Source of the DNA: a bacterium
GTDB taxonomy: Bacteria; Sumerlaeota; Sumerlaeia; MVZB01
Direction: 5' to 3'
DNA length: 48,970 bases
Assembly (NCBI GenBank): GCA_021372575.1
Contig: JAJFUE010000203.1
Location: 1 to 48,970 of the forward strand
The notes beneath the pieces are model-generated. The model was not told the DNA's origin and made no database searches. It saw nothing but the letters and a program-made list of their open reading frames with translations. This document shows positions 1 through 48,970 of this stretch, one piece after another (the stretch's first letter is position 1; every line of letters starts with the position of its first letter). The translations under genes were made by a program, and so were the position numbers.

Positions 1-215
1 AGGAAGGCGCCGCCGGAGGGCCTCATGATCGCGGGCACGGCCGATTCGCTCCGTGCGAGGGCGAACACCAGAACGCCCAGCACCGCGCAGGTCCAGGCAA
101 CCACATTCGACCCCGTGAGCGAGGCATCCTGGGCGGCGCCCGCCAGGTTGATGACGAACATCACGGCAAGGCCGTAGCAAACGACGTTCTTAAGGGCGTG
201 CATGGTTCTGTTCAT
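1..215 (-). CDS. Membrane protein, partial (N-terminal fragment)
   Basis: The reading frame is open from an ATG at 213-215 to the window edge, so only about the first 71 residues are visible. They contain two hydrophobic stretches (about residues 10-25 and 38-53) separated by a short polar loop, which points to an inner-membrane protein. The ATG at 213-215 has AGGA four bases upstream on the minus strand (220-223); an in-frame ATG also lies at 201-203. The gene overlaps the last 26 bases of the glycosyltransferase gene before it, so the two are probably co-translated. By position it could be another polytopic glycosyltransferase or polysaccharide membrane protein, but the fragment has no diagnostic motif. 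Confidence 0.6.
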   Translation of the reverse strand, partial: MNRTMHALKNVVCYGLAVMFVINLAGAAQDASLTGSNVVAWTCAVLGVLVFALARSESAVPAIMRPSGGAF

Positions 216-2709
216 GTTGTCCTGCGATTGGACCCAGTTTCTTCAAGCGGGCGTTCCTGACGCCGATCCGCGCGCATTTTCCCCAGTTCCATCCGCGCTC
301 GGGGAAGCCGGCCGCGCGCAGCATGACGCGGACATCAAGCTCCTTGCCCGTCGGCTGAAACCGGAATTTGACCGGAATCCAGCCCTGCGCGCGGTCGCCG
401 CCGATATCGTGCGACCACATCACACGGCCGTCGATCGCGATCAGTTCGCGGATACGATTCGGATATTCGGCGCCTCCGTAGCCGTCGAAGACTTCCATGC
501 TGAGCTCGTAAAGAGCCTCGGGGTTCACGTCGGCTCGCGCTTGAATCCCGATCATGTCGCCGTGAAGCGGATCCGCAAGCGGATACGCGAACAACGGCTC
601 CGGGGCATCGGCAAACGAGTTCGACGTGATCCGCGAGGCGTCGATATTGGTGAACTCGTGCCAGATAAGATCGTTTTGAAAGAGCGCCGTGCCCGTCTCG
701 GTCGGCTTAAAACCACGATTGACGTCGCGCGGCTTCGACTCGCGGACGAGCATGTATGCAACAATAAGCGAGGCAGGTCGGGTCTTGGAACCGGCTCCGG
801 CCACACTCACCTCCACGTTGATTTTGCCGCCATCGGCTTCAATCGGGCCCGCGTCGATATACTGCAGCGCAGGCAACGGAACATTTTGTTCGGCCTTGAA
901 CAGCTTTCGATTGACCATGATCGAATAACGGACGGCCGCCGTCGATGTCGTCGCGTTTTGCAAAAAGAATGTCACGTCGTATTTCCTGCCGGGCGCGACC
1001 TCGCGCGACCAGGTCGCTTTCAGTTTGCCTTGATAGCTTTCCGGCAGGTTGAGCGAGTAGCCGAACGGCCGATGCTGAATTGGCTCGAGGTTCCGGCCGA
1101 ATTTCGCGTGCATCTCTTTGCTGATCGCCAAGCGCGGGCTCGACAAATCCGTGAATACAAACGAACGCCCGACGATCCCGTGCGACACCAGGATTTTTAC
1201 GCCCGCCACCGCGGCGATCAGGACCAGCGCCGAAATAACCGGCATTGCGACCGCGAATTGGCTGATGCCCGATTTCCTTTTGACGACGTCAATGCACGCA
1301 AGCAATCCGACCGCTGCGACCATGCTGAAATACGGCTGGAGAAAATACGAGTAGCGCGGCTGGACTTCGCCGAGCATGAGCAGCCCGGTCGCGACGGCCG
1401 AAAAAATCAGGACCGGCAGCGCAGCCGCCTTGATCTGCGTTTTCATCAGGCTGAGCAGTCCTGCCGCGCCGAACAGGAAAAACAGCATCCGCGCGAAAAT
1501 GTTCAGCAGCCGGATCGCGCTCGGCGCGTACCAGCTTCCCGAGCTTGTCGCCAGCAAATCGAGCTCGCCGCCGAGCGAATGCGCCAGCGCGATCTTGCGG
1601 ACCAGCATCCTGATGAAATCGGAGAAATTGTAATGGATTTCGCTGACGAGCCGGCCGATGCCGTAGCGCGCCAGGTCGCCGCGGTCATAGACCTGGCTCA
1701 TCAGCGCGCGGTATTTCTCGATCACGAAATAATTGCCCGTGTCGATCGAATCGTTCGCGCAGAAAATGTGGCCGATGTCGGAGTAATAAGCGGATTGGAA
1801 ATGCCCCCAGCGGATCATTCCGGCGGCGCAGACGAGATACGGAACCGCAAACATGAACACGGCCAAATAGACAATGGTTTTGAGCGGGGAATTGATTTCC
1901 CCGCTTCTTATTAGAATATATCCAATCACGCACATTACGATGAGCGTAACGAACAGGTGCATCGTGATCGCGCGGCTCAGGCCGGCGGCCAGCATGAACA
2001 ATCCGGCGAGAATCGAGAACACGGCGGCTTTGCGGAGGCTGCCCGCGGCGGCATGAACGTGCGTTTTCGCAAGCGCATACAGGAACAAAACCAGGTAGAA
2101 CAGCCCCGGCATGTCGTTGGACGGGATTTCGGAATACAGGTATCGCGCCGGGAACATAAAAAACAAAACGAACCCAACCCGCGCGATCCGCTCGTCATCG
2201 AATCCCATTCGCAGGATTTCGAATAACGCCATCGCGGCGGCCAGCATCATTGCAATATTTAATATTTTAACGGCAAACAGGCTTGGACCGGTCGCGAGGT
2301 AAAGCGGATAAAGATAAAACAGGTCGCGCTCGTGCCACATGTCGTCGATGCGGCCCAGATTGTAGCCGATGCTTCTCCGGATCATCTCCGACGCGTGCGT
2401 GTGCATCGACAGGAAATCGCCCGCGGGAACGAAATGATAACGAAATAGAACCGCAACGTGGATCACAAGCGCGATGGCGATCGTCCCGAAAATAAAAGCG
2501 CGCCGCGGGATCCGGTAAAACGCGTCCGTGCCGAACACGAGGCCGATCAATCCCAGCCCGCACAATCCCGCCGCAGCCTGAACAAGGCCAAAATGATTGC
2601 CAATGAAATCACGCCCGGCGCCCAGCAGGCCGATCGCGAGCGCGGCCAGCAGCGGAAAACAGAGCACGGCCTTGGAAACGTTCGCGACGAATCGCCCCGG
2701 CCTGTTCAT
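190..2709 (-). CDS. Polytopic GT-C-like membrane glycosyltransferase with C-terminal beta-sandwich module
   Basis: An 839-residue protein. Residues about 1-530 hold roughly ten to twelve hydrophobic helices in the layout of the PMT/ArnT-like GT-C superfamily, which transfers sugars from lipid-phosphate donors. An acidic GDF motif sits in the first large outer loop near residue 97, and an SEIPSNDMPG loop follows a later helix, as in that family. Residues about 545-660 and 674-825 are soluble and look like two beta-sandwich domains. The last one ends in a W-N-W-G..A.IGV pattern that also appears in the lipoprotein at 4368-4982. The gene follows the methyltransferase gene with a 71-base gap on the same strand and overlaps the next gene. 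Substrate is unknown; the GT-C assignment is from topology and local motifs only. Confidence 0.7.
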   Translation of the reverse strand: MNRPGRFVANVSKAVLCFPLLAALAIGLLGAGRDFIGNHFGLVQAAAGLCGLGLIGLVFGTDAFYRIPRRAFIFGTIAIALVIHVAVLFRYHFVPAGDFLSMHTHASEMIRRSIGYNLGRIDDMWHERDLFYLYPLYLATGPSLFAVKILNIAMMLAAAMALFEILRMGFDDERIARVGFVLFFMFPARYLYSEIPSNDMPGLFYLVLFLYALAKTHVHAAAGSLRKAAVFSILAGLFMLAAGLSRAITMHLFVTLIVMCVIGYILIRSGEINSPLKTIVYLAVFMFAVPYLVCAAGMIRWGHFQSAYYSDIGHIFCANDSIDTGNYFVIEKYRALMSQVYDRGDLARYGIGRLVSEIHYNFSDFIRMLVRKIALAHSLGGELDLLATSSGSWYAPSAIRLLNIFARMLFFLFGAAGLLSLMKTQIKAAALPVLIFSAVATGLLMLGEVQPRYSYFLQPYFSMVAAVGLLACIDVVKRKSGISQFAVAMPVISALVLIAAVAGVKILVSHGIVGRSFVFTDLSSPRLAISKEMHAKFGRNLEPIQHRPFGYSLNLPESYQGKLKATWSREVAPGRKYDVTFFLQNATTSTAAVRYSIMVNRKLFKAEQNVPLPALQYIDAGPIEADGGKINVEVSVAGAGSKTRPASLIVAYMLVRESKPRDVNRGFKPTETGTALFQNDLIWHEFTNIDASRITSNSFADAPEPLFAYPLADPLHGDMIGIQARADVNPEALYELSMEVFDGYGGAEYPNRIRELIAIDGRVMWSHDIGGDRAQGWIPVKFRFQPTGKELDVRVMLRAAGFPERGWNWGKCARIGVRNARLKKLGPIAGQHEQNHARP

Positions 2710-2780
2710 GGCTTCACCGGCCGCGCGATTTCGCCGGCCCGGCTTCGCGGCGGCCGCGGGCTCGTGGTGCGCGTCATCGG

Positions 2781-4163
2781 CTACTCGTTTCGCTGCATCA
2801 GGTAAAGCGTCCGCCGGCTGTCGGCCACCGGCGCGGATTCAAGAATCGTGAACCTCGTCTTGAACGCCGTCTCGAACGACGCCTGGTTGTAATCGGTGAA
2901 GATGTCTTCGCGGCTGCGCAGCAGGCGCTGGACCTGCGAGTCTTCCTTGGGCACCCATTCGATGATGAGCCGGCGCGCGCAGTCGGCGAAGAAATCGGCG
3001 AGCATCGGCAGCGGCACGTTGTTCGAGATCGAGAGGTGATGCACGAGCGCCAGGGCGAGGCCGATGTCGGCCGGGCCGCGCTCGATGAGGCTTTCGCGCT
3101 CGCGGCAGTGCCAGCCGATTCCACCCGACGGATTGGTGAGATCGATCCACAGCGGGAGGATGCGCTTTTCGCCGCTCTTGCGGCAGTCGCGGTAATTCGC
3201 CTCGACGGCTTCCTGGTCGGCGTCGATCGAGATGACGCTCATTCCTTTTTCGGCGGCGACCTTGCTGAAGAATCCGTTGTTGGCGCCGATGTCCCAAACC
3301 ATGCGCGGGGCGCCGTGGTCAAGATATTGTCCGACGAGCTCGCGCTTGTGCTCGAGGCCGCGCTGGGTGTAGTTCGTGTCGGCGTAATAGTCGGACCACT
3401 CCGAGACGCGCGGCACGTATTCGAGCCCGCGCACGCACGACTCGAGGTTCGCGAGCATCCCGAGCATGCCGGTGCGGCTCATTTTGGCGGCCTTCGCGTC
3501 GGGCACGGCGGCGTGCGTGTCGGAGTATTTCTGCTGGAAGCGCGCGTGCAGGTGGATGTGCGAGAGGAGCGACGGGCTCAGCCACGTCCGTTTCGGCAGC
3601 AACCGGCTGGTGATGTCGAGCGGCATGCCGTCGATGAACAGCCGCAGCATTTGGCCGAGCCGCCCGTCGCGCATGCGCATCAGCGCCAACGGCCCGAGGA
3701 AGTGTTGGCAGAACTGCCGGTAGGCGATCCACGGCGCGCCTTCGGCCTGGATGTCGAACGACAGCGTATCGATGAGAACCGGCCGGCCCCGGTGGAACTG
3801 GATGTTGTAAGCGGAGGCATCCTTGAGCGTCATGCCGAACGCCAGGGCCTCCTGCTGGATGCGCAGGGTGGCGAGCGCCGCGTCGCGGAGCTGGCTCGGC
3901 GACCATTCGTAGGGATAGGAGATGAACTCGACGCGCTCGGGGCGGATGATTTGATAAACGTCCGGGTCGCCGGCCTTCCCGGCCTCCTCGTGCGGGATCA
4001 GCAGTCCTTTTTCGACAAGCCGCGCGTATAGCCCCGACTGCATCAGTTTGTCGTAGCGGTCGCGGTAGCGGTTGCGCACGGAGCGGTAGAGCACCCCGCC
4101 GTCGATGAAAAGATTGCCGGAAGGATCCCGAAACGAGCCTGAAACATTGAGCGTGGTCATCAT
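2781..4163 (-). CDS. Class I SAM-dependent methyltransferase (NoeA-like family)
   Basis: A 460-residue protein. The C-terminal half has a Rossmann methyltransferase fold: motif I is VWDIGANNGFFS at about 289-300, followed by an acidic strand end ISIDAD at 311-316. The N-terminal half (about 70-200) has the pattern SYPYEWSPSQLRDAAL and LKDASAYNIQF seen in large methyltransferases annotated as NoeA-like, which are associated with surface polysaccharide or nodulation-factor decoration. Two adjacent ATGs (4161-4163 and 4158-4160) are possible starts and neither has a strong Shine-Dalgarno. It heads a minus-strand run that continues into the GT-C glycosyltransferase, so methylation of a surface glycan is a reasonable inference; the acceptor is unknown. 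Confidence 0.8.
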   Translation of the reverse strand: MMTTLNVSGSFRDPSGNLFIDGGVLYRSVRNRYRDRYDKLMQSGLYARLVEKGLLIPHEEAGKAGDPDVYQIIRPERVEFISYPYEWSPSQLRDAALATLRIQQEALAFGMTLKDASAYNIQFHRGRPVLIDTLSFDIQAEGAPWIAYRQFCQHFLGPLALMRMRDGRLGQMLRLFIDGMPLDITSRLLPKRTWLSPSLLSHIHLHARFQQKYSDTHAAVPDAKAAKMSRTGMLGMLANLESCVRGLEYVPRVSEWSDYYADTNYTQRGLEHKRELVGQYLDHGAPRMVWDIGANNGFFSKVAAEKGMSVISIDADQEAVEANYRDCRKSGEKRILPLWIDLTNPSGGIGWHCRERESLIERGPADIGLALALVHHLSISNNVPLPMLADFFADCARRLIIEWVPKEDSQVQRLLRSREDIFTDYNQASFETAFKTRFTILESAPVADSRRTLYLMQRNE

Positions 4164-4355
4164 AAATGCCTGGCGAATGATTTGCCCCGAAGGACGTTGC
4201 TTTCAACTTTTTCGGTCTTTGCGGAGGGCCGTGTCAACACTATTCTGGCGCGGGGGCGCCGCCAAGAAACAGCTTGACGTTATTGGCGGCTCGCTGAAAT
4301 CATTGAATTGGAATCGGTCGATGAGAGCGGAACACAAACAGCAATAATATATTCG

Positions 4356-4361
4356 CGGAGG
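4356..4361 (+). promoter_or_regulatory. Shine-Dalgarno that fixes the lipoprotein start
   Basis: GGAGGA six bases before ATG 4368. It excludes the longer reading frame from 4308 as the translated form. Confidence 0.8.
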
Positions 4362-4367
4362 ATCGAT

Positions 4368-4982
4368 ATGAGCATCAAATCAGTTTCCCTGTATTCGGTT
4401 TTGATCGCGGGACTGCTCGTGACGGCCGCCTTGTTCGGCTGCCGCGTCAACGAAAAGCAGGCCGCCACCGAAGGCGGGCTGGCCCCGGCCGGCGAGGGCG
4501 AAGTCGCCAGGCAGCCTGAGACCGGCGCCGACTGGTTCGCGGCCACGAACGTCCCCGAAGCTCGCCGCAACAATCCCTGGCAGGCCAATCGCGCCTCGCA
4601 GGGCACGCTGATGTTCCCCACGATGGACCCCCAGAAAGGTGACTTGATCAGCCTGACCCAAACCGTGCCGGTCAAGCCGGGCAGGGAATACAAGGTCACG
4701 ATGAGCGTCTATGACGAATATCGCGGCCTGGACAAAGCGGGCCGCTTCGAACAGCACGTCCTCGTCAACAGCCGGCAATATTGGAAACACGACATCAGCG
4801 GCGACGCCACCGGCGGCTGGATGAACGTGAGCTTCACGTTCACGACCAGCAGCGACCGGGCCGAGATCAGGGTTGAAACCGTTGCGGTCGGCAACATCGA
4901 GCCGGGTTGGACGTGGGGCAACGCCGCCCAGATCGGCGTCAAGGACCTCAAAATCGAAGAGGTCAAGCGGCAGGGCGTTTAA
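4368..4982 (+). CDS. Lipoprotein with beta-sandwich module
   Basis: A 204-residue protein starting at ATG 4368. The start is fixed by GGAGGA at 4356-4361 and by the signal peptide that begins there; an upstream in-frame ATG at 4308 would bury the signal. Residues 1-24 are a lipoprotein signal with lipobox LFGC (Cys25), and the next residues are polar, compatible with outer-membrane sorting. Residues about 84-198 form a beta-rich module that aligns with the end of the GT-C protein at 190-2709: DP..GD at the start, a Y-x-V-x-M-x-V-x-D strand, W..DI.GD, and GWTWG.AAQIGVK at the end. The shared domain looks like a carbohydrate-binding jelly roll, but no ligand can be inferred. It is convergent with the kinase gene. 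Confidence 0.8.
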   Translation: MSIKSVSLYSVLIAGLLVTAALFGCRVNEKQAATEGGLAPAGEGEVARQPETGADWFAATNVPEARRNNPWQANRASQGTLMFPTMDPQKGDLISLTQTVPVKPGREYKVTMSVYDEYRGLDKAGRFEQHVLVNSRQYWKHDISGDATGGWMNVSFTFTTSSDRAEIRVETVAVGNIEPGWTWGNAAQIGVKDLKIEEVKRQGV

Positions 4983-5070
4983 AGTCGAATTTCCGCTTGC
5001 CGCTTGCAGGGCCGCACTCCAAGGCGGTTTTCGGGGCGCGCGTTTGCGGGAATTGATTTCGAGAACAGCT

Positions 5071-8000
5071 TTAGGCCTTGGGGTTGGCCGAGTCGATCGC
5101 GGCGACGTCCTCGGCGACGGCGGTCTCGCCAAGGGGCAGGTAAATCTTGAATTCCGTGTGGCCAGGCTGCGACTGCACCTTGATCGTGCCGCCGTGGCCG
5201 TGAATCGTTTTTTGCGTCATCGGCAGGCCGAGGCCGGTGCCTTTTTCTTCCTTCGTCGAGAAGAACGGCTCGTAAATGTGCGGCAGGACTTCGGGCGGGA
5301 TGCCCGGACCGTCATCGGCAACCTCGATCACGGCGTGCGATTCCTCGCAGGCGGTTGCGACGGTGACCGTGCAGCCCTTCTGCGGCTCGCACGCCTCGAC
5401 CGCGTTCTGCACGAGGTTCAGCACGCAGTCGTGGATTTTTTTCTGGTCGCAGCGCACCGGCGGTAGCGGCTGGACGCCGGACAGGCGCAGCTCGACGCCG
5501 CGCTGGCGTGCGCTGGCCGTGTATTCCTCGACGAGCTTGCGCAACAGGTCGTTCAGGTCGTGCGGCTTGATGTCGAGGTCGTGCACGCGCGCGAAGTTCA
5601 GCATGTCGTTGGCGAGGTTGGCCAGCCGCTCGCTATTGCGCGGGAAGATCGGCCACAGCCGCTTGATGCTGGCCATGTCGTCGCGATGGACCGCCTGGTC
5701 GAGCAGGCTGGCGCTGCCGCGGATCAGGGCCGAAATGTTCTTGAGCCGGTGCGCGATGCCGGCGATCGTCTGGCCGATCGTGGCCAGGCGCTCGGCCTGC
5801 CGCAGCTGCCGCTCGAGCCGCTTCTCGTTCGTCATGTCGAGCTCGACCGAGACGAAGTGCGTGATCTGGCCGGTCGCGTCGTGGACGGGCGAGATCGTCG
5901 CGAGCTGGTCGAACACCGTGCCGTCCTTGCGCCGGTTCGTGAAGTGTCCGCGCCAGATCCGCCCCGCCTCGAGCGTCTTCCACAGCTTGCGGTAGAAATC
6001 GTTGTTCATTAAATCCTTGCGCAGGATCTGGTGCGGCGCGCCGAGCACCTCGCTGCGCGCGTAGCCGGTGATGTGCTCGAATGCCGGATTCACATACTGG
6101 ATGATGCCGTCGAGGTCGGTGATGAAAATCGCCTCGGCCGCCTGCTCGACCGCCTCGGCCAGCAACAGGTGCTCCTGTTCGGCGTTGCGGCGCTCCGTGA
6201 TGTCGCGGCCGACCGACTGGATTTCCACGAGCCGCCCGTGTTCGTCGAGCACCGCCGCGCTCTCCCAATGCACCCACCGGACGCCGAGCACCGTCATCAT
6301 GCGCTGCTCGCGCGAGGAGCGCTCGTGCGGCGGATCGAGGAGCTTCTTGATCGACGCCTCGGCGCTGGCGCGGTCGGCCTCGTGCACCATCCCGATCTCG
6401 GTCCGGCCGAGGAGCTGTTCGCGCTTGAGCCCGGTTTTTCTGCAATACGCGTCGTTGACAAACGTGAGCCGCCCGCCCGGGTCGATGCGCACGACCATAT
6501 CGACCTGCGACTCCACCATGCTGCGGTAGCGGCCTTCGCTCTCGGCGAGGGCCTGCTCGGCGCGCTTGCGCTCGCTCACGTCGCGCATCAGGCAGATCAC
6601 CGCGTTCGTGCGCCCGTCGGGATCGCGCAGCGGCGACATCGCGGCTTCAACCCAGTATTCGGCGTGCGGCAGCTCCATCAGGAACTCCACGCGCAGGTTC
6701 ACGCCGTCGTCGAACACCTTCCGGATGTCTTCCATGCGCTGTTCGCTGAGCGCCGCCGGCGTGATTTCCTGGATCGGGCGGCCGACGATATTCTCCGGGC
6801 GCAGGTCGTAGCGATTCTCGAGCTCGGGCGGGATCCACATCGATTCGCAGTGGTATTCGGAGTCGTACACGATGACCCACGAGTCGGCCATGGACGTCAG
6901 GATCCCCTCCAGCCGCGCCTCGTTGTCGCGCAGCGCCAGCTCCGTCCGCTGGCGCACGCTGACCTCCCGGCTCAGCTGGCGGTTCGTGTCGGAAAGCTCG
7001 TGCGTCCGCCGCACGACCATCTCCTCCATCTGCCACGAGTGCAGGCTCGAGTCGATGAAGTAATAGCCGACCAGCAGACTGACGACCAGCACCAGCCCCG
7101 GCAGCGACCACATTCGCCACCAGTCGGCGAGGCTGACCGTGTCCTGCGTCGCCCAGAAATTGACCCGCCAATCGATGTCGCCCTGCGTGAGCGGAATCGA
7201 GTAGATCGCGGGGCTCGAATACCAGTTGGTGTTGGAAATCTGGACCCGCTGGCCGTCGCGCGACCGGTAAATCGGCGTGCCATGATCGCGAATCTCGATC
7301 GCGAGGCCGGCCATATCCGTGCGGCTGACGAAGCTTTCGATCAGCTTGGAGGCGGAGATGAACGCCTGGATGTAGCCCGTCAGCCGCCGCGGCGCCGTCG
7401 CGGGCGTGTCGGCGAAAATGGGGACGAAGACCATGTACGAGAACTCGGACATGCCGGTCCCGGTTTCGGTCGCCTTCGTCCACGGGTGCATCGTCGGGGC
7501 GCCGGTGTTGCGCGCGCTGAGCATTTTCTCGTGCGACTGCGCGTTGGAATCGATGTTGTAGCCGATGTGGGCCGGCTCGAGCCCGCGGTTCGCGCAGTAC
7601 ACGATCGGGAAATAATAATCCCGCTGCGGGGCTTTCTCGGTGCGGCCGGTTTCGTAGTCGGTGATGCGGAATGCGGCGCCGAGTTGCTGCTTCATGCGCT
7701 GCTCGAACGCGGCGCGCTCGGAGGCCGGGACCAGCGGCACGTAACGAAGCGATTCGAGGTAGGTCAGCCGGTCGAACGCCCGCCGCGAGATCGAGTCGAA
7801 CCGCTCGCGCGAAAACTGCGTCTCCGTCGTGCACATGTCCGCGATCCACGTCAGCGCCGTGTAACAGTCCCCGATGCTGATGCGGATGTTGGAGTTGGTC
7901 TGCTGGCCGCGGACGCTGAAGGCCGATTCGAACTGGGTCTGCTCGAGGCCGCGAACATACTTGGCGAGGTACAACGAGAACACGATGCCGACAAGCGGCA

Positions 8001-8088
8001 CCAGCACGAATGCCACCAGTCGGCTTCGGCTGATCAGGAGTCGCGGCGGATCGGTCCGGTCGCTATTTGGAAACAGATGCGCCGGCAT
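5071..8088 (-). CDS. CHASE-domain, three-PAS sensor histidine kinase
   Basis: A 1005-residue membrane sensor. A first transmembrane helix (about 24-44) and a second (about 328-346) bracket a periplasmic region of some 280 residues with CHASE-type features (FDSISR, YLESLRYVP, PQRDYYFPI, GYNIDSN). Cytoplasmic parts in order: a short coiled linker (350-390), PAS 1 (390-505), PAS 2 (515-630), PAS 3 (645-755), a dimerisation/phospho-acceptor helix with His780 in AHRLKN, and a HATPase domain with N-box NLVQNAVEA (891-899), G1 DDGPGIP (925-931) and G2 GTGLGL (950-955). The residue after the phospho-acceptor His is Arg, not the usual acidic residue. The start has GGGAG three bases upstream. No response regulator is adjacent, so the partner is unknown. 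Confidence 0.9.
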   Translation of the reverse strand: MPAHLFPNSDRTDPPRLLISRSRLVAFVLVPLVGIVFSLYLAKYVRGLEQTQFESAFSVRGQQTNSNIRISIGDCYTALTWIADMCTTETQFSRERFDSISRRAFDRLTYLESLRYVPLVPASERAAFEQRMKQQLGAAFRITDYETGRTEKAPQRDYYFPIVYCANRGLEPAHIGYNIDSNAQSHEKMLSARNTGAPTMHPWTKATETGTGMSEFSYMVFVPIFADTPATAPRRLTGYIQAFISASKLIESFVSRTDMAGLAIEIRDHGTPIYRSRDGQRVQISNTNWYSSPAIYSIPLTQGDIDWRVNFWATQDTVSLADWWRMWSLPGLVLVVSLLVGYYFIDSSLHSWQMEEMVVRRTHELSDTNRQLSREVSVRQRTELALRDNEARLEGILTSMADSWVIVYDSEYHCESMWIPPELENRYDLRPENIVGRPIQEITPAALSEQRMEDIRKVFDDGVNLRVEFLMELPHAEYWVEAAMSPLRDPDGRTNAVICLMRDVSERKRAEQALAESEGRYRSMVESQVDMVVRIDPGGRLTFVNDAYCRKTGLKREQLLGRTEIGMVHEADRASAEASIKKLLDPPHERSSREQRMMTVLGVRWVHWESAAVLDEHGRLVEIQSVGRDITERRNAEQEHLLLAEAVEQAAEAIFITDLDGIIQYVNPAFEHITGYARSEVLGAPHQILRKDLMNNDFYRKLWKTLEAGRIWRGHFTNRRKDGTVFDQLATISPVHDATGQITHFVSVELDMTNEKRLERQLRQAERLATIGQTIAGIAHRLKNISALIRGSASLLDQAVHRDDMASIKRLWPIFPRNSERLANLANDMLNFARVHDLDIKPHDLNDLLRKLVEEYTASARQRGVELRLSGVQPLPPVRCDQKKIHDCVLNLVQNAVEACEPQKGCTVTVATACEESHAVIEVADDGPGIPPEVLPHIYEPFFSTKEEKGTGLGLPMTQKTIHGHGGTIKVQSQPGHTEFKIYLPLGETAVAEDVAAIDSANPKA

Positions 8089-8388
8089 GGTCTCCCACCA
8101 ATTGCTGACAGCCCGATGGCCGGCTCGAACGAGGGTTCATAATCATGGTTGTAACCACAACTGCCGGTCAGGCCGTTATGCTCCGTCCACGGCATTGAAT
8201 CGCTTGGTTGATTGCGCTGACGATGTCGATTCACAACACCCCGCTATGATTGTTGAATTTAGCACGTCCGGAGCCTGATCTCCAACAGCGAATTGATGGC
8301 TCTGGAGTTTTGTTTTCCAATAAGTTAAAAAGTGGCAGTGCGGCTTTTGGCAGCCCCCGAAACCGTATCCGATTGGCTTAAGGCTAAA
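8089..8388. other. Divergent intergenic region between kinase and antiporter genes
   Basis: About 300 bases separate two divergent start codons, so promoters for both should lie here, but I see no convincing -35/-10 pair. A small perfect inverted repeat TGGTT-GT-AACCA at 8146-8157 is the only symmetric element and could be an operator. No small gene is visible. Confidence 0.3.
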
Positions 8389-9867
8389 ATGAAGAATATG
8401 AAAACAAAATCGATCCTTTTGATCACGGCCTGCGCGGCCGCGTTTTGGTGGCTGGGCGGCGACGCAAGGGCCGCCGCGGCTCAGAATCAAGGCGAGGCTG
8501 CGGTCGCTCACGTCGATCTGTTCGCCCCGATCCTGCTCGAGCTCGCGTTCATCGTCATCCTCGCGGTCATCGGCCGCATGGTCGCGATCCGGTTCAAGCA
8601 GCCGCCGGTCCTCGGCGAACTGATCGCCGGCGTCGTCGTCAGCAACATCGGTTACCACCTGTTCGATTCCAAATTCTTCTCCCTCGTCATGCACCTGACC
8701 GACGTGCAGCGCGTTTTCGAAAAGGTCTGGGCAACCGGCAAGTCGGCGCGCGAGGTCATCCAGAGCATGCCGGGCGACATCGGCGAGCGGATGGTCGGGA
8801 TGCTGACATCCGGTGGCGCCGCCGAGCTGATCATCCTCGGCATCGCGCTTTGGATCTTCTCAAACCTCGGCGTCATCCTCCTGCTGTTCATCGTCGGTTA
8901 TGAAATGCGCATCGGCGATTTCATCAAGGTCGGCCCGCGCGCGACGCTTGTCGCGTTCGTCGGCGTGGTCACGCCGTTCGTCCTCGGTTTCGCCGGCAGC
9001 GCCCTCCTGCTGCCCCAATACACGCATGCCGTGCACATCTTCATGGGCGGCATCCTGTGCGCCACCAGCGTCGGCATCACCGCGCGCGTGTTCAAGGACC
9101 TGGACCGTCTTTCCACTCCCGAGGCGACCATGATCCTCGGCGCGGCCGTGATTGACGACGTGCTCGGCCTGATCGTGCTCGCCGTCGTCGGCGGCATCGC
9201 GCAAGCCGGCCACATCGAATTCTTCGAGATCGGCAAAATCACCCTGTATTCGATCCTGTTTCTCGGGCTGGCCATGCTGATCGGCGAGAAGTGGCTGGGC
9301 TGGGCGATCAAGCACCTGAACCGCCTCGCCGGCCGCGACCTGAAGCTGCTGCTTCCCCTGTCGCTGGCGTTCGTGCTGGCGTGGACGGCGAACCTGATCG
9401 GCCTGGCGCCGATCGTCGGCGCCTTCACCGCCGGGCTGATCATCAGCGAAGATTTGTTCCAGCGCCATCCCGAAAAGCGCGCTGCGATCGACTGGCTGGC
9501 ACCGGTCGAGGCCATTTTCGCCCCGATTTTCTTCGTGCTGATGGGCATGCAGGTCGATCTGGCGGCATTCGGCCAACCGGCCGTCGTCGGGCTGGGGCTG
9601 GCGTTCATCGTCGCGGCCGTGGCGGGCAAGCTCGTGTGCGGCGTCGTCGGCGGTCCGGGCGTCGATCCCATGACGATCGGCATCGGCATGATCCCGCGCG
9701 GCGAAGTCGGCCTCATCTTCGCCAGCATCGGCAAGTCGATGGGAGTCCTCAGCGCGGAAGTCTTCTCGGCCGTCGTGATCGTGGTCGTCGTCTCGACCCT
9801 CATCACCCCGGTAGGGCTTAAATGGGCGATCGCAAGGGCCGAAAAAAAGACGGGTTTGATGCAGTAG
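8389..9867 (+). CDS. Cation:proton antiporter, CPA2 (NapA/KefB-type) family
   Basis: About 492 residues from ATG 8389 (an in-frame ATG at 8398 and a GTG at 8332 are alternatives; AAGG precedes 8389 by five bases). After an N-terminal signal-like segment (about 5-30) there are some twelve hydrophobic helices of the Na+/H+ exchanger fold. Diagnostic motifs are QPPVLGELIAG near residue 71, the ion-site pair AVIDDVLGLIV (Asp256, Asp257) and GMIPRGEVGLIFA near the end. A double Asp is typical of electrogenic antiporters. It exchanges Na+ or K+ for H+ across the inner membrane. Unusual features are the extra N-terminal signal and a polar insert of about 55 residues between the second and third helices (about 92-147). 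No C-terminal TrkA-N domain follows. Confidence 0.9.
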   Translation: MKNMKTKSILLITACAAAFWWLGGDARAAAAQNQGEAAVAHVDLFAPILLELAFIVILAVIGRMVAIRFKQPPVLGELIAGVVVSNIGYHLFDSKFFSLVMHLTDVQRVFEKVWATGKSAREVIQSMPGDIGERMVGMLTSGGAAELIILGIALWIFSNLGVILLLFIVGYEMRIGDFIKVGPRATLVAFVGVVTPFVLGFAGSALLLPQYTHAVHIFMGGILCATSVGITARVFKDLDRLSTPEATMILGAAVIDDVLGLIVLAVVGGIAQAGHIEFFEIGKITLYSILFLGLAMLIGEKWLGWAIKHLNRLAGRDLKLLLPLSLAFVLAWTANLIGLAPIVGAFTAGLIISEDLFQRHPEKRAAIDWLAPVEAIFAPIFFVLMGMQVDLAAFGQPAVVGLGLAFIVAAVAGKLVCGVVGGPGVDPMTIGIGMIPRGEVGLIFASIGKSMGVLSAEVFSAVVIVVVVSTLITPVGLKWAIARAEKKTGLMQ

Positions 9868-9932
9868 CCCGAGCGTGAGCGAGGGACCACCATTTCGTTC
9901 AGATATATCCCGCCGACAAGGAAAGCACGGCC

Positions 9933-10889
9933 ATGAACCCATCCCGTGTTGCTATTTTGATTCTGCTCTTCTCGATGCCGTTTATTTCACGTGCTGCCAA
10001 TAAGGAGTCTTCCTGGGCATCTCCCAACAAGAAGATCGAAGTCTATAAACTCAAGACCGAGTCGCGGCCGGTCAAGTTCATCGACGAACAATATGAGGCG
10101 AACGAAATCCTGATGATCCGTCCCGGCGATACCGAGGACGAAGGGTTGTGCCTGATGCGCGGCTCAAACATGAAGGCGATCTGGTCGCCGGATTCGCGAT
10201 TTCTTCTGATCAGCTACGAATCCTTGCCGCACAGTTCCGACATTGATGTTTACAGAATCAGCGCCGACGAAAAGCAGACCTCGCTTACGGCCAGTCTTAT
10301 TCTTCATCGCTCGGTTGGAGATCAAATCGAAGAAGGAAAATGGATGCGTTGGAGTTTTGTGCGCTGGGAATTGCCAAAGAATAAACTGATTCTCAACCAG
10401 TCGCGCGAGGATCACAAAGCGCATGAAATTGAAGTGGACCTGAAGCGCGAGCCGATAAAGATCGTCTCTTACCGCGCGCAGGATGTGGTGAAGTCGTACG
10501 AAGGCACGTTCCTCGGATTCATTACGGGCGATTACGTGCATTGCGTGTTCCGGATGAAAGACGGCAAGATCCATAGCTTCGATCCAAGCCATAACATCGT
10601 TTATTTCCTCTCCGTCAATCGCGGCAAGCCGATGACGTTCCAATGCAGAACGTATGATGAATATGTGCGGGAAGGTTATGAATTTATCGAGACGACATCG
10701 ATCATCTCGGCCAAGGCCGGCGGTGTCACGAGCGACGCGTGGTGGAACGATCTCCGCAAGAAAATGTCGCAGGAACAAATCGAGAAAAAATACGATGACG
10801 TGTTCTTGGATTGCGAGCTCAATGATGAGCAATACCGGAAGCTCACGGAAGAAATGAAAAAGCAGCGTGGCCCCGATTCGGATCAATAA
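9933..10889 (+). CDS. Exported protein of unknown function
   Basis: 318 residues with a signal peptide (about 1-22, cleavage near SRAA). The mature protein is beta-rich. One segment near residue 85 (AIWSPDSRFLLIS) resembles a beta-propeller blade, and the C-terminal 60 residues are charged and helical (MSQEQIEKKYDD). AAGGA lies about ten bases upstream of the ATG. The gene follows the antiporter gene by 65 bases. Codon use is visibly more AT-rich than the neighbours, as it is for the unknown at 14554-15384. I do not recognise a family. Confidence 0.7.
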   Translation: MNPSRVAILILLFSMPFISRAANKESSWASPNKKIEVYKLKTESRPVKFIDEQYEANEILMIRPGDTEDEGLCLMRGSNMKAIWSPDSRFLLISYESLPHSSDIDVYRISADEKQTSLTASLILHRSVGDQIEEGKWMRWSFVRWELPKNKLILNQSREDHKAHEIEVDLKREPIKIVSYRAQDVVKSYEGTFLGFITGDYVHCVFRMKDGKIHSFDPSHNIVYFLSVNRGKPMTFQCRTYDEYVREGYEFIETTSIISAKAGGVTSDAWWNDLRKKMSQEQIEKKYDDVFLDCELNDEQYRKLTEEMKKQRGPDSDQ

Positions 10890-10925
10890 TGCGAATCAAA
10901 AACACCGCGCGCTTGGCCAATGAAG

Positions 10926-11174
10926 TTATGCCGATTTGGCGCACTTGACGGAATCCAGGTACAGGGTATCCTGGCATATGTCCTGTTCGTGCGGCCAAGC
11001 CACCGTTCCGCCTTCCACATGAACCTGGCGGAAATATGCTTCGTCTCGCAGTTCACGGAACACGCCAAAGTCCAACAACGGCCGGCAATCGTAAACCCCA
11101 ACTTCGCCATTTGAGGAAGTAAGTTCCAAACGGTAGTCCGGCATGGGAATTACATGTGTCACTCTTGGATTCAT
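10926..11174 (-). CDS. DUF2442 family small protein
   Basis: 82 residues matching DUF2442 throughout: an N-terminal PMPDYRLEL strand, NGEVGVYD, the RPLLDFGVFRELRDE block with YFRQVHVE, and the closing WPHEQDICQDTLY. The family is small, soluble and of unknown biochemical function; many members sit beside DUF4160 genes in pairs that look like toxin-antitoxin or addiction modules. No DUF4160 gene is next to this one. Its ATG (11172-11174) lies one base after the stop codon of the radical SAM gene, so the two are probably co-transcribed. Confidence 0.85.
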   Translation of the reverse strand: MNPRVTHVIPMPDYRLELTSSNGEVGVYDCRPLLDFGVFRELRDEAYFRQVHVEGGTVAWPHEQDICQDTLYLDSVKCAKSA

Positions 11175-11175
11175 G

Positions 11176-12432
11176 TTACAAATCCACCCGGCAGTGCTTG
11201 TTGCGGCAGGCGGGCGGGATGAAGTCCTTGAGGAACGTCTCGCGCATCGCGATCGCCGGCTGGCCGTTCCAGATGCGGTCGAACTCGAGCCGGTTCAGGT
11301 TGCCCCAGCTCATCCCCGTCCAGCAGCACGGCCGCACGTCGCCGTCGGTGTCGATCAGCACGTTGAACCACGGGTCGCTGCATTTCTCGACGAGCAACCG
11401 GCCGTCGCCGGTCTGGACGCCCGCCTCGAACGTCCGCCGGCTTTCGCCTTTGACCGACTCCGGCATGATCGGCGACGCGGCCGTGAAGTTGTGCCGCGCG
11501 ACGTTGCGGCCGGCGCCCGACGCCGAAAGCAGGTTCGTGAGCGCCAGGTGCGGCCGCAAATTAAAGTTCAGCCGGCTCGCGTTTTCAATCGCCAGCTCGA
11601 CCATCCGCCGCGCAAGCTCGACATGGTGGCCGAGGAACTCGCTCTCCTGCTCCGGGTTCTCGATTTCCATGAGCTGGACGCTGAGCTGGCTGAAACCCAA
11701 TTCGTCGGCCCATGCGACCATCGACGGCAACTGCCGGATGTTGCGCTCCATGAACGTCGCATTGCAATGCAGCCGCGGCCACGGCGACCCGAGCTTTTTC
11801 TTCCACTCGTTCAGCCGCCGCAGTCCCGCCTCGACCTCGCGCAGGTCGCCGCCGACCCGCATCGTCTGATAGACGTTCGGATCGTTCGTGTCGATCGACA
11901 CGTAAAACTCCGAAACCTGCCCGCGCACGAGCCGCTCGCAGTTTTTATCGTTGAGCAGCATCCCGTTCGACGTCATCGCCAGGTTGTGCGAGCCGATCTT
12001 CGCGTGGTATTCGAGCAGCCCGCCCAATCCCGACCACAGAAGCGGCTCCCCCAGCGGCGTCAGCGTCATCATCTCGCAATAGGGCAGAAGCTTTTCGACG
12101 GCCGATTCCACGCGCGGCGTGATTTGAAGCTCGGCGGCCGGCTTGTTCCGGAACGATTCGCGCGTCCATGGCATCGTCAGCCGGCAGAACGAGCACTTCA
12201 GGTTGCACGTCCAGTTCGTGCCGACCTGCACGAGGCGCGGCATCGACTCCAGCCGCGTGCAGCCATGCCAGAACTCGCGCCAGTTCAGCTCGCTGTTCCA
12301 GCGCTTGAGCTGGCCCGGCGGGGCCGCGTTCATCCGCGCGCGCAGGTATCCGCGCCGCATCGACCGCGCCTGCCGGCGCAGCCAGGAGACCTCGGGTTCG
12401 GGGGGGATGAAGCTGATGGTCGTGTCGTTCAT
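11176..12432 (-). CDS. Radical SAM/SPASM-domain protein
   Basis: 418 residues from the ATG at 12430-12432. The frame is open much further upstream, but that stretch lies opposite the GT2 gene and contains repeat DNA, so it is not coding. The 4Fe-4S radical SAM motif is C76-x3-C80-x2-C83 within TNWTCNLKCSFC. A glycine-rich strand PLGEPLL and a (beta/alpha) pattern follow. The C-terminal region has SPASM-like cysteines: CSDPWFNVLIDTDGDVRPCC, then GNLNRLEFDRIWNG, then a closing CRNKHC. SPASM proteins use auxiliary clusters to modify peptides, proteins or small molecules. No precursor peptide gene is visible nearby. With a glycosyltransferase and an epimerase divergently adjacent, a role in surface-glycan or cell-wall modification is possible but unproven. 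Confidence 0.88.
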   Translation of the reverse strand: MNDTTISFIPPEPEVSWLRRQARSMRRGYLRARMNAAPPGQLKRWNSELNWREFWHGCTRLESMPRLVQVGTNWTCNLKCSFCRLTMPWTRESFRNKPAAELQITPRVESAVEKLLPYCEMMTLTPLGEPLLWSGLGGLLEYHAKIGSHNLAMTSNGMLLNDKNCERLVRGQVSEFYVSIDTNDPNVYQTMRVGGDLREVEAGLRRLNEWKKKLGSPWPRLHCNATFMERNIRQLPSMVAWADELGFSQLSVQLMEIENPEQESEFLGHHVELARRMVELAIENASRLNFNLRPHLALTNLLSASGAGRNVARHNFTAASPIMPESVKGESRRTFEAGVQTGDGRLLVEKCSDPWFNVLIDTDGDVRPCCWTGMSWGNLNRLEFDRIWNGQPAIAMRETFLKDFIPPACRNKHCRVDL

Positions 12433-12503
12433 GTTCGGCACCGCACGCCGTGGCCTTATTCTAATTGACCCGGCCGCCGAATAAAATCCAAAATCAAGCA
12501 TCC

Positions 12504-12548
12504 CATGACTCTCATGGGTCCCATTAGTTCCATAGGTCCCATGATGCC
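12504..12548. repeat. Iterated 9-base word, CATGGGTCC type
   Basis: Five successive 9-base units begin with CAT: CATGACTCT, CATGGGTCC, CATTAGTTC, CATAGGTCC, CATGATGCC. The array lies in the divergent gap between the radical SAM and GT2 genes and runs into the GT2 start codon region. Related CATRGGWCC words occur at 25776-25887 and 33106-33141. Confidence 0.75.
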
Positions 12549-13380
12549 TCTGCCCTCCATCGCCATCGTCACGCCGAGCCTCAACCAGGGCCGCTACCTC
12601 GAGCAGACCATCCGCAGCGTCCTCGAGCAGGGCTACCCCAACCTGCAATACTGGGTCCAGGACGGCGGCTCGACCGACGAAAGCCTCGAAATCATTAAGA
12701 AATACGCACCCCGCCTGACCGGCTGGGCCAGTGCTCCCGACAAGGGCCACGCCGACGCCGTCAACCGCGGCTTCGCCAACATCCAGGGCGAGGTCATGGC
12801 GTTCATCAACAGCGACGACTACTATCTGCCCGGCGCGCTTCAGGCCGCCGCCGAGGCCTTCGCCGCCGACCCCGGCCTCGATTTCCTCTACGGCGACGCC
12901 GTCTATGTCAGCCCCGACGACCGGCCGCTGGTCATCGACGTCCTGCCTGATTACAACTGGGAGGATCTGCGCCGGATCTGTATCGTGCCGCAGCAGGCGT
13001 CGTTCTGGCGCCGGCGGGCGTGGGAGGCGGCCGGCGGGCTCGGCCGCGAGATGTGGTTCTCGTTCGATTACGAGTTCTTTCTCAAGGTCGCCGAGCACGG
13101 CCGCGTGCGCCACATCCCGCGCCTCATGGCCGCCTACCGTCACCACAGGCAGGCCAAGACCAGCACCGGCAAAGGCCGCTGGGGCGAGGACGACCGCAAG
13201 CTGCGCGAGCGTTACCTCGGCCGCTCGGAGTGGAACCGCGCCGACTGGCTGAGGCTCAAGTGGCTCACGGCGCGCCAGGTCGCGGCAATCGGCTGGCGGC
13301 TTATGAAAGGCGAGCGTTTCCCGACCATCGTCCCGGCGCGCTGGCAGCGCGTCGCACGGCGCAGAATGGAGAAAATTTGA
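12544..13380 (+). CDS. Family 2 glycosyltransferase
   Basis: 278 residues from ATG 12544. Earlier in-frame ATGs at 12505, 12514 and 12541 fall inside the 9-base repeat, and the family's first beta strand (SIAIVTPSLNQG) starts right after 12544. GT-A fold motifs: EQTIRSVLEQ, the nucleotide-binding DGGSTDES, KGHADAVNRG, and the metal-binding FINSDDYY in the DxD position. The acceptor region has GAVYVSPDD-like and FDYEFFLKVAEHG segments typical of GT2 enzymes for polysaccharide or O-antigen assembly. It is a cytoplasmic or membrane-associated enzyme using a nucleotide sugar. It leads a plus-strand run with the epimerase gene 112 bases downstream. Confidence 0.9.
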   Translation: MPLPSIAIVTPSLNQGRYLEQTIRSVLEQGYPNLQYWVQDGGSTDESLEIIKKYAPRLTGWASAPDKGHADAVNRGFANIQGEVMAFINSDDYYLPGALQAAAEAFAADPGLDFLYGDAVYVSPDDRPLVIDVLPDYNWEDLRRICIVPQQASFWRRRAWEAAGGLGREMWFSFDYEFFLKVAEHGRVRHIPRLMAAYRHHRQAKTSTGKGRWGEDDRKLRERYLGRSEWNRADWLRLKWLTARQVAAIGWRLMKGERFPTIVPARWQRVARRRMEKI

Positions 13381-13418
13381 CACCGGCCCGCCTTTGCCGT
13401 GATATTGAAATGAACGAA

Positions 13419-13448
13419 TCGTGCTCGTGCTCGTAATCGTAATCGAAT
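13419..13448. repeat. Iterated 6-base word, TCGTGC/TCGTAA type
   Basis: Five consecutive 6-base units: TCGTGC, TCGTGC, TCGTAA, TCGTAA, TCGAAT. The array sits in the 112-base gap before the epimerase gene, 45-74 bases upstream of its start codon. Confidence 0.7.
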
Positions 13449-13480
13449 TGCTGATGCCTCATTCAATGCTTTGCACCAAA

Positions 13481-13484
13481 GGAG
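13481..13484 (+). promoter_or_regulatory. Shine-Dalgarno that selects a GTG start
   Basis: GGAG (within AAAGGAG) lies eight bases before GTG 13493. A second GTG at 13486 is out of frame, so this site decides the epimerase start. Confidence 0.75.
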
Positions 13485-13492
13485 CGTGACCC

Positions 13493-14515
13493 GTGACATT
13501 CGACTGGAGTCGCAAACATGTGCTCGTGACGGGCGGAGCGTCCTTTATCGGATCGCACCTGGTCGATGCGCTGGCCGAGCGTGGCGCCGCCATCCGCGTC
13601 GTCGATAACCTCTCCAGCGGCCGTCTTTCCAACATCCAGGACCGCATCGGCAACGGCCAGGTCGAGTTCATCGAGGCCAACCTGCTCGACAGCGCCGTCT
13701 GCCGCAAGGCCGTCGAGGGCATGCAGATGGTCTTTCACCTGGCCGCCGATCATGGCGGCCGCGGCTACGTCGATCTGCACCAGGCCGCCTGCGCGACGAA
13801 CCTCGCGCTCGACGGCAACCTGTTCGTCGCCGCGCGCAACGCCGGGGTCGAGAAGGTCGTCTATGCCTCCTCCGGTTGCGTCTATCCGAACCACCTCCAA
13901 ACCAACCCCGACGAAATCCTTTACCTCACGGAGGACATGGTCGGGCCGCCGTATGACGCTGACAACCTCTACGGCTGGGCCAAGCTCATGGCCGAGATGA
14001 CGCTCAAGGCGTTCCACAAGGACTGGGGGATGAAGTCGGCGTCATGCCGGTTCTTCACCGTCTATGGCGAGCGCGGCCACGAGAACCACGCCGTCATCGC
14101 GATGATCGCGCGCTGCTTCGTCAAGCAGTCGCCGTTCGTCGTGTGGGGCAACGGCGAGCAGATCCGCAACTGGACGCACGTGAGCGACATCGTGAGCGGC
14201 ATGATCGCCGCCGCGGAAGTCATCGACGACGGCACGGCCATCAACCTCGGCACCATGGAGCGCACGCGCGTCATCGACGCCGTGCACGCGATCATGGAGC
14301 ACACCGGCCACCACGCGCCGATCGAGTTGCACCCCGAAATGCCTACCGGCCCGATGAACAGCGTCGCCGAGAACAGCCTCGCGAGAAAACTGCTCGGCTG
14401 GGAGCCGAAGGTCAAGTTCATGGACGGCTTCTTCAAGACCGCCGACTGGTACTACGCCACCAAAAACCGTGACTCCGTCGCCGCCGCGCTCGGCACGCGC
14501 CTTACGGAACGGTAA
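13493..14515 (+). CDS. NAD-dependent sugar epimerase (extended SDR, GDP-mannose 3,5-epimerase-like)
   Basis: 340 residues starting at GTG 13493. The Rossmann dinucleotide motif is GGASFIG (14-20), with Asp38 positioned to bind the adenosine ribose of NAD. The catalytic pair is Tyr160 and Lys164 in YGWAK. Two further signatures point to GDP-mannose 3,5-epimerase rather than GalE: HLAADHGGRGY (82-92) resembles the AADMGGMGF of that enzyme, and SSGCVYP (126-132) places Cys129 where it has its acid/base cysteine. The C-terminal domain includes WTHVSDIVSGM. It probably epimerises a nucleotide sugar for the adjacent glycosyltransferase. Substrate remains a family-level inference. Confidence 0.87.
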   Translation: MTFDWSRKHVLVTGGASFIGSHLVDALAERGAAIRVVDNLSSGRLSNIQDRIGNGQVEFIEANLLDSAVCRKAVEGMQMVFHLAADHGGRGYVDLHQAACATNLALDGNLFVAARNAGVEKVVYASSGCVYPNHLQTNPDEILYLTEDMVGPPYDADNLYGWAKLMAEMTLKAFHKDWGMKSASCRFFTVYGERGHENHAVIAMIARCFVKQSPFVVWGNGEQIRNWTHVSDIVSGMIAAAEVIDDGTAINLGTMERTRVIDAVHAIMEHTGHHAPIELHPEMPTGPMNSVAENSLARKLLGWEPKVKFMDGFFKTADWYYATKNRDSVAAALGTRLTER

Positions 14516-14553
14516 GACGTCACTCTTATTATCGAAATCGGCTGGCCTAGAGA

Positions 14554-15384
14554 ATGAGAATCGAAACAAAGCGCGGGTTCATCGTGCCGATGATGCTCGC
14601 GCTTTTATTTTTTATCCCGCAAGGACGCGCATGCGCGACTTCTTGGGTAGATATTCCATTGTCCCAATTGGTCGATCAGTCCGACACGATCGTGATCGGT
14701 CGCATGATCGACTCCGGTGAACAACACCCGTTTGTCAATCGCATATTCGATCAGGTGGGCAAAGTCGCCCCGATTTCTCACGATGTCACATTCGAGGGAA
14801 TTATTGTTGTCGATAAGGTGCTGTTGGGAAGAGTCAAATCCGGAGACCATATCACGCTCAAATGGACATGGCCGACATATTTCCCTGTCAAACCGGGTCA
14901 GACCGGAATCTGGTTATTGACAACAAACAATGGCCATTTGGAGGCGAATTATCCATGGCGTTTCAGAAACATGAGCGATCAACCCGAAATTGTTCGCCGG
15001 ATCAACGCCCCTGTGGCCCTGACTGCCGATGAATTCATGCAGGATCTGGAGAAGGATATCCACTTAACGCTGAGGATCCGTAATCATACAAATAAACCTT
15101 TGAAAATACCGCGCCTCGATTTGTCGCGAGCGGATGTTACGACCACCGGAACGAAACCTGTGAATATCATTTTGAATTTCCACAAGGATCGCGCATCAAC
15201 GGAGACCATGACGATTGCTGCACAACAAGAACGCGATTTTCCCCTGATACTGAATAAAATACTGAAGCTGAACGTGTATACAACGTACCGGATCCAGGCC
15301 GCCATCGACGGTCTGCCCATCAGCAGCCGTCTGGAATTATGGATTTACACCTCGAACCGATCCGCATTGAAAATGAACCAGTGA
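14554..15384 (+). CDS. Exported protein of unknown function
   Basis: 276 residues with a signal peptide (about 8-28). The mature N-terminus has a WVDIPLSQLVDQSDTIVIGRM pattern, then a beta-rich region with VVDKVLLGRVKSGDHITLKW and GQTGIWLL. Secreted proteins with a S.Q.L...SD.I..G.V opening and a G..I.....G.WLLFL-like strand are common in environmental genomes and lack a known function; this appears to be one. The C-terminal half (about 165-270) looks like a separate Ig-like beta domain. Only 38 bases separate it from the epimerase gene. Codon use is more AT-rich than the epimerase, hinting at different ancestry. Confidence 0.65.
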   Translation: MRIETKRGFIVPMMLALLFFIPQGRACATSWVDIPLSQLVDQSDTIVIGRMIDSGEQHPFVNRIFDQVGKVAPISHDVTFEGIIVVDKVLLGRVKSGDHITLKWTWPTYFPVKPGQTGIWLLTTNNGHLEANYPWRFRNMSDQPEIVRRINAPVALTADEFMQDLEKDIHLTLRIRNHTNKPLKIPRLDLSRADVTTTGTKPVNIILNFHKDRASTETMTIAAQQERDFPLILNKILKLNVYTTYRIQAAIDGLPISSRLELWIYTSNRSALKMNQ

Positions 15385-15469
15385 GGCCTTCGCCGGCCAT
15401 CTCTCTTTAATCCCGCAAAGAGCCAACCACCAAAAATCTTTTTGTGGTTTTGTTCGAGATGCTGATCAG

Positions 15470-15578
15470 GAACCACGAAGTGGTTCGATAACAATGCCGG
15501 GGGTTGGTTCGGCGAACTTGCGAGCCGAACCTACCCCCGGTCACGTCGCATAAATTTTCGGAACCGATTTATCGGTTC
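15470..15578. repeat. Cluster of three GAACC/GGTTC hairpins
   Basis: Three palindromes share GAACC arms: GAACCAC-GAA-GTGGTTC at 15470-15486; a 17-pair stem with one mismatch and a 10-base loop at 15497-15540 (arms CCGGGGGTTGGTTCGGC and its complement); and GAACCGAT-TT-ATCGGTTC at 15561-15578. They fill the gap between two convergent genes and could terminate transcription in both directions, although none carries a T-run. Confidence 0.7.
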
Positions 15579-15583
15579 GACCA

Positions 15584-15913
15584 TCACATTGGTTTTCCCC
15601 ATCTGCGCGGACGGCGCCGGTTCATGATTAAACGTTCGCGTTCTTTGGCCGAATAAAAACCAAATGCCTTCTCGATCAAAGCTTGCAGTTCTTTGCGAAA
15701 CGGGTAACGGGGATTGTATTCATACAGGCGCGTTCGGCCAACGGTTCGGCTCACGAGCACGCCGCCATGCTCGAGTTTGTCCAGTTGCCTCTGAATGGGC
15801 GCAAGGTCAGTTTCGAAATACCGCGCCATCTCGCGAGCGTAGCCTTCGTTCCCGCAATTCAGGAACAACAGCACCCGTTCGCAATTGGTGGACCCTAGCA
15901 GCGGCTCGAGCAT
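15584..15913 (-). CDS. Small winged-helix (ArsR-like) transcriptional regulator
   Basis: 109 residues from ATG 15911-15913, chosen because GGAG (15920-15923) lies six bases upstream; an ATG four codons earlier (15923-15925) has no such site, and the long frame above it runs into tgt. The protein opens with LLGSTNCERVLLFL, then GYAREMARYF, a recognition-helix region IQRQLDKLEHGGVLVSRTVG, and ends the wing with RLYEYNPRYPF. This is the compact winged-helix family often encoded beside nucleotidyltransferase (MNT-type) genes and other addiction-like modules. The C-terminal tail is strongly basic (RRRPRRWGK). It binds DNA by inference; its target is unknown. It follows tgt on the same strand by about 100 bases. 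Confidence 0.78.
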   Translation of the reverse strand: MLEPLLGSTNCERVLLFLNCGNEGYAREMARYFETDLAPIQRQLDKLEHGGVLVSRTVGRTRLYEYNPRYPFRKELQALIEKAFGFYSAKERERLIMNRRRPRRWGKPM

Positions 15914-15919
15914 GCATGA

Positions 15920-15923
15920 CTCC
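15920..15923 (-). promoter_or_regulatory. Shine-Dalgarno that decides the regulator start
   Basis: GGAG on the minus strand, six bases before the ATG at 15911-15913. Confidence 0.6.
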
Positions 15924-16017
15924 ATGTTGATGTCATATGACACCCATCTGAGGTCATTAAGCTCGAAATTAAAATTGAATGCAATTGCTTTGATGAGAGT
16001 CGGGTCGAAGACCCGAC

Positions 16018-17136
16018 TTACCCCTCTTTCGCATACACGGCGGCGATTTCGGCACGTAGTTGCGGAAGGCTGGATGTTCGCACGGCATCGCGGATTCTTT
16101 CCATCAGCCGCCAGAAGAATGTCAGGTTGTGGCCCGTCAGCAGGCGCGAACTTAAAATCTCGTTGCATGTATATAAATGCCGTAGATACGCGCGCGAGTA
16201 TTTCCGGCACGCTTCGCACGGGCAGCCGTCTTCGAGCGGTGCGTCATCCTCCGCGTATTGCGCCTGCTTCATCGAGCGCACGCCTTCGAACGTGAAGACC
16301 CGGCCGTTGCGCGCGTTGCGCGTCGGCACGACGCAGTCGAACATATCGACGCCGCGCGCGACCATATCAATTAAATTCAATGGCAACCCGATTCCCATTG
16401 CGTATCGTGGCTTCTCTTCCGGCAGCGGGCCGATCGCCGCCTCAAGCATCGACATCATGAGCGGCTCGGGCTCGCCGACCGAGAGTCCGCCGATCGCGTA
16501 GCCTGGCAGATCGATTTCGGCCGTGTGCCGCGCGCTGTAGTCCCGCAGCTCCGGATTGAAATGCCCCTGCACGATGCCGAACAGGTGGCTCGTGTCCTTG
16601 CGCGGCTCGTGTGCGCGCTTGCACCTCTCCAGCCACCTCAACGTCATCTCCACCGACGCGCGCACCGCTTCGGCCGGCGCATCAAAGTCCAAACACTCGT
16701 CAAACGCCATCACAATGTCGCTGCCGAGTCGGTGTTGGATTGTGATCGAATCCTCGGGCCGGATCCTGACCTTCGCGCCGTCGTACGGCGAGCTGAATTC
16801 CGCCCCCTCCTCACTTATTTTCCTCATGTCGGCAAGCGAATAGACCTGGAACCCGCCCGAGTCGGTAAGGATCGCGTGCGGCCAGTTCATGAATTTGTGC
16901 AGCCCGCCGAGCCGCTCGATCAGTTCGCTTCCCGGCCGCAAATGCAAATGAAATGTATTTCCTAATATTAACTTATACCCAATTTCCGCGACCTCTTCCG
17001 GCAGCATGGCCTTGACGGTCCCGCGCGTGCCGACGGGCATGAACGCGGGGGTTTCGATCTCGCACCCGCGCAGGTGAAGAACACCAGTGCGCGCGCGTGA
17101 ATTCGGGTCGCGGGATGTGATCGAGAAAAGAGCCAT
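16018..17136 (-). CDS. tgt: Queuine tRNA-ribosyltransferase
   Basis: 372 residues, the normal length for bacterial Tgt. The enzyme swaps guanine-34 for preQ1 in GUN-anticodon tRNAs in the cytoplasm. Visible hallmarks are TPAFMPVGTRGTVK near residue 29, LILGNTFHL, the active-site TDSGGFQV (Asp92), FGIVQGH, GYAIGGLSVGEP, and the nucleophile block GVDMFDCVVPTRNARNG (262-278). The structural zinc ligands are Cys305, Cys307, Cys310 (CPCEAC) and His336 (TGHN). The start ATG is preceded by AAGGA about 13 bases upstream. It lies downstream of the YfhO-like gene and upstream of the small regulator. No other queuosine gene is visible here. Confidence 0.97.
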   Translation of the reverse strand: MALFSITSRDPNSRARTGVLHLRGCEIETPAFMPVGTRGTVKAMLPEEVAEIGYKLILGNTFHLHLRPGSELIERLGGLHKFMNWPHAILTDSGGFQVYSLADMRKISEEGAEFSSPYDGAKVRIRPEDSITIQHRLGSDIVMAFDECLDFDAPAEAVRASVEMTLRWLERCKRAHEPRKDTSHLFGIVQGHFNPELRDYSARHTAEIDLPGYAIGGLSVGEPEPLMMSMLEAAIGPLPEEKPRYAMGIGLPLNLIDMVARGVDMFDCVVPTRNARNGRVFTFEGVRSMKQAQYAEDDAPLEDGCPCEACRKYSRAYLRHLYTCNEILSSRLLTGHNLTFFWRLMERIRDAVRTSSLPQLRAEIAAVYAKEG

Positions 17137-17155
17137 AAAACAAACAAATCCTTGT

Positions 17156-17194
17156 CACGAAATGCACGAAATAGACTCACGAAAGACACGAAAA
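17156..17194. repeat. Iterated CACGAAA word upstream of tgt
   Basis: Four copies of CACGAAA (or CACGAAAT) separated by two to seven bases fill most of the 68-base gap between the YfhO-like gene and tgt, 20-58 bases before the tgt start codon. Confidence 0.7.
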
Positions 17195-17204
17195 TGTATT
17201 TGGA

Positions 17205-19703
17205 TTATGAGTCAGGCGCCACAAGGCCTGGTTTGGTTTCCCTGATCAAATTAAATCCAATCATAAATCCAATGAATGCCAATGAAAGCAGCGTGAAATA
17301 AATCCCCACGCGCTGGCTCACGGGATCGTAGTAGAGCTCGAACGCGTTCTGCCCGGCCGGCGCCAGAATGCCCACGAAATATCCGTCGAGCCGCATGAGA
17401 CGAGTGTCGGCTTCCTGGCCGTTCATGAGCAGCCGCCAGCCGGGCGCCCACGGCTGGGCAAGCTCAATCGGCCCGTGATGGATCGTCGTGATCCGCAGAT
17501 CGATCCGGCCCGGTCCGGTCGGGAAGACGCGCGCCTGCAGGTGCATGTCGGGCAGGCCGACGCTCTTGCCGAAGTATTCGGGCTTATTATCAACGTCGTC
17601 GTTGGTGACCGTCGTCGATTCATACGGGTTGAAATTCGGCTGCGCGAGCCGGTCGAGCAGCGCCTTCCAATCCGCGACGACCTTCAGGTGCCGCACCTGC
17701 CGAATGTATTCGACGCGCGGGTTATACAAAAGGTGAAGCTGCCGGTTCGGGCTTTGCTCGACGATTTGCCATCCGGGCGGCGGTGCCATTCCGGTCGGCG
17801 TGATCATGAACTGCATCCCGAACAGCCGCGCGAAATTAAGATTCGTGAACCCGAGCTTCGATAAAAGATCGAAATACCGGCCGTACGCGACAGGGTGGTA
17901 GCCGTGAACCGACGCGATCTCAAGGAAGTGCTTGGTGTCGGAAAGCGTGAGCGCCTGGTTCGAAAGTTCGTTGCCGAGATGAATATAGCGCACCGGCTCG
18001 TCCTCGCGGCCCCAGCGCTCCAGCGCCCAGTGATGCGTCAGCCATTCCTCGTAGGGCCTGGCGTAAATCGCCGTCCAGAACGGCCGGTCGTTGGCGACAA
18101 GGTCCCGACCCCATGCAACGACAATCAGGCCGATGAGTACCGGCGCAAGCACACGACGCGAGGGTAGCAAATTACCGCGCGCGACGATGAGCGCCCAGAC
18201 AATCATCGGCGTGATGATCGTCAGCAAACCCCAGATCGTGTGGCGCGCCGCCGCAAGCACGAGGATCGACGTGTGCGTCTCGGGCGTGTCGGGGATTTGG
18301 ATCCACGACAGCGCAATGGCGCCCGCGATCGCGCAGGCCATGGCGGTGCCGATCGCTGACAGGTCGATCCTGGAGAATGCGCGCCGGCTCGGTTTCGATC
18401 CCAGTCCGAAGAACGAATTCGCCCCGATTGCCGCAGCCATCGACATGCCGTAGGCGAACACGGCCATCATCGTTGACGGCGATCGGAAGTGCGCGAGGCC
18501 GGGGATGATGGCGAGCGCGAGCTTGTAGAAGTGCGGGAGATACCGGCCCATGCTGAGAAGCAATGCGGCGGCGGCGAGCAGGATGTAACCCAGCGCGCCA
18601 TTGTTCCAGAGCAAACTGAAATATGAACTCCTGACTGAAATTCCGTCCTCAATTCGAGGGGCTGAAAAGCCAATCAACAGACCGAAAATCGCGAAGATCA
18701 GGACGCCCGCGCCGACGTAGTCGCTCACGACGCGTTCGGGCGCGAGCTTGATGGGGGAGTCCGGCAGGCTTTCGCCGTAACGGCCGACATAACTGCCGCG
18801 CCCGTTTGGCATGGAATCGCCGAGCAGCCGAGGCAGCGCGAATTCAATCGCCTCTTCCAGCGGCAGCGAACCGCGCGTTTCGTCTTCCCACGAAAGTTTC
18901 CCCTGCCGGTTCGAGAGCCGCGCGAATTCCACGGTCGGGACCCAGAACGCGGCCGAAAGCCCGAGCGCCAGCGCGACCGCCATCAGCCCCCAACCCAACT
19001 TTCGGAAAAAAGATTCGCCCGATCCGACCGATGTTTTAACAATAGCCGCAATAGCTTCCAGCCCGCCGGCCACGAGCGTGAGCCACACGATTTGCAGATG
19101 CCCCGCCGTGATTTGCAGCGCGAGGCCGAATGCAAACGGAATGAGGCCGCGGCGCGGCCGGTCGCCCGCAAGCTCGCGCATGCCCGTCGTGACGACCGGC
19201 AGCCACGCCAGCGTTTGCAGTTTTTGAATGTGGCCCGGGCCGACGAGCGTCGCCAAATGCCCGCCGAAACCCCATGAAAGTCCGGCCAGCCCCGCCGCGA
19301 GCCAGCCAAGCCCGCGCCGCCGGCACGCCCACGCCATCGCCATCGCCGCCAGCATTAAATGCAATGGATATTGAATATTAAATGCCAATGGAAATCGCAG
19401 AAACGCGCTCAGCCAGCTCGGCGGGTAAAACGGCATGAACGTCTGCGATGCGACGAACGGCTCGCCGGCGAACCACGACGGGTTCCACAGTGGGATGCGG
19501 CCGGTCTGGCGAATCTGCTGCCAGCCCCACCACATCGCCGGGTAGTCGTGGCTGACCGTGTCCTGTCCGGCGAGGACCGAATTGCCCAGGTTCATCGCGA
19601 TGTCGGGCCCTTGTTCGCGCGGGCTGATCTCGAACGACAGCCACGCCGCCGCCGCGACCCACGCGCAAAGCCAAACGAGGATCTGGATCGAAGACCGCCG
19701 CAT
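17205..19703 (-). CDS. YfhO-like polytopic membrane protein
   Basis: 832 residues with a dozen or more hydrophobic segments through about residue 510, and a soluble C-terminal region before a last helix near 795-815. The N-terminal motif set (MNLGNSVLAGQD, DYPAMWWGWQQIRQTGRIPLWNP split across residues 37-77, FPLALNIQ-like, WGFGGHLATLVGPGH) is that of the YfhO family, GT-C-type membrane proteins linked to glycosylation of teichoic acids or other surface polymers. The donor is expected to be a polyprenyl-phosphate sugar. The start codon overlaps the stop of the upstream glycosidase-like gene by one base (TGATG), so translation is likely coupled. No specific acceptor can be read from the sequence. 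Confidence 0.82.
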   Translation of the reverse strand: MRRSSIQILVWLCAWVAAAAWLSFEISPREQGPDIAMNLGNSVLAGQDTVSHDYPAMWWGWQQIRQTGRIPLWNPSWFAGEPFVASQTFMPFYPPSWLSAFLRFPLAFNIQYPLHLMLAAMAMAWACRRRGLGWLAAGLAGLSWGFGGHLATLVGPGHIQKLQTLAWLPVVTTGMRELAGDRPRRGLIPFAFGLALQITAGHLQIVWLTLVAGGLEAIAAIVKTSVGSGESFFRKLGWGLMAVALALGLSAAFWVPTVEFARLSNRQGKLSWEDETRGSLPLEEAIEFALPRLLGDSMPNGRGSYVGRYGESLPDSPIKLAPERVVSDYVGAGVLIFAIFGLLIGFSAPRIEDGISVRSSYFSLLWNNGALGYILLAAAALLLSMGRYLPHFYKLALAIIPGLAHFRSPSTMMAVFAYGMSMAAAIGANSFFGLGSKPSRRAFSRIDLSAIGTAMACAIAGAIALSWIQIPDTPETHTSILVLAAARHTIWGLLTIITPMIVWALIVARGNLLPSRRVLAPVLIGLIVVAWGRDLVANDRPFWTAIYARPYEEWLTHHWALERWGREDEPVRYIHLGNELSNQALTLSDTKHFLEIASVHGYHPVAYGRYFDLLSKLGFTNLNFARLFGMQFMITPTGMAPPPGWQIVEQSPNRQLHLLYNPRVEYIRQVRHLKVVADWKALLDRLAQPNFNPYESTTVTNDDVDNKPEYFGKSVGLPDMHLQARVFPTGPGRIDLRITTIHHGPIELAQPWAPGWRLLMNGQEADTRLMRLDGYFVGILAPAGQNAFELYYDPVSQRVGIYFTLLSLAFIGFMIGFNLIRETKPGLVAPDS

Positions 19704-21133
19704 CAGGCGCGCACGTCCAGGCCGGCCATGCGCACAAACCGCCGCGCAAGGCCAAGATATCGCATCACGTCGTCATCGACCTGGAGTGGCTCGAGCCGCC
19801 CGCGCCGGATGAACTGCTCCAGACCGAGCAGGTTCTGCTCGATCACCTGCAGCATCGAGAAGTTGTCGGGCAGTGGCAGCTGGCGCGTGAGGATGCGCAG
19901 CATGTCGGCCATCAGCGTCCCCAGCGGGCTTCCGTCCTGGTGGCGCAGCCGCACCTGGTCGAGCAGCCAGATCGCCGTGCGCACCGGGTTGGCCTCGGCG
20001 ATCATCGCTGGCTCGCTGAAATACGATTCGCGGATCGCCTGTGCCTCGTCGCTGCTGAGCAAATGCTGAAATTGGGCGATAAATCCGGGAATCGGGTAGC
20101 GATACAGCACCCGGATCGGGATGCGCAGGCTCGCCGGATCCTCGACGGTCACGATGGGCGAGAACAGAACGCGGTCCCCGAGGTACGCGTAATCGGCGGC
20201 GACGCGCGTCCCCAGGTCCGCGCTCAGCGGTTCGTCGTCGGGATCGATCAGCAACTCATCGACGGCCCCGCTGTCCATGAGTTCCGGCCAGTCCATCAGG
20301 CGCACGTTGCGGTCGATCACGCGCTGCGTCGGCGGTTCGGCGCGCCAGTGCGGCCGCGCCCGGCAGATGAACCGCAGCGCCCGCCGCGCGCGCAGGATGC
20401 GGTGGCGCAGGTAATCGAGCGTCTCGTGCGACATCTGAAGCTGCCACGCCCGCACGCGCTCGATGTTCGAGCCCGCATCGACCGCCAGGTCCGCCTCGGG
20501 ATAAGCCTCGCGATACTGCGCCTTGCACGACTCGCAAAAGCAATACGGGAAATCGCCCAGCGGCCCGCCGTGCAGGCCGTAGCTGCTGTAATACAGCACG
20601 GCGCCCGTGATGGGATAGGCGTGCGCCACCTCCGTCAGCACGTCGCCGATGTAGCGCCGGTAATCGGGGTTGAGCGGGCACGGGTGCCAGAGCTCGTAAC
20701 GCCGGTGATAGCCGCTTTGATAATCGGGATGCGTGCGCAGCCGCCAGTCGGGATGGCTGTGCAGCAGCTTGTGATCGGCGATCGAAAAGCGCGGGTGGAA
20801 ATTGAACGGCCGCCCGTACGCCCACACGGACAGTCCCGATGCCGCGGCGATCCGGCAGGCCGTGGCCAGCGGATTCCACTTGCTGAACAGCGGGCTGATG
20901 CGCTTCATCCCGTATGAGCGCGCCGCCTCGCTCGGGAACAGCGTCCAGCCGTTGTTGTAAATGGGGAACAGCAGCAGGTTGAAGCCCGCCTGCGCCGCGC
21001 GCTGGATTTCGTTTTCGAGCGACACCGGCGACAGCCCGCGCAGCAGGTTGATGATATACCCCCGCGTCTGCGGCACGGCAACGTGCGCCGTTTCGGAGGG
21101 AAGCGGCCGGAGCATGGCGGCGAGAGCGTTCAT
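19703..21133 (-). CDS. GHL10-type glycoside-hydrolase-like protein
   Basis: 476 residues. The N-terminal 230 residues follow the GHL10 (DUF187-like) TIM-barrel pattern: RGYIINLLRGLSPVSLENEI, then AAQAGFNLLLFPIYNNGWTLFPS with the family's Y/FPS, the WNPLATACRIAAASGLSVWAYG strand, and a WHPCPLNPDYRRYIGDVLTEV helix. A CxxC pair in CFCESC near residue 200 could bind metal. No signal peptide is visible, so it is probably cytoplasmic unless exported by another route, which is odd for a glycosidase-like protein. It is translationally coupled to the YfhO-like gene. Whether it hydrolyses a glycan is unknown. Confidence 0.68.
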   Translation of the reverse strand: MNALAAMLRPLPSETAHVAVPQTRGYIINLLRGLSPVSLENEIQRAAQAGFNLLLFPIYNNGWTLFPSEAARSYGMKRISPLFSKWNPLATACRIAAASGLSVWAYGRPFNFHPRFSIADHKLLHSHPDWRLRTHPDYQSGYHRRYELWHPCPLNPDYRRYIGDVLTEVAHAYPITGAVLYYSSYGLHGGPLGDFPYCFCESCKAQYREAYPEADLAVDAGSNIERVRAWQLQMSHETLDYLRHRILRARRALRFICRARPHWRAEPPTQRVIDRNVRLMDWPELMDSGAVDELLIDPDDEPLSADLGTRVAADYAYLGDRVLFSPIVTVEDPASLRIPIRVLYRYPIPGFIAQFQHLLSSDEAQAIRESYFSEPAMIAEANPVRTAIWLLDQVRLRHQDGSPLGTLMADMLRILTRQLPLPDNFSMLQVIEQNLLGLEQFIRRGRLEPLQVDDDVMRYLGLARRFVRMAGLDVRA

Positions 21134-21142
21134 TCAACCAAT

Positions 21143-21177
21143 GTCCTGAGTCCTGAGTGCTGAGTCCTGAGACTGGA
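21143..21177. repeat. Iterated 7-base word GTCCTGA
   Basis: Units GTCCTGA, GTCCTGA, GTGCTGA, GTCCTGA plus a degenerate fifth, at a strict 7-base period, end nine bases upstream of the start codon of the glycosidase-like gene. A shorter copy (GTCCTGAGTCCT) occurs at 23465-23476. Confidence 0.8.
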
Positions 21178-21342
21178 TTCAGGTTTGAAAAAGGATACTT
21201 CAGCCCGCAACGAATCGACAAGCTGAAGCTGAAGACGGACAAAGACTGGATGATGGCTTGCGGCTGCAGCGCGTTGTGATAAGATGTTTGGCGGAGTTGG
21301 CCGCGCGGCCGGCTCGAGTCTGTTTGTTGAGGCCTCACCACG

Positions 21343-22500
21343 ATGACCGTTTCGAGCGGCGCCAATCAGGCCGCCGGCGCCGAAGTCCCCTTGCAAGATC
21401 TGGAAATCCCATGCGGGCGGCGAAGCTGGGTTGAAATCGATGTGGGCGCGCTGCGGCGCAACGCCGCGCGGTTTGTCGCGCGCATGCCCGCCGGCGGGCG
21501 GTTCATCCCCGCCGTCAAGAAAAACGGCTATGGCCATGGCGTGCTGACCGTCATGCGCGTGCTCAAGGATTTCCCCGAGTTCGCCGTGGCCGCCGTCTCC
21601 GAGTTCGACGAGGCGCTCGCCCTGCGCGCCGAATTCGACGGTCCGATCCTCTGTTTCGCCGTCCTCACCGGCGAGGCGCTCTGCGAGGCCGTCGAGGCCG
21701 GCATCATCCTGACCGTGACGAACCTCGACGAGGCCGCCGAAGCCGATCGCGCCGCCGCCGAGGTCGGCCGCCCCGCCGCCGCGCATTTCAAGCTCGACAC
21801 CGGCATGGGCCGCATCGGCCGGCTTCCCGATGAGGCGCTGCCGCAGATGCCGGCGATCCTTGCCCTCGAGCGCCTGCGCATCGAGGGCCTTTACACGCAC
21901 CTCGCCAACGGCTGGGCCGATCCAGAGGGCGCGCGCCGCCAGTGGACGCGCCTGCGCGAGTTCCAGCATCTGGCCGGCCTCGAAGCCGTCCCGTGCCACA
22001 TCGGCGGGTCGGACGCGCTCGTCCTCGGCACGATCGCCTCGCCGAACGTGTGGCTGCGCACCGGCATCGTGCTCTACGGCGATCACCCCGGCGTCGCCGG
22101 CCTCGAGCCCGTGATGACGTTTAAGTCGCACGTCGTCTATCGGCGCTCCGTGCCGGCGGGCACCACCATTTCCTACGGCATGACGTTCACGACGGGCCGC
22201 CCGACGGAGCTCGCGGTCATCGGCGCCGGCTACGGCAACGGCTACCCACGCGCGCTTTCCGGCCGCGGCGAGGTCCTGCTCGGCGGCGTGCGCCGCCCGA
22301 TCCTCGGCCGCGTCTGCATGGATCAGTTCATGGTCGATGTGACCGACGGCCCGTCCGTCGCCGTCGGCGACGAAGCGGTCCTGTTCGGCAAGCAGGGCCA
22401 GGCGATCCTGCCCGCCGCCGAACTCGCCGAAAAAGCCGGAACGATTTCATACGAAATGTTCTGCCTGGCCGGCCAGCTGAACAAGCGCTACGAAGTTTGA
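21343..22500 (+). CDS. alr: Alanine racemase
   Basis: 385 residues. PLP-dependent interconversion of L- and D-alanine supplies D-alanine for peptidoglycan. The fold-III racemase features are the PLP lysine Lys59 in AVKKNGYGHG, KLDTGMGRIG, IEGLYTHLANG, RTGIVLYGDHPG, the catalytic tyrosine in ISYGMTF, and RVCMDQFMVDV. The PLP motif deviates from the usual VKANAYGHG by Lys and Gly at the two alanine positions. The first 25 residues precede the conserved WVEIDVGALRRN and are an extra N-terminal extension, so a later start cannot be excluded. GAGG lies ten bases upstream of the ATG. Confidence 0.95.
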   Translation: MTVSSGANQAAGAEVPLQDLEIPCGRRSWVEIDVGALRRNAARFVARMPAGGRFIPAVKKNGYGHGVLTVMRVLKDFPEFAVAAVSEFDEALALRAEFDGPILCFAVLTGEALCEAVEAGIILTVTNLDEAAEADRAAAEVGRPAAAHFKLDTGMGRIGRLPDEALPQMPAILALERLRIEGLYTHLANGWADPEGARRQWTRLREFQHLAGLEAVPCHIGGSDALVLGTIASPNVWLRTGIVLYGDHPGVAGLEPVMTFKSHVVYRRSVPAGTTISYGMTFTTGRPTELAVIGAGYGNGYPRALSGRGEVLLGGVRRPILGRVCMDQFMVDVTDGPSVAVGDEAVLFGKQGQAILPAAELAEKAGTISYEMFCLAGQLNKRYEV

Positions 22501-22550
22501 TCGAAAAACTGTGCCGGCATGAACGCCGTCGTCGGTGACTCATCAAGCAA

Positions 22551-22673
22551 AGCCCCGGCAGGGGCGAAACAAGTTAGCCCGGGGCGTCAGCCCTGGGTCA
22601 AGGTGCATCTCTCATTTTTTCCCCGAGCCCCAGCAGGGGCGACACAATGAGCCAGGCGAATCTGTGTCGCCCA
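22551..22673. repeat. Palindromic repeat, AGCCCCGGCAGGGGCGA family (copy 1)
   Basis: Compound element between the convergent alr and methyltransferase genes: a GCCCC-GGCA-GGGGC hairpin (22551-22565), an AGCCCGGGGC/GCCCTGGGT hairpin (22587-22608), then AGCCCCAGCAGGGGCGACACA (22626 onward) paired with TGTGTCGCCC at 22663-22672. Related copies lie at 31893-31954 and 48815-48877. Confidence 0.75.
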
Positions 22674-22704
22674 TGAACCGCTCTCACCCCGCCGCGATAC
22701 GACC

Positions 22705-22740
22705 TTCTTACGTCCTTTTCGTCCTTTCGGTCCTTTTCGC
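22705..22740. repeat. Iterated AAAGGACG word at methyltransferase 3' end
   Basis: On the minus strand, three near-copies of AAAAGGACG run through the last codons and stop of the methyltransferase gene. They encode its KRTERTKRT tail, which does not look like family sequence. Confidence 0.65.
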
Positions 22741-23463
22741 GAAAATCAACAGCCGATCCGATTCATGCGCGTCGAACGCGCGGCCGGTGAAGTCTCCAAA
22801 CGTGCGCTCGATCGTGAACCCCGCCCGCTCGAGCATGCGCCTGATCTGTGCGGGCGTGTAGAGCCGCAGCTTGTAGCCGGCCTGCTCCCTGCCGCCGGGC
22901 CAACGCCAGCGCGTGCGGTTGTGCACCGTCTGCGTCGGCGCGTCCCAGCGGAACTCCTCGATCGCCTCGTATTGTGCGTTCGCGTATCGGATCACCGGCT
23001 CGCGGCGCACGGTCGCGATCAACGCCCGGCGGTTCGGCAGGTCCATCACGAGCCGCCCCCCGGGCTTGAGCACGCGCGCCATTTCGGCCAGCGCGCGCCG
23101 GTCGCCGTCGGTCCCGTATTCAAAATATCCGAAGTTGTTCAGCAGGTTGAGGACGGCGTCGAACGACGCGTCGCCGGACGGCACCCGCCGCATGTCGCAG
23201 CACATCGCGGCCGCGATTTTCTTCCTGCGGATTGGAATCAGGTACTCGGGATTCAGATCCCCGCCGACTAGCCGCAGGTCGGGCCGCACCGCATGGATCT
23301 CCTCCAGGTGCCGGCCGTAGGCGCACGGCAGGTCGAGCCAGCGCCGGCCTTTCCCCGGCTGCAGCCGCGCCAGCAGGAATGCGACCTCGGCGCGCGTCTG
23401 CTCAACCGGCAGCAGCCACCGCCGGTAGAATTCATGATAGGCCTTGCCGAAGTACGGATGAAT
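22708..23463 (-). CDS. Class I SAM-dependent methyltransferase lacking a canonical start codon
   Basis: About 250 residues if read from an ATT codon at 23461-23463. The conserved part is HPYFGKAYHEFYRRW, then LLPVEQTRAEVAFLL, SAM motif I WLDLPCAYGRHLEEI, motif II LVGGDLNPEYL, FDAVLNLLNNFGYF, and LKPGGRLVMDLPNR. The first ATG/GTG/TTG in frame is a GTG at 23287-23289, which would cut off motif I. Going upstream from 23463 the frame stays open through repeat DNA but has no ATG, GTG or TTG before a TGA near 23600. Either translation starts at ATT, or repeat insertion removed the native start and this is a decaying gene. The tail is also repeat-derived. It is the last gene of the LolD-LptF/G run. 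Confidence 0.7.
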   Translation of the reverse strand: MHPYFGKAYHEFYRRWLLPVEQTRAEVAFLLARLQPGKGRRWLDLPCAYGRHLEEIHAVRPDLRLVGGDLNPEYLIPIRRKKIAAAMCCDMRRVPSGDASFDAVLNLLNNFGYFEYGTDGDRRALAEMARVLKPGGRLVMDLPNRRALIATVRREPVIRYANAQYEAIEEFRWDAPTQTVHNRTRWRWPGGREQAGYKLRLYTPAQIRRMLERAGFTIERTFGDFTGRAFDAHESDRLLIFAKRTERTKRT

Positions 23464-23478
23464 AGTCCTGAGTCCTTG
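23464..23478. repeat. Short GTCCTGA word next to methyltransferase 5' end
   Basis: GTCCTGAGTCCTTGG, the same word as the four-unit array at 21143-21177, abuts the first plausible codon of the methyltransferase gene. Confidence 0.5.
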
Positions 23479-23490
23479 GCAGGGTGTTGA

Positions 23491-23580
23491 AATAGTCCCG
23501 AAGGGACGGCCGCTTTCAGCCCGCCACGGTAGTGGCGGTGAAAAAGCCCAATAAAATCGTAAGTCCTGGAGGGACGACCG
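23491..23580. repeat. Palindromic repeat, GTCCCGAAGGGAC family
   Basis: Three hairpins in line: GTCCCGAAGGGAC (23495-23507 region), CCGCCACGGTAGTGGCGG (23521-23538), and GTCCTGGAGGGAC (23563-23575). The spacing and the different loops suggest one composite element rather than chance palindromes. It lies between the LptF/G and methyltransferase genes. Confidence 0.7.
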
Positions 23581-23654
23581 AATACATGATTCGGATGGAA
23601 TTCATTTATCAACGCCCTGTTCGTGCTTGGTCCTTGGTTTGAAGAAGTACGGAG

Positions 23655-23731
23655 TGCATAATGCGGAGTGCGGAATTTTAGAATTTCGGATTTCGAATTT
23701 GTTTCGAATTTCGGGTTTCGAAATTCGGATT
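23655..23731. repeat. Iterated GCGGAGTGCGGA and TTTCGAATTTCG words
   Basis: GCGGAGTGCGGA (23663-23674, also at 40567-40578) is followed by an AT-rich array of TTTCGGA, TTTCGAA, TTTCGAA, TTTCGGG, TTTCGAA units at seven- to twelve-base spacing, ending at the LptF/G stop codon. Confidence 0.6.
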
Positions 23732-24847
23732 TTACAATCTTATCTTGTGCAGGCGCAGGTAGAGCGCGTAATCGACCGCGGCGAAGATCAGCACCGAGCC
23801 CCAGCCGGCGAAGAACGGATTGAGCCACTGCTGCTGGCCGAAGTTGCCGAACACCGCGTTGAGCACGTAATACGCCACCGCAACGACGAGCCCCAGCGCC
23901 ACGCCCTGCGTGAAATGCCGCGCGTGCACATCGACGACGACCGCGAACCCCAGCAGCACCATCAGCAGCGTCGCCACCGGGAACGACAGCTTCTTGTGCA
24001 GCGAGATCCATAGCCCCGCAAGCACTGACTGGTCGCTCTTGTTGGCGATGATTTCGGCGTACGTCTTGAGGTCGCCGAAGTTCATTTCCTCGGGCTCCTT
24101 CGAGCGCTCGAGGAACAGCGCCAGGCCCGGCTCCATCTGCACCTGCAGCGACTTGAACCGGTCGAAACTCTTGAGCGAGCCGTCACGGTTGAACGTGCGC
24201 TGCTCGGCGTTCGTGAAGTCCCAGTAGTCCGGCCCGGCGGGATTCGTGACCGGCGCGGCGCGGTCGGCGTCAATGCGCCGCTCGACCCCGGAGCCGTCCG
24301 GATACAGGTCGATGATCGTCGGGAACAGCATCAGCTGCAAATGCGCGATGTAGCCCTGCACGCAGTAAAACCGGTTCTTCTCGCCCTTCTCGAACAGGTT
24401 GATGCGCTTGTCAATCACGCGTTCGTCGCCGCCGGAGATATCGACCTTCTCGAGCTGGCGCGCGTTCTTCGACGCGACCGGCACGACGTATTCGCCGAAC
24501 CAGAACGTGAAGACCATCAGCCCGACCCCGAACATCACGGCCGGCATCGACAGCCGCCGGAAACTCACGCCCGCGGCCACCATCGCCAGGATCTCGCGGT
24601 TCTTGGCCAGGATCCCGTAGGCGAAGATCGTGGACATCAGCCCGACGATCGGCATCGCATTGACCAACTGGTCGGGCAGGTTAAAGAGCAGATACTTGAT
24701 CACGATCATGACCGACGGCCCATGCGCGATGATCAGCTTGCGCGTGTCGTAGGCCTCGTACGTCAGCATGATGACAATGCAAAACACCGCGAACAGCAAG
24801 AAGTAGTAGAAAATTTCCTTGAGGATGTAGCGGGTGATGAGCTTCAT
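23732..24847 (-). CDS. LptF/LptG-family lipopolysaccharide export permease
   Basis: 371 residues from ATG 24845-24847; in-frame ATGs at 24875-24877 and 24914-24916 would add 10 or 23 residues, but the family usually starts at KLITRYILKE. The architecture is typical: three helices up to about residue 130, a periplasmic beta-jelly-roll of some 150 residues (including GYIAHLQLMLFPTIIDLYPDG), and three closing helices (about 270-365). Family motifs are LPDQLVNAMPIVGL and AKNREILAMVAAGVS, the cytoplasmic coupling region. LptF/G with LptB extracts lipopolysaccharide from the inner membrane. It cannot be assigned to F or G from this copy alone. LolD is directly upstream. Confidence 0.92.
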   Translation of the reverse strand: MKLITRYILKEIFYYFLLFAVFCIVIMLTYEAYDTRKLIIAHGPSVMIVIKYLLFNLPDQLVNAMPIVGLMSTIFAYGILAKNREILAMVAAGVSFRRLSMPAVMFGVGLMVFTFWFGEYVVPVASKNARQLEKVDISGGDERVIDKRINLFEKGEKNRFYCVQGYIAHLQLMLFPTIIDLYPDGSGVERRIDADRAAPVTNPAGPDYWDFTNAEQRTFNRDGSLKSFDRFKSLQVQMEPGLALFLERSKEPEEMNFGDLKTYAEIIANKSDQSVLAGLWISLHKKLSFPVATLLMVLLGFAVVVDVHARHFTQGVALGLVVAVAYYVLNAVFGNFGQQQWLNPFFAGWGSVLIFAAVDYALYLRLHKIRL

Positions 24848-24958
24848 CGAGGCCGGGCTTTTCCGAAACAGGGTCATGACCGCGCCGGGTTGGCCCGGGC
24901 AGCGATCAGCCAGCATACCGCTGGAGGCGGATATTGATCAATATGAATGCGGTCCGGG

Positions 24959-25681
24959 CTATCTTCTCCGCCGTTCGGCGATCTGCGCCTCGAGTTCGGC
25001 CGTCTCGACCGGGTGCAGCGTCCCCCCGTGCAGGCGCATGATCCGGTGGGCGCGCATCGCGATCGTCGGCTCATGTGTGACGATGATCAGCCCGCGCCCC
25101 TCCGCCACCGTGTTCTTCCACATCAGCTCGATCACCGTCTCGCCGGTCTTGAGGTCGAGGTTCCCCGTCGGTTCGTCGGCCATCAGGAGCCGCGGTTGAT
25201 TAACGAGCGCGCGGCACAGCGCCACGCGTTGTTGCTCGCCGCCCGAAAGCCGCGACGGCCGGTGCCGCAGCCGCTCGCCGAGGCCGAGGCCCTTGAGCAT
25301 TTCCATTGCCGAGGCCTCCACCTCGTCGCGCCGCCGCCCCGCGATCAGCGCCGGCATCATCACGTTCTCGATCGCCGAGAACTCCGGCAGCAGGTGATGG
25401 AACTGGAACACGTAGCCGATGCTGCGGTTGCGCCATTCGCTCAGTTGCGCGACCGAGCGACCGCTTAGCGGCTTGCCGTCGAACGTGATCGTCCCCTCGT
25501 CGGGCACGTCCAGCCCGCCCAGCAGGTGCAGCAGCGTCGATTTGCCCGAGCCGGACATGCCGATCACGGCAACGGCCTCGCCGGCGCCGACGGTCAGCGT
25601 CGCCCCGCGCAGCACCTTGAGCTCACGCTCGCCGTCGTGATAGCTCTTGACCAGTTTCTCGGCCACCAGCAGTTCGGTCAT
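24959..25681 (-). CDS. lolD: Lipoprotein-release ABC transporter ATPase (LolD)
   Basis: 240 residues from the ATG at 25679-25681; GGGGA lies nine bases upstream, favouring this over an ATG eleven codons earlier (25714). Walker A is GMSGSGKST, the Q-loop segment YVFQFHHLLPEFSAIENVMMP is diagnostic of LolD rather than MacB or LptB, the signature is LSGGEQQR, Walker B is LLMADEPTGNLD, and the H-loop is VTHEP. LolD powers release of outer-membrane lipoproteins to LolA through LolC/LolE, which are not in this window. It lies 111 bases upstream of the LptF/G gene, so lipoprotein and LPS export may be co-expressed. Confidence 0.93.
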   Translation of the reverse strand: MTELLVAEKLVKSYHDGERELKVLRGATLTVGAGEAVAVIGMSGSGKSTLLHLLGGLDVPDEGTITFDGKPLSGRSVAQLSEWRNRSIGYVFQFHHLLPEFSAIENVMMPALIAGRRRDEVEASAMEMLKGLGLGERLRHRPSRLSGGEQQRVALCRALVNQPRLLMADEPTGNLDLKTGETVIELMWKNTVAEGRGLIIVTHEPTIAMRAHRIMRLHGGTLHPVETAELEAQIAERRRR

Positions 25682-25775
25682 GGAGTCGCATCCCCTTCGG
25701 GCGTCATTCGGCACACGGCCCCATCATCCCCGCCCCGCCACCCCAAAGTCAAGCCGCGCGGAAAAGACAGTGTTG

Positions 25776-25887
25776 GTCTTATGCGTCCGATGCGTCCTAT
25801 AGGTCCTATGCTTCAGGAACTCATCAAACCCATAGGACGCATAAGACGCATAGGCCGCATAGGACACATAAGACCCATAGGACCCAT
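25776..25887. repeat. Inverted array of 9-base CATAGGACG units
   Basis: The right arm (25831-25887) has six successive 9-base units: CATAGGACG, CATAAGACG, CATAGGCCG, CATAGGACA, CATAAGACC, CATAGGACC. The left arm (25776-25810) is the complement of four more units, and a 20-base spacer lies between. The whole could fold into a long slipped hairpin. It lies in the divergent region between LolD and the WecG-type gene; no gene is visible in this 400-base gap. Confidence 0.85.
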
Positions 25888-26032
25888 GCTGATTAAATTC
25901 TCGTTGGCTCGTGGCCGGGCGTGTCGCACAATAGCGCTGAAGCCGCGCGCAGGCGTTATCGATTACGAGTTACTCATGAACCCTGGCGAGCTCACAACGA
26001 TCGATGAAAATGATCGGGCCTGAACTTGGATC

Positions 26033-26066
26033 TCTTTTGCGTTTTTTGCCCTTTTGCGTTTTTGCG
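26033..26066. repeat. Iterated TTTTGCG word
   Basis: Four near-copies of TTTTGCG or TTTTGCC at seven- to ten-base spacing lie 19-52 bases before the GTG start of the WecG-type gene. Confidence 0.7.
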
Positions 26067-26084
26067 TGAACGTATTTTTTCTGA

Positions 26085-26879
26085 GTGAGCACGAGCACGA
26101 CCACAACGAATCCCACTTCCATTGAGCGCGTCTTTCTGGGCAACATCCCGCTTTCGCCCGTCAGCATGCGCGAAGCCGGGGACCTCATTGCCGGCTGGGT
26201 CCATGCTGCCCCGCTGCGCACTGTCGTCACGCCCAACGTCGATCACGCCGTCGATCTGCAAACCAACGATTCCTTCCGCGGCGCCTACGGGCGCGCCTCG
26301 CTTTCGCTTGCCGACGGCGCGCCGATCATCTGGGCCGCCCGGTTCCTCGGCCTCCCGAAGATCGAAAAAGTCTCCGGCTCCGATCTCGTGCCCGCGCTCT
26401 GCCTGCGCGCGGCGAGCGAACGCTGGCGCGTCATGTTCATCGGCGGCACCTCCGAAGCCGACCTCGCCGATTTACTCGATCGGATTCGCGCCCGCTTTCA
26501 TGGTATTGTGATCGGCGGGGCGTATCCCCCGATGGGTTTTGAACGCGATCCCGCCGCCGAAGATCGCCTTCTCGGCCAGATCGCCGACTTCAAGCCCGAT
26601 CTGATCCTGATGGGCTGCGGCGCGCCCAAGAGCGAGATCTGGCTCGACCGCCACCGCGACCGCATCGGCCACGGCGTGGCAATGGCGATCGGCGCGGGTG
26701 TTCGGTTCCTTGCCGGCCGCGAACGCCGCGCCCCGCGCTGGATGCAACGCGCCGGGCTCGAGTGGACGTGGCGCCTCGCGCACGACCCGCTGCGCCTGTG
26801 GCGACGATATCTTGTGAAGGACGTGCGATTCCTCCCCCTGGTCCTCAAATGGCGGATGAACCGAAAACACTCTCAATAA
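26085..26879 (+). CDS. WecG/TagA/CpsF-family glycosyltransferase (GT26)
   Basis: 264 residues from GTG 26085; no ATG occurs before the conserved core, and no strong Shine-Dalgarno is visible. The family motifs are all present: TPNVDHAVDLQ, LSLADGAPIIW, KVSGSDLVP, VMFIGG, LILMGCGAPKSEIW, AIGAGVRFLAG and the C-terminal RAPRWMQRAGLEWTWRLAHDP with RLWRRYL. The enzyme transfers ManNAc, ManNAcA or a similar sugar to an undecaprenyl-linked acceptor at the inner membrane, an early step of teichoic acid, enterobacterial common antigen or exopolysaccharide assembly. It overlaps the O-antigen-ligase gene by 31 bases, so the two are probably coupled. Confidence 0.92.
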   Translation: MSTSTTTTNPTSIERVFLGNIPLSPVSMREAGDLIAGWVHAAPLRTVVTPNVDHAVDLQTNDSFRGAYGRASLSLADGAPIIWAARFLGLPKIEKVSGSDLVPALCLRAASERWRVMFIGGTSEADLADLLDRIRARFHGIVIGGAYPPMGFERDPAAEDRLLGQIADFKPDLILMGCGAPKSEIWLDRHRDRIGHGVAMAIGAGVRFLAGRERRAPRWMQRAGLEWTWRLAHDPLRLWRRYLVKDVRFLPLVLKWRMNRKHSQ

Positions 26880-28288
26880 GCGATCCACGCCTGGTCACGC
26901 TGCTCGGCGCGACGCTGATGTCGGCCGCCGTCCTGACCGTCGCCGGCTGGATGTTCTATCCCCTGATCGGGATGCTGATGCTTGGCGCGTGGATGGGCCT
27001 CGCGCTGATCATCGCCGCCTGGCAGCGGCCGATGATCATGTTGTGGCCGCTGTGGGCGGCGGGGCTATACAACTACGGCGTCGCCGCCGGCGGCGCGATC
27101 ATCAAGCCGACCGAACTCATCCAGATCGCGATGATCGGGTTCATCGTGATGCGCATCACCGCCGGCGACCGCGACGCGATCGCGCGCCTGGCGCGCGCCG
27201 GCTGGCTCGTGCTTGCGCTGGGCCTCATCGGTGTCATCGCGGTTGCCAGCGCCGCGCCGCACCCGAATTTCTTCAACGTCCGCTATGAGGTCTTCAACTA
27301 CGGCACGCTGGTCTATGCGCTCCTGTTCTTCCGCGCGCGCGACTGGAAGATGCTCCTTTCGCTGTTCGTCATCGCCGTGGCCGCCGAGGCCTGGCTGACG
27401 CTCGTTCTCCGTTTTTTCTTCAACATCAATGGCCTGGAATTCCTCGGCGAGCGCGGCGGCGTGTTCGTGCGCTACATGAACGACCCCACGCTGGAACTGA
27501 TGGCCGGCGGCCGCAACCGCCTCTCCGGCACGATGACGCACAAGAACATGCTGGCCGCGTTCTTCGTGCTGCTGCTCCCGCTGATCAGTGTCGAGATGCT
27601 GCGCCACAAACGGTTCTCCTGGCTCGCGGCGGTCATCCCCGCCCTGGCCGCGCTCGCGCTCAGCGACTCGATGACCGGCTGGGTCGCGATGGTCATCGTC
27701 ATCGCCCTGCTGCTCGTCTTCCTGCGCCGCTTCGACTACCTCGCGATCATGTCGTTGTTCATCCTGCCGGCCCTCGCGGTCGGCATCTGGAAATTCGGCG
27801 AGCCGATCTTCTACCGCACGCAGCAGCTCTTCGGCAGCACCGAAGGCTACGGCACGGTCAGCTCGCGTTTCGAGATCCTCAACATCAGCCTGCGTCTCAT
27901 CGAGGACTACCCGTGGCTCGGCATTGGCCGTAACAACTTCCTGCTTTACGGCCAGACCTACTACACGCACGCGCACAACCTGTTCCTGATGAAGATCATC
28001 GAGATGGGCATCCCCGGCGGGCTGATGTTCATCGGGGTCTTTTTGTCCATTTACGGGCGGATCTGGTGGGCGATGCTGCGCGAAACGGCGCGCCTCTCCG
28101 CGCAGGGCCAGTATTACCACGTGCTCGGTCTGACGCTCGGCCTGACCGGCATCCTCGCCATGAACATGCTCGACTACAACTACATCCACTTCAGCCTCGG
28201 CCCGATGATCACAGTCCTCATGGGCGTGGCGCTGGCGGTCTCGATGGACCTGCCGGGAGTGGCGGAGCCTAACAAATTATCCCTTTAA
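26849..28288 (+). CDS. O-antigen ligase/polymerase-like membrane protein
   Basis: 479 residues from ATG 26849; the frame is open upstream, but that stretch is inside the WecG-type gene. About eleven to twelve hydrophobic helices surround one large loop. The Wzy_C-like signature lies after the central helices: GTVSSRFEILNISLRLIEDYPWLGIGRNNF, then YTHAHNLFLMKIIEMGIPGG, which matches the family pattern R...W..a......P..G.G...f and HahN..l....e.G..G. Such proteins ligate or polymerise undecaprenyl-linked glycans on the periplasmic face. Context with a WecG-type transferase supports a surface-polysaccharide role. Confidence 0.87.
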   Translation: MADEPKTLSISDPRLVTLLGATLMSAAVLTVAGWMFYPLIGMLMLGAWMGLALIIAAWQRPMIMLWPLWAAGLYNYGVAAGGAIIKPTELIQIAMIGFIVMRITAGDRDAIARLARAGWLVLALGLIGVIAVASAAPHPNFFNVRYEVFNYGTLVYALLFFRARDWKMLLSLFVIAVAAEAWLTLVLRFFFNINGLEFLGERGGVFVRYMNDPTLELMAGGRNRLSGTMTHKNMLAAFFVLLLPLISVEMLRHKRFSWLAAVIPALAALALSDSMTGWVAMVIVIALLLVFLRRFDYLAIMSLFILPALAVGIWKFGEPIFYRTQQLFGSTEGYGTVSSRFEILNISLRLIEDYPWLGIGRNNFLLYGQTYYTHAHNLFLMKIIEMGIPGGLMFIGVFLSIYGRIWWAMLRETARLSAQGQYYHVLGLTLGLTGILAMNMLDYNYIHFSLGPMITVLMGVALAVSMDLPGVAEPNKLSL

Positions 28289-28311
28289 CCGCGGTCGATA
28301 GCATATATAAT
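28284..28311 (+). promoter_or_regulatory. Possible promoter for the DUF5678-like/retropepsin pair
   Basis: A perfect TATAAT at 28306-28311 stands out in this GC-rich sequence, with a weak TTTAAC at 28284-28289 spaced 16 bases upstream. It would place a transcript start just before the ribosome-binding site of the gene at 28336. Confidence 0.35.
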
Positions 28312-28335
28312 GATTTTTGCAGTCAAGGAGATCGC

Positions 28336-28551
28336 ATGATGACCCAGTATGAACAACTCTTGCTTTTGGCGGAAAAGATCTCCGACAGATATCCGCGGAG
28401 TTACGTGGTCGTCGATGCAAACACCCACGCGATTCTTGCCAAAGGAATGGACGCGAAAAAGGTTTACAAGAAAGTCAGGCAGAATCTAAAGCCGGGTCAG
28501 ATTCCCATGGTATGTAAAAAGCCGAAGAAGGACGAGATCCTCATCTTCTAA
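28336..28551 (+). CDS. Small DUF5678-like protein
   Basis: 71 residues from ATG 28336, with AAGGAG at 28325-28330. It resembles DUF5678: YVVVDANTHAILAKGMDAKKVYKKVR, then a short strand ending with positively charged residues and EILIF. The fold is probably a small alpha/beta domain. The family is frequently encoded directly upstream of a retropepsin-like aspartic protease, as here: its stop TAA abuts the next ATG with no gap. A partner or modulator role for the protease is a context inference. Base composition is more AT-rich than the flanking polysaccharide genes and uvrA. Confidence 0.65.
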   Translation: MMTQYEQLLLLAEKISDRYPRSYVVVDANTHAILAKGMDAKKVYKKVRQNLKPGQIPMVCKKPKKDEILIF

Positions 28552-28995
28552 ATGGTAATGCTTCGATACCCGACCGCGGATAAAAAACCGCTTATTCTGA
28601 TGGCCGTTCGCACAAACGGTTATTTCTTTCTCCATCCAATGCTGCTCGACACGGGAGCGGACCACACCATCTTTCCGGCCGATTTCGCTTCGTATATCGG
28701 GCACCACAATTTGAATCCGAATGTGGTTCACGAGACAGTTTCGGGCATCGGCGGGACTGCTGTTGCCTACATTCACACCATGCGGCTGTCGCTTGTCGAT
28801 CCCGAAAATCCCCTGATGAATATCGGGAACGAGAATGTTCCTTCCTGTGTATGGCATTCTTCGATCAAAAAATATCGATTCATTCACGGATTTTCTTCCC
28901 AATTCGGCTTGCTTGGTCGTGACCTCATCCGTGAGTGGAAAAAAGTCTCTCTCGTTCCAACCTTGTCGCGCTGGACGATTGAAATTACAATCTGA
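28552..28995 (+). CDS. Retropepsin-like aspartic protease
   Basis: 147 residues. The catalytic triplet is DTGAD in MLLDTGADHTIFP (about residues 31-43), followed by the flap-like strand VSGIGGTAVAY and a closing GLLGRDLIREWKKV, where GLLGRD matches the ILGRD psi-loop of retropepsins. Such proteins have one catalytic Asp per chain and work as homodimers. There is no signal peptide, so it is probably cytoplasmic. It begins immediately after the small DUF5678-like gene and forms a two-gene unit between the polysaccharide genes and uvrA. Substrate is unknown. Confidence 0.8.
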   Translation: MVMLRYPTADKKPLILMAVRTNGYFFLHPMLLDTGADHTIFPADFASYIGHHNLNPNVVHETVSGIGGTAVAYIHTMRLSLVDPENPLMNIGNENVPSCVWHSSIKKYRFIHGFSSQFGLLGRDLIREWKKVSLVPTLSRWTIEITI

Positions 28996-29064
28996 TTTCC
29001 TCGCCCGCTTTGACACATTCGCCCAAAAATGGTTCAATGGATCGGGCCGAGGCGGCCGCTTGTC

Positions 29065-31845
29065 ATGGTTGATACCACCGATATCCGCGGGGCGCGGACT
29101 CACAACCTCAAAAACGTTTCCTGCTCGTTTCCGCACGGCTCGCTGACCGTCATCACGGGCGTGTCGGGCTCCGGCAAAAGTTCGCTTGCGTTCGACACGC
29201 TCTACGCCGAGGGCCAGCGCCGCTACACCGAGTCGCTCTCGACCTACGCCCGCCAGTTTATCGAGCGCATGGAGCGCCCCGACGTCGATTCGGTCAGCGG
29301 CATCCAGCCCGCCATCGCGCTCGAGCAGAAAAACGCCGTCCGCTCGGCGCGCTCGACCGTCGGCACCGCCACCGAGATCCACGACTACCTGCGCCTGCTG
29401 TTCGCCAAGCTCGGCGTGACGTGGTGCCCGCATTGCAACCTGCCGGTGCGCCCGGAAACGCCCGACTCGGCGATGGAAACCCTCTCGCAACTCGAGCCCG
29501 GCACGCGCCTGATGATCCTCGGCCCGACCGAAATGCGCGGCGAAGAACTGGGCGACTCGCTCCGCACCGAGCTCGTGCGTCAGGGCTGGCACCGCCTGTG
29601 GGACGGCGCGAAGCTGATCGACCTTGAGGCCGGCGAGCGCCCCCGCGATCCGCGCGCCGAATTGGCCGTCCTGACCGACCGGCTCGCGTGGCGGCCCGAT
29701 TCGCAGTCGCGTCTGCGCACCGCCCTCGAGCTTGCCTTCCAGGCCGGCCGCGGCCGCGCGCGCGTCCTCGCGCCCGATCTCAACGAGCGCTTCGATTTCT
29801 CGTCAGGCATGACCTGCGACAACTGCGGCCGCGCCTACCCGCGCCCCGAGCCGCAGCTGTTCAGCTTTTACAGCCCGCTCGGCGCGTGCCCCACCTGCGA
29901 GGGCTTCGGCCGCATCGTTGATATCGACCTCGACAAGATCATCCCCAACCGCGACCTGTCGATCGAGGACGGCGCCATCGCCCCCTGGAACAGCCTCGGC
30001 AACCTCGAAATGTACGATCACCTGCGCGGCGAGACCTCGCCGAAACAGATCCCGCGCCTGCGCCCGATCCGCGAATTCACGCCCGAGCAATACAAGAACC
30101 TCCTCGACGGCGTTGGCGGCTTCTGCGGCATCCGCGGCTATTTCGAGTGGCTCGAGTCCAAGCGCTACAAGGTCCAGGCGCGCGTGATGCTCGCGCGCTA
30201 CCGCGCCTACCGCAAGTGCGAAACGTGCGGCGGCCGCCGGCTGCGCCCCGAGGCGCTCTCCGTCAAGTTCAAGGATCGAAACATCGCCGAGCTTGCGGAC
30301 GTTCCGGTCCGCGACCTGCGCGCGTGGTTCGACACTTTGGACCTCAGCGCGTCCGAAGCCGAGATCGCCGGCCGCGCTCTCGAGGCCCTGCGTGCGCGGC
30401 TGGCCTACCTCGACCGTGTCGGGCTCGGCTACCTCACGCTCGCGCGCCAGACGCGCACGCTCTCGGGCGGCGAGTCCCAGCGCATCAACCTCGCGACCGC
30501 GCTCGGCTCGGCGCTCACCGAGACGCTCTACGTTCTCGACGAGCCGACCGTCGGCCTTCACCCGCGCGATACCGACCGCCTCATCGCGATCCTCAAATCG
30601 CTTCGCGACCTCGGCAACACGGTCGTCGTCGTCGAACACGACCTCGATGTCATCCGCTCGGCGGACCGCCTCCTCGATCTCGGCCCCGGGGCAGGCGAGT
30701 GGGGCGGCCAAATCCTTTTCGAAGGCGCGCCGAACCAGCTCGACGGCCAGGACACGCCGACGGCGCTTCACCTGCGCACGTATCATGAGCCGCCGGTTGC
30801 GTCGCAAAACCGCGACCCGCGCGGCTGGATCACCGTCCGCGGCGCGCACGGCAACAACCTGCGCAACCTCACCGTGCGCTTCCCGCTCGGCGTGTTCTGC
30901 TGCGTCACGGGCGTCTCGGGTTCGGGCAAGACGACGCTCGTGCGTGACACGCTCGCCGCCAACTACCGCCGCCTGCGCGAGATCGCCCCCGTCGAGGCCG
31001 AGCCGTGCGACGCGATCGATGGCCTCGAGCAGATCGACGCGCTCAGCTGGGTCGATCAGGCGCCACTTGCCGGATCGAGCCGCTCCAATCCGGTCACGTT
31101 CGTCAAAGCTTATGAATGGATCCGCAAGACGCTCGCCGAGACGCGCGAGGCCCGCGCGCTGGGCCTCACGCCGCGCGACTTCTCGTTCAACGTCGATGGC
31201 GGCCGCTGCCCCGTCTGCAAGGGCACCGGCACGCAGCTCATCGACATGCACTTCATGGCCGACATCGAGGTCCCGTGCGAGGCGTGCGACGGCAAGCGCT
31301 TCCAGAACCGCGTCCTGCAGCTGCGCTTCGAGGACAGGACCATCAACGACATCCTCGCGATGACCGTCGATCAGGCGCGCGATTTCTTCCGGCTCCACCC
31401 GAAAATCGTCAAGGCGCTCCAGCCGCTGCGCGAGGTTGGGCTCGGCTACTTGCGCCTGGGCCAATCGACCACGACGCTTTCGGGCGGCGAAGCCCAGCGC
31501 CTCAAGCTTGCCGCGCACCTCGCCCAGATGCGCGACGGCCGCGGCCGGCTCTACGTCTTCGACGAGCCGACGACCGGCCTGCACCCGGCCGACCTCAAGA
31601 AGCTCGTCGAGATCTTTCAGGAGATGGTCCAGCGCGGCTGCTCATTAATCATCATCGAGCACAACATGGACCTCATCGCCGCCGCCGACTGGGTCATCGA
31701 CCTCGGCCCCGAAGGCGGCGACCTCGGCGGCCGCATCGTCGCCCAGGGCCCCCTCGAAAAAATCATGTCCTCGCCCGAGTCGATCACCGGCCGATATCTG
31801 AATCAAAGATTTAGCGGTGATTCAACGCGCGCCTCGAGTAAGTGA
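29065..31845 (+). CDS. uvrA: Excinuclease ABC subunit A
   Basis: 926 residues from ATG 29065; an in-frame ATG at 29029 would add twelve residues and neither has a clear Shine-Dalgarno. It is a tandem ABC ATPase that recognises bulky DNA damage with UvrB. Domain signs in order: Walker [21 protein letters not shown] near residue 33, a UvrB-binding and insertion region, zinc module CDNCGRAY with [17 protein letters not shown], signature LSGGESQR and Walker [13 protein letters not shown], second Walker [10 protein letters not shown], second zinc module CPVCKGTG with CEACDGKRF, signature LSGGEAQR and [10 protein letters not shown]. It resembles the UvrA subset with [19 protein letters not shown] in place of the SRNPRSTVGT of E. 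coli-type proteins. uvrB and uvrC are not present. Confidence 0.96.
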
Positions 31846-31892
31846 TAAAAGTATTCAGGCAATGAATGCCACTTTGCCGAAGGCGTGAACCA

Positions 31893-31954
31893 GAGCCCCG
31901 GCAGGGGCGAAACAATATTACCTAAGCGAAATGTGTCGCCCCTTCCGGGGCTTG
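31893..31954. repeat. Palindromic repeat, AGCCCCGGCAGGGGCGA family (copy 2)
   Basis: AGCCCCGGCAGGGGCGA and its complement TGTCGCCCCTTCCGGGGCT face each other across about 25 bases, so each half can fold alone or the halves can pair into one long stem. The element sits between the convergent uvrA and dus genes and may act as a two-way terminator. Confidence 0.8.
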
Positions 31955-32017
31955 GGCTGCGCCCGACTCGATTCAGGTAGAACTTTTCTCAATTGCTCTA
32001 ATTTGCCTGTCTCCGGT

Positions 32018-33061
32018 TCATATCGGCAGTTCCTCGAGCACCCTTTGAACATCATCGGCGTCCTCAACGGCGACCAACTGTTTGCGCATGTTTGCCGCAC
32101 CCGGCAAACCCGCCACATACCACAAAAGATGTTTGCGCAATTGCAGGATGCCGAGCTTGTTTTTTTCCTTAAACGCCAGCCGCGCGTGTTCAAGAATGAT
32201 ATCTTTCAATCGCGCGCCATGAATTTCGGTGTATTTGCCGGTTGCCCAATATTCCTTGATTTGATCGAATAACCATGACTTTCCGTAAAGACCGCGGGCC
32301 AGGCCGACGCCGTCGCACCCGGTTTTTTTCAGCATCATCCCCGCGTCTTCCGGTCGTTTAATGCCGCCGTTGCCCAACACAATCCCGCCAAATTTCCGCT
32401 TTATTGCTTTTATCATTCCATAATCGACATCGCCATCAAACGGCTTCTCATAACTTCTGCCATGCACCATCACCGCGGCAATCGGCAACGCTTTCATATG
32501 TTTAATGAAATCAAGTCCCGTCACCATTTCGGCTTCGGGAATGGTCAACCCCTTAAAATCCGACAATGGCTTTTGCTTTTTCCGCGATGATAATTTCTGG
32601 GATATTTTCTCGATCGATTCTCTCCTGATCGAGGAACGCACCTTCACCGATACCGGCAATCGGGTGCCGGCCATTGCCGCCTCAATCATGTTGCGGCATA
32701 AGTCTAAATCGCGCATCAATGTGACGCCGCCGCCATGGCCGACGACCTCGTCGGCGGGACAGCCAAAATTAATGTCGATTCCCGCAAATCCCAACTCTTC
32801 GCACTTTTGCGCGGCCTTCGTGAATCGATCCGGGTCTTTGCCGAACAGCTGGACAACGACGGGCTGTTCTTTTTCTGAGAATTTCAAAAGTTCCAGGGTT
32901 TTTCTGGAATCGTGAAAAACGCCATCCGCCGAAACCATTTCGGTATAAACCACGTCGGCCCCATGCGCGCGGCAAATCTGCCTGAACGCCGAATCCGTGA
33001 CGCCCGCCATGGGCGCGAGCGCCAATACCGGTCTCCCCAGGTCTTGCCAAAAATTCGTCAT
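32018..33061 (-). CDS. dus: tRNA-dihydrouridine synthase
   Basis: 347 residues from ATG 33059-33061; an in-frame ATG twelve codons earlier is less likely because the family starts near FWQDLGRPVLALAPMAGVTD. FMN-dependent reduction of uridines in tRNA D-loops. Hallmarks are APMAGVTDSAFR, VVQLFGKDP, GIDINFGCP with catalytic Cys101, SVKVR, MVHGRS, VLGNGGIKRPEDA and GLARGLYGKSWLF. A lysine/arginine-rich insert of about 35 residues (145-181) separates SVKVR from the next helix, longer than in DusA/B/C. The codon use is more AT-rich than both neighbours. The wording of several motifs recalls Dus proteins of Patescibacteria, from memory. Confidence 0.93.
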   Translation of the reverse strand: MTNFWQDLGRPVLALAPMAGVTDSAFRQICRAHGADVVYTEMVSADGVFHDSRKTLELLKFSEKEQPVVVQLFGKDPDRFTKAAQKCEELGFAGIDINFGCPADEVVGHGGGVTLMRDLDLCRNMIEAAMAGTRLPVSVKVRSSIRRESIEKISQKLSSRKKQKPLSDFKGLTIPEAEMVTGLDFIKHMKALPIAAVMVHGRSYEKPFDGDVDYGMIKAIKRKFGGIVLGNGGIKRPEDAGMMLKKTGCDGVGLARGLYGKSWLFDQIKEYWATGKYTEIHGARLKDIILEHARLAFKEKNKLGILQLRKHLLWYVAGLPGAANMRKQLVAVEDADDVQRVLEELPI

Positions 33062-33105
33062 TTGCCTTTGAATTTGCCCCGCTTCCGGAATGTTCAAAAA
33101 AATCC

Positions 33106-33141
33106 CATGGGCCTCGCAAGACCCATGGGACCCATCACTTC
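33106..33141. repeat. Iterated 9-base CATGGGACC word upstream of dus
   Basis: Units CATGGGCCT, CGCAAGACC, CATGGGACC, CATCACTTC at a 9-base period; the two CCCATGGG palindromes can pair. It lies 45-80 bases upstream of the dus start, between dus and the pseudoprotease gene. Confidence 0.65.
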
Positions 33142-33154
33142 GTTTTCGTGACGG

Positions 33155-34006
33155 TTACTTCTTCGGCGACTCTTTCGGCGCCGGCTTTTCGGTCTTTCCC
33201 TCTGCGGGCTTCTCCGAGGCCGGGGCCTTTTCCGGGGCCTGCTTGGCGCTCTCGGCGATGTCCGCCGCCGGCACGATCGTCACCAGCATCGATTCGTTGC
33301 CATCCTCCATCGAGCGCCCGGCGCCGCCCATCACGTGCAGCCCGAACATGCCGATGACCTTGCCGTCGGCGTTGAACACCGGCAGGCCAAGCAGCCCCGC
33401 CGCCGCCTCCGAGTTCGGGTTCGGGATGTAAAACGCGCGCGGCTTCTCGACGATCCCCTGGATCTCAAGGGTCTGTGCGCCGATCCGCCGGTTCGCGATC
33501 TTGCCGAAGCGCTGCAGCACGAACACCTCGTCCAGCAGCTCGGGCTTGGCGCTGTCGGCCAGGTTGAGCGCCGTGAACTTCGTCGCCGGCTTCGTGATCG
33601 GCCGCAGGAACGCAAGGTCCAATTCGCTGTCGCGCAGCACAACGGTCGCCGGCACTTCTTTGCCGTCGCGCATCAGCAGCTTGATGCCCTTGACCGTCGT
33701 CTGGAATTTCGAGCTTTCGTCCCCTTCGCCCGCGGAGCGCTTCATGATGCTCGCCGGGTCGATGTTGGACAGCGTCGCGATGGTCAGTCCGTCCTCGCCG
33801 ATCACCGTCCCGCTGATTTCGCGAGTGATTTCCTCGTCGGAGCTTTCCTTGCCCCCGAACGTCGCCTTGATCACGACATTGATGCGAATGACCGCGTCGC
33901 CCAGCTTGCCGGCCGTGGCGCGGCCGGTGGCGCGCACGTCAGCCGCGTGCGCCGTCGCAACGCCCAGGATCATCGCCAACGCAAACACGAACAGATTCTT
34001 CTTCAT
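33155..34006 (-). CDS. Exported HtrA-like pseudoprotease
   Basis: 283 residues with a signal peptide (1-21). The body follows the trypsin fold of HtrA proteases but with key residues lost. SGTVIGEDGLTIATLSNI (65-82) aligns with SGVIITADGYVVTNHHV of the neighbouring protease and replaces the catalytic His by Ser80. SELDLAFLRP keeps the Asp (Asp130). GLLGLPVFNADGKVIGM (204-220) aligns with GNSGGPLVNTAGQIVGI and replaces the catalytic Ser by Leu206. It should therefore be proteolytically dead. There is no PDZ domain; instead a Lys/Pro/Glu-rich tail (about 255-283) follows. It starts 38 bases after the stop of the active protease gene, so the two are probably co-expressed and may interact. Confidence 0.82.
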   Translation of the reverse strand: MKKNLFVFALAMILGVATAHAADVRATGRATAGKLGDAVIRINVVIKATFGGKESSDEEITREISGTVIGEDGLTIATLSNIDPASIMKRSAGEGDESSKFQTTVKGIKLLMRDGKEVPATVVLRDSELDLAFLRPITKPATKFTALNLADSAKPELLDEVFVLQRFGKIANRRIGAQTLEIQGIVEKPRAFYIPNPNSEAAAGLLGLPVFNADGKVIGMFGLHVMGGAGRSMEDGNESMLVTIVPAADIAESAKQAPEKAPASEKPAEGKTEKPAPKESPKK

Positions 34007-34044
34007 GGATCATGCCTTCATTGATTTTTGTCGGGCGGCCCGTG

Positions 34045-36063
34045 TCAGGACGCGTCCCATAACGGCTCGATCTCGATAAACATCGTATGCACCTCGCGCC
34101 GGACCTCGAAGATGACCGAGCGCGGTTTTCTCTGCTTGATCTGCTGCATCATCATTGACACCTGATCGACGGAGCCGACCGGGTGGCCGTCGATGTTGAC
34201 GAGGAGGTCGCCGACCTGCAGCCGCCCCAGCGCCGACCACGAGCCCGGCTGGACGGAACTGACCAGCACCCCGTGCGCCGCGTTCGTCCACTTGCTCGTC
34301 TTGCGGTCGAGATACGCGACGTTGCGCACGGAAAACTCGAACTCGTGGTCCTCATACTGTTTCATCTCGCGCGATTGCGGCGGCCGCGCCGGCAGCTTGC
34401 CCGTCAGCTTCAGCTCCTTGCCCCCGCGCAGCACCGTCAGCGTCGTCTCGGCGCCGACGCGATATCTGCCCACCATCGTCGGGAACACGCTGACTTCGTT
34501 CGGTTCGCGCGCGTCGATCGATTCGTCGTCCAGCGCCGTGATGATGTCGCCGACCTTCAGTCCCAGCGTCCCCGTCGTGCCCGGTTCGTACAGCCGCGTG
34601 ACGCGCACGCCCTTGGTGTCCGGCATCCCGAGCTGCGACGCCAGGTCGCTCGTCAGCACCTGGATCGACACCGGCACCCACGGCTTCGCGACTTCCAGGC
34701 CCGGATCGTCCAACTCGTGCAACCCCACCTTGACCACCGTGATCAGCCGCTCGTTCTTGCGCTCATAACCGACGAGCGTCGGGACCGGTTCGCTTTGGCC
34801 CGCCGTGATCTTCTTCGTCGCGGTCGTCAGCTCGTCAATGCTGCGGACCGGCTTGCCCCCGACCTCGACGATGATGTCGCCGCTCTGAAGGTCCGGCTTG
34901 GCCTGGCCCGCCGGCCCACCCGGCCGGATCGACGTGACCAGCACGCCGTCCGTCGCCTTGCGGCCGAGTTCGAGCGCCGTCCACATCGACAGGTTGCGCC
35001 CCGTCAGGCCCCACGGCCGGAATTCGTGGTCTTTCGTCAGCACCGGCTGGCGCGTGTCCGGCACGACCGTGCAGACCGTCGTCTTCGAATCGCGCTGCAG
35101 CGTCATCTTCACCGGCTTGCCGGTCTCGAGCTGCGACATCGCGAGGTTCAGCGGCGGAAGCTCCTCGGCGAAGCGGATCGTGATCGGCTTGCCGTCCAGC
35201 GCCATCAGCTTGTCGCCCGTCTTGATCCCCGCCTTGGCCGCCGGCGATCCCTGGATCACGTCGCTGACGATCGCGCCGCTGGCCTTCGCGCCGTTGACCT
35301 TGAAGTCCGGCTGCAAAATAAATCCGATCCACGCGCGCTTGACACGCCCGTTTTTCATCAGCTCGTTGGCCATCGCGTGGGCGAGGTTGCCCGGGATCGC
35401 GCCGCCGAGGCCCATGCTGATTTCGTTGATGCCGACGATCTGGCCCGCCGTGTTCACCAGTGGCCCGCCCGAGTTGCCCGGGAAAATTTCGGCGTCATGG
35501 CCGATCCAGCGCACGATCGATCCGACGTTCTCGCCGTCGAGCTCGAATTGGTCGTCCCACGCCGGCATCGTGAGCGACGTGTTGCTGACGATCCCCTCCG
35601 TCACCGACTGCGACAGCGCCAGCGGGCACCCCATCGCATACACCGTGTCGCCGACGCCAAGCTTGTCCGAGTCACCCCAGTCGGCGAACGTGAAAACGCG
35701 TTTGTCGCCCGGCTCCAGCTTGATCACCGCGATGTCGGCCATCGCGTCTGTGCCGACCAGCCGCGCCGAAATCTCCTCGCGGTTGTATAGCGTCACTTTG
35801 AGCCGCACCGCCTTGCCCGCCACGTGGTGGTTGGTGACGACGTAGCCGTCGGCCGTGATGATCACGCCGCTGCCGCTCGATTCGCTGCGGCTTTCGCGGC
35901 CATCGTTGGCGTATTCATCGACGACGTGAATCCGCACGAGCGCCGGCTTCAGCCGCTCGATCGCGGTATCCACGGCTGCCGTGGCCCGGGCCGTTCCCGC
36001 GAAAAGGATCATGCACGCGAGCATCAGGCTCCCCGGCCATGTCGGTCGTATCGATCTATTCAT
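34045..36063 (-). CDS. HtrA/DegP-like periplasmic serine protease with multiple PDZ domains
   Basis: 672 residues from ATG 36061-36063, which has AGAGG four bases upstream; an ATG seven codons earlier lies in repeat DNA. A signal peptide covers about 1-30. The trypsin-like domain (about 35-235) has a complete triad: His80 in TNHHV, Asp110 in MADIAVIK, Ser198 in PGNSGGP. Three to four PDZ-type modules follow: AWIGF with GSPAAKAGIKTGDKL, GPAGQAKPDLQSGDIIVEV, TTGTLGLKVGDIITAL and SWSALGRLQVGDLLVNI. DegP has only two, so the tail is unusually long. It degrades or refolds misfolded envelope proteins. The oxidoreductase gene upstream ends 33 bases before it, and a pseudoprotease follows. Confidence 0.92.
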   Translation of the reverse strand: MNRSIRPTWPGSLMLACMILFAGTARATAAVDTAIERLKPALVRIHVVDEYANDGRESRSESSGSGVIITADGYVVTNHHVAGKAVRLKVTLYNREEISARLVGTDAMADIAVIKLEPGDKRVFTFADWGDSDKLGVGDTVYAMGCPLALSQSVTEGIVSNTSLTMPAWDDQFELDGENVGSIVRWIGHDAEIFPGNSGGPLVNTAGQIVGINEISMGLGGAIPGNLAHAMANELMKNGRVKRAWIGFILQPDFKVNGAKASGAIVSDVIQGSPAAKAGIKTGDKLMALDGKPITIRFAEELPPLNLAMSQLETGKPVKMTLQRDSKTTVCTVVPDTRQPVLTKDHEFRPWGLTGRNLSMWTALELGRKATDGVLVTSIRPGGPAGQAKPDLQSGDIIVEVGGKPVRSIDELTTATKKITAGQSEPVPTLVGYERKNERLITVVKVGLHELDDPGLEVAKPWVPVSIQVLTSDLASQLGMPDTKGVRVTRLYEPGTTGTLGLKVGDIITALDDESIDAREPNEVSVFPTMVGRYRVGAETTLTVLRGGKELKLTGKLPARPPQSREMKQYEDHEFEFSVRNVAYLDRKTSKWTNAAHGVLVSSVQPGSWSALGRLQVGDLLVNIDGHPVGSVDQVSMMMQQIKQRKPRSVIFEVRREVHTMFIEIEPLWDAS

Positions 36064-36067
36064 TTTT

Positions 36068-36072
36068 CCTCT
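36068..36072 (-). promoter_or_regulatory. Shine-Dalgarno that decides the protease start
   Basis: AGAGG on the minus strand, four bases before the ATG at 36061-36063, at the edge of the heptad repeat. Confidence 0.55.
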
Positions 36073-36096
36073 CTCATCTTTCATCTTTCATCTCTC
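36070..36096. repeat. Iterated 7-base GATGAAA word
   Basis: On the minus strand GATGAAA, GATGAAA, GATGAGA, then GAGG, fill the 33-base gap between the oxidoreductase stop and the protease start. The same word fills the gap at 46655-46696. Confidence 0.75.
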
Positions 36097-37134
36097 TCAG
36101 ACAACAGGCGCTTTCGGCACCGTAATGGTTTGGCCCGAATCGGCCGACCGGTGGATTGCGTCCAGAATCGCCGTCGAGCGCCAGCCGTCGTGCGCGCTGA
36201 CGATCGGCTCCTTGTCCTCCATCACGATCTCGATGAAACTGTTCACGCAGCTCGGGAACGCGCCCACCTGGTGGCCGAACACGTTGGCCATCAGCAACGA
36301 CCGCGGCCAGCCCATCCCCTCCGGCGACGACATCTCGATCTGCTCCATCTTCCGGTCCAGGTGCATGTGCCCGTGCTCGCCGATGACTTCCATGAACGAG
36401 TCCGGCCGCGCCGGGTGGCACTCGGGGTAGATCCACGCGGCCTCGAACGTCGCGAACGCGCCCGACCCGAACTTCACCAGCCCCTGCATCGCATCGTAGC
36501 AGTCGTAACCAAAATTCTTCTTCAGCACGCCCTTGTAGCCGTAGCCCTTGACCTCGATCGGGTCCTCGTCGAACCACCACGTCATCAAATCAATATCATG
36601 GCAGGAGAGGAACCACATCGGCGAGCTGTCCTTGGCCCACGGGATCATTTTCGTCGGCACGTCGATCGGATTGTTCTTGCGCGCATAGCCGCACACCGGC
36701 CTGCCGATCTTGCCCGCCCTGATGATCTGCCACGTCTGGTTGTACGGCGCGAGCCAGCGGTGGTTGAACGACACCTGCAGCTTGCGGCCGGTCTCCTTGA
36801 CCTTCCTCACCATCGCGGCCGCGTCGGCCTCGCTCGTGGCGAGCGGCTTTTCGACCTGCACATGGATCCCCGACTCGAGGCACGCCATGACCGGCGCCAG
36901 ATGCGCCCAGTCCGGTGTCGCCACATACACCACGTCCGGCTTTTCTTCGGCGATCATCTTCTCGTAATCCGAATACGTTTTCTCGAGCTTGAACTCAGCC
37001 TTGGCTCTCTCCAGGTTTGCGGGTTTGAGATCGGCGACCGCTGTCAGGCGCGCATTGGGGTTGCCCGCGAGCACGCGCGCGACGTTCGTCCCCATGATTC
37101 CGATCCCGATAATGTTGACTTTGAGCTGGTCCAT
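36097..37134 (-). CDS. Gfo/Idh/MocA-family oxidoreductase
   Basis: 345 residues from ATG 37132-37134 (an upstream in-frame start at 37170 is less likely because KVNIIGIGIMG should be near the N-terminus). NAD(P)-binding Rossmann motif IGIGIMG (about 9-15), then DVVYVATPDWAH, and the family's EKPLATS (about 96-102), where Lys is catalytic. The C-terminal half has FNHRWLAPY, SCHDIDLMTWWF (His as proton relay) and FATFEAAWIYPE. It oxidises or reduces a sugar or cyclitol; substrate is unknown. It is cytoplasmic and upstream of the exported protease on the same strand, which is not an obvious functional pairing. Confidence 0.9.
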   Translation of the reverse strand: MDQLKVNIIGIGIMGTNVARVLAGNPNARLTAVADLKPANLERAKAEFKLEKTYSDYEKMIAEEKPDVVYVATPDWAHLAPVMACLESGIHVQVEKPLATSEADAAAMVRKVKETGRKLQVSFNHRWLAPYNQTWQIIRAGKIGRPVCGYARKNNPIDVPTKMIPWAKDSSPMWFLSCHDIDLMTWWFDEDPIEVKGYGYKGVLKKNFGYDCYDAMQGLVKFGSGAFATFEAAWIYPECHPARPDSFMEVIGEHGHMHLDRKMEQIEMSSPEGMGWPRSLLMANVFGHQVGAFPSCVNSFIEIVMEDKEPIVSAHDGWRSTAILDAIHRSADSGQTITVPKAPVV

Positions 37135-37239
37135 GACGCGCTTGGGCTCCGGGGTTGGACTGCAAACCAACGAGCGTGTCCATCATCTCAACCCCCCGCC
37201 CCGTCTGGCAATCAAAATGCGAAGGTATTAAAATGCGAA

Positions 37240-37391
37240 GGTAGGCCGCGTTCGCCCAACGCGGCATCACATCATACTGCCCGCTTCAGCGGGCTGAACG
37301 GGTTGCCACCGGCTTCAGCCGGTGGTCAGCGATTCCTTGTTTTTTATATCAGCACGCTTCAGCGCGCTTCTCGGCCTTTGGCTTCAGCCCT
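37240..37391. repeat. GCTTCAGC palindromic repeat, copy 1 (5' of unknown gene)
   Basis: Contains GTAGGCCGCGTTCGCCCAACGCGG, split as a short hairpin, then GCCCGCTTCAGCGGGC, CACCGGCTTCAGCCGGTG and GCACGCTTCAGCGCGC, each a hairpin around CTTCAG. The first 75 bases are closely repeated in the same orientation at 39093-39168, so copies flank the gene at 37576-39096. Confidence 0.8.
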
Positions 37392-37408
37392 TCCCCGTTT
37401 TTGAAATT

Positions 37409-37444
37409 CCTCTGTGTCTCTGATTCTCTGTGTCTCTGTGAGAT
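37409..37444. repeat. Iterated TCTGTGTCTC word
   Basis: CTCTGTGTCTCTG occurs twice, followed by another TCTCTGTG, in a region with no gene, 132-167 bases upstream of ATG 37576. Confidence 0.65.
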
Positions 37445-37575
37445 GGAATTTTGTACGCATTTTGCATTCGATTTCACACCTTACGGCGTATTCGAAAATT
37501 TATCGCTCTCTTTTTTCAAACTTTCCTTCCCCTCCGGCGTCTTACATATCAGACTGGTTGTCTGGAGTCTCTCAC

Positions 37576-39096
37576 ATGGCCGATGCCCCTGAATCTCCAC
37601 GCAGGAAATTCCGCTGGCGACTGTGGCTTGTTTTATTTCCGTTGCTTCTAATCGCCTTACCCACTTTTTTGATTTATATTGCCGGCATTTGCGCGAACCA
37701 CACGAGAATCCCTCCGGAACTCGAAAAGCCGCCGCAAATCTTTCTCTTTCAGCCGCAGACCACCGCAATCACGACGACCACAAGCAAAGCGTTCGGCCTC
37801 CACATCATTCCCGCCCACCGCGTCCGCGCCGAAACCGACACCACGAACTACGACTACCCCGCGTTTCTCGAGGCCGAATTGCGCGATAACCCCAACCTCG
37901 AAGGCGCCCGCAAATACCTCGAGCTGAGCCGCTGGTTCAAAGATGCCAACAACCGCGAAGATCTCTATGAGTTCAATATTGACCGGGAACACGGGGGCAG
38001 GTTGTGGAATCCCGGCAAGCCTTTGCCGGTAGCCATTGCCGACTGGCTGACCTCGCACACGGAGCTCGTCGCCCGGTTCATTGATTTTGCAAACACCCCC
38101 GGCCTGCCGGTGCGTTCGATCGAGCTGATCGCCGCCGATCCCCGCCCCGATGCGATTCCTTCGATAGAATACTTCACCGTCCTCGGCGTGCACGTGCTCT
38201 CAGCGGAAGGCGAGCGCCGTGTTGAGGCGGGCGACATCGCCGGCGCCGAAACCGCTTGGCGCGCTGCGATCCAGTTGTCGATCATCATCGGCCGGGAGCC
38301 CCAATACTGGCGCGCTTACGCCGTTTCCGAGCCGCTCATGGCAATGGCGCGCTGGCTCGATCGCCCCATCACGCGCGAGCAACTGCTGCAACTGCGCGCC
38401 CAGCTCGATGAGATTCACCGCTCGTTGTTTCCACCCGGCGGCCACTCCGAATACATGCGACTTTATTGCTCGGCCCAGCGCAAGGAGCTGATCGCGAGTC
38501 TGAACCAGCCGTGGAACAGTCGCGTCTTTGGCTGGGATTTCAAGGACCGGTATCACGAATTTTTCCTGAGCACGAGCTTTGTCGAAGTGCCGCGCCTCGA
38601 CGTCATGGCATACCGCGCCGCTCTTGCAATCAAAACCAAATCAAGGGGCGCGCAGATCGTGCGAGAGTTCGATCAGAATATCGCCGAGCTGACGCGCATG
38701 ATGACCGCGCCGTGGGCGGAGATCGTAAGGCGCCCGCCCGTTTTGAAAATCGACCGATGGGCCGAGGATTACTACCGGGGATTCGTCAGTTTCAGGGCGC
38801 CCTATCATGCGCCTCGCATGTCTGCCCTCCTCTACGAGACGCGCTTCAACCTGTTCCGAGCCGCGGTTGAGCACAAATTAAACTCGCAGCCGCCGCCGCG
38901 CATCGCCGACCGTGAATCGCCGTGGCGCGATCCATACACCGAACTGCCGCTCCAAACTATCGAAACCACGTCGCACACGCTGCGCATCTACAGCCCCGGC
39001 CCCGACCTCATCGACCAGCACGCGCAGATCGAATACGACCCGACGAACACGACCTCCCCCGGCGACGTGCTGATAGAGATCAAGCAATCCCGGTAG
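37576..39096 (+). CDS. Membrane-anchored protein of unknown function
   Basis: 506 residues from ATG 37576, supported by GGAG eight bases upstream (37564-37567); the frame is open further upstream through repeat DNA. A basic stretch (RRKFRWR) is followed by one transmembrane helix (about 16-38), giving an N-in anchor and a large outer domain of about 465 residues. The outer region is helical, with one TPR-like segment AGDIAGAETAWRAAIQLS and repeated Tyr/Trp/Arg-rich helices. I do not recognise a family; similar anchored unknowns occur in planctomycete-like genomes, from memory. Its stop codon TAG (39094-39096) is the start of a repeat element, and a direct copy of that element lies upstream. 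Confidence 0.72.
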   Translation: MADAPESPRRKFRWRLWLVLFPLLLIALPTFLIYIAGICANHTRIPPELEKPPQIFLFQPQTTAITTTTSKAFGLHIIPAHRVRAETDTTNYDYPAFLEAELRDNPNLEGARKYLELSRWFKDANNREDLYEFNIDREHGGRLWNPGKPLPVAIADWLTSHTELVARFIDFANTPGLPVRSIELIAADPRPDAIPSIEYFTVLGVHVLSAEGERRVEAGDIAGAETAWRAAIQLSIIIGREPQYWRAYAVSEPLMAMARWLDRPITREQLLQLRAQLDEIHRSLFPPGGHSEYMRLYCSAQRKELIASLNQPWNSRVFGWDFKDRYHEFFLSTSFVEVPRLDVMAYRAALAIKTKSRGAQIVREFDQNIAELTRMMTAPWAEIVRRPPVLKIDRWAEDYYRGFVSFRAPYHAPRMSALLYETRFNLFRAAVEHKLNSQPPPRIADRESPWRDPYTELPLQTIETTSHTLRIYSPGPDLIDQHAQIEYDPTNTTSPGDVLIEIKQSR

Positions 39097-39168
39097 GCCG
39101 CGTTTGCCAAACGCGGTTTTACATCATGATGCCCGCTTGAGCGGGCTGAACGGGCTGCCATCGGCTTT
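39093..39168. repeat. GCTTCAGC palindromic repeat, copy 2 (supplies a stop codon)
   Basis: A 75-base near-copy of 37241-37315 in the same orientation: GTAGGCCGCGTTTGCC, AACGCGG, ACATCAT, GCCCGCTTGAGCGGGC, TGAACGGGCTGCCA. The TAG in its opening GTAGGCC is the stop codon of the unknown membrane-anchored gene. Confidence 0.8.
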
Positions 39169-39217
39169 GTATCTGTCTGGCGTTTCGGCATCAGATATTC
39201 CGAGGGCCCGGTGGAAC

Positions 39218-39430
39218 GCGCGCGCTGAAAGCGCAACAAGAAAATAGCCTGGGGCAAAGCGAAGCGACGCCCCAGGTAAGTCGCAAAACATCCATGAGCT
39301 CTGAAAGAGCGGAAGAAACCGCTCCGGCCAATTCTTTCGCGCCTTCAGCGCTCTCTAAGTTTTGGAATCTTATCCTGGGGCGTCGCTTCGCTTTGCCCCA
39401 GGCTGTTATCTCTCGCGCCTTCAGCGCTCT
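39218..39430. repeat. Large inverted repeat with 29-base perfect arms
   Basis: A 29-base sequence at 39248-39276 (CCTGGGGCAAAGCGAAGC then GACGCCCCAGG) recurs as an exact reverse complement at 39374-39402. Each copy is itself a hairpin of CCTGGGGC/GCCCCAGG. GCGCTGAAAGCGC-type palindromes lie outside and between them (39221, 39340, 39416 areas). It lies between the convergent unknown gene and ruvB. A related single copy is at 40705-40830. Confidence 0.88.
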
Positions 39431-39470
39431 GGTAAACACCGCAATTCGGTCACGCCCAGCCCCTACGAAC

Positions 39471-40517
39471 CTATTCCGAAAACAATTCCATCTGCAAATG
39501 CGCCGGCGTTTTCTTGCCCATGTGTTCGAATGCGCGCGGCGTCGCCACTCGCCCGCGCGGCGTGCGCGCCAAAAATCCGATCTGAATCAAATACGGCTCG
39601 AACACGTCGATCAGCGTGTCCTCTTCCTCGCCGATCGCGATCGCCAGCGTATTCAGGCCGACCGGCCCGCCGCCGAACTTGTCGATCAACGTCTCCAGCA
39701 GCATCCGGTCCATCGGGTCAAGCCCGAGCTGATCGACCTGCAACAATTTCAACGCGGCGAATGCCGCCTCCGCCGAAAGCTTGCCGTCGCCGCGCACCTG
39801 CGCCCAGTCCCTCACGCGCCGCAGCAGCCGGTTGATGATGCGCGGCGTGCCGCGCCCGCGCCGCGCGATCTCGGCCGCGGCTTCGGGCTCGATCTTCGCC
39901 CCGAGCAGCCCCGCCGACCGGTGCACGATCTTTTCCAAATCCTGCTGGTCGTAGAAATTGAGCCGGAACATCATGCCGAACCGCGTCCGCAGCGGCGCCG
40001 TCAGCATCCCCGTGCGCGTCGTCGCCCCCACCAGCGTGAACGGCGGCAGCGCCAGCTTGATCGACTTGGCGTGCGGCCCCTCGCCAATCAAAATATCGAT
40101 CTTGAAATCCTCGAGCGCCGGATACAGGCACTCTTCGACGACGCGCGACAGGCGGTGGATTTCATCGACAAACAGCACGTCGCCTTCGCTCAAATCGGTC
40201 AGGATTGCGGCCAGGTCGTCCTTGCGCTCGAGCAGCGGCCCGCTCGTCGTCTTGATCGTGCTGCCCATCTCGTTGGCGATGATGTGCGCAAGCGTCGTTT
40301 TCCCCAATCCCGGAGGCCCATACAGCAGCACATGGTCGAGCGCCTCTTTGCGCCCGCGCGCCGCCTCGATCGCCAGCCCCAGCTGCTCGATCGTCTCGCG
40401 TTGGCCGACGAACTCGGCCGTCGAGGTCGGCCGCAGCGACCGGTCAAGCTCCGCCGGCTCGTCCTCGCCGCGCAGTCCTGACATGATCCCCTGTTTCTTA
40501 TTCGGCTCGTTGGCCAT
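39471..40517 (-). CDS. ruvB: Holliday junction branch-migration ATPase RuvB
   Basis: 348 residues from ATG 40515-40517, fixed by GGAGGAG four bases upstream; a longer frame upstream lacks such a site. AAA+ motor that drives branch migration with RuvA. Motifs: [11 protein letters not shown], Walker [19 protein letters not shown], Walker [11 protein letters not shown], sensor 1 LVGATTRTG with the arginine of APLRTRFG, sensor 2 [15 protein letters not shown], and a C-terminal winged helix that ends [14 protein letters not shown]. Length and order match the family. ruvA and ruvC are not adjacent, and the gene stands alone between repeat-rich gaps. Confidence 0.97.
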
Positions 40518-40521
40518 GGCG

Positions 40522-40528
40522 CTCCTCC
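40522..40528 (-). promoter_or_regulatory. Shine-Dalgarno that decides the ruvB start
   Basis: GGAGGAG on the minus strand, four bases before the ATG at 40515-40517. It rules out the longer reading frame that starts at 40613. Confidence 0.8.
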
Positions 40529-40704
40529 GGCACATAGTTAAGATCAGCGCGCAGGCAGAGTCAAACGCGGAGTGCGGAACACTCGCGAGTGCTTGCAGTC
40601 TGTCCATCTTCATTTTGCCGGGGTCGCATTCATCTCGAAACCGGTTTACCGGAGTATGTGTTTAGCCTGCGCAAGCCGATTCCAATTGAAAGGCTTGAGC
40701 GCCT

Positions 40705-40830
40705 GAGCGCCGAAGGCGCGAAAGAATAAAGCCTGGGGCGGAGCGCAGCGCAGCCCCAGGACAGCGATCCAAATCAGTCGCGAGCGCTGAAGGCGCGAGA
40801 GAAATCGGTTTCTTTCGCGCTGTCAGCGCA
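40705..40830. repeat. CCTGGGGC/GCCCCAGG palindromic repeat (single copy)
   Basis: GAGCGCCGAAGGCGC (from 40705), CCTGGGGCGGAGCGCAGCGC with AGCCCCAGG (40732-40760), GAGCGCTGAAGGCGC (from 40782) and a reversed GCGCTGTCAGCGC (40817-40829). It matches the element at 39218-39430 in words and order. The 521-base gap between ruvB and the fibronectin gene holds this repeat, a GCGGAGTGCGGA word at 40567-40578 and no gene I can support. Confidence 0.8.
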
Positions 40831-41038
40831 AAAATTCGGATTAGCCGCGCTAAACGCATACTTACCGGTTCGATCATTCATTCGAAAACGTGCAAAGACA
40901 ACTCGGCGCTGAGGCCTCATTCAAATGCTGAGTGGGAGTTATAACTGCAAACCTGGTTGACAAGACGATACCCGATCACGATGATTCGATTACTAATCAC
41001 CTGTCCGCCTCAACACACTCCTCGGGAGGTATTGTGCT

Positions 41039-43117
41039 ATGTATCAGCACCCAACCGGCAATTACCGGCGTTCCTGCATGTATTGCGTGATCGCATGTTC
41101 TCTCTGCCTGGCGGCGATCGCCGTTTATGGCGCGGCGCCGAAGAAAACCAGCGTGCCGGCACGGCCGGATATTTCCGCACAGCTCGACGAGGCTTCGGTG
41201 GCCGTTCGCGCCAAATACAAGGATGTGGCCGACCTGAAGCACACCGAGCCGTATTTCGGGCTCGACGGTCAATGCTGTGCCTTGTCGCTGCAGTTTGCCT
41301 TTGCGGCGCGCGAGGCCACACTTGCCATTATTTATGACCTGGGGCCCGACCGTCACGGCATTACCGCGGCCTGGGAAGGCGCGCCGATGGAGTGCGACGC
41401 GGACATGCTCGCGAGGGCGCGCGAGAGCGTCCGCGAGCGCTTCGGCATCGACGTCGCCCTGCCTGCATGGATTTATTGGACCGGCGATGTGACGCAAACG
41501 TGGGCAATCTATGAAAATGACCAATCGCGCATCGCATGCAATCTGTCCGATTTCAGGGCGCTCACATACGAACAGTTCGTCGCGCAGGCCGCCCTGTTGA
41601 GCGTTCGGAAGCCGGCGCTCAGCGTCCCCGCCGCGCCAACCGGGTTCACCGCCTCGGACGGCGCCTACGCCGACAAAGTTGTCCTGACCTGGGCTCCGGT
41701 GAGCGGCGCGACGCTTTACAAGATTTATCGCAGCACGACGAACAGCATCTACACCGCAGCGCAGATCGGCACAGACTCCGCGCCGCCATACGAGAACAGA
41801 ACATGCGCGGCCGGGATCACATACTATTATTGGGTCAAGGCGAGTAACAGCGCCGGCGACAGCGGTTTCAGCATAAGCAACAGCGGTTACCGCGCGCTTG
41901 TCACCCCGAACGCACCAACCGGCTTGACCGCCAGCGACGGCATCTACACCGATAAAGTGGTTGTCAACTGGCAGCCCGTGAGCGGCGCGACGCTCTACAA
42001 GGTTTATCGCGGCACGACCAGCAACGTCTCCGATGCCGTTCAGATCGGAACCGACTCCGCCCCGCCGTTCGAAAATAAAACAGGCACGCCGGGGATGTCC
42101 TATTATTATCGAGTCAAGGCCTGCAACTACGCGGGGGACAGTTGGTTCAGCAATGGCGACTACGGCTATCGCAAGCCGGTCGTGCCATCGGCTCCTGCCA
42201 GTGTAAACGCCACGGACGGCACCTACGCCGACAAGGTCGTTGTGAGCTGGCCGGCCGTGACTGGCGCGACCCTCTACAAAATTTACCGCGGCACAACCAG
42301 CAATAGCGGCGATGCTGTTCAGATTGGAACCGACTCCGCATCTCCATTCGAAAACAAAACCGGCACGGCCGGGAAAACCTATTATTACTGGGTCAAGGCT
42401 TGCAACGGCGCCGGCGACAGCGGTTTCAGCAACGGCAACAGCGGCTATCGCAAGCTCACCACGCTCGCGGCGCCCACGAACGTGAGCGCCTCCGACGGCG
42501 CCTACGCCGACAAGGTGGTCGTCAACTGGTCGTCCGTGAGCGGCGCAACGGGATACAAAATCTACCGCGCCACGACCGGCAACAGCGCCGACGCGATCGA
42601 GATCGGCACCGACACGTCCTCGCCGTACGAAGACAAGACGGGATCGGCTGGGAAAACCTACACCTACTGGGTCACGGCCACCAACGGCTCCGGCCAGGGC
42701 GGGTTCAGCGCCGGCAACAGCGGCTACCGGATCTCCTTCACCGGCACGTGGACGATCGACGGCCACATCGACGCGGACGCGGATGGCTATGATTACACCG
42801 AGCAGATCGACGACGAAACGGTACGCGTTTATTCCGACAAGACGTTCGAAGACAGCTGGGGATCTGGTGGCACATGGTCATCGTCCGGCTCCACCATCAC
42901 GCTCCGATACAGTTCAACGTATTTCGAGGATATCGCCTGGGAATGGTTCGGATTCGATCTGGACGTGATCTCGAGTTCGTCGAATCACCTTACGTTCACC
43001 GGAAAAATCGACGGCAACGCCATCACCGGCGGCACGATCGACGGCTATCTCAAGGCCGAATACTATGGCGACACATACACCATCGACATCGGCGGCTCGT
43101 GGCATGCGGACAGATGA
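41039..43117 (+). CDS. Secreted protein with four tandem fibronectin type III repeats
   Basis: 692 residues from ATG 41039, with GGGAGG at 41024-41029 nine bases upstream. A signal peptide spans about 12-32. Residues about 40-190 form an N-terminal domain with CC (79-80) and further Cys that I do not recognise. Four Fn3 domains of 92-93 residues follow (197-289, 290-381, 382-474, 475-566), each with ASDG.YADKVVV.W..VSGAT.YKIYR and GKTYYYWVKA.N..GDSGFS. The C-terminal domain (567-692) is beta-rich (GTWTIDG...TFTGKIDG..ITGGTIDG) and lipocalin-like. Fn3 arrays are spacers or adhesion modules in bacterial surface proteins and polysaccharide-degrading enzymes; no catalytic domain is visible. It is convergent with the secreted triplet. 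Confidence 0.9.
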   Translation: MYQHPTGNYRRSCMYCVIACSLCLAAIAVYGAAPKKTSVPARPDISAQLDEASVAVRAKYKDVADLKHTEPYFGLDGQCCALSLQFAFAAREATLAIIYDLGPDRHGITAAWEGAPMECDADMLARARESVRERFGIDVALPAWIYWTGDVTQTWAIYENDQSRIACNLSDFRALTYEQFVAQAALLSVRKPALSVPAAPTGFTASDGAYADKVVLTWAPVSGATLYKIYRSTTNSIYTAAQIGTDSAPPYENRTCAAGITYYYWVKASNSAGDSGFSISNSGYRALVTPNAPTGLTASDGIYTDKVVVNWQPVSGATLYKVYRGTTSNVSDAVQIGTDSAPPFENKTGTPGMSYYYRVKACNYAGDSWFSNGDYGYRKPVVPSAPASVNATDGTYADKVVVSWPAVTGATLYKIYRGTTSNSGDAVQIGTDSASPFENKTGTAGKTYYYWVKACNGAGDSGFSNGNSGYRKLTTLAAPTNVSASDGAYADKVVVNWSSVSGATGYKIYRATTGNSADAIEIGTDTSSPYEDKTGSAGKTYTYWVTATNGSGQGGFSAGNSGYRISFTGTWTIDGHIDADADGYDYTEQIDDETVRVYSDKTFEDSWGSGGTWSSSGSTITLRYSSTYFEDIAWEWFGFDLDVISSSSNHLTFTGKIDGNAITGGTIDGYLKAEYYGDTYTIDIGGSWHADR
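41627..42736 (+). repeat. Four in-gene tandem repeats of about 276 bases
   Basis: The fibronectin repeats are similar at the DNA level as well, with repeated phrases such as GCCTACGCCGACAA and GACTCCGC at the same phase. This indicates fairly recent duplication. Confidence 0.85.
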
Positions 43118-43150
43118 CTGGCGCCATGATGACTGGGAACGATGAGAATC

Positions 43151-43184
43151 AACAAGGGACGAGGCCGACACCCCGTCCCTTGTT
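43151..43184. terminator. Hairpin between convergent genes (probable two-way terminator)
   Basis: AACAAGGGACG (43151-43161) pairs perfectly with CGTCCCTTGTT (43174-43184) across a 12-base loop. It sits in the 90-base gap between the fibronectin gene and the secreted paralog. No clear T-run follows on either side, so intrinsic termination is likely but not certain. Confidence 0.6.
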
Positions 43185-43207
43185 CATCGCTCATCAATCG
43201 CCGTTCG

Positions 43208-45031
43208 TCAATTCAGCGTTGGCGTGAAGTGCACCTTCTTGACCGTGACCGCGTGCACGGTGATGCCTTCGAGCTCCTTGCGGCCCATCGGCTGCAGCGC
43301 CTTGCTCGTGAGGATCTCCAGTCGCGGCCGCCACCGCGCCCCGTCCGGAATCTGTGTCTTCGTCTTGCCGTGCGTGTAGAAGAAGCAGCAGTATTTCTGC
43401 GGCGTTGCGTAGCGCGGCAGGCTGATGCCGCGGATCATCTTCGGCCTCACGCCCCCGCTCATGTCGGGCGTGTTCGGCACGGCGAAGTTGTCGGTCACCA
43501 GTTCGCCCGTCAGCGTGTCGGCGCCGACGCGGATCACGTCCGGCCCGTTGACCTCCGACGACACCGTCGGGGCGCTCAGCAGGAACTCGATGTAATACAG
43601 CTGATCGGGAACCCACTTGATCGGGTAATTATCCAGGTAATTCGGCGGCGTCTTCGTGAGGTCGATCTTGTTGTCGCCCGGCCGGAACATCGTGAGCGTC
43701 CCGCTCGTCCAGTCGGTCGCCGGCGAGATCGTTACGCTCCCGTCGCTGTTGAACTTGGCCTTGGACCCCTGGCCGCTCACGTCAAGCCCCCACGCGCTCG
43801 GCGACGACGGGTTCACCGCCGCATCGACGAACTTGTTGACCGAATACGTCAGCTCGTCGGTGACCATGTTGCCGATCGGGTGGTTCCAGATCCTGATATT
43901 CTGCACCGTAATGTCGGCCGGCGTGGCGCTCTTGGGCGATCCGGGCATCCCCATCAGCCGCCAGCTCAGGCTGAATTCGCGGTTCATCATGTCGGGAAGA
44001 TTGTTGAAGCCGTACGTGCTGTTCGAGAACTGCGGCGTCCGCATCTGCGTCGGCATCAAATACGCCCTGAACTCGTAGCGCCCGACCCCCGCCACCGGCG
44101 AGTTGGCGCCGCCTTCGTTATCGACGAAAATCGTCTCGCCGCCGTATTCGTTCTGCCCGTGCTGGCCGTCGGTCGAGAAGTTCTTGAACACGACCATCCA
44201 CGTCGGCGTCTTGAACGCCTCCATGTTCGTCGTCGTGACCTTGCCCCGGATTTCGGTGACGTTGTCCATGATGAACGGCGTCCGGAACCCGGCATACCGG
44301 CACACCCAGCTCCCGTCGTCGTTGCTCACGCGGCGCCCGCTCATGCCCATGGCATTGTTCGTTTTCGCCGCGAGCCCACCCCACTTGTAGAACCAGAAGT
44401 GGTCATCGACGATCTTCCTGAAATCGATCTTCGTCATCGTATAATCTCGGCCCGGAATTGAGCTTTCGTGATTGTTCCACGTAATGATTGTAAGCGGCCG
44501 CGACGCCGTCACCGTCGTCCCGTTGGACGCATACAGAATGATCGTCGTCGTTTCGCTCGTCACCTTCGACCCGTCATCTTTTCCGGGTTCGGGGTATGGT
44601 CCGCGTCCGCCGCCCACGCTGATCGGCGAATATTTGTTGTTGCGAATCGCGACCACCGGACACGAGCCGGGGTCGCACGGATCGGAATTCAGGTCGATCC
44701 GGCATTCGCGTGGCGGATCGACAAGATTGTCAACCAATGGATCGACCGGCTTGGCCCCGTTCAGCAGGAGGGCTTTATCCGGGTTGCTGAACGACCACCT
44801 GATGGCGCCCGCAGTGGTGTTCGCGTCGAACGCCATCGAGCTGAGCCGGAACGCCATCTTGAACACAAACAGGTTGGCCGCGTATTCTTCGCCGACGATG
44901 TAGGTGGTGTCATCGATGTCGAACACCGGCGCCTGGATTTTCGTCGCCGTCTGATCGGCGGCCCTCGCCCCCATCGCTGACACCGCGCACAGTGCCAGCA
45001 CCACCGCCCCTCGAACAAACAACCTTCTCAT
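43208..45031 (-). CDS. Secreted multidomain beta protein, paralog 1 of a tandem triplet
   Basis: 607 residues; signal peptide about 1-25 (cleavage near ARAAD), AAGGA about 12 bases upstream of the ATG. An N-terminal domain (about 33-190) has the pattern AANLFVFKMAF...IRWSFSNPDKALLLNGAKPVDPLVDNLVDPP, shared with paralog 3. It also contains DLNSDPCDPGSCP, an acidic Cys-containing loop. A first beta-sandwich (about 225-395) carries NEYGGETIFVDNEGGANSP. A second (about 410-600) carries RVGADTLTGEL, FAVPNTPDMS, and RWRPRLEILTS followed by VKKVHF close to the C-terminus. No enzyme motif is visible. The gene is 234 bases downstream of paralog 2 on the same strand. Confidence 0.85.
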   Translation of the reverse strand: MRRLFVRGAVVLALCAVSAMGARAADQTATKIQAPVFDIDDTTYIVGEEYAANLFVFKMAFRLSSMAFDANTTAGAIRWSFSNPDKALLLNGAKPVDPLVDNLVDPPRECRIDLNSDPCDPGSCPVVAIRNNKYSPISVGGGRGPYPEPGKDDGSKVTSETTTIILYASNGTTVTASRPLTIITWNNHESSIPGRDYTMTKIDFRKIVDDHFWFYKWGGLAAKTNNAMGMSGRRVSNDDGSWVCRYAGFRTPFIMDNVTEIRGKVTTTNMEAFKTPTWMVVFKNFSTDGQHGQNEYGGETIFVDNEGGANSPVAGVGRYEFRAYLMPTQMRTPQFSNSTYGFNNLPDMMNREFSLSWRLMGMPGSPKSATPADITVQNIRIWNHPIGNMVTDELTYSVNKFVDAAVNPSSPSAWGLDVSGQGSKAKFNSDGSVTISPATDWTSGTLTMFRPGDNKIDLTKTPPNYLDNYPIKWVPDQLYYIEFLLSAPTVSSEVNGPDVIRVGADTLTGELVTDNFAVPNTPDMSGGVRPKMIRGISLPRYATPQKYCCFFYTHGKTKTQIPDGARWRPRLEILTSKALQPMGRKELEGITVHAVTVKKVHFTPTLN

Positions 45032-45265
45032 CGTTCTCTTCCTTTCTTCAAAAGGCGCTTGTTGATCGTGACGCTGTCGATATCCCGCGCTGGTGTTGCG
45101 CCCGATTGATTTACCCCGTTCCTGTGTTGCGATAAACGAAATCCTCCTCTCGTGCGCCGCTCATTTTGGTCAGGGGCTCAGACGTCAGTTTGCCCAACCC
45201 CATGCACCTTTTCCCCAAACTCTTCACCACGCTGCACGCAAACGGCTTTCATTCCTCACCATTCA
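45032..45265. other. Gap between paralogs 2 and 1
   Basis: 234 bases with no supportable gene. I see no strong promoter, terminator hairpin or long repeat, only an AT-rich stretch near 45240-45265 that borders the paralog 2 stop. The Shine-Dalgarno of paralog 1 lies at the other end. Confidence 0.4.
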
Positions 45266-46642
45266 TCATTTCCCGAAATGTACTTTCTTGACCATGACGC
45301 TGTGGACCGTGATCCCGGCGGTGTTTGTCGCGCGTCCGACCGGATTCAGGTCGTGGCTCGTCAGGATATCGAACCGCGGCCGCCACCGCGCGGCGCCGGG
45401 GATCCGCGATTTCGTGACGCTGCCGGTGTGGAAAAAGCACGCGTATTTTTGCGGCTCGCCCAATCGCGGCGTGCTCAGGCCGCGCGGGCTTTTCTCGTTG
45501 AACCGCCCTCCGCTCAGGTCCGGCGTGTTCGGCACGGCGAAGTGGTCGCACACCAGTTCGCTTGTCAGCGTGTCCGCGCCCACCCGGATCACGTCCGGCG
45601 CGTCGAGCTCGGCCGCCTCGCTCGGCGCGCTTGCCGTGAACTCGATATAATACGTCGCGTTCGCCACCCACGGGATCGGCCAGTTGTCGTTGTTGCATGC
45701 CGTGTCGCCCACGCCGCTCAGGTTCGTCACGGTGTCCCCCGGCCGGAACATCACGTTGGTCCCGTCGTTCCAGTCCTTGGCCGGCGCGATCGTCACACTG
45801 CCGTCGGCGTTGAACGTCGCCGTGGCCTCCTGGCCGCTCACTTCAAGCGCCCACGCGTTCGTCGTCGCGGTCGAATTCGCGTCGGCGAAGCGATCGACCG
45901 AATAGACGACCTCATCAACGACCATGTCCTTGAGGCTGTGCCGGTAAATCTCCAGCTTGTCGAGGCACACGGTCGCCGGGTCCATGACCTTCGCCGACTC
46001 GTAAGCCGGCAGGCTCAGCACGCGGAACATCACCCGCATGTCGTTTCGCCAGTCCAGCGGCGGGGAAAAGAATCCGCTCTTCGCGCTCGCGAATTGCGGC
46101 GCCTGCATCGCGATCGGCATCAGGAACGCCGTGAACTCCGAGCGCCCCACGCCGGGGATCGGCGAGTTGGCGCCGCCCTCGTTGTCGAGGAAGAACACCT
46201 CGCCGCCGTATTCGTTCTGCCCCTCCTGCCCGCTCGCCGAGATGTTGTCATAGACGAGCATCCACGTCGGCGTCGCGAACGCCTTGCGGTTGTTGGTCGA
46301 GACCGTCGCCCGCACCTCGATTACCGAGTCTGCCGCCAGGTTCACGAACCCGTACGGCGACGCCCAGTTGCCGTCATCCTCGCCCCGATGGTGGCTCGTG
46401 ATGCACATTCCCTTCCGGCTTTCGTCGGTGCCGGGCCCCTTGGATTGCTTGAACACCCACTCGTTGGGGATTCTTTCCCGGAAGTCGTTCGCCCAGATGA
46501 GGTTCCCACGGTTGGGCTCGTCGTTTGTCTTCCCGTCGCTCCCCCGGGCAAGCGGCGCCGTGGTCTGACTCGCGGCCCCGAGCGCACACGCCATGACCAT
46601 CACGAGAAAAACCAGTACTTTTCCGCCGACCGCTTTTCTCAT
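45266..46642 (-). CDS. Secreted beta protein, paralog 2 (lacks N-terminal domain)
   Basis: 458 residues from ATG 46640-46642. Signal peptide about 1-25. It has only the two shared beta-sandwich domains: the first (about 45-235) with WASPYGFVNL, VSTNNRKAFATPTWMLVYDN, NEYGGEVFFLDNEGGANSP and CLDKLEIYRH; the second (about 262-458) with WALEVSGQEATATFNADGS, VMFRPGDTV, RVGADTLTSEL, FAVPNTPDLSGG, RWRPRFDILTS, GITVHSVMVKKVHF and two more residues. The roughly 160-residue N-terminal domain of paralogs 1 and 3 is absent, with only a short Gly/Asn-rich linker in its place. The gap from paralog 3 is 54 bases and is filled by a heptad repeat, so the two are likely co-transcribed. Confidence 0.85.
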   Translation of the reverse strand: MRKAVGGKVLVFLVMVMACALGAASQTTAPLARGSDGKTNDEPNRGNLIWANDFRERIPNEWVFKQSKGPGTDESRKGMCITSHHRGEDDGNWASPYGFVNLAADSVIEVRATVSTNNRKAFATPTWMLVYDNISASGQEGQNEYGGEVFFLDNEGGANSPIPGVGRSEFTAFLMPIAMQAPQFASAKSGFFSPPLDWRNDMRVMFRVLSLPAYESAKVMDPATVCLDKLEIYRHSLKDMVVDEVVYSVDRFADANSTATTNAWALEVSGQEATATFNADGSVTIAPAKDWNDGTNVMFRPGDTVTNLSGVGDTACNNDNWPIPWVANATYYIEFTASAPSEAAELDAPDVIRVGADTLTSELVCDHFAVPNTPDLSGGRFNEKSPRGLSTPRLGEPQKYACFFHTGSVTKSRIPGAARWRPRFDILTSHDLNPVGRATNTAGITVHSVMVKKVHFGK

Positions 46643-46654
46643 CAACGCCTGCCC

Positions 46655-46696
46655 CTCATCTCATTTCATCTTCCATCTCTCATCTTTCATCTTTCA
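46655..46696. repeat. Iterated 7-base GATGAAA word before paralog 2
   Basis: On the minus strand: GATGAAA, GATGAAA, GATGAGA, GATGGAA, GATGAAA, TGAGATGAG. It occupies nearly the entire gap between paralog 3 and paralog 2 and matches the array at 36070-36096. Confidence 0.8.
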
Positions 46697-48514
46697 TCAT
46701 TTACTAAAGTGCACCCTCTTGACCGTCATGCTGTTCACGGTGATCCCGCCAAGGTTTGTCGCGCGACCCATCGGCTGCAGCGTACTGCTCGTCAGGATTT
46801 CGAACCGCGGCCGCCAGCGCGCCCCGTCGGTGATCGTCGTCCTGCTCACACTGTGCGTGTAAAAGAAACAGCCGTATTTCTGCGGCGTGCCCGTCCGCGG
46901 CATGCTCACGCCGCGATAAATCAATTCCGTGTAAGCCCCGTGGCTCAGGTCCGGCGTGTTCGGCACGGCGAAGTTTACGCCGCATAACTCCGAGGTCAAC
47001 GTGTCCGCGCCCACCCGGATCATGTCCGGCGGATTCACCTCGTCAAACGCCGACGGCGAGCTCAGCATGAACTCGATGTAATAAAGCCTGTCGGCGACCC
47101 ACTCGATCGGCCAGTTGTCCCGGTATTGGGTCGGATCGAACGGGTAATCGATGCTGGCGTTGAGGTCCCCCGGCCGGAACATGATCACCGTGTTCTGCGA
47201 CCAGTTTGTCGTCGGCAGGATCGAGACCGCCCCGTTCTTATAGACCGTCGTGGCCCCCTGCCCGCTCACTTCCATCTGCCACGCCGCCGGCGACGTCGGC
47301 GACACCTTCGGATCGACGAACTGCGCGACTTCATACGCCGTCTCGTCCACGCGCATGTCCGAGAGGCCGTGCTTCATGATCATCAGGCCATCCCAGCAGA
47401 CCATGCCCGCGTCATACTGCGCGCCGTAACTGGTTCCCACGTCGAGCACCCGCAGGCTGATGCGCATGTCGTTGTCGGCATCGACGCGCGGATTGAAATA
47501 GCCCTCCTGCGAGTCGGCGAACTGCGGCGTTTGCATCGCGACCGGCATCAGGACGCATGTGTATTCGTAACGCCCGGTCGGCCCCCCGATCGGCGTGTTG
47601 GCCCCGCCCTCGTTGCCGAGGAAGAAATACTCGCCCCCGTATTCGTCGTGCCCCTTGCCGGTTCCGATGTTGTCATAGACCAGCGTCCACAGCGGCATGC
47701 TATACACATTCGTCTGGTTGGTCGTCACGACCAGCCGCACTTCCCAGACGCTGTTTGGCGTCAGTTGGACCACTCCGTAGGGGCTCGTCCACGCGCCGTC
47801 GTTGTCGCCGGCCGAGCCGACCGTGATGCACAGTCCGCTGGACGTGACGCTTGGGACGGCATTGCCCTGCGTGTAATTGACATAAGACCAGCCATACGGC
47901 GGGCGCGGATCGGGCGGCCAATCGTGCACGCACCCCGACAGCCGGTCGAACCCGTTGTCGAGCGTATAGACGATGATCGATCGTCCGTTCTCCAGCGAGA
48001 CCGTCGTGCCGTCCGAGCAATAAAGCATCACGACGCCCGAGTCGATGAACGTCGGCGGATTGGACCTCGTCGATCCGAAACGGTCCGAATACGGCCCCAC
48101 CCCGCCCGCCTCGTTCAGCGGTGAACGCAGGTTGTCGCGGAACGTGATCGTGCGCGGCCCCGTCTCGTCCAGCGGATCCTTTTGCGTGTCGAGCCGTTTC
48201 GCGGCCGGCGGATTGACCAGGTTATCCACGGCCGGATTCACCGGCTCCGCCCCGTTGATCCGGTAAACCCCGCCCGGGCTGCTGTAACTCCAGATGAGCG
48301 CGCTCGGGCTTGTGTTGTCGTCCTGCCCGATAAAGTCCAGGTTGATGGCGTCCGGAAAGACAAAGATATTGGCGGCCGAAGCCCCTTCCGCGTCGCCGAT
48401 GACCACGTCCGGCGTGTCGCCGACCATGGGGGGATAGTTGATTGCCGCGAATCCGCTGCCGCACGTCATGACGAAGAGCAGCGCGATCGCCGGGTAACGG
48501 GTCAGACTGGCCAT
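46697..48514 (-). CDS. Secreted multidomain beta protein, paralog 3 of the triplet
   Basis: 605 residues from ATG 48512-48514, fixed by GGGAGG seven bases upstream; a longer frame to 48577 lacks support. Signal peptide about 1-23 (cleavage near GFAA). The N-terminal domain (about 30-185) opens DVVIGDAEGASAANIFVFPDAI, then ALIWSYSSPGGVYRINGAEPVNPAVDNLVNPP, matching paralog 1. The first beta-sandwich (about 210-385) has WTSPYGVVQL, DEYGGEYFFLGNEGGANTP and RISLRVLDVG. The second (about 395-605) has MEVSGQGATTVY, RVGADTLTSEL, FAVPNTPDLSHG, RWRPRFEILTS, PMGRATNLGGITV and VKRVHF, followed by two residues. It heads the three-gene minus-strand run. No catalytic motif is seen; a structural or glycan-binding extracellular role is a guess. 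Confidence 0.85.
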   Translation of the reverse strand: MASLTRYPAIALLFVMTCGSGFAAINYPPMVGDTPDVVIGDAEGASAANIFVFPDAINLDFIGQDDNTSPSALIWSYSSPGGVYRINGAEPVNPAVDNLVNPPAAKRLDTQKDPLDETGPRTITFRDNLRSPLNEAGGVGPYSDRFGSTRSNPPTFIDSGVVMLYCSDGTTVSLENGRSIIVYTLDNGFDRLSGCVHDWPPDPRPPYGWSYVNYTQGNAVPSVTSSGLCITVGSAGDNDGAWTSPYGVVQLTPNSVWEVRLVVTTNQTNVYSMPLWTLVYDNIGTGKGHDEYGGEYFFLGNEGGANTPIGGPTGRYEYTCVLMPVAMQTPQFADSQEGYFNPRVDADNDMRISLRVLDVGTSYGAQYDAGMVCWDGLMIMKHGLSDMRVDETAYEVAQFVDPKVSPTSPAAWQMEVSGQGATTVYKNGAVSILPTTNWSQNTVIMFRPGDLNASIDYPFDPTQYRDNWPIEWVADRLYYIEFMLSSPSAFDEVNPPDMIRVGADTLTSELCGVNFAVPNTPDLSHGAYTELIYRGVSMPRTGTPQKYGCFFYTHSVSRTTITDGARWRPRFEILTSSTLQPMGRATNLGGITVNSMTVKRVHFSK

Positions 48515-48521
48515 CGTTGCG

Positions 48522-48527
48522 CCTCCC
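48522..48527 (-). promoter_or_regulatory. Shine-Dalgarno that decides the paralog 3 start
   Basis: GGGAGG on the minus strand, seven bases before the ATG at 48512-48514, which is also where the signal peptide begins. Confidence 0.75.
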
Positions 48528-48814
48528 TGGGACACAATCAATGAAACCGTGCGCGCGATGCGCCCGCGGCCTCCCACCCCGTTTGTTCTGATACAGCCGA
48601 TTACAAAATGAGATTCAATCGTTTACCAACAAAGAAGTATAGAGTCCTGTTCGCAACGCTGTCAACCGCCCCCCCGACGATTGTCTTGACGAAGTCGTGC
48701 TCGTCTTGCCGGCCGAAGCTATGGCGAAGGCTGGAATCCGAATCCGGCAAAGCCGGAACACAACTGTTTCACTCCGTCCGGCCATTGGGGGCCATACGAA
48801 TTCAGTCCAAACCC

Positions 48815-48921
48815 AAGCCCCGGCAAGGGGCGATAGAACCAAACACTTCCAAATTTCTGTCGCTCCCGCCGGGGCTCGGAAGAATGATAAATCAGCATTC
48901 CCCAGGGTGGACGCCCCGGGC
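48815..48921. repeat. Palindromic repeat, AGCCCCGGCAGGGGCGA family (copy 3)
   Basis: AAGCCCCGGCAAGGGGCGA (from 48815) faces CTGTCGCTCCCGCCGGGGCT (to 48877) across about 25 bases. A related CCCCAGGGTGGACGCCCCGG follows (48901-48920), matching in reverse the inner hairpin of copy 1. The remainder of 48600-48970 shows no gene I can support. Confidence 0.75.
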
Positions 48922-48970
48922 TACTATCCGTTAGAATCTTGTTTTCCTGACAAGATTTTTGAACAGGAGG

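Follow-up and report, generated by a model that had tools for sequence, protein, structure and literature searches.

Type IX secretion cargo ends in a C-terminal beta-sandwich domain (TIGR04183, Por_Secre_tail) that is found on dozens of unrelated Sec-exported proteins per genome. PEP-CTERM and LPXTG "choice-of-anchor" proteins similarly combine an interchangeable C-terminal anchor with many passengers. Beta-sandwich domains in tandem arrangement are found in carbohydrate-binding modules (CBMs) of the CBM22 and CBM4_9 kind, and large secreted beta-rich proteins form S-layers, as in the Kustd1514 family. To our knowledge, the surface display of proteins in uncultured phyla is largely unknown.

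The window analyzed here is the whole 48,970-nucleotide stretch of DNA from a genome of the Sumerlaeota. It encodes three adjacent secreted proteins, and we lean towards explaining these as carriers of a Sumerlaeota-specific C-terminal module, in the version of the window's lineage. The module comprises two jelly rolls (JR1 and JR2, together the JR pair). We consider it previously undescribed: in kind it belongs with the C-terminal targeting or anchoring domains, and it has no named family. No model in Pfam or NCBIfam covers it, and it is unmentioned in the literature searched, which left out most subscription papers. The terms "S-layer", "anchor" and "carbohydrate-binding" are absent from the main text of the Sumerlaeota papers PMC8092238 and PMC10866078.

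Three secreted paralogs in the window

All three genes lie on the minus strand. P0003 (46697..48514, 605 aa) consists of a signal peptide, an N-terminal domain (N-domain, approximately 47921..48442) with a cadherin/Ig-like pattern that belongs to a class-wide family, JR1 (approximately 47357..47920) and JR2 (46700..47356). The gene start is most plausibly at 48514, and a GTG upstream at 48577 is also open. P0002 (45266..46645, 459 aa) is a module-only protein without the N-domain, in which the signal peptide is followed by JR1 (approximately 45923..46486) and JR2 (approximately 45269..45922) with the end VKKVHFGK. P0001 (43208..45031, 607 aa) again has a signal peptide, the N-domain (approximately 44429..44959), JR1 (approximately 43874..44428) and JR2 (approximately 43211..43873), and ends in VKKVHFTPTLN, i.e., with five residues (TPTLN) after KKVHF. 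The reading of an earlier note, that these are three adjacent same-strand paralogs with signal peptides, two of which carry an additional N-terminal domain, was borne out on all these points. A sigma-70-like promoter (TTGACA-18-TATACT, 11/12, a consensus match only) is located upstream of P0003 (48636..48665, minus strand). Since this is a single promoter-like site upstream of the first gene, it is plausible that the triplet is transcribed as one unit.

Pairwise identities among the three proteins are 41-49%, and a search within the window's genome supported their homology with E ≤ 4e-118. Their alignment has ~110 invariant columns, which include the signature blocks that the earlier note had recognized (EYGGE, RVGADTLT.EL, FAVPNTPD, RWRPR..ILTS and VK.VHF). 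A fourth, full-length paralog is encoded on another contig of the same genome (G000:C153). In this genome, a 214-contig assembly, no more than four carriers could be detected and these make up a single family, an observation that speaks against anchoring. None of the three proteins matched a Pfam or an NCBIfam family above the cut-off, in agreement with the earlier statement that the proteins have no recognized function. The Pfam Cadherin_5 hit on P0002 was rejected (16.5 bits, cut-off 26.5 bits), and PADLOC found nothing.

The note had also proposed a set of co-secreted subunits with different roles. The two sister genomes (G001 and G002) each encode one full-length copy. We therefore reject a conserved three-subunit locus and regard the triplet as a local feature, and subunits with different roles find no support as a conserved system. 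In the window's genome, the protein with N-domain and JR pair was duplicated into this triplet, one copy being without the N-domain.

Predicted fold and internal duplication of the module

The AF2 model of P0003 (m126bbb09ebdb; pLDDT 74, pTM 0.68) has a beta domain at the N-terminus and, behind it, two domains rich in beta structure, with residues 591-603, including VKRVHF, as the last strand of JR2. The best fold match in the Protein Data Bank (PDB) by Foldseek was the CBM22-1/CBM22-2 tandem of Xyn10C (4xup, E 8e-7); reelin, MAM, ephrin-receptor and lectin-type sandwiches ranked next. The model of a Sumerlaeaceae member has a similar domain arrangement and fold matches of like kind. As the models are of moderate confidence and whole-chain TM-scores are low, the fold search that had been suggested as a check supports a fold class and not a family. 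In a sequence search against the PDB the generic version of the module (described below) had no match. The hits of A1 in the PDB by sequence, only designed beta-propeller/WD40 chains (positions 161-200) and one weak chain, were judged spurious.

JR2 is a tandem duplicate of JR1. The two halves of the generic module align in hhalign with E 3e-47 (42% identity in the lead sequence), and window-type JR1 aligns with JR2 with E 3.5e-5, placing '..VCWDGLMIMKHGLS' opposite '..ITVNSMTVKRVHFS'. Because the halves align, the C-terminal block is the strand that closes a domain present in two copies. The invariant C-terminus had been suspected of being an export or assembly signal. We reject a short appended signal, since the terminal residues belong to the closing strand of JR2 and JR1 finishes in a like manner. 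For the C-terminal element as a whole, a role in export, assembly or anchoring is still the best reading. The JR pair spans 330-430 aa, with ~165-215 aa per jelly roll. The module thus consists of one domain in duplicate, predicted to fold as a CBM-like beta-sandwich/jelly roll, and this anatomy is well supported. It is possibly glycan-binding.

Three lineage versions across the Sumerlaeia

A profile of the three window proteins retrieved relatives in 15 of 147 genomes. Besides the single copies in the sister genomes, a genome of the same order (G003) encodes three proteins with the C-terminal part, which follows LVIVD repeats plus the N-domain in one, He_PIG (Ig-like) repeats in another and a LamG domain in the third. 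Its occurrence behind different front parts indicates that its mobility does not depend on the N-domain. When the window-type pair was used as a profile, weak hits were also obtained to large proteins from other members of the class; these proteins close with both domains and have quite different front parts. A pattern search of genome contigs that started from P0002 alone found no relatives.

The generic profile (A7) has matches in 27 of the 39 Sumerlaeia genomes. The carrier counts are those of profile searches, in part minimum numbers: ~50 matches each in G005 and G019, where only part of the candidates were scored, 31 in G009, 24 in G036 and 20 in G014, with fragments among the matches. 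The Sumerlaeaceae version (A9) is present in eight genomes; most genomes of the family have 7-15 matches, and a one-contig genome has seven. The window-type version is present in G000-G003. Together, the three versions cover 34 of the 39 genomes, the exceptions being G007, G008, G011, G016 and G021. The profile search for the generic version outside the class yielded 0 of 347 genomes, and the module is specific to the Sumerlaeia in the sample searched. The versions are related: by hhalign, the homology between the window module and the generic module extends through JR1 and JR2 up to the C-terminus (99.1%, E 1.4e-18, 309 columns), and so does that between the Sumerlaeaceae module and the generic one (97.5%, E 5e-12, 325 columns).

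We placed 100 modules in a tree from a quick search. Family labels require 17 changes on this tree, compared with 64.6 in shuffles (0 of 200 shuffles as low). The Sumerlaeaceae modules form one group of 22 and the three modules of G003 another, and the 19 carriers with the N-domain require 11 changes. In G005, 18 modules that are closely similar belong to proteins whose front parts differ and whose length reaches 2854 aa. In these sequence comparisons, the modules cluster by lineage and not by passenger. Such clustering would be expected if the modules of a lineage shared a partner specific to it; it would also follow if modules had simply been copied inside each lineage, which is a point against anchoring.

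C-terminal position and range of passengers

The 40 carriers of G005 with an intact module all end 0-6 residues after the profile match, the longest of them at 2854 aa, and the 41st (L128) has a stop inside the module. Among the stop-terminated carriers of 29 genomes, the distance from the module to the protein end is ≤8 residues in 110 of 121 and ≤3 in 99 of 121. The exceptions are few. Three G009 carriers have an FGE-sulfatase-like domain behind the JR pair. Others have 12-94 extra residues after the module, and in a few the profile merely ended short of the C-terminus. The three G009 proteins show that exposure of the C-terminus is not absolute, which speaks against anchoring. The carrier chains end in a predicted beta strand, without a C-terminal transmembrane segment. 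Signals were called by a simple hydrophobicity rule on the 86 carriers whose start is visible, i.e., with a visible upstream stop. A signal-like N-terminus was found in 84 of these, a lipobox in one and a second transmembrane-like segment in one.

The front parts are mutually unrelated, and polysaccharide-active enzymes are not dominant among them. Thirty-nine front parts of G005 include Beta_helix (13), NosD (11), TSP3 (6) and fn3 (4), and, once or twice each, S8 (subtilase), the C25 and M28 peptidases, FG-GAP, LVIVD, Kelch, LamG and polysaccharide deacetylase. Fifty-five front parts of other genomes extend the list, e.g., by FGE-sulfatase, BACON and cohesin, and further passengers are a multihaem cytochrome (cytochrome c7-type), an Exo_endo_phos protein and CarboxypepD_reg. 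The question raised earlier, whether the C-terminal block occurs on unrelated domains, was answered in the affirmative: the whole JR pair of 330-430 aa is found on many proteins unrelated to the triplet, and by sequence it is this entire unit that moves between proteins.

The breadth of passengers argues against a purely substrate-binding role. An ordinary CBM tandem, which would target secreted proteins to environmental polysaccharides and be C-terminal by habit only, would fit the fold matches to the CBM22 tandem and to other CBM and lectin structures, and the second jelly roll of one carrier scored just below the Pfam CBM_4_9 cut-off (24.9 vs 25.9 bits). Nevertheless, no CBM family was matched at E 0.01 in a scan of 73 modules, the passengers are mostly not polysaccharide-active, near-identical modules are attached to very different passengers within G005, and such strict C-terminal placement is atypical of CBM use. 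We regard this alternative as decidedly unlikely.

The position of the module, the diversity of cargo and the common folded C-terminal domain have a parallel in type IX cargo. They would also be expected of a pure export signal that is read by a dedicated, type IX-like outer-membrane secretion machine and has no lasting anchor role, a narrower form of the explanation preferred below. However, SprA was detected in 0 of 39 genomes (control genomes were equally silent), TIGR04183 tails gave single weak matches in only 4 of 39, 330-430 aa is large for a signal and no co-occurring machine was found, and we consider a pure signal very improbable.

The N-domain carrier

The N-domain, with the patterns 'YVSD.DT...WSF' and 'YVSDGT', looks in sequence like a diverged cadherin/Ig-like domain. 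It occurs in 32 of the 39 class genomes, mostly in one or two copies and on proteins of typically ~530-710 aa; partial matches are among the weaker ones. In 347 genomes from outside the class it had only four matches, all weak and on much longer proteins (1162-4732 aa). A search of named genomes returned seven loci, all assigned to Candidatus Sumerlaeota, Sumerlaeaceae or candidate division BRC1. The protein that combines the N-domain with the JR pair is likely the core structural carrier of the class.

We compared codon usage with that of ribosomal genes, bearing in mind that ribosomal and background usage differ little in some of these genomes. The N-domain carrier outranked every background gene in G006 (112 genes) and in G024 (40 genes), and in G009 it reached the 95.7th percentile. 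There was no such signal for this carrier in G005 and G014, nor for the window triplet (33rd-48th percentile). As a hint only, codon usage suggests that the carrier is apparently highly expressed in two Sumerlaeaceae.

An abundant subunit would be expected if the JR pair self-assembled into an S-layer-like lattice, with N-domain proteins and module-only proteins as the bulk subunit and the other passengers co-assembled through their JR pairs. The presence of the N-domain protein in most of the class, its codon usage in G006, G024 and G009, and the occurrence of module-only proteins (P0002, and L212 of G019 with 354 aa) are consistent with a lattice, and lineage-specific modules are expected where modules pack together. 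The lack of the codon-usage signal in G005, G014 and the triplet counts against it, and we view a lattice as rather unlikely. Module-only proteins, having no cargo, fit a structural role at least equally well, and in this respect they speak against anchoring.

Proposed sorting or anchoring at the cell surface

The explanation that we prefer, with some reserve, is by analogy to known sorting systems: the JR pair probably sorts or retains its carriers on the cell surface through a shared, lineage-specific partner. A carrier would be exported by Sec, its JR pair would then be recognized by one such partner, and this recognition would sort or retain the passenger on the surface. Candidates are a glycan of the cell surface or matrix, by comparison with CBM-like folds, and an outer-membrane receptor; a lattice of the modules themselves is a further possibility. 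Our searches found no partner receptor, secretion machine or ligand. We give an even chance to the proposal of a dedicated Sumerlaeia system, in which tens of unrelated Sec-exported proteins would be displayed and the lineage-specific partner (receptor, glycan or lattice) would co-diverge with the module.

A C-terminal module that can be recognized across the class would make the Sumerlaeota surface proteome readable directly from genomes. It ties together many "hypothetical secreted proteins" of Sumerlaeota genomes that databases leave unnamed, and the JR pair offers a defined part of 330-430 aa with which to fish out the partner.

Comparison with known systems

Under the preferred explanation, the JR pair would play the role that type IX C-terminal domains, PEP-CTERM or LPXTG have in other bacteria. 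The predicted sandwich fold, the C-terminal position and the many unrelated Sec-exported carriers are shared with the type IX domain. In contrast to the two jelly rolls of the JR pair, TIGR04183 is a single domain of another family, with a 72-position model, and it matched none of the 73 modules in the NCBIfam scan. CBM22 and CBM4_9 resemble each JR domain in predicted fold and in tandem arrangement (4xup), whereas no JR sequence matched above a family cut-off and the JR passengers are mostly not glycan-active.

Like S-layer proteins, many carriers are large, secreted and beta-rich. The partial match of NF052345, which represents the Kustd1514 family, to one carrier (residues 10-131) falls in its repeat region, i.e., in the CarboxypepD_reg-type repeats of the passenger and not in the JR pair. 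The choice-of-anchor proteins share with the JR carriers the principle of one interchangeable C-terminal anchor on many passengers, and LVIVD passengers occur with both; choice_anch_C itself weakly matched only 1 of 73 modules (E 0.0064). Unlike PEP-CTERM and LPXTG proteins, the JR chains have a predicted beta strand, rather than a transmembrane segment, at their C-terminal end, and a lipobox is a rarity among them.

Genomic context of the paralogs and the N-domain

A divergent gene, which we take from its N-terminus to encode an FtsH-like protein, adjoins or lies near the gene for the N-domain carrier in three Sumerlaeaceae (loci L023, L024 and L025). The recurrence of this neighbor suggests that the carrier was inherited vertically at one locus in these genomes. 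Beside the triplet of secreted paralogs, at 41039-43117 of the window, lies a plus-strand gene whose product has four fn3 domains and, after them, a short C-terminal stretch. This gene and the triplet are convergent, with their 3′ ends facing, and the tandem jelly-roll (JR) pair is absent from the four-fn3 protein. The window's genome holds a further tandem array of several long ORFs on contig C133 (L235:17155-19362; L236:77-1960, 2009-4165 and 4229-6247), downstream of ribosomal protein genes; at least three of these ORFs have the motif IQYQGRLTD.AGNPI in common.

Variation among carriers of the JR pair

Three paralogs in the Sumerlaeia genome G009 (L191, L198 and L200) have an FGE-sulfatase-like domain C-terminal to the JR pair and are an exception to its C-terminal position. 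Two carrier genes of another Sumerlaeia genome, G005 (L128 on contig C31, and one on C41), are interrupted within the JR pair by in-frame stops (TAG and TGA), and are probably pseudogenes or assembly errors. Upstream of the JR pair, three passenger regions among the aligned carriers (alignment A11) weakly matched FlaA (PF04620), a family of flagellar sheath proteins; the matching region is possibly another jelly-roll domain.
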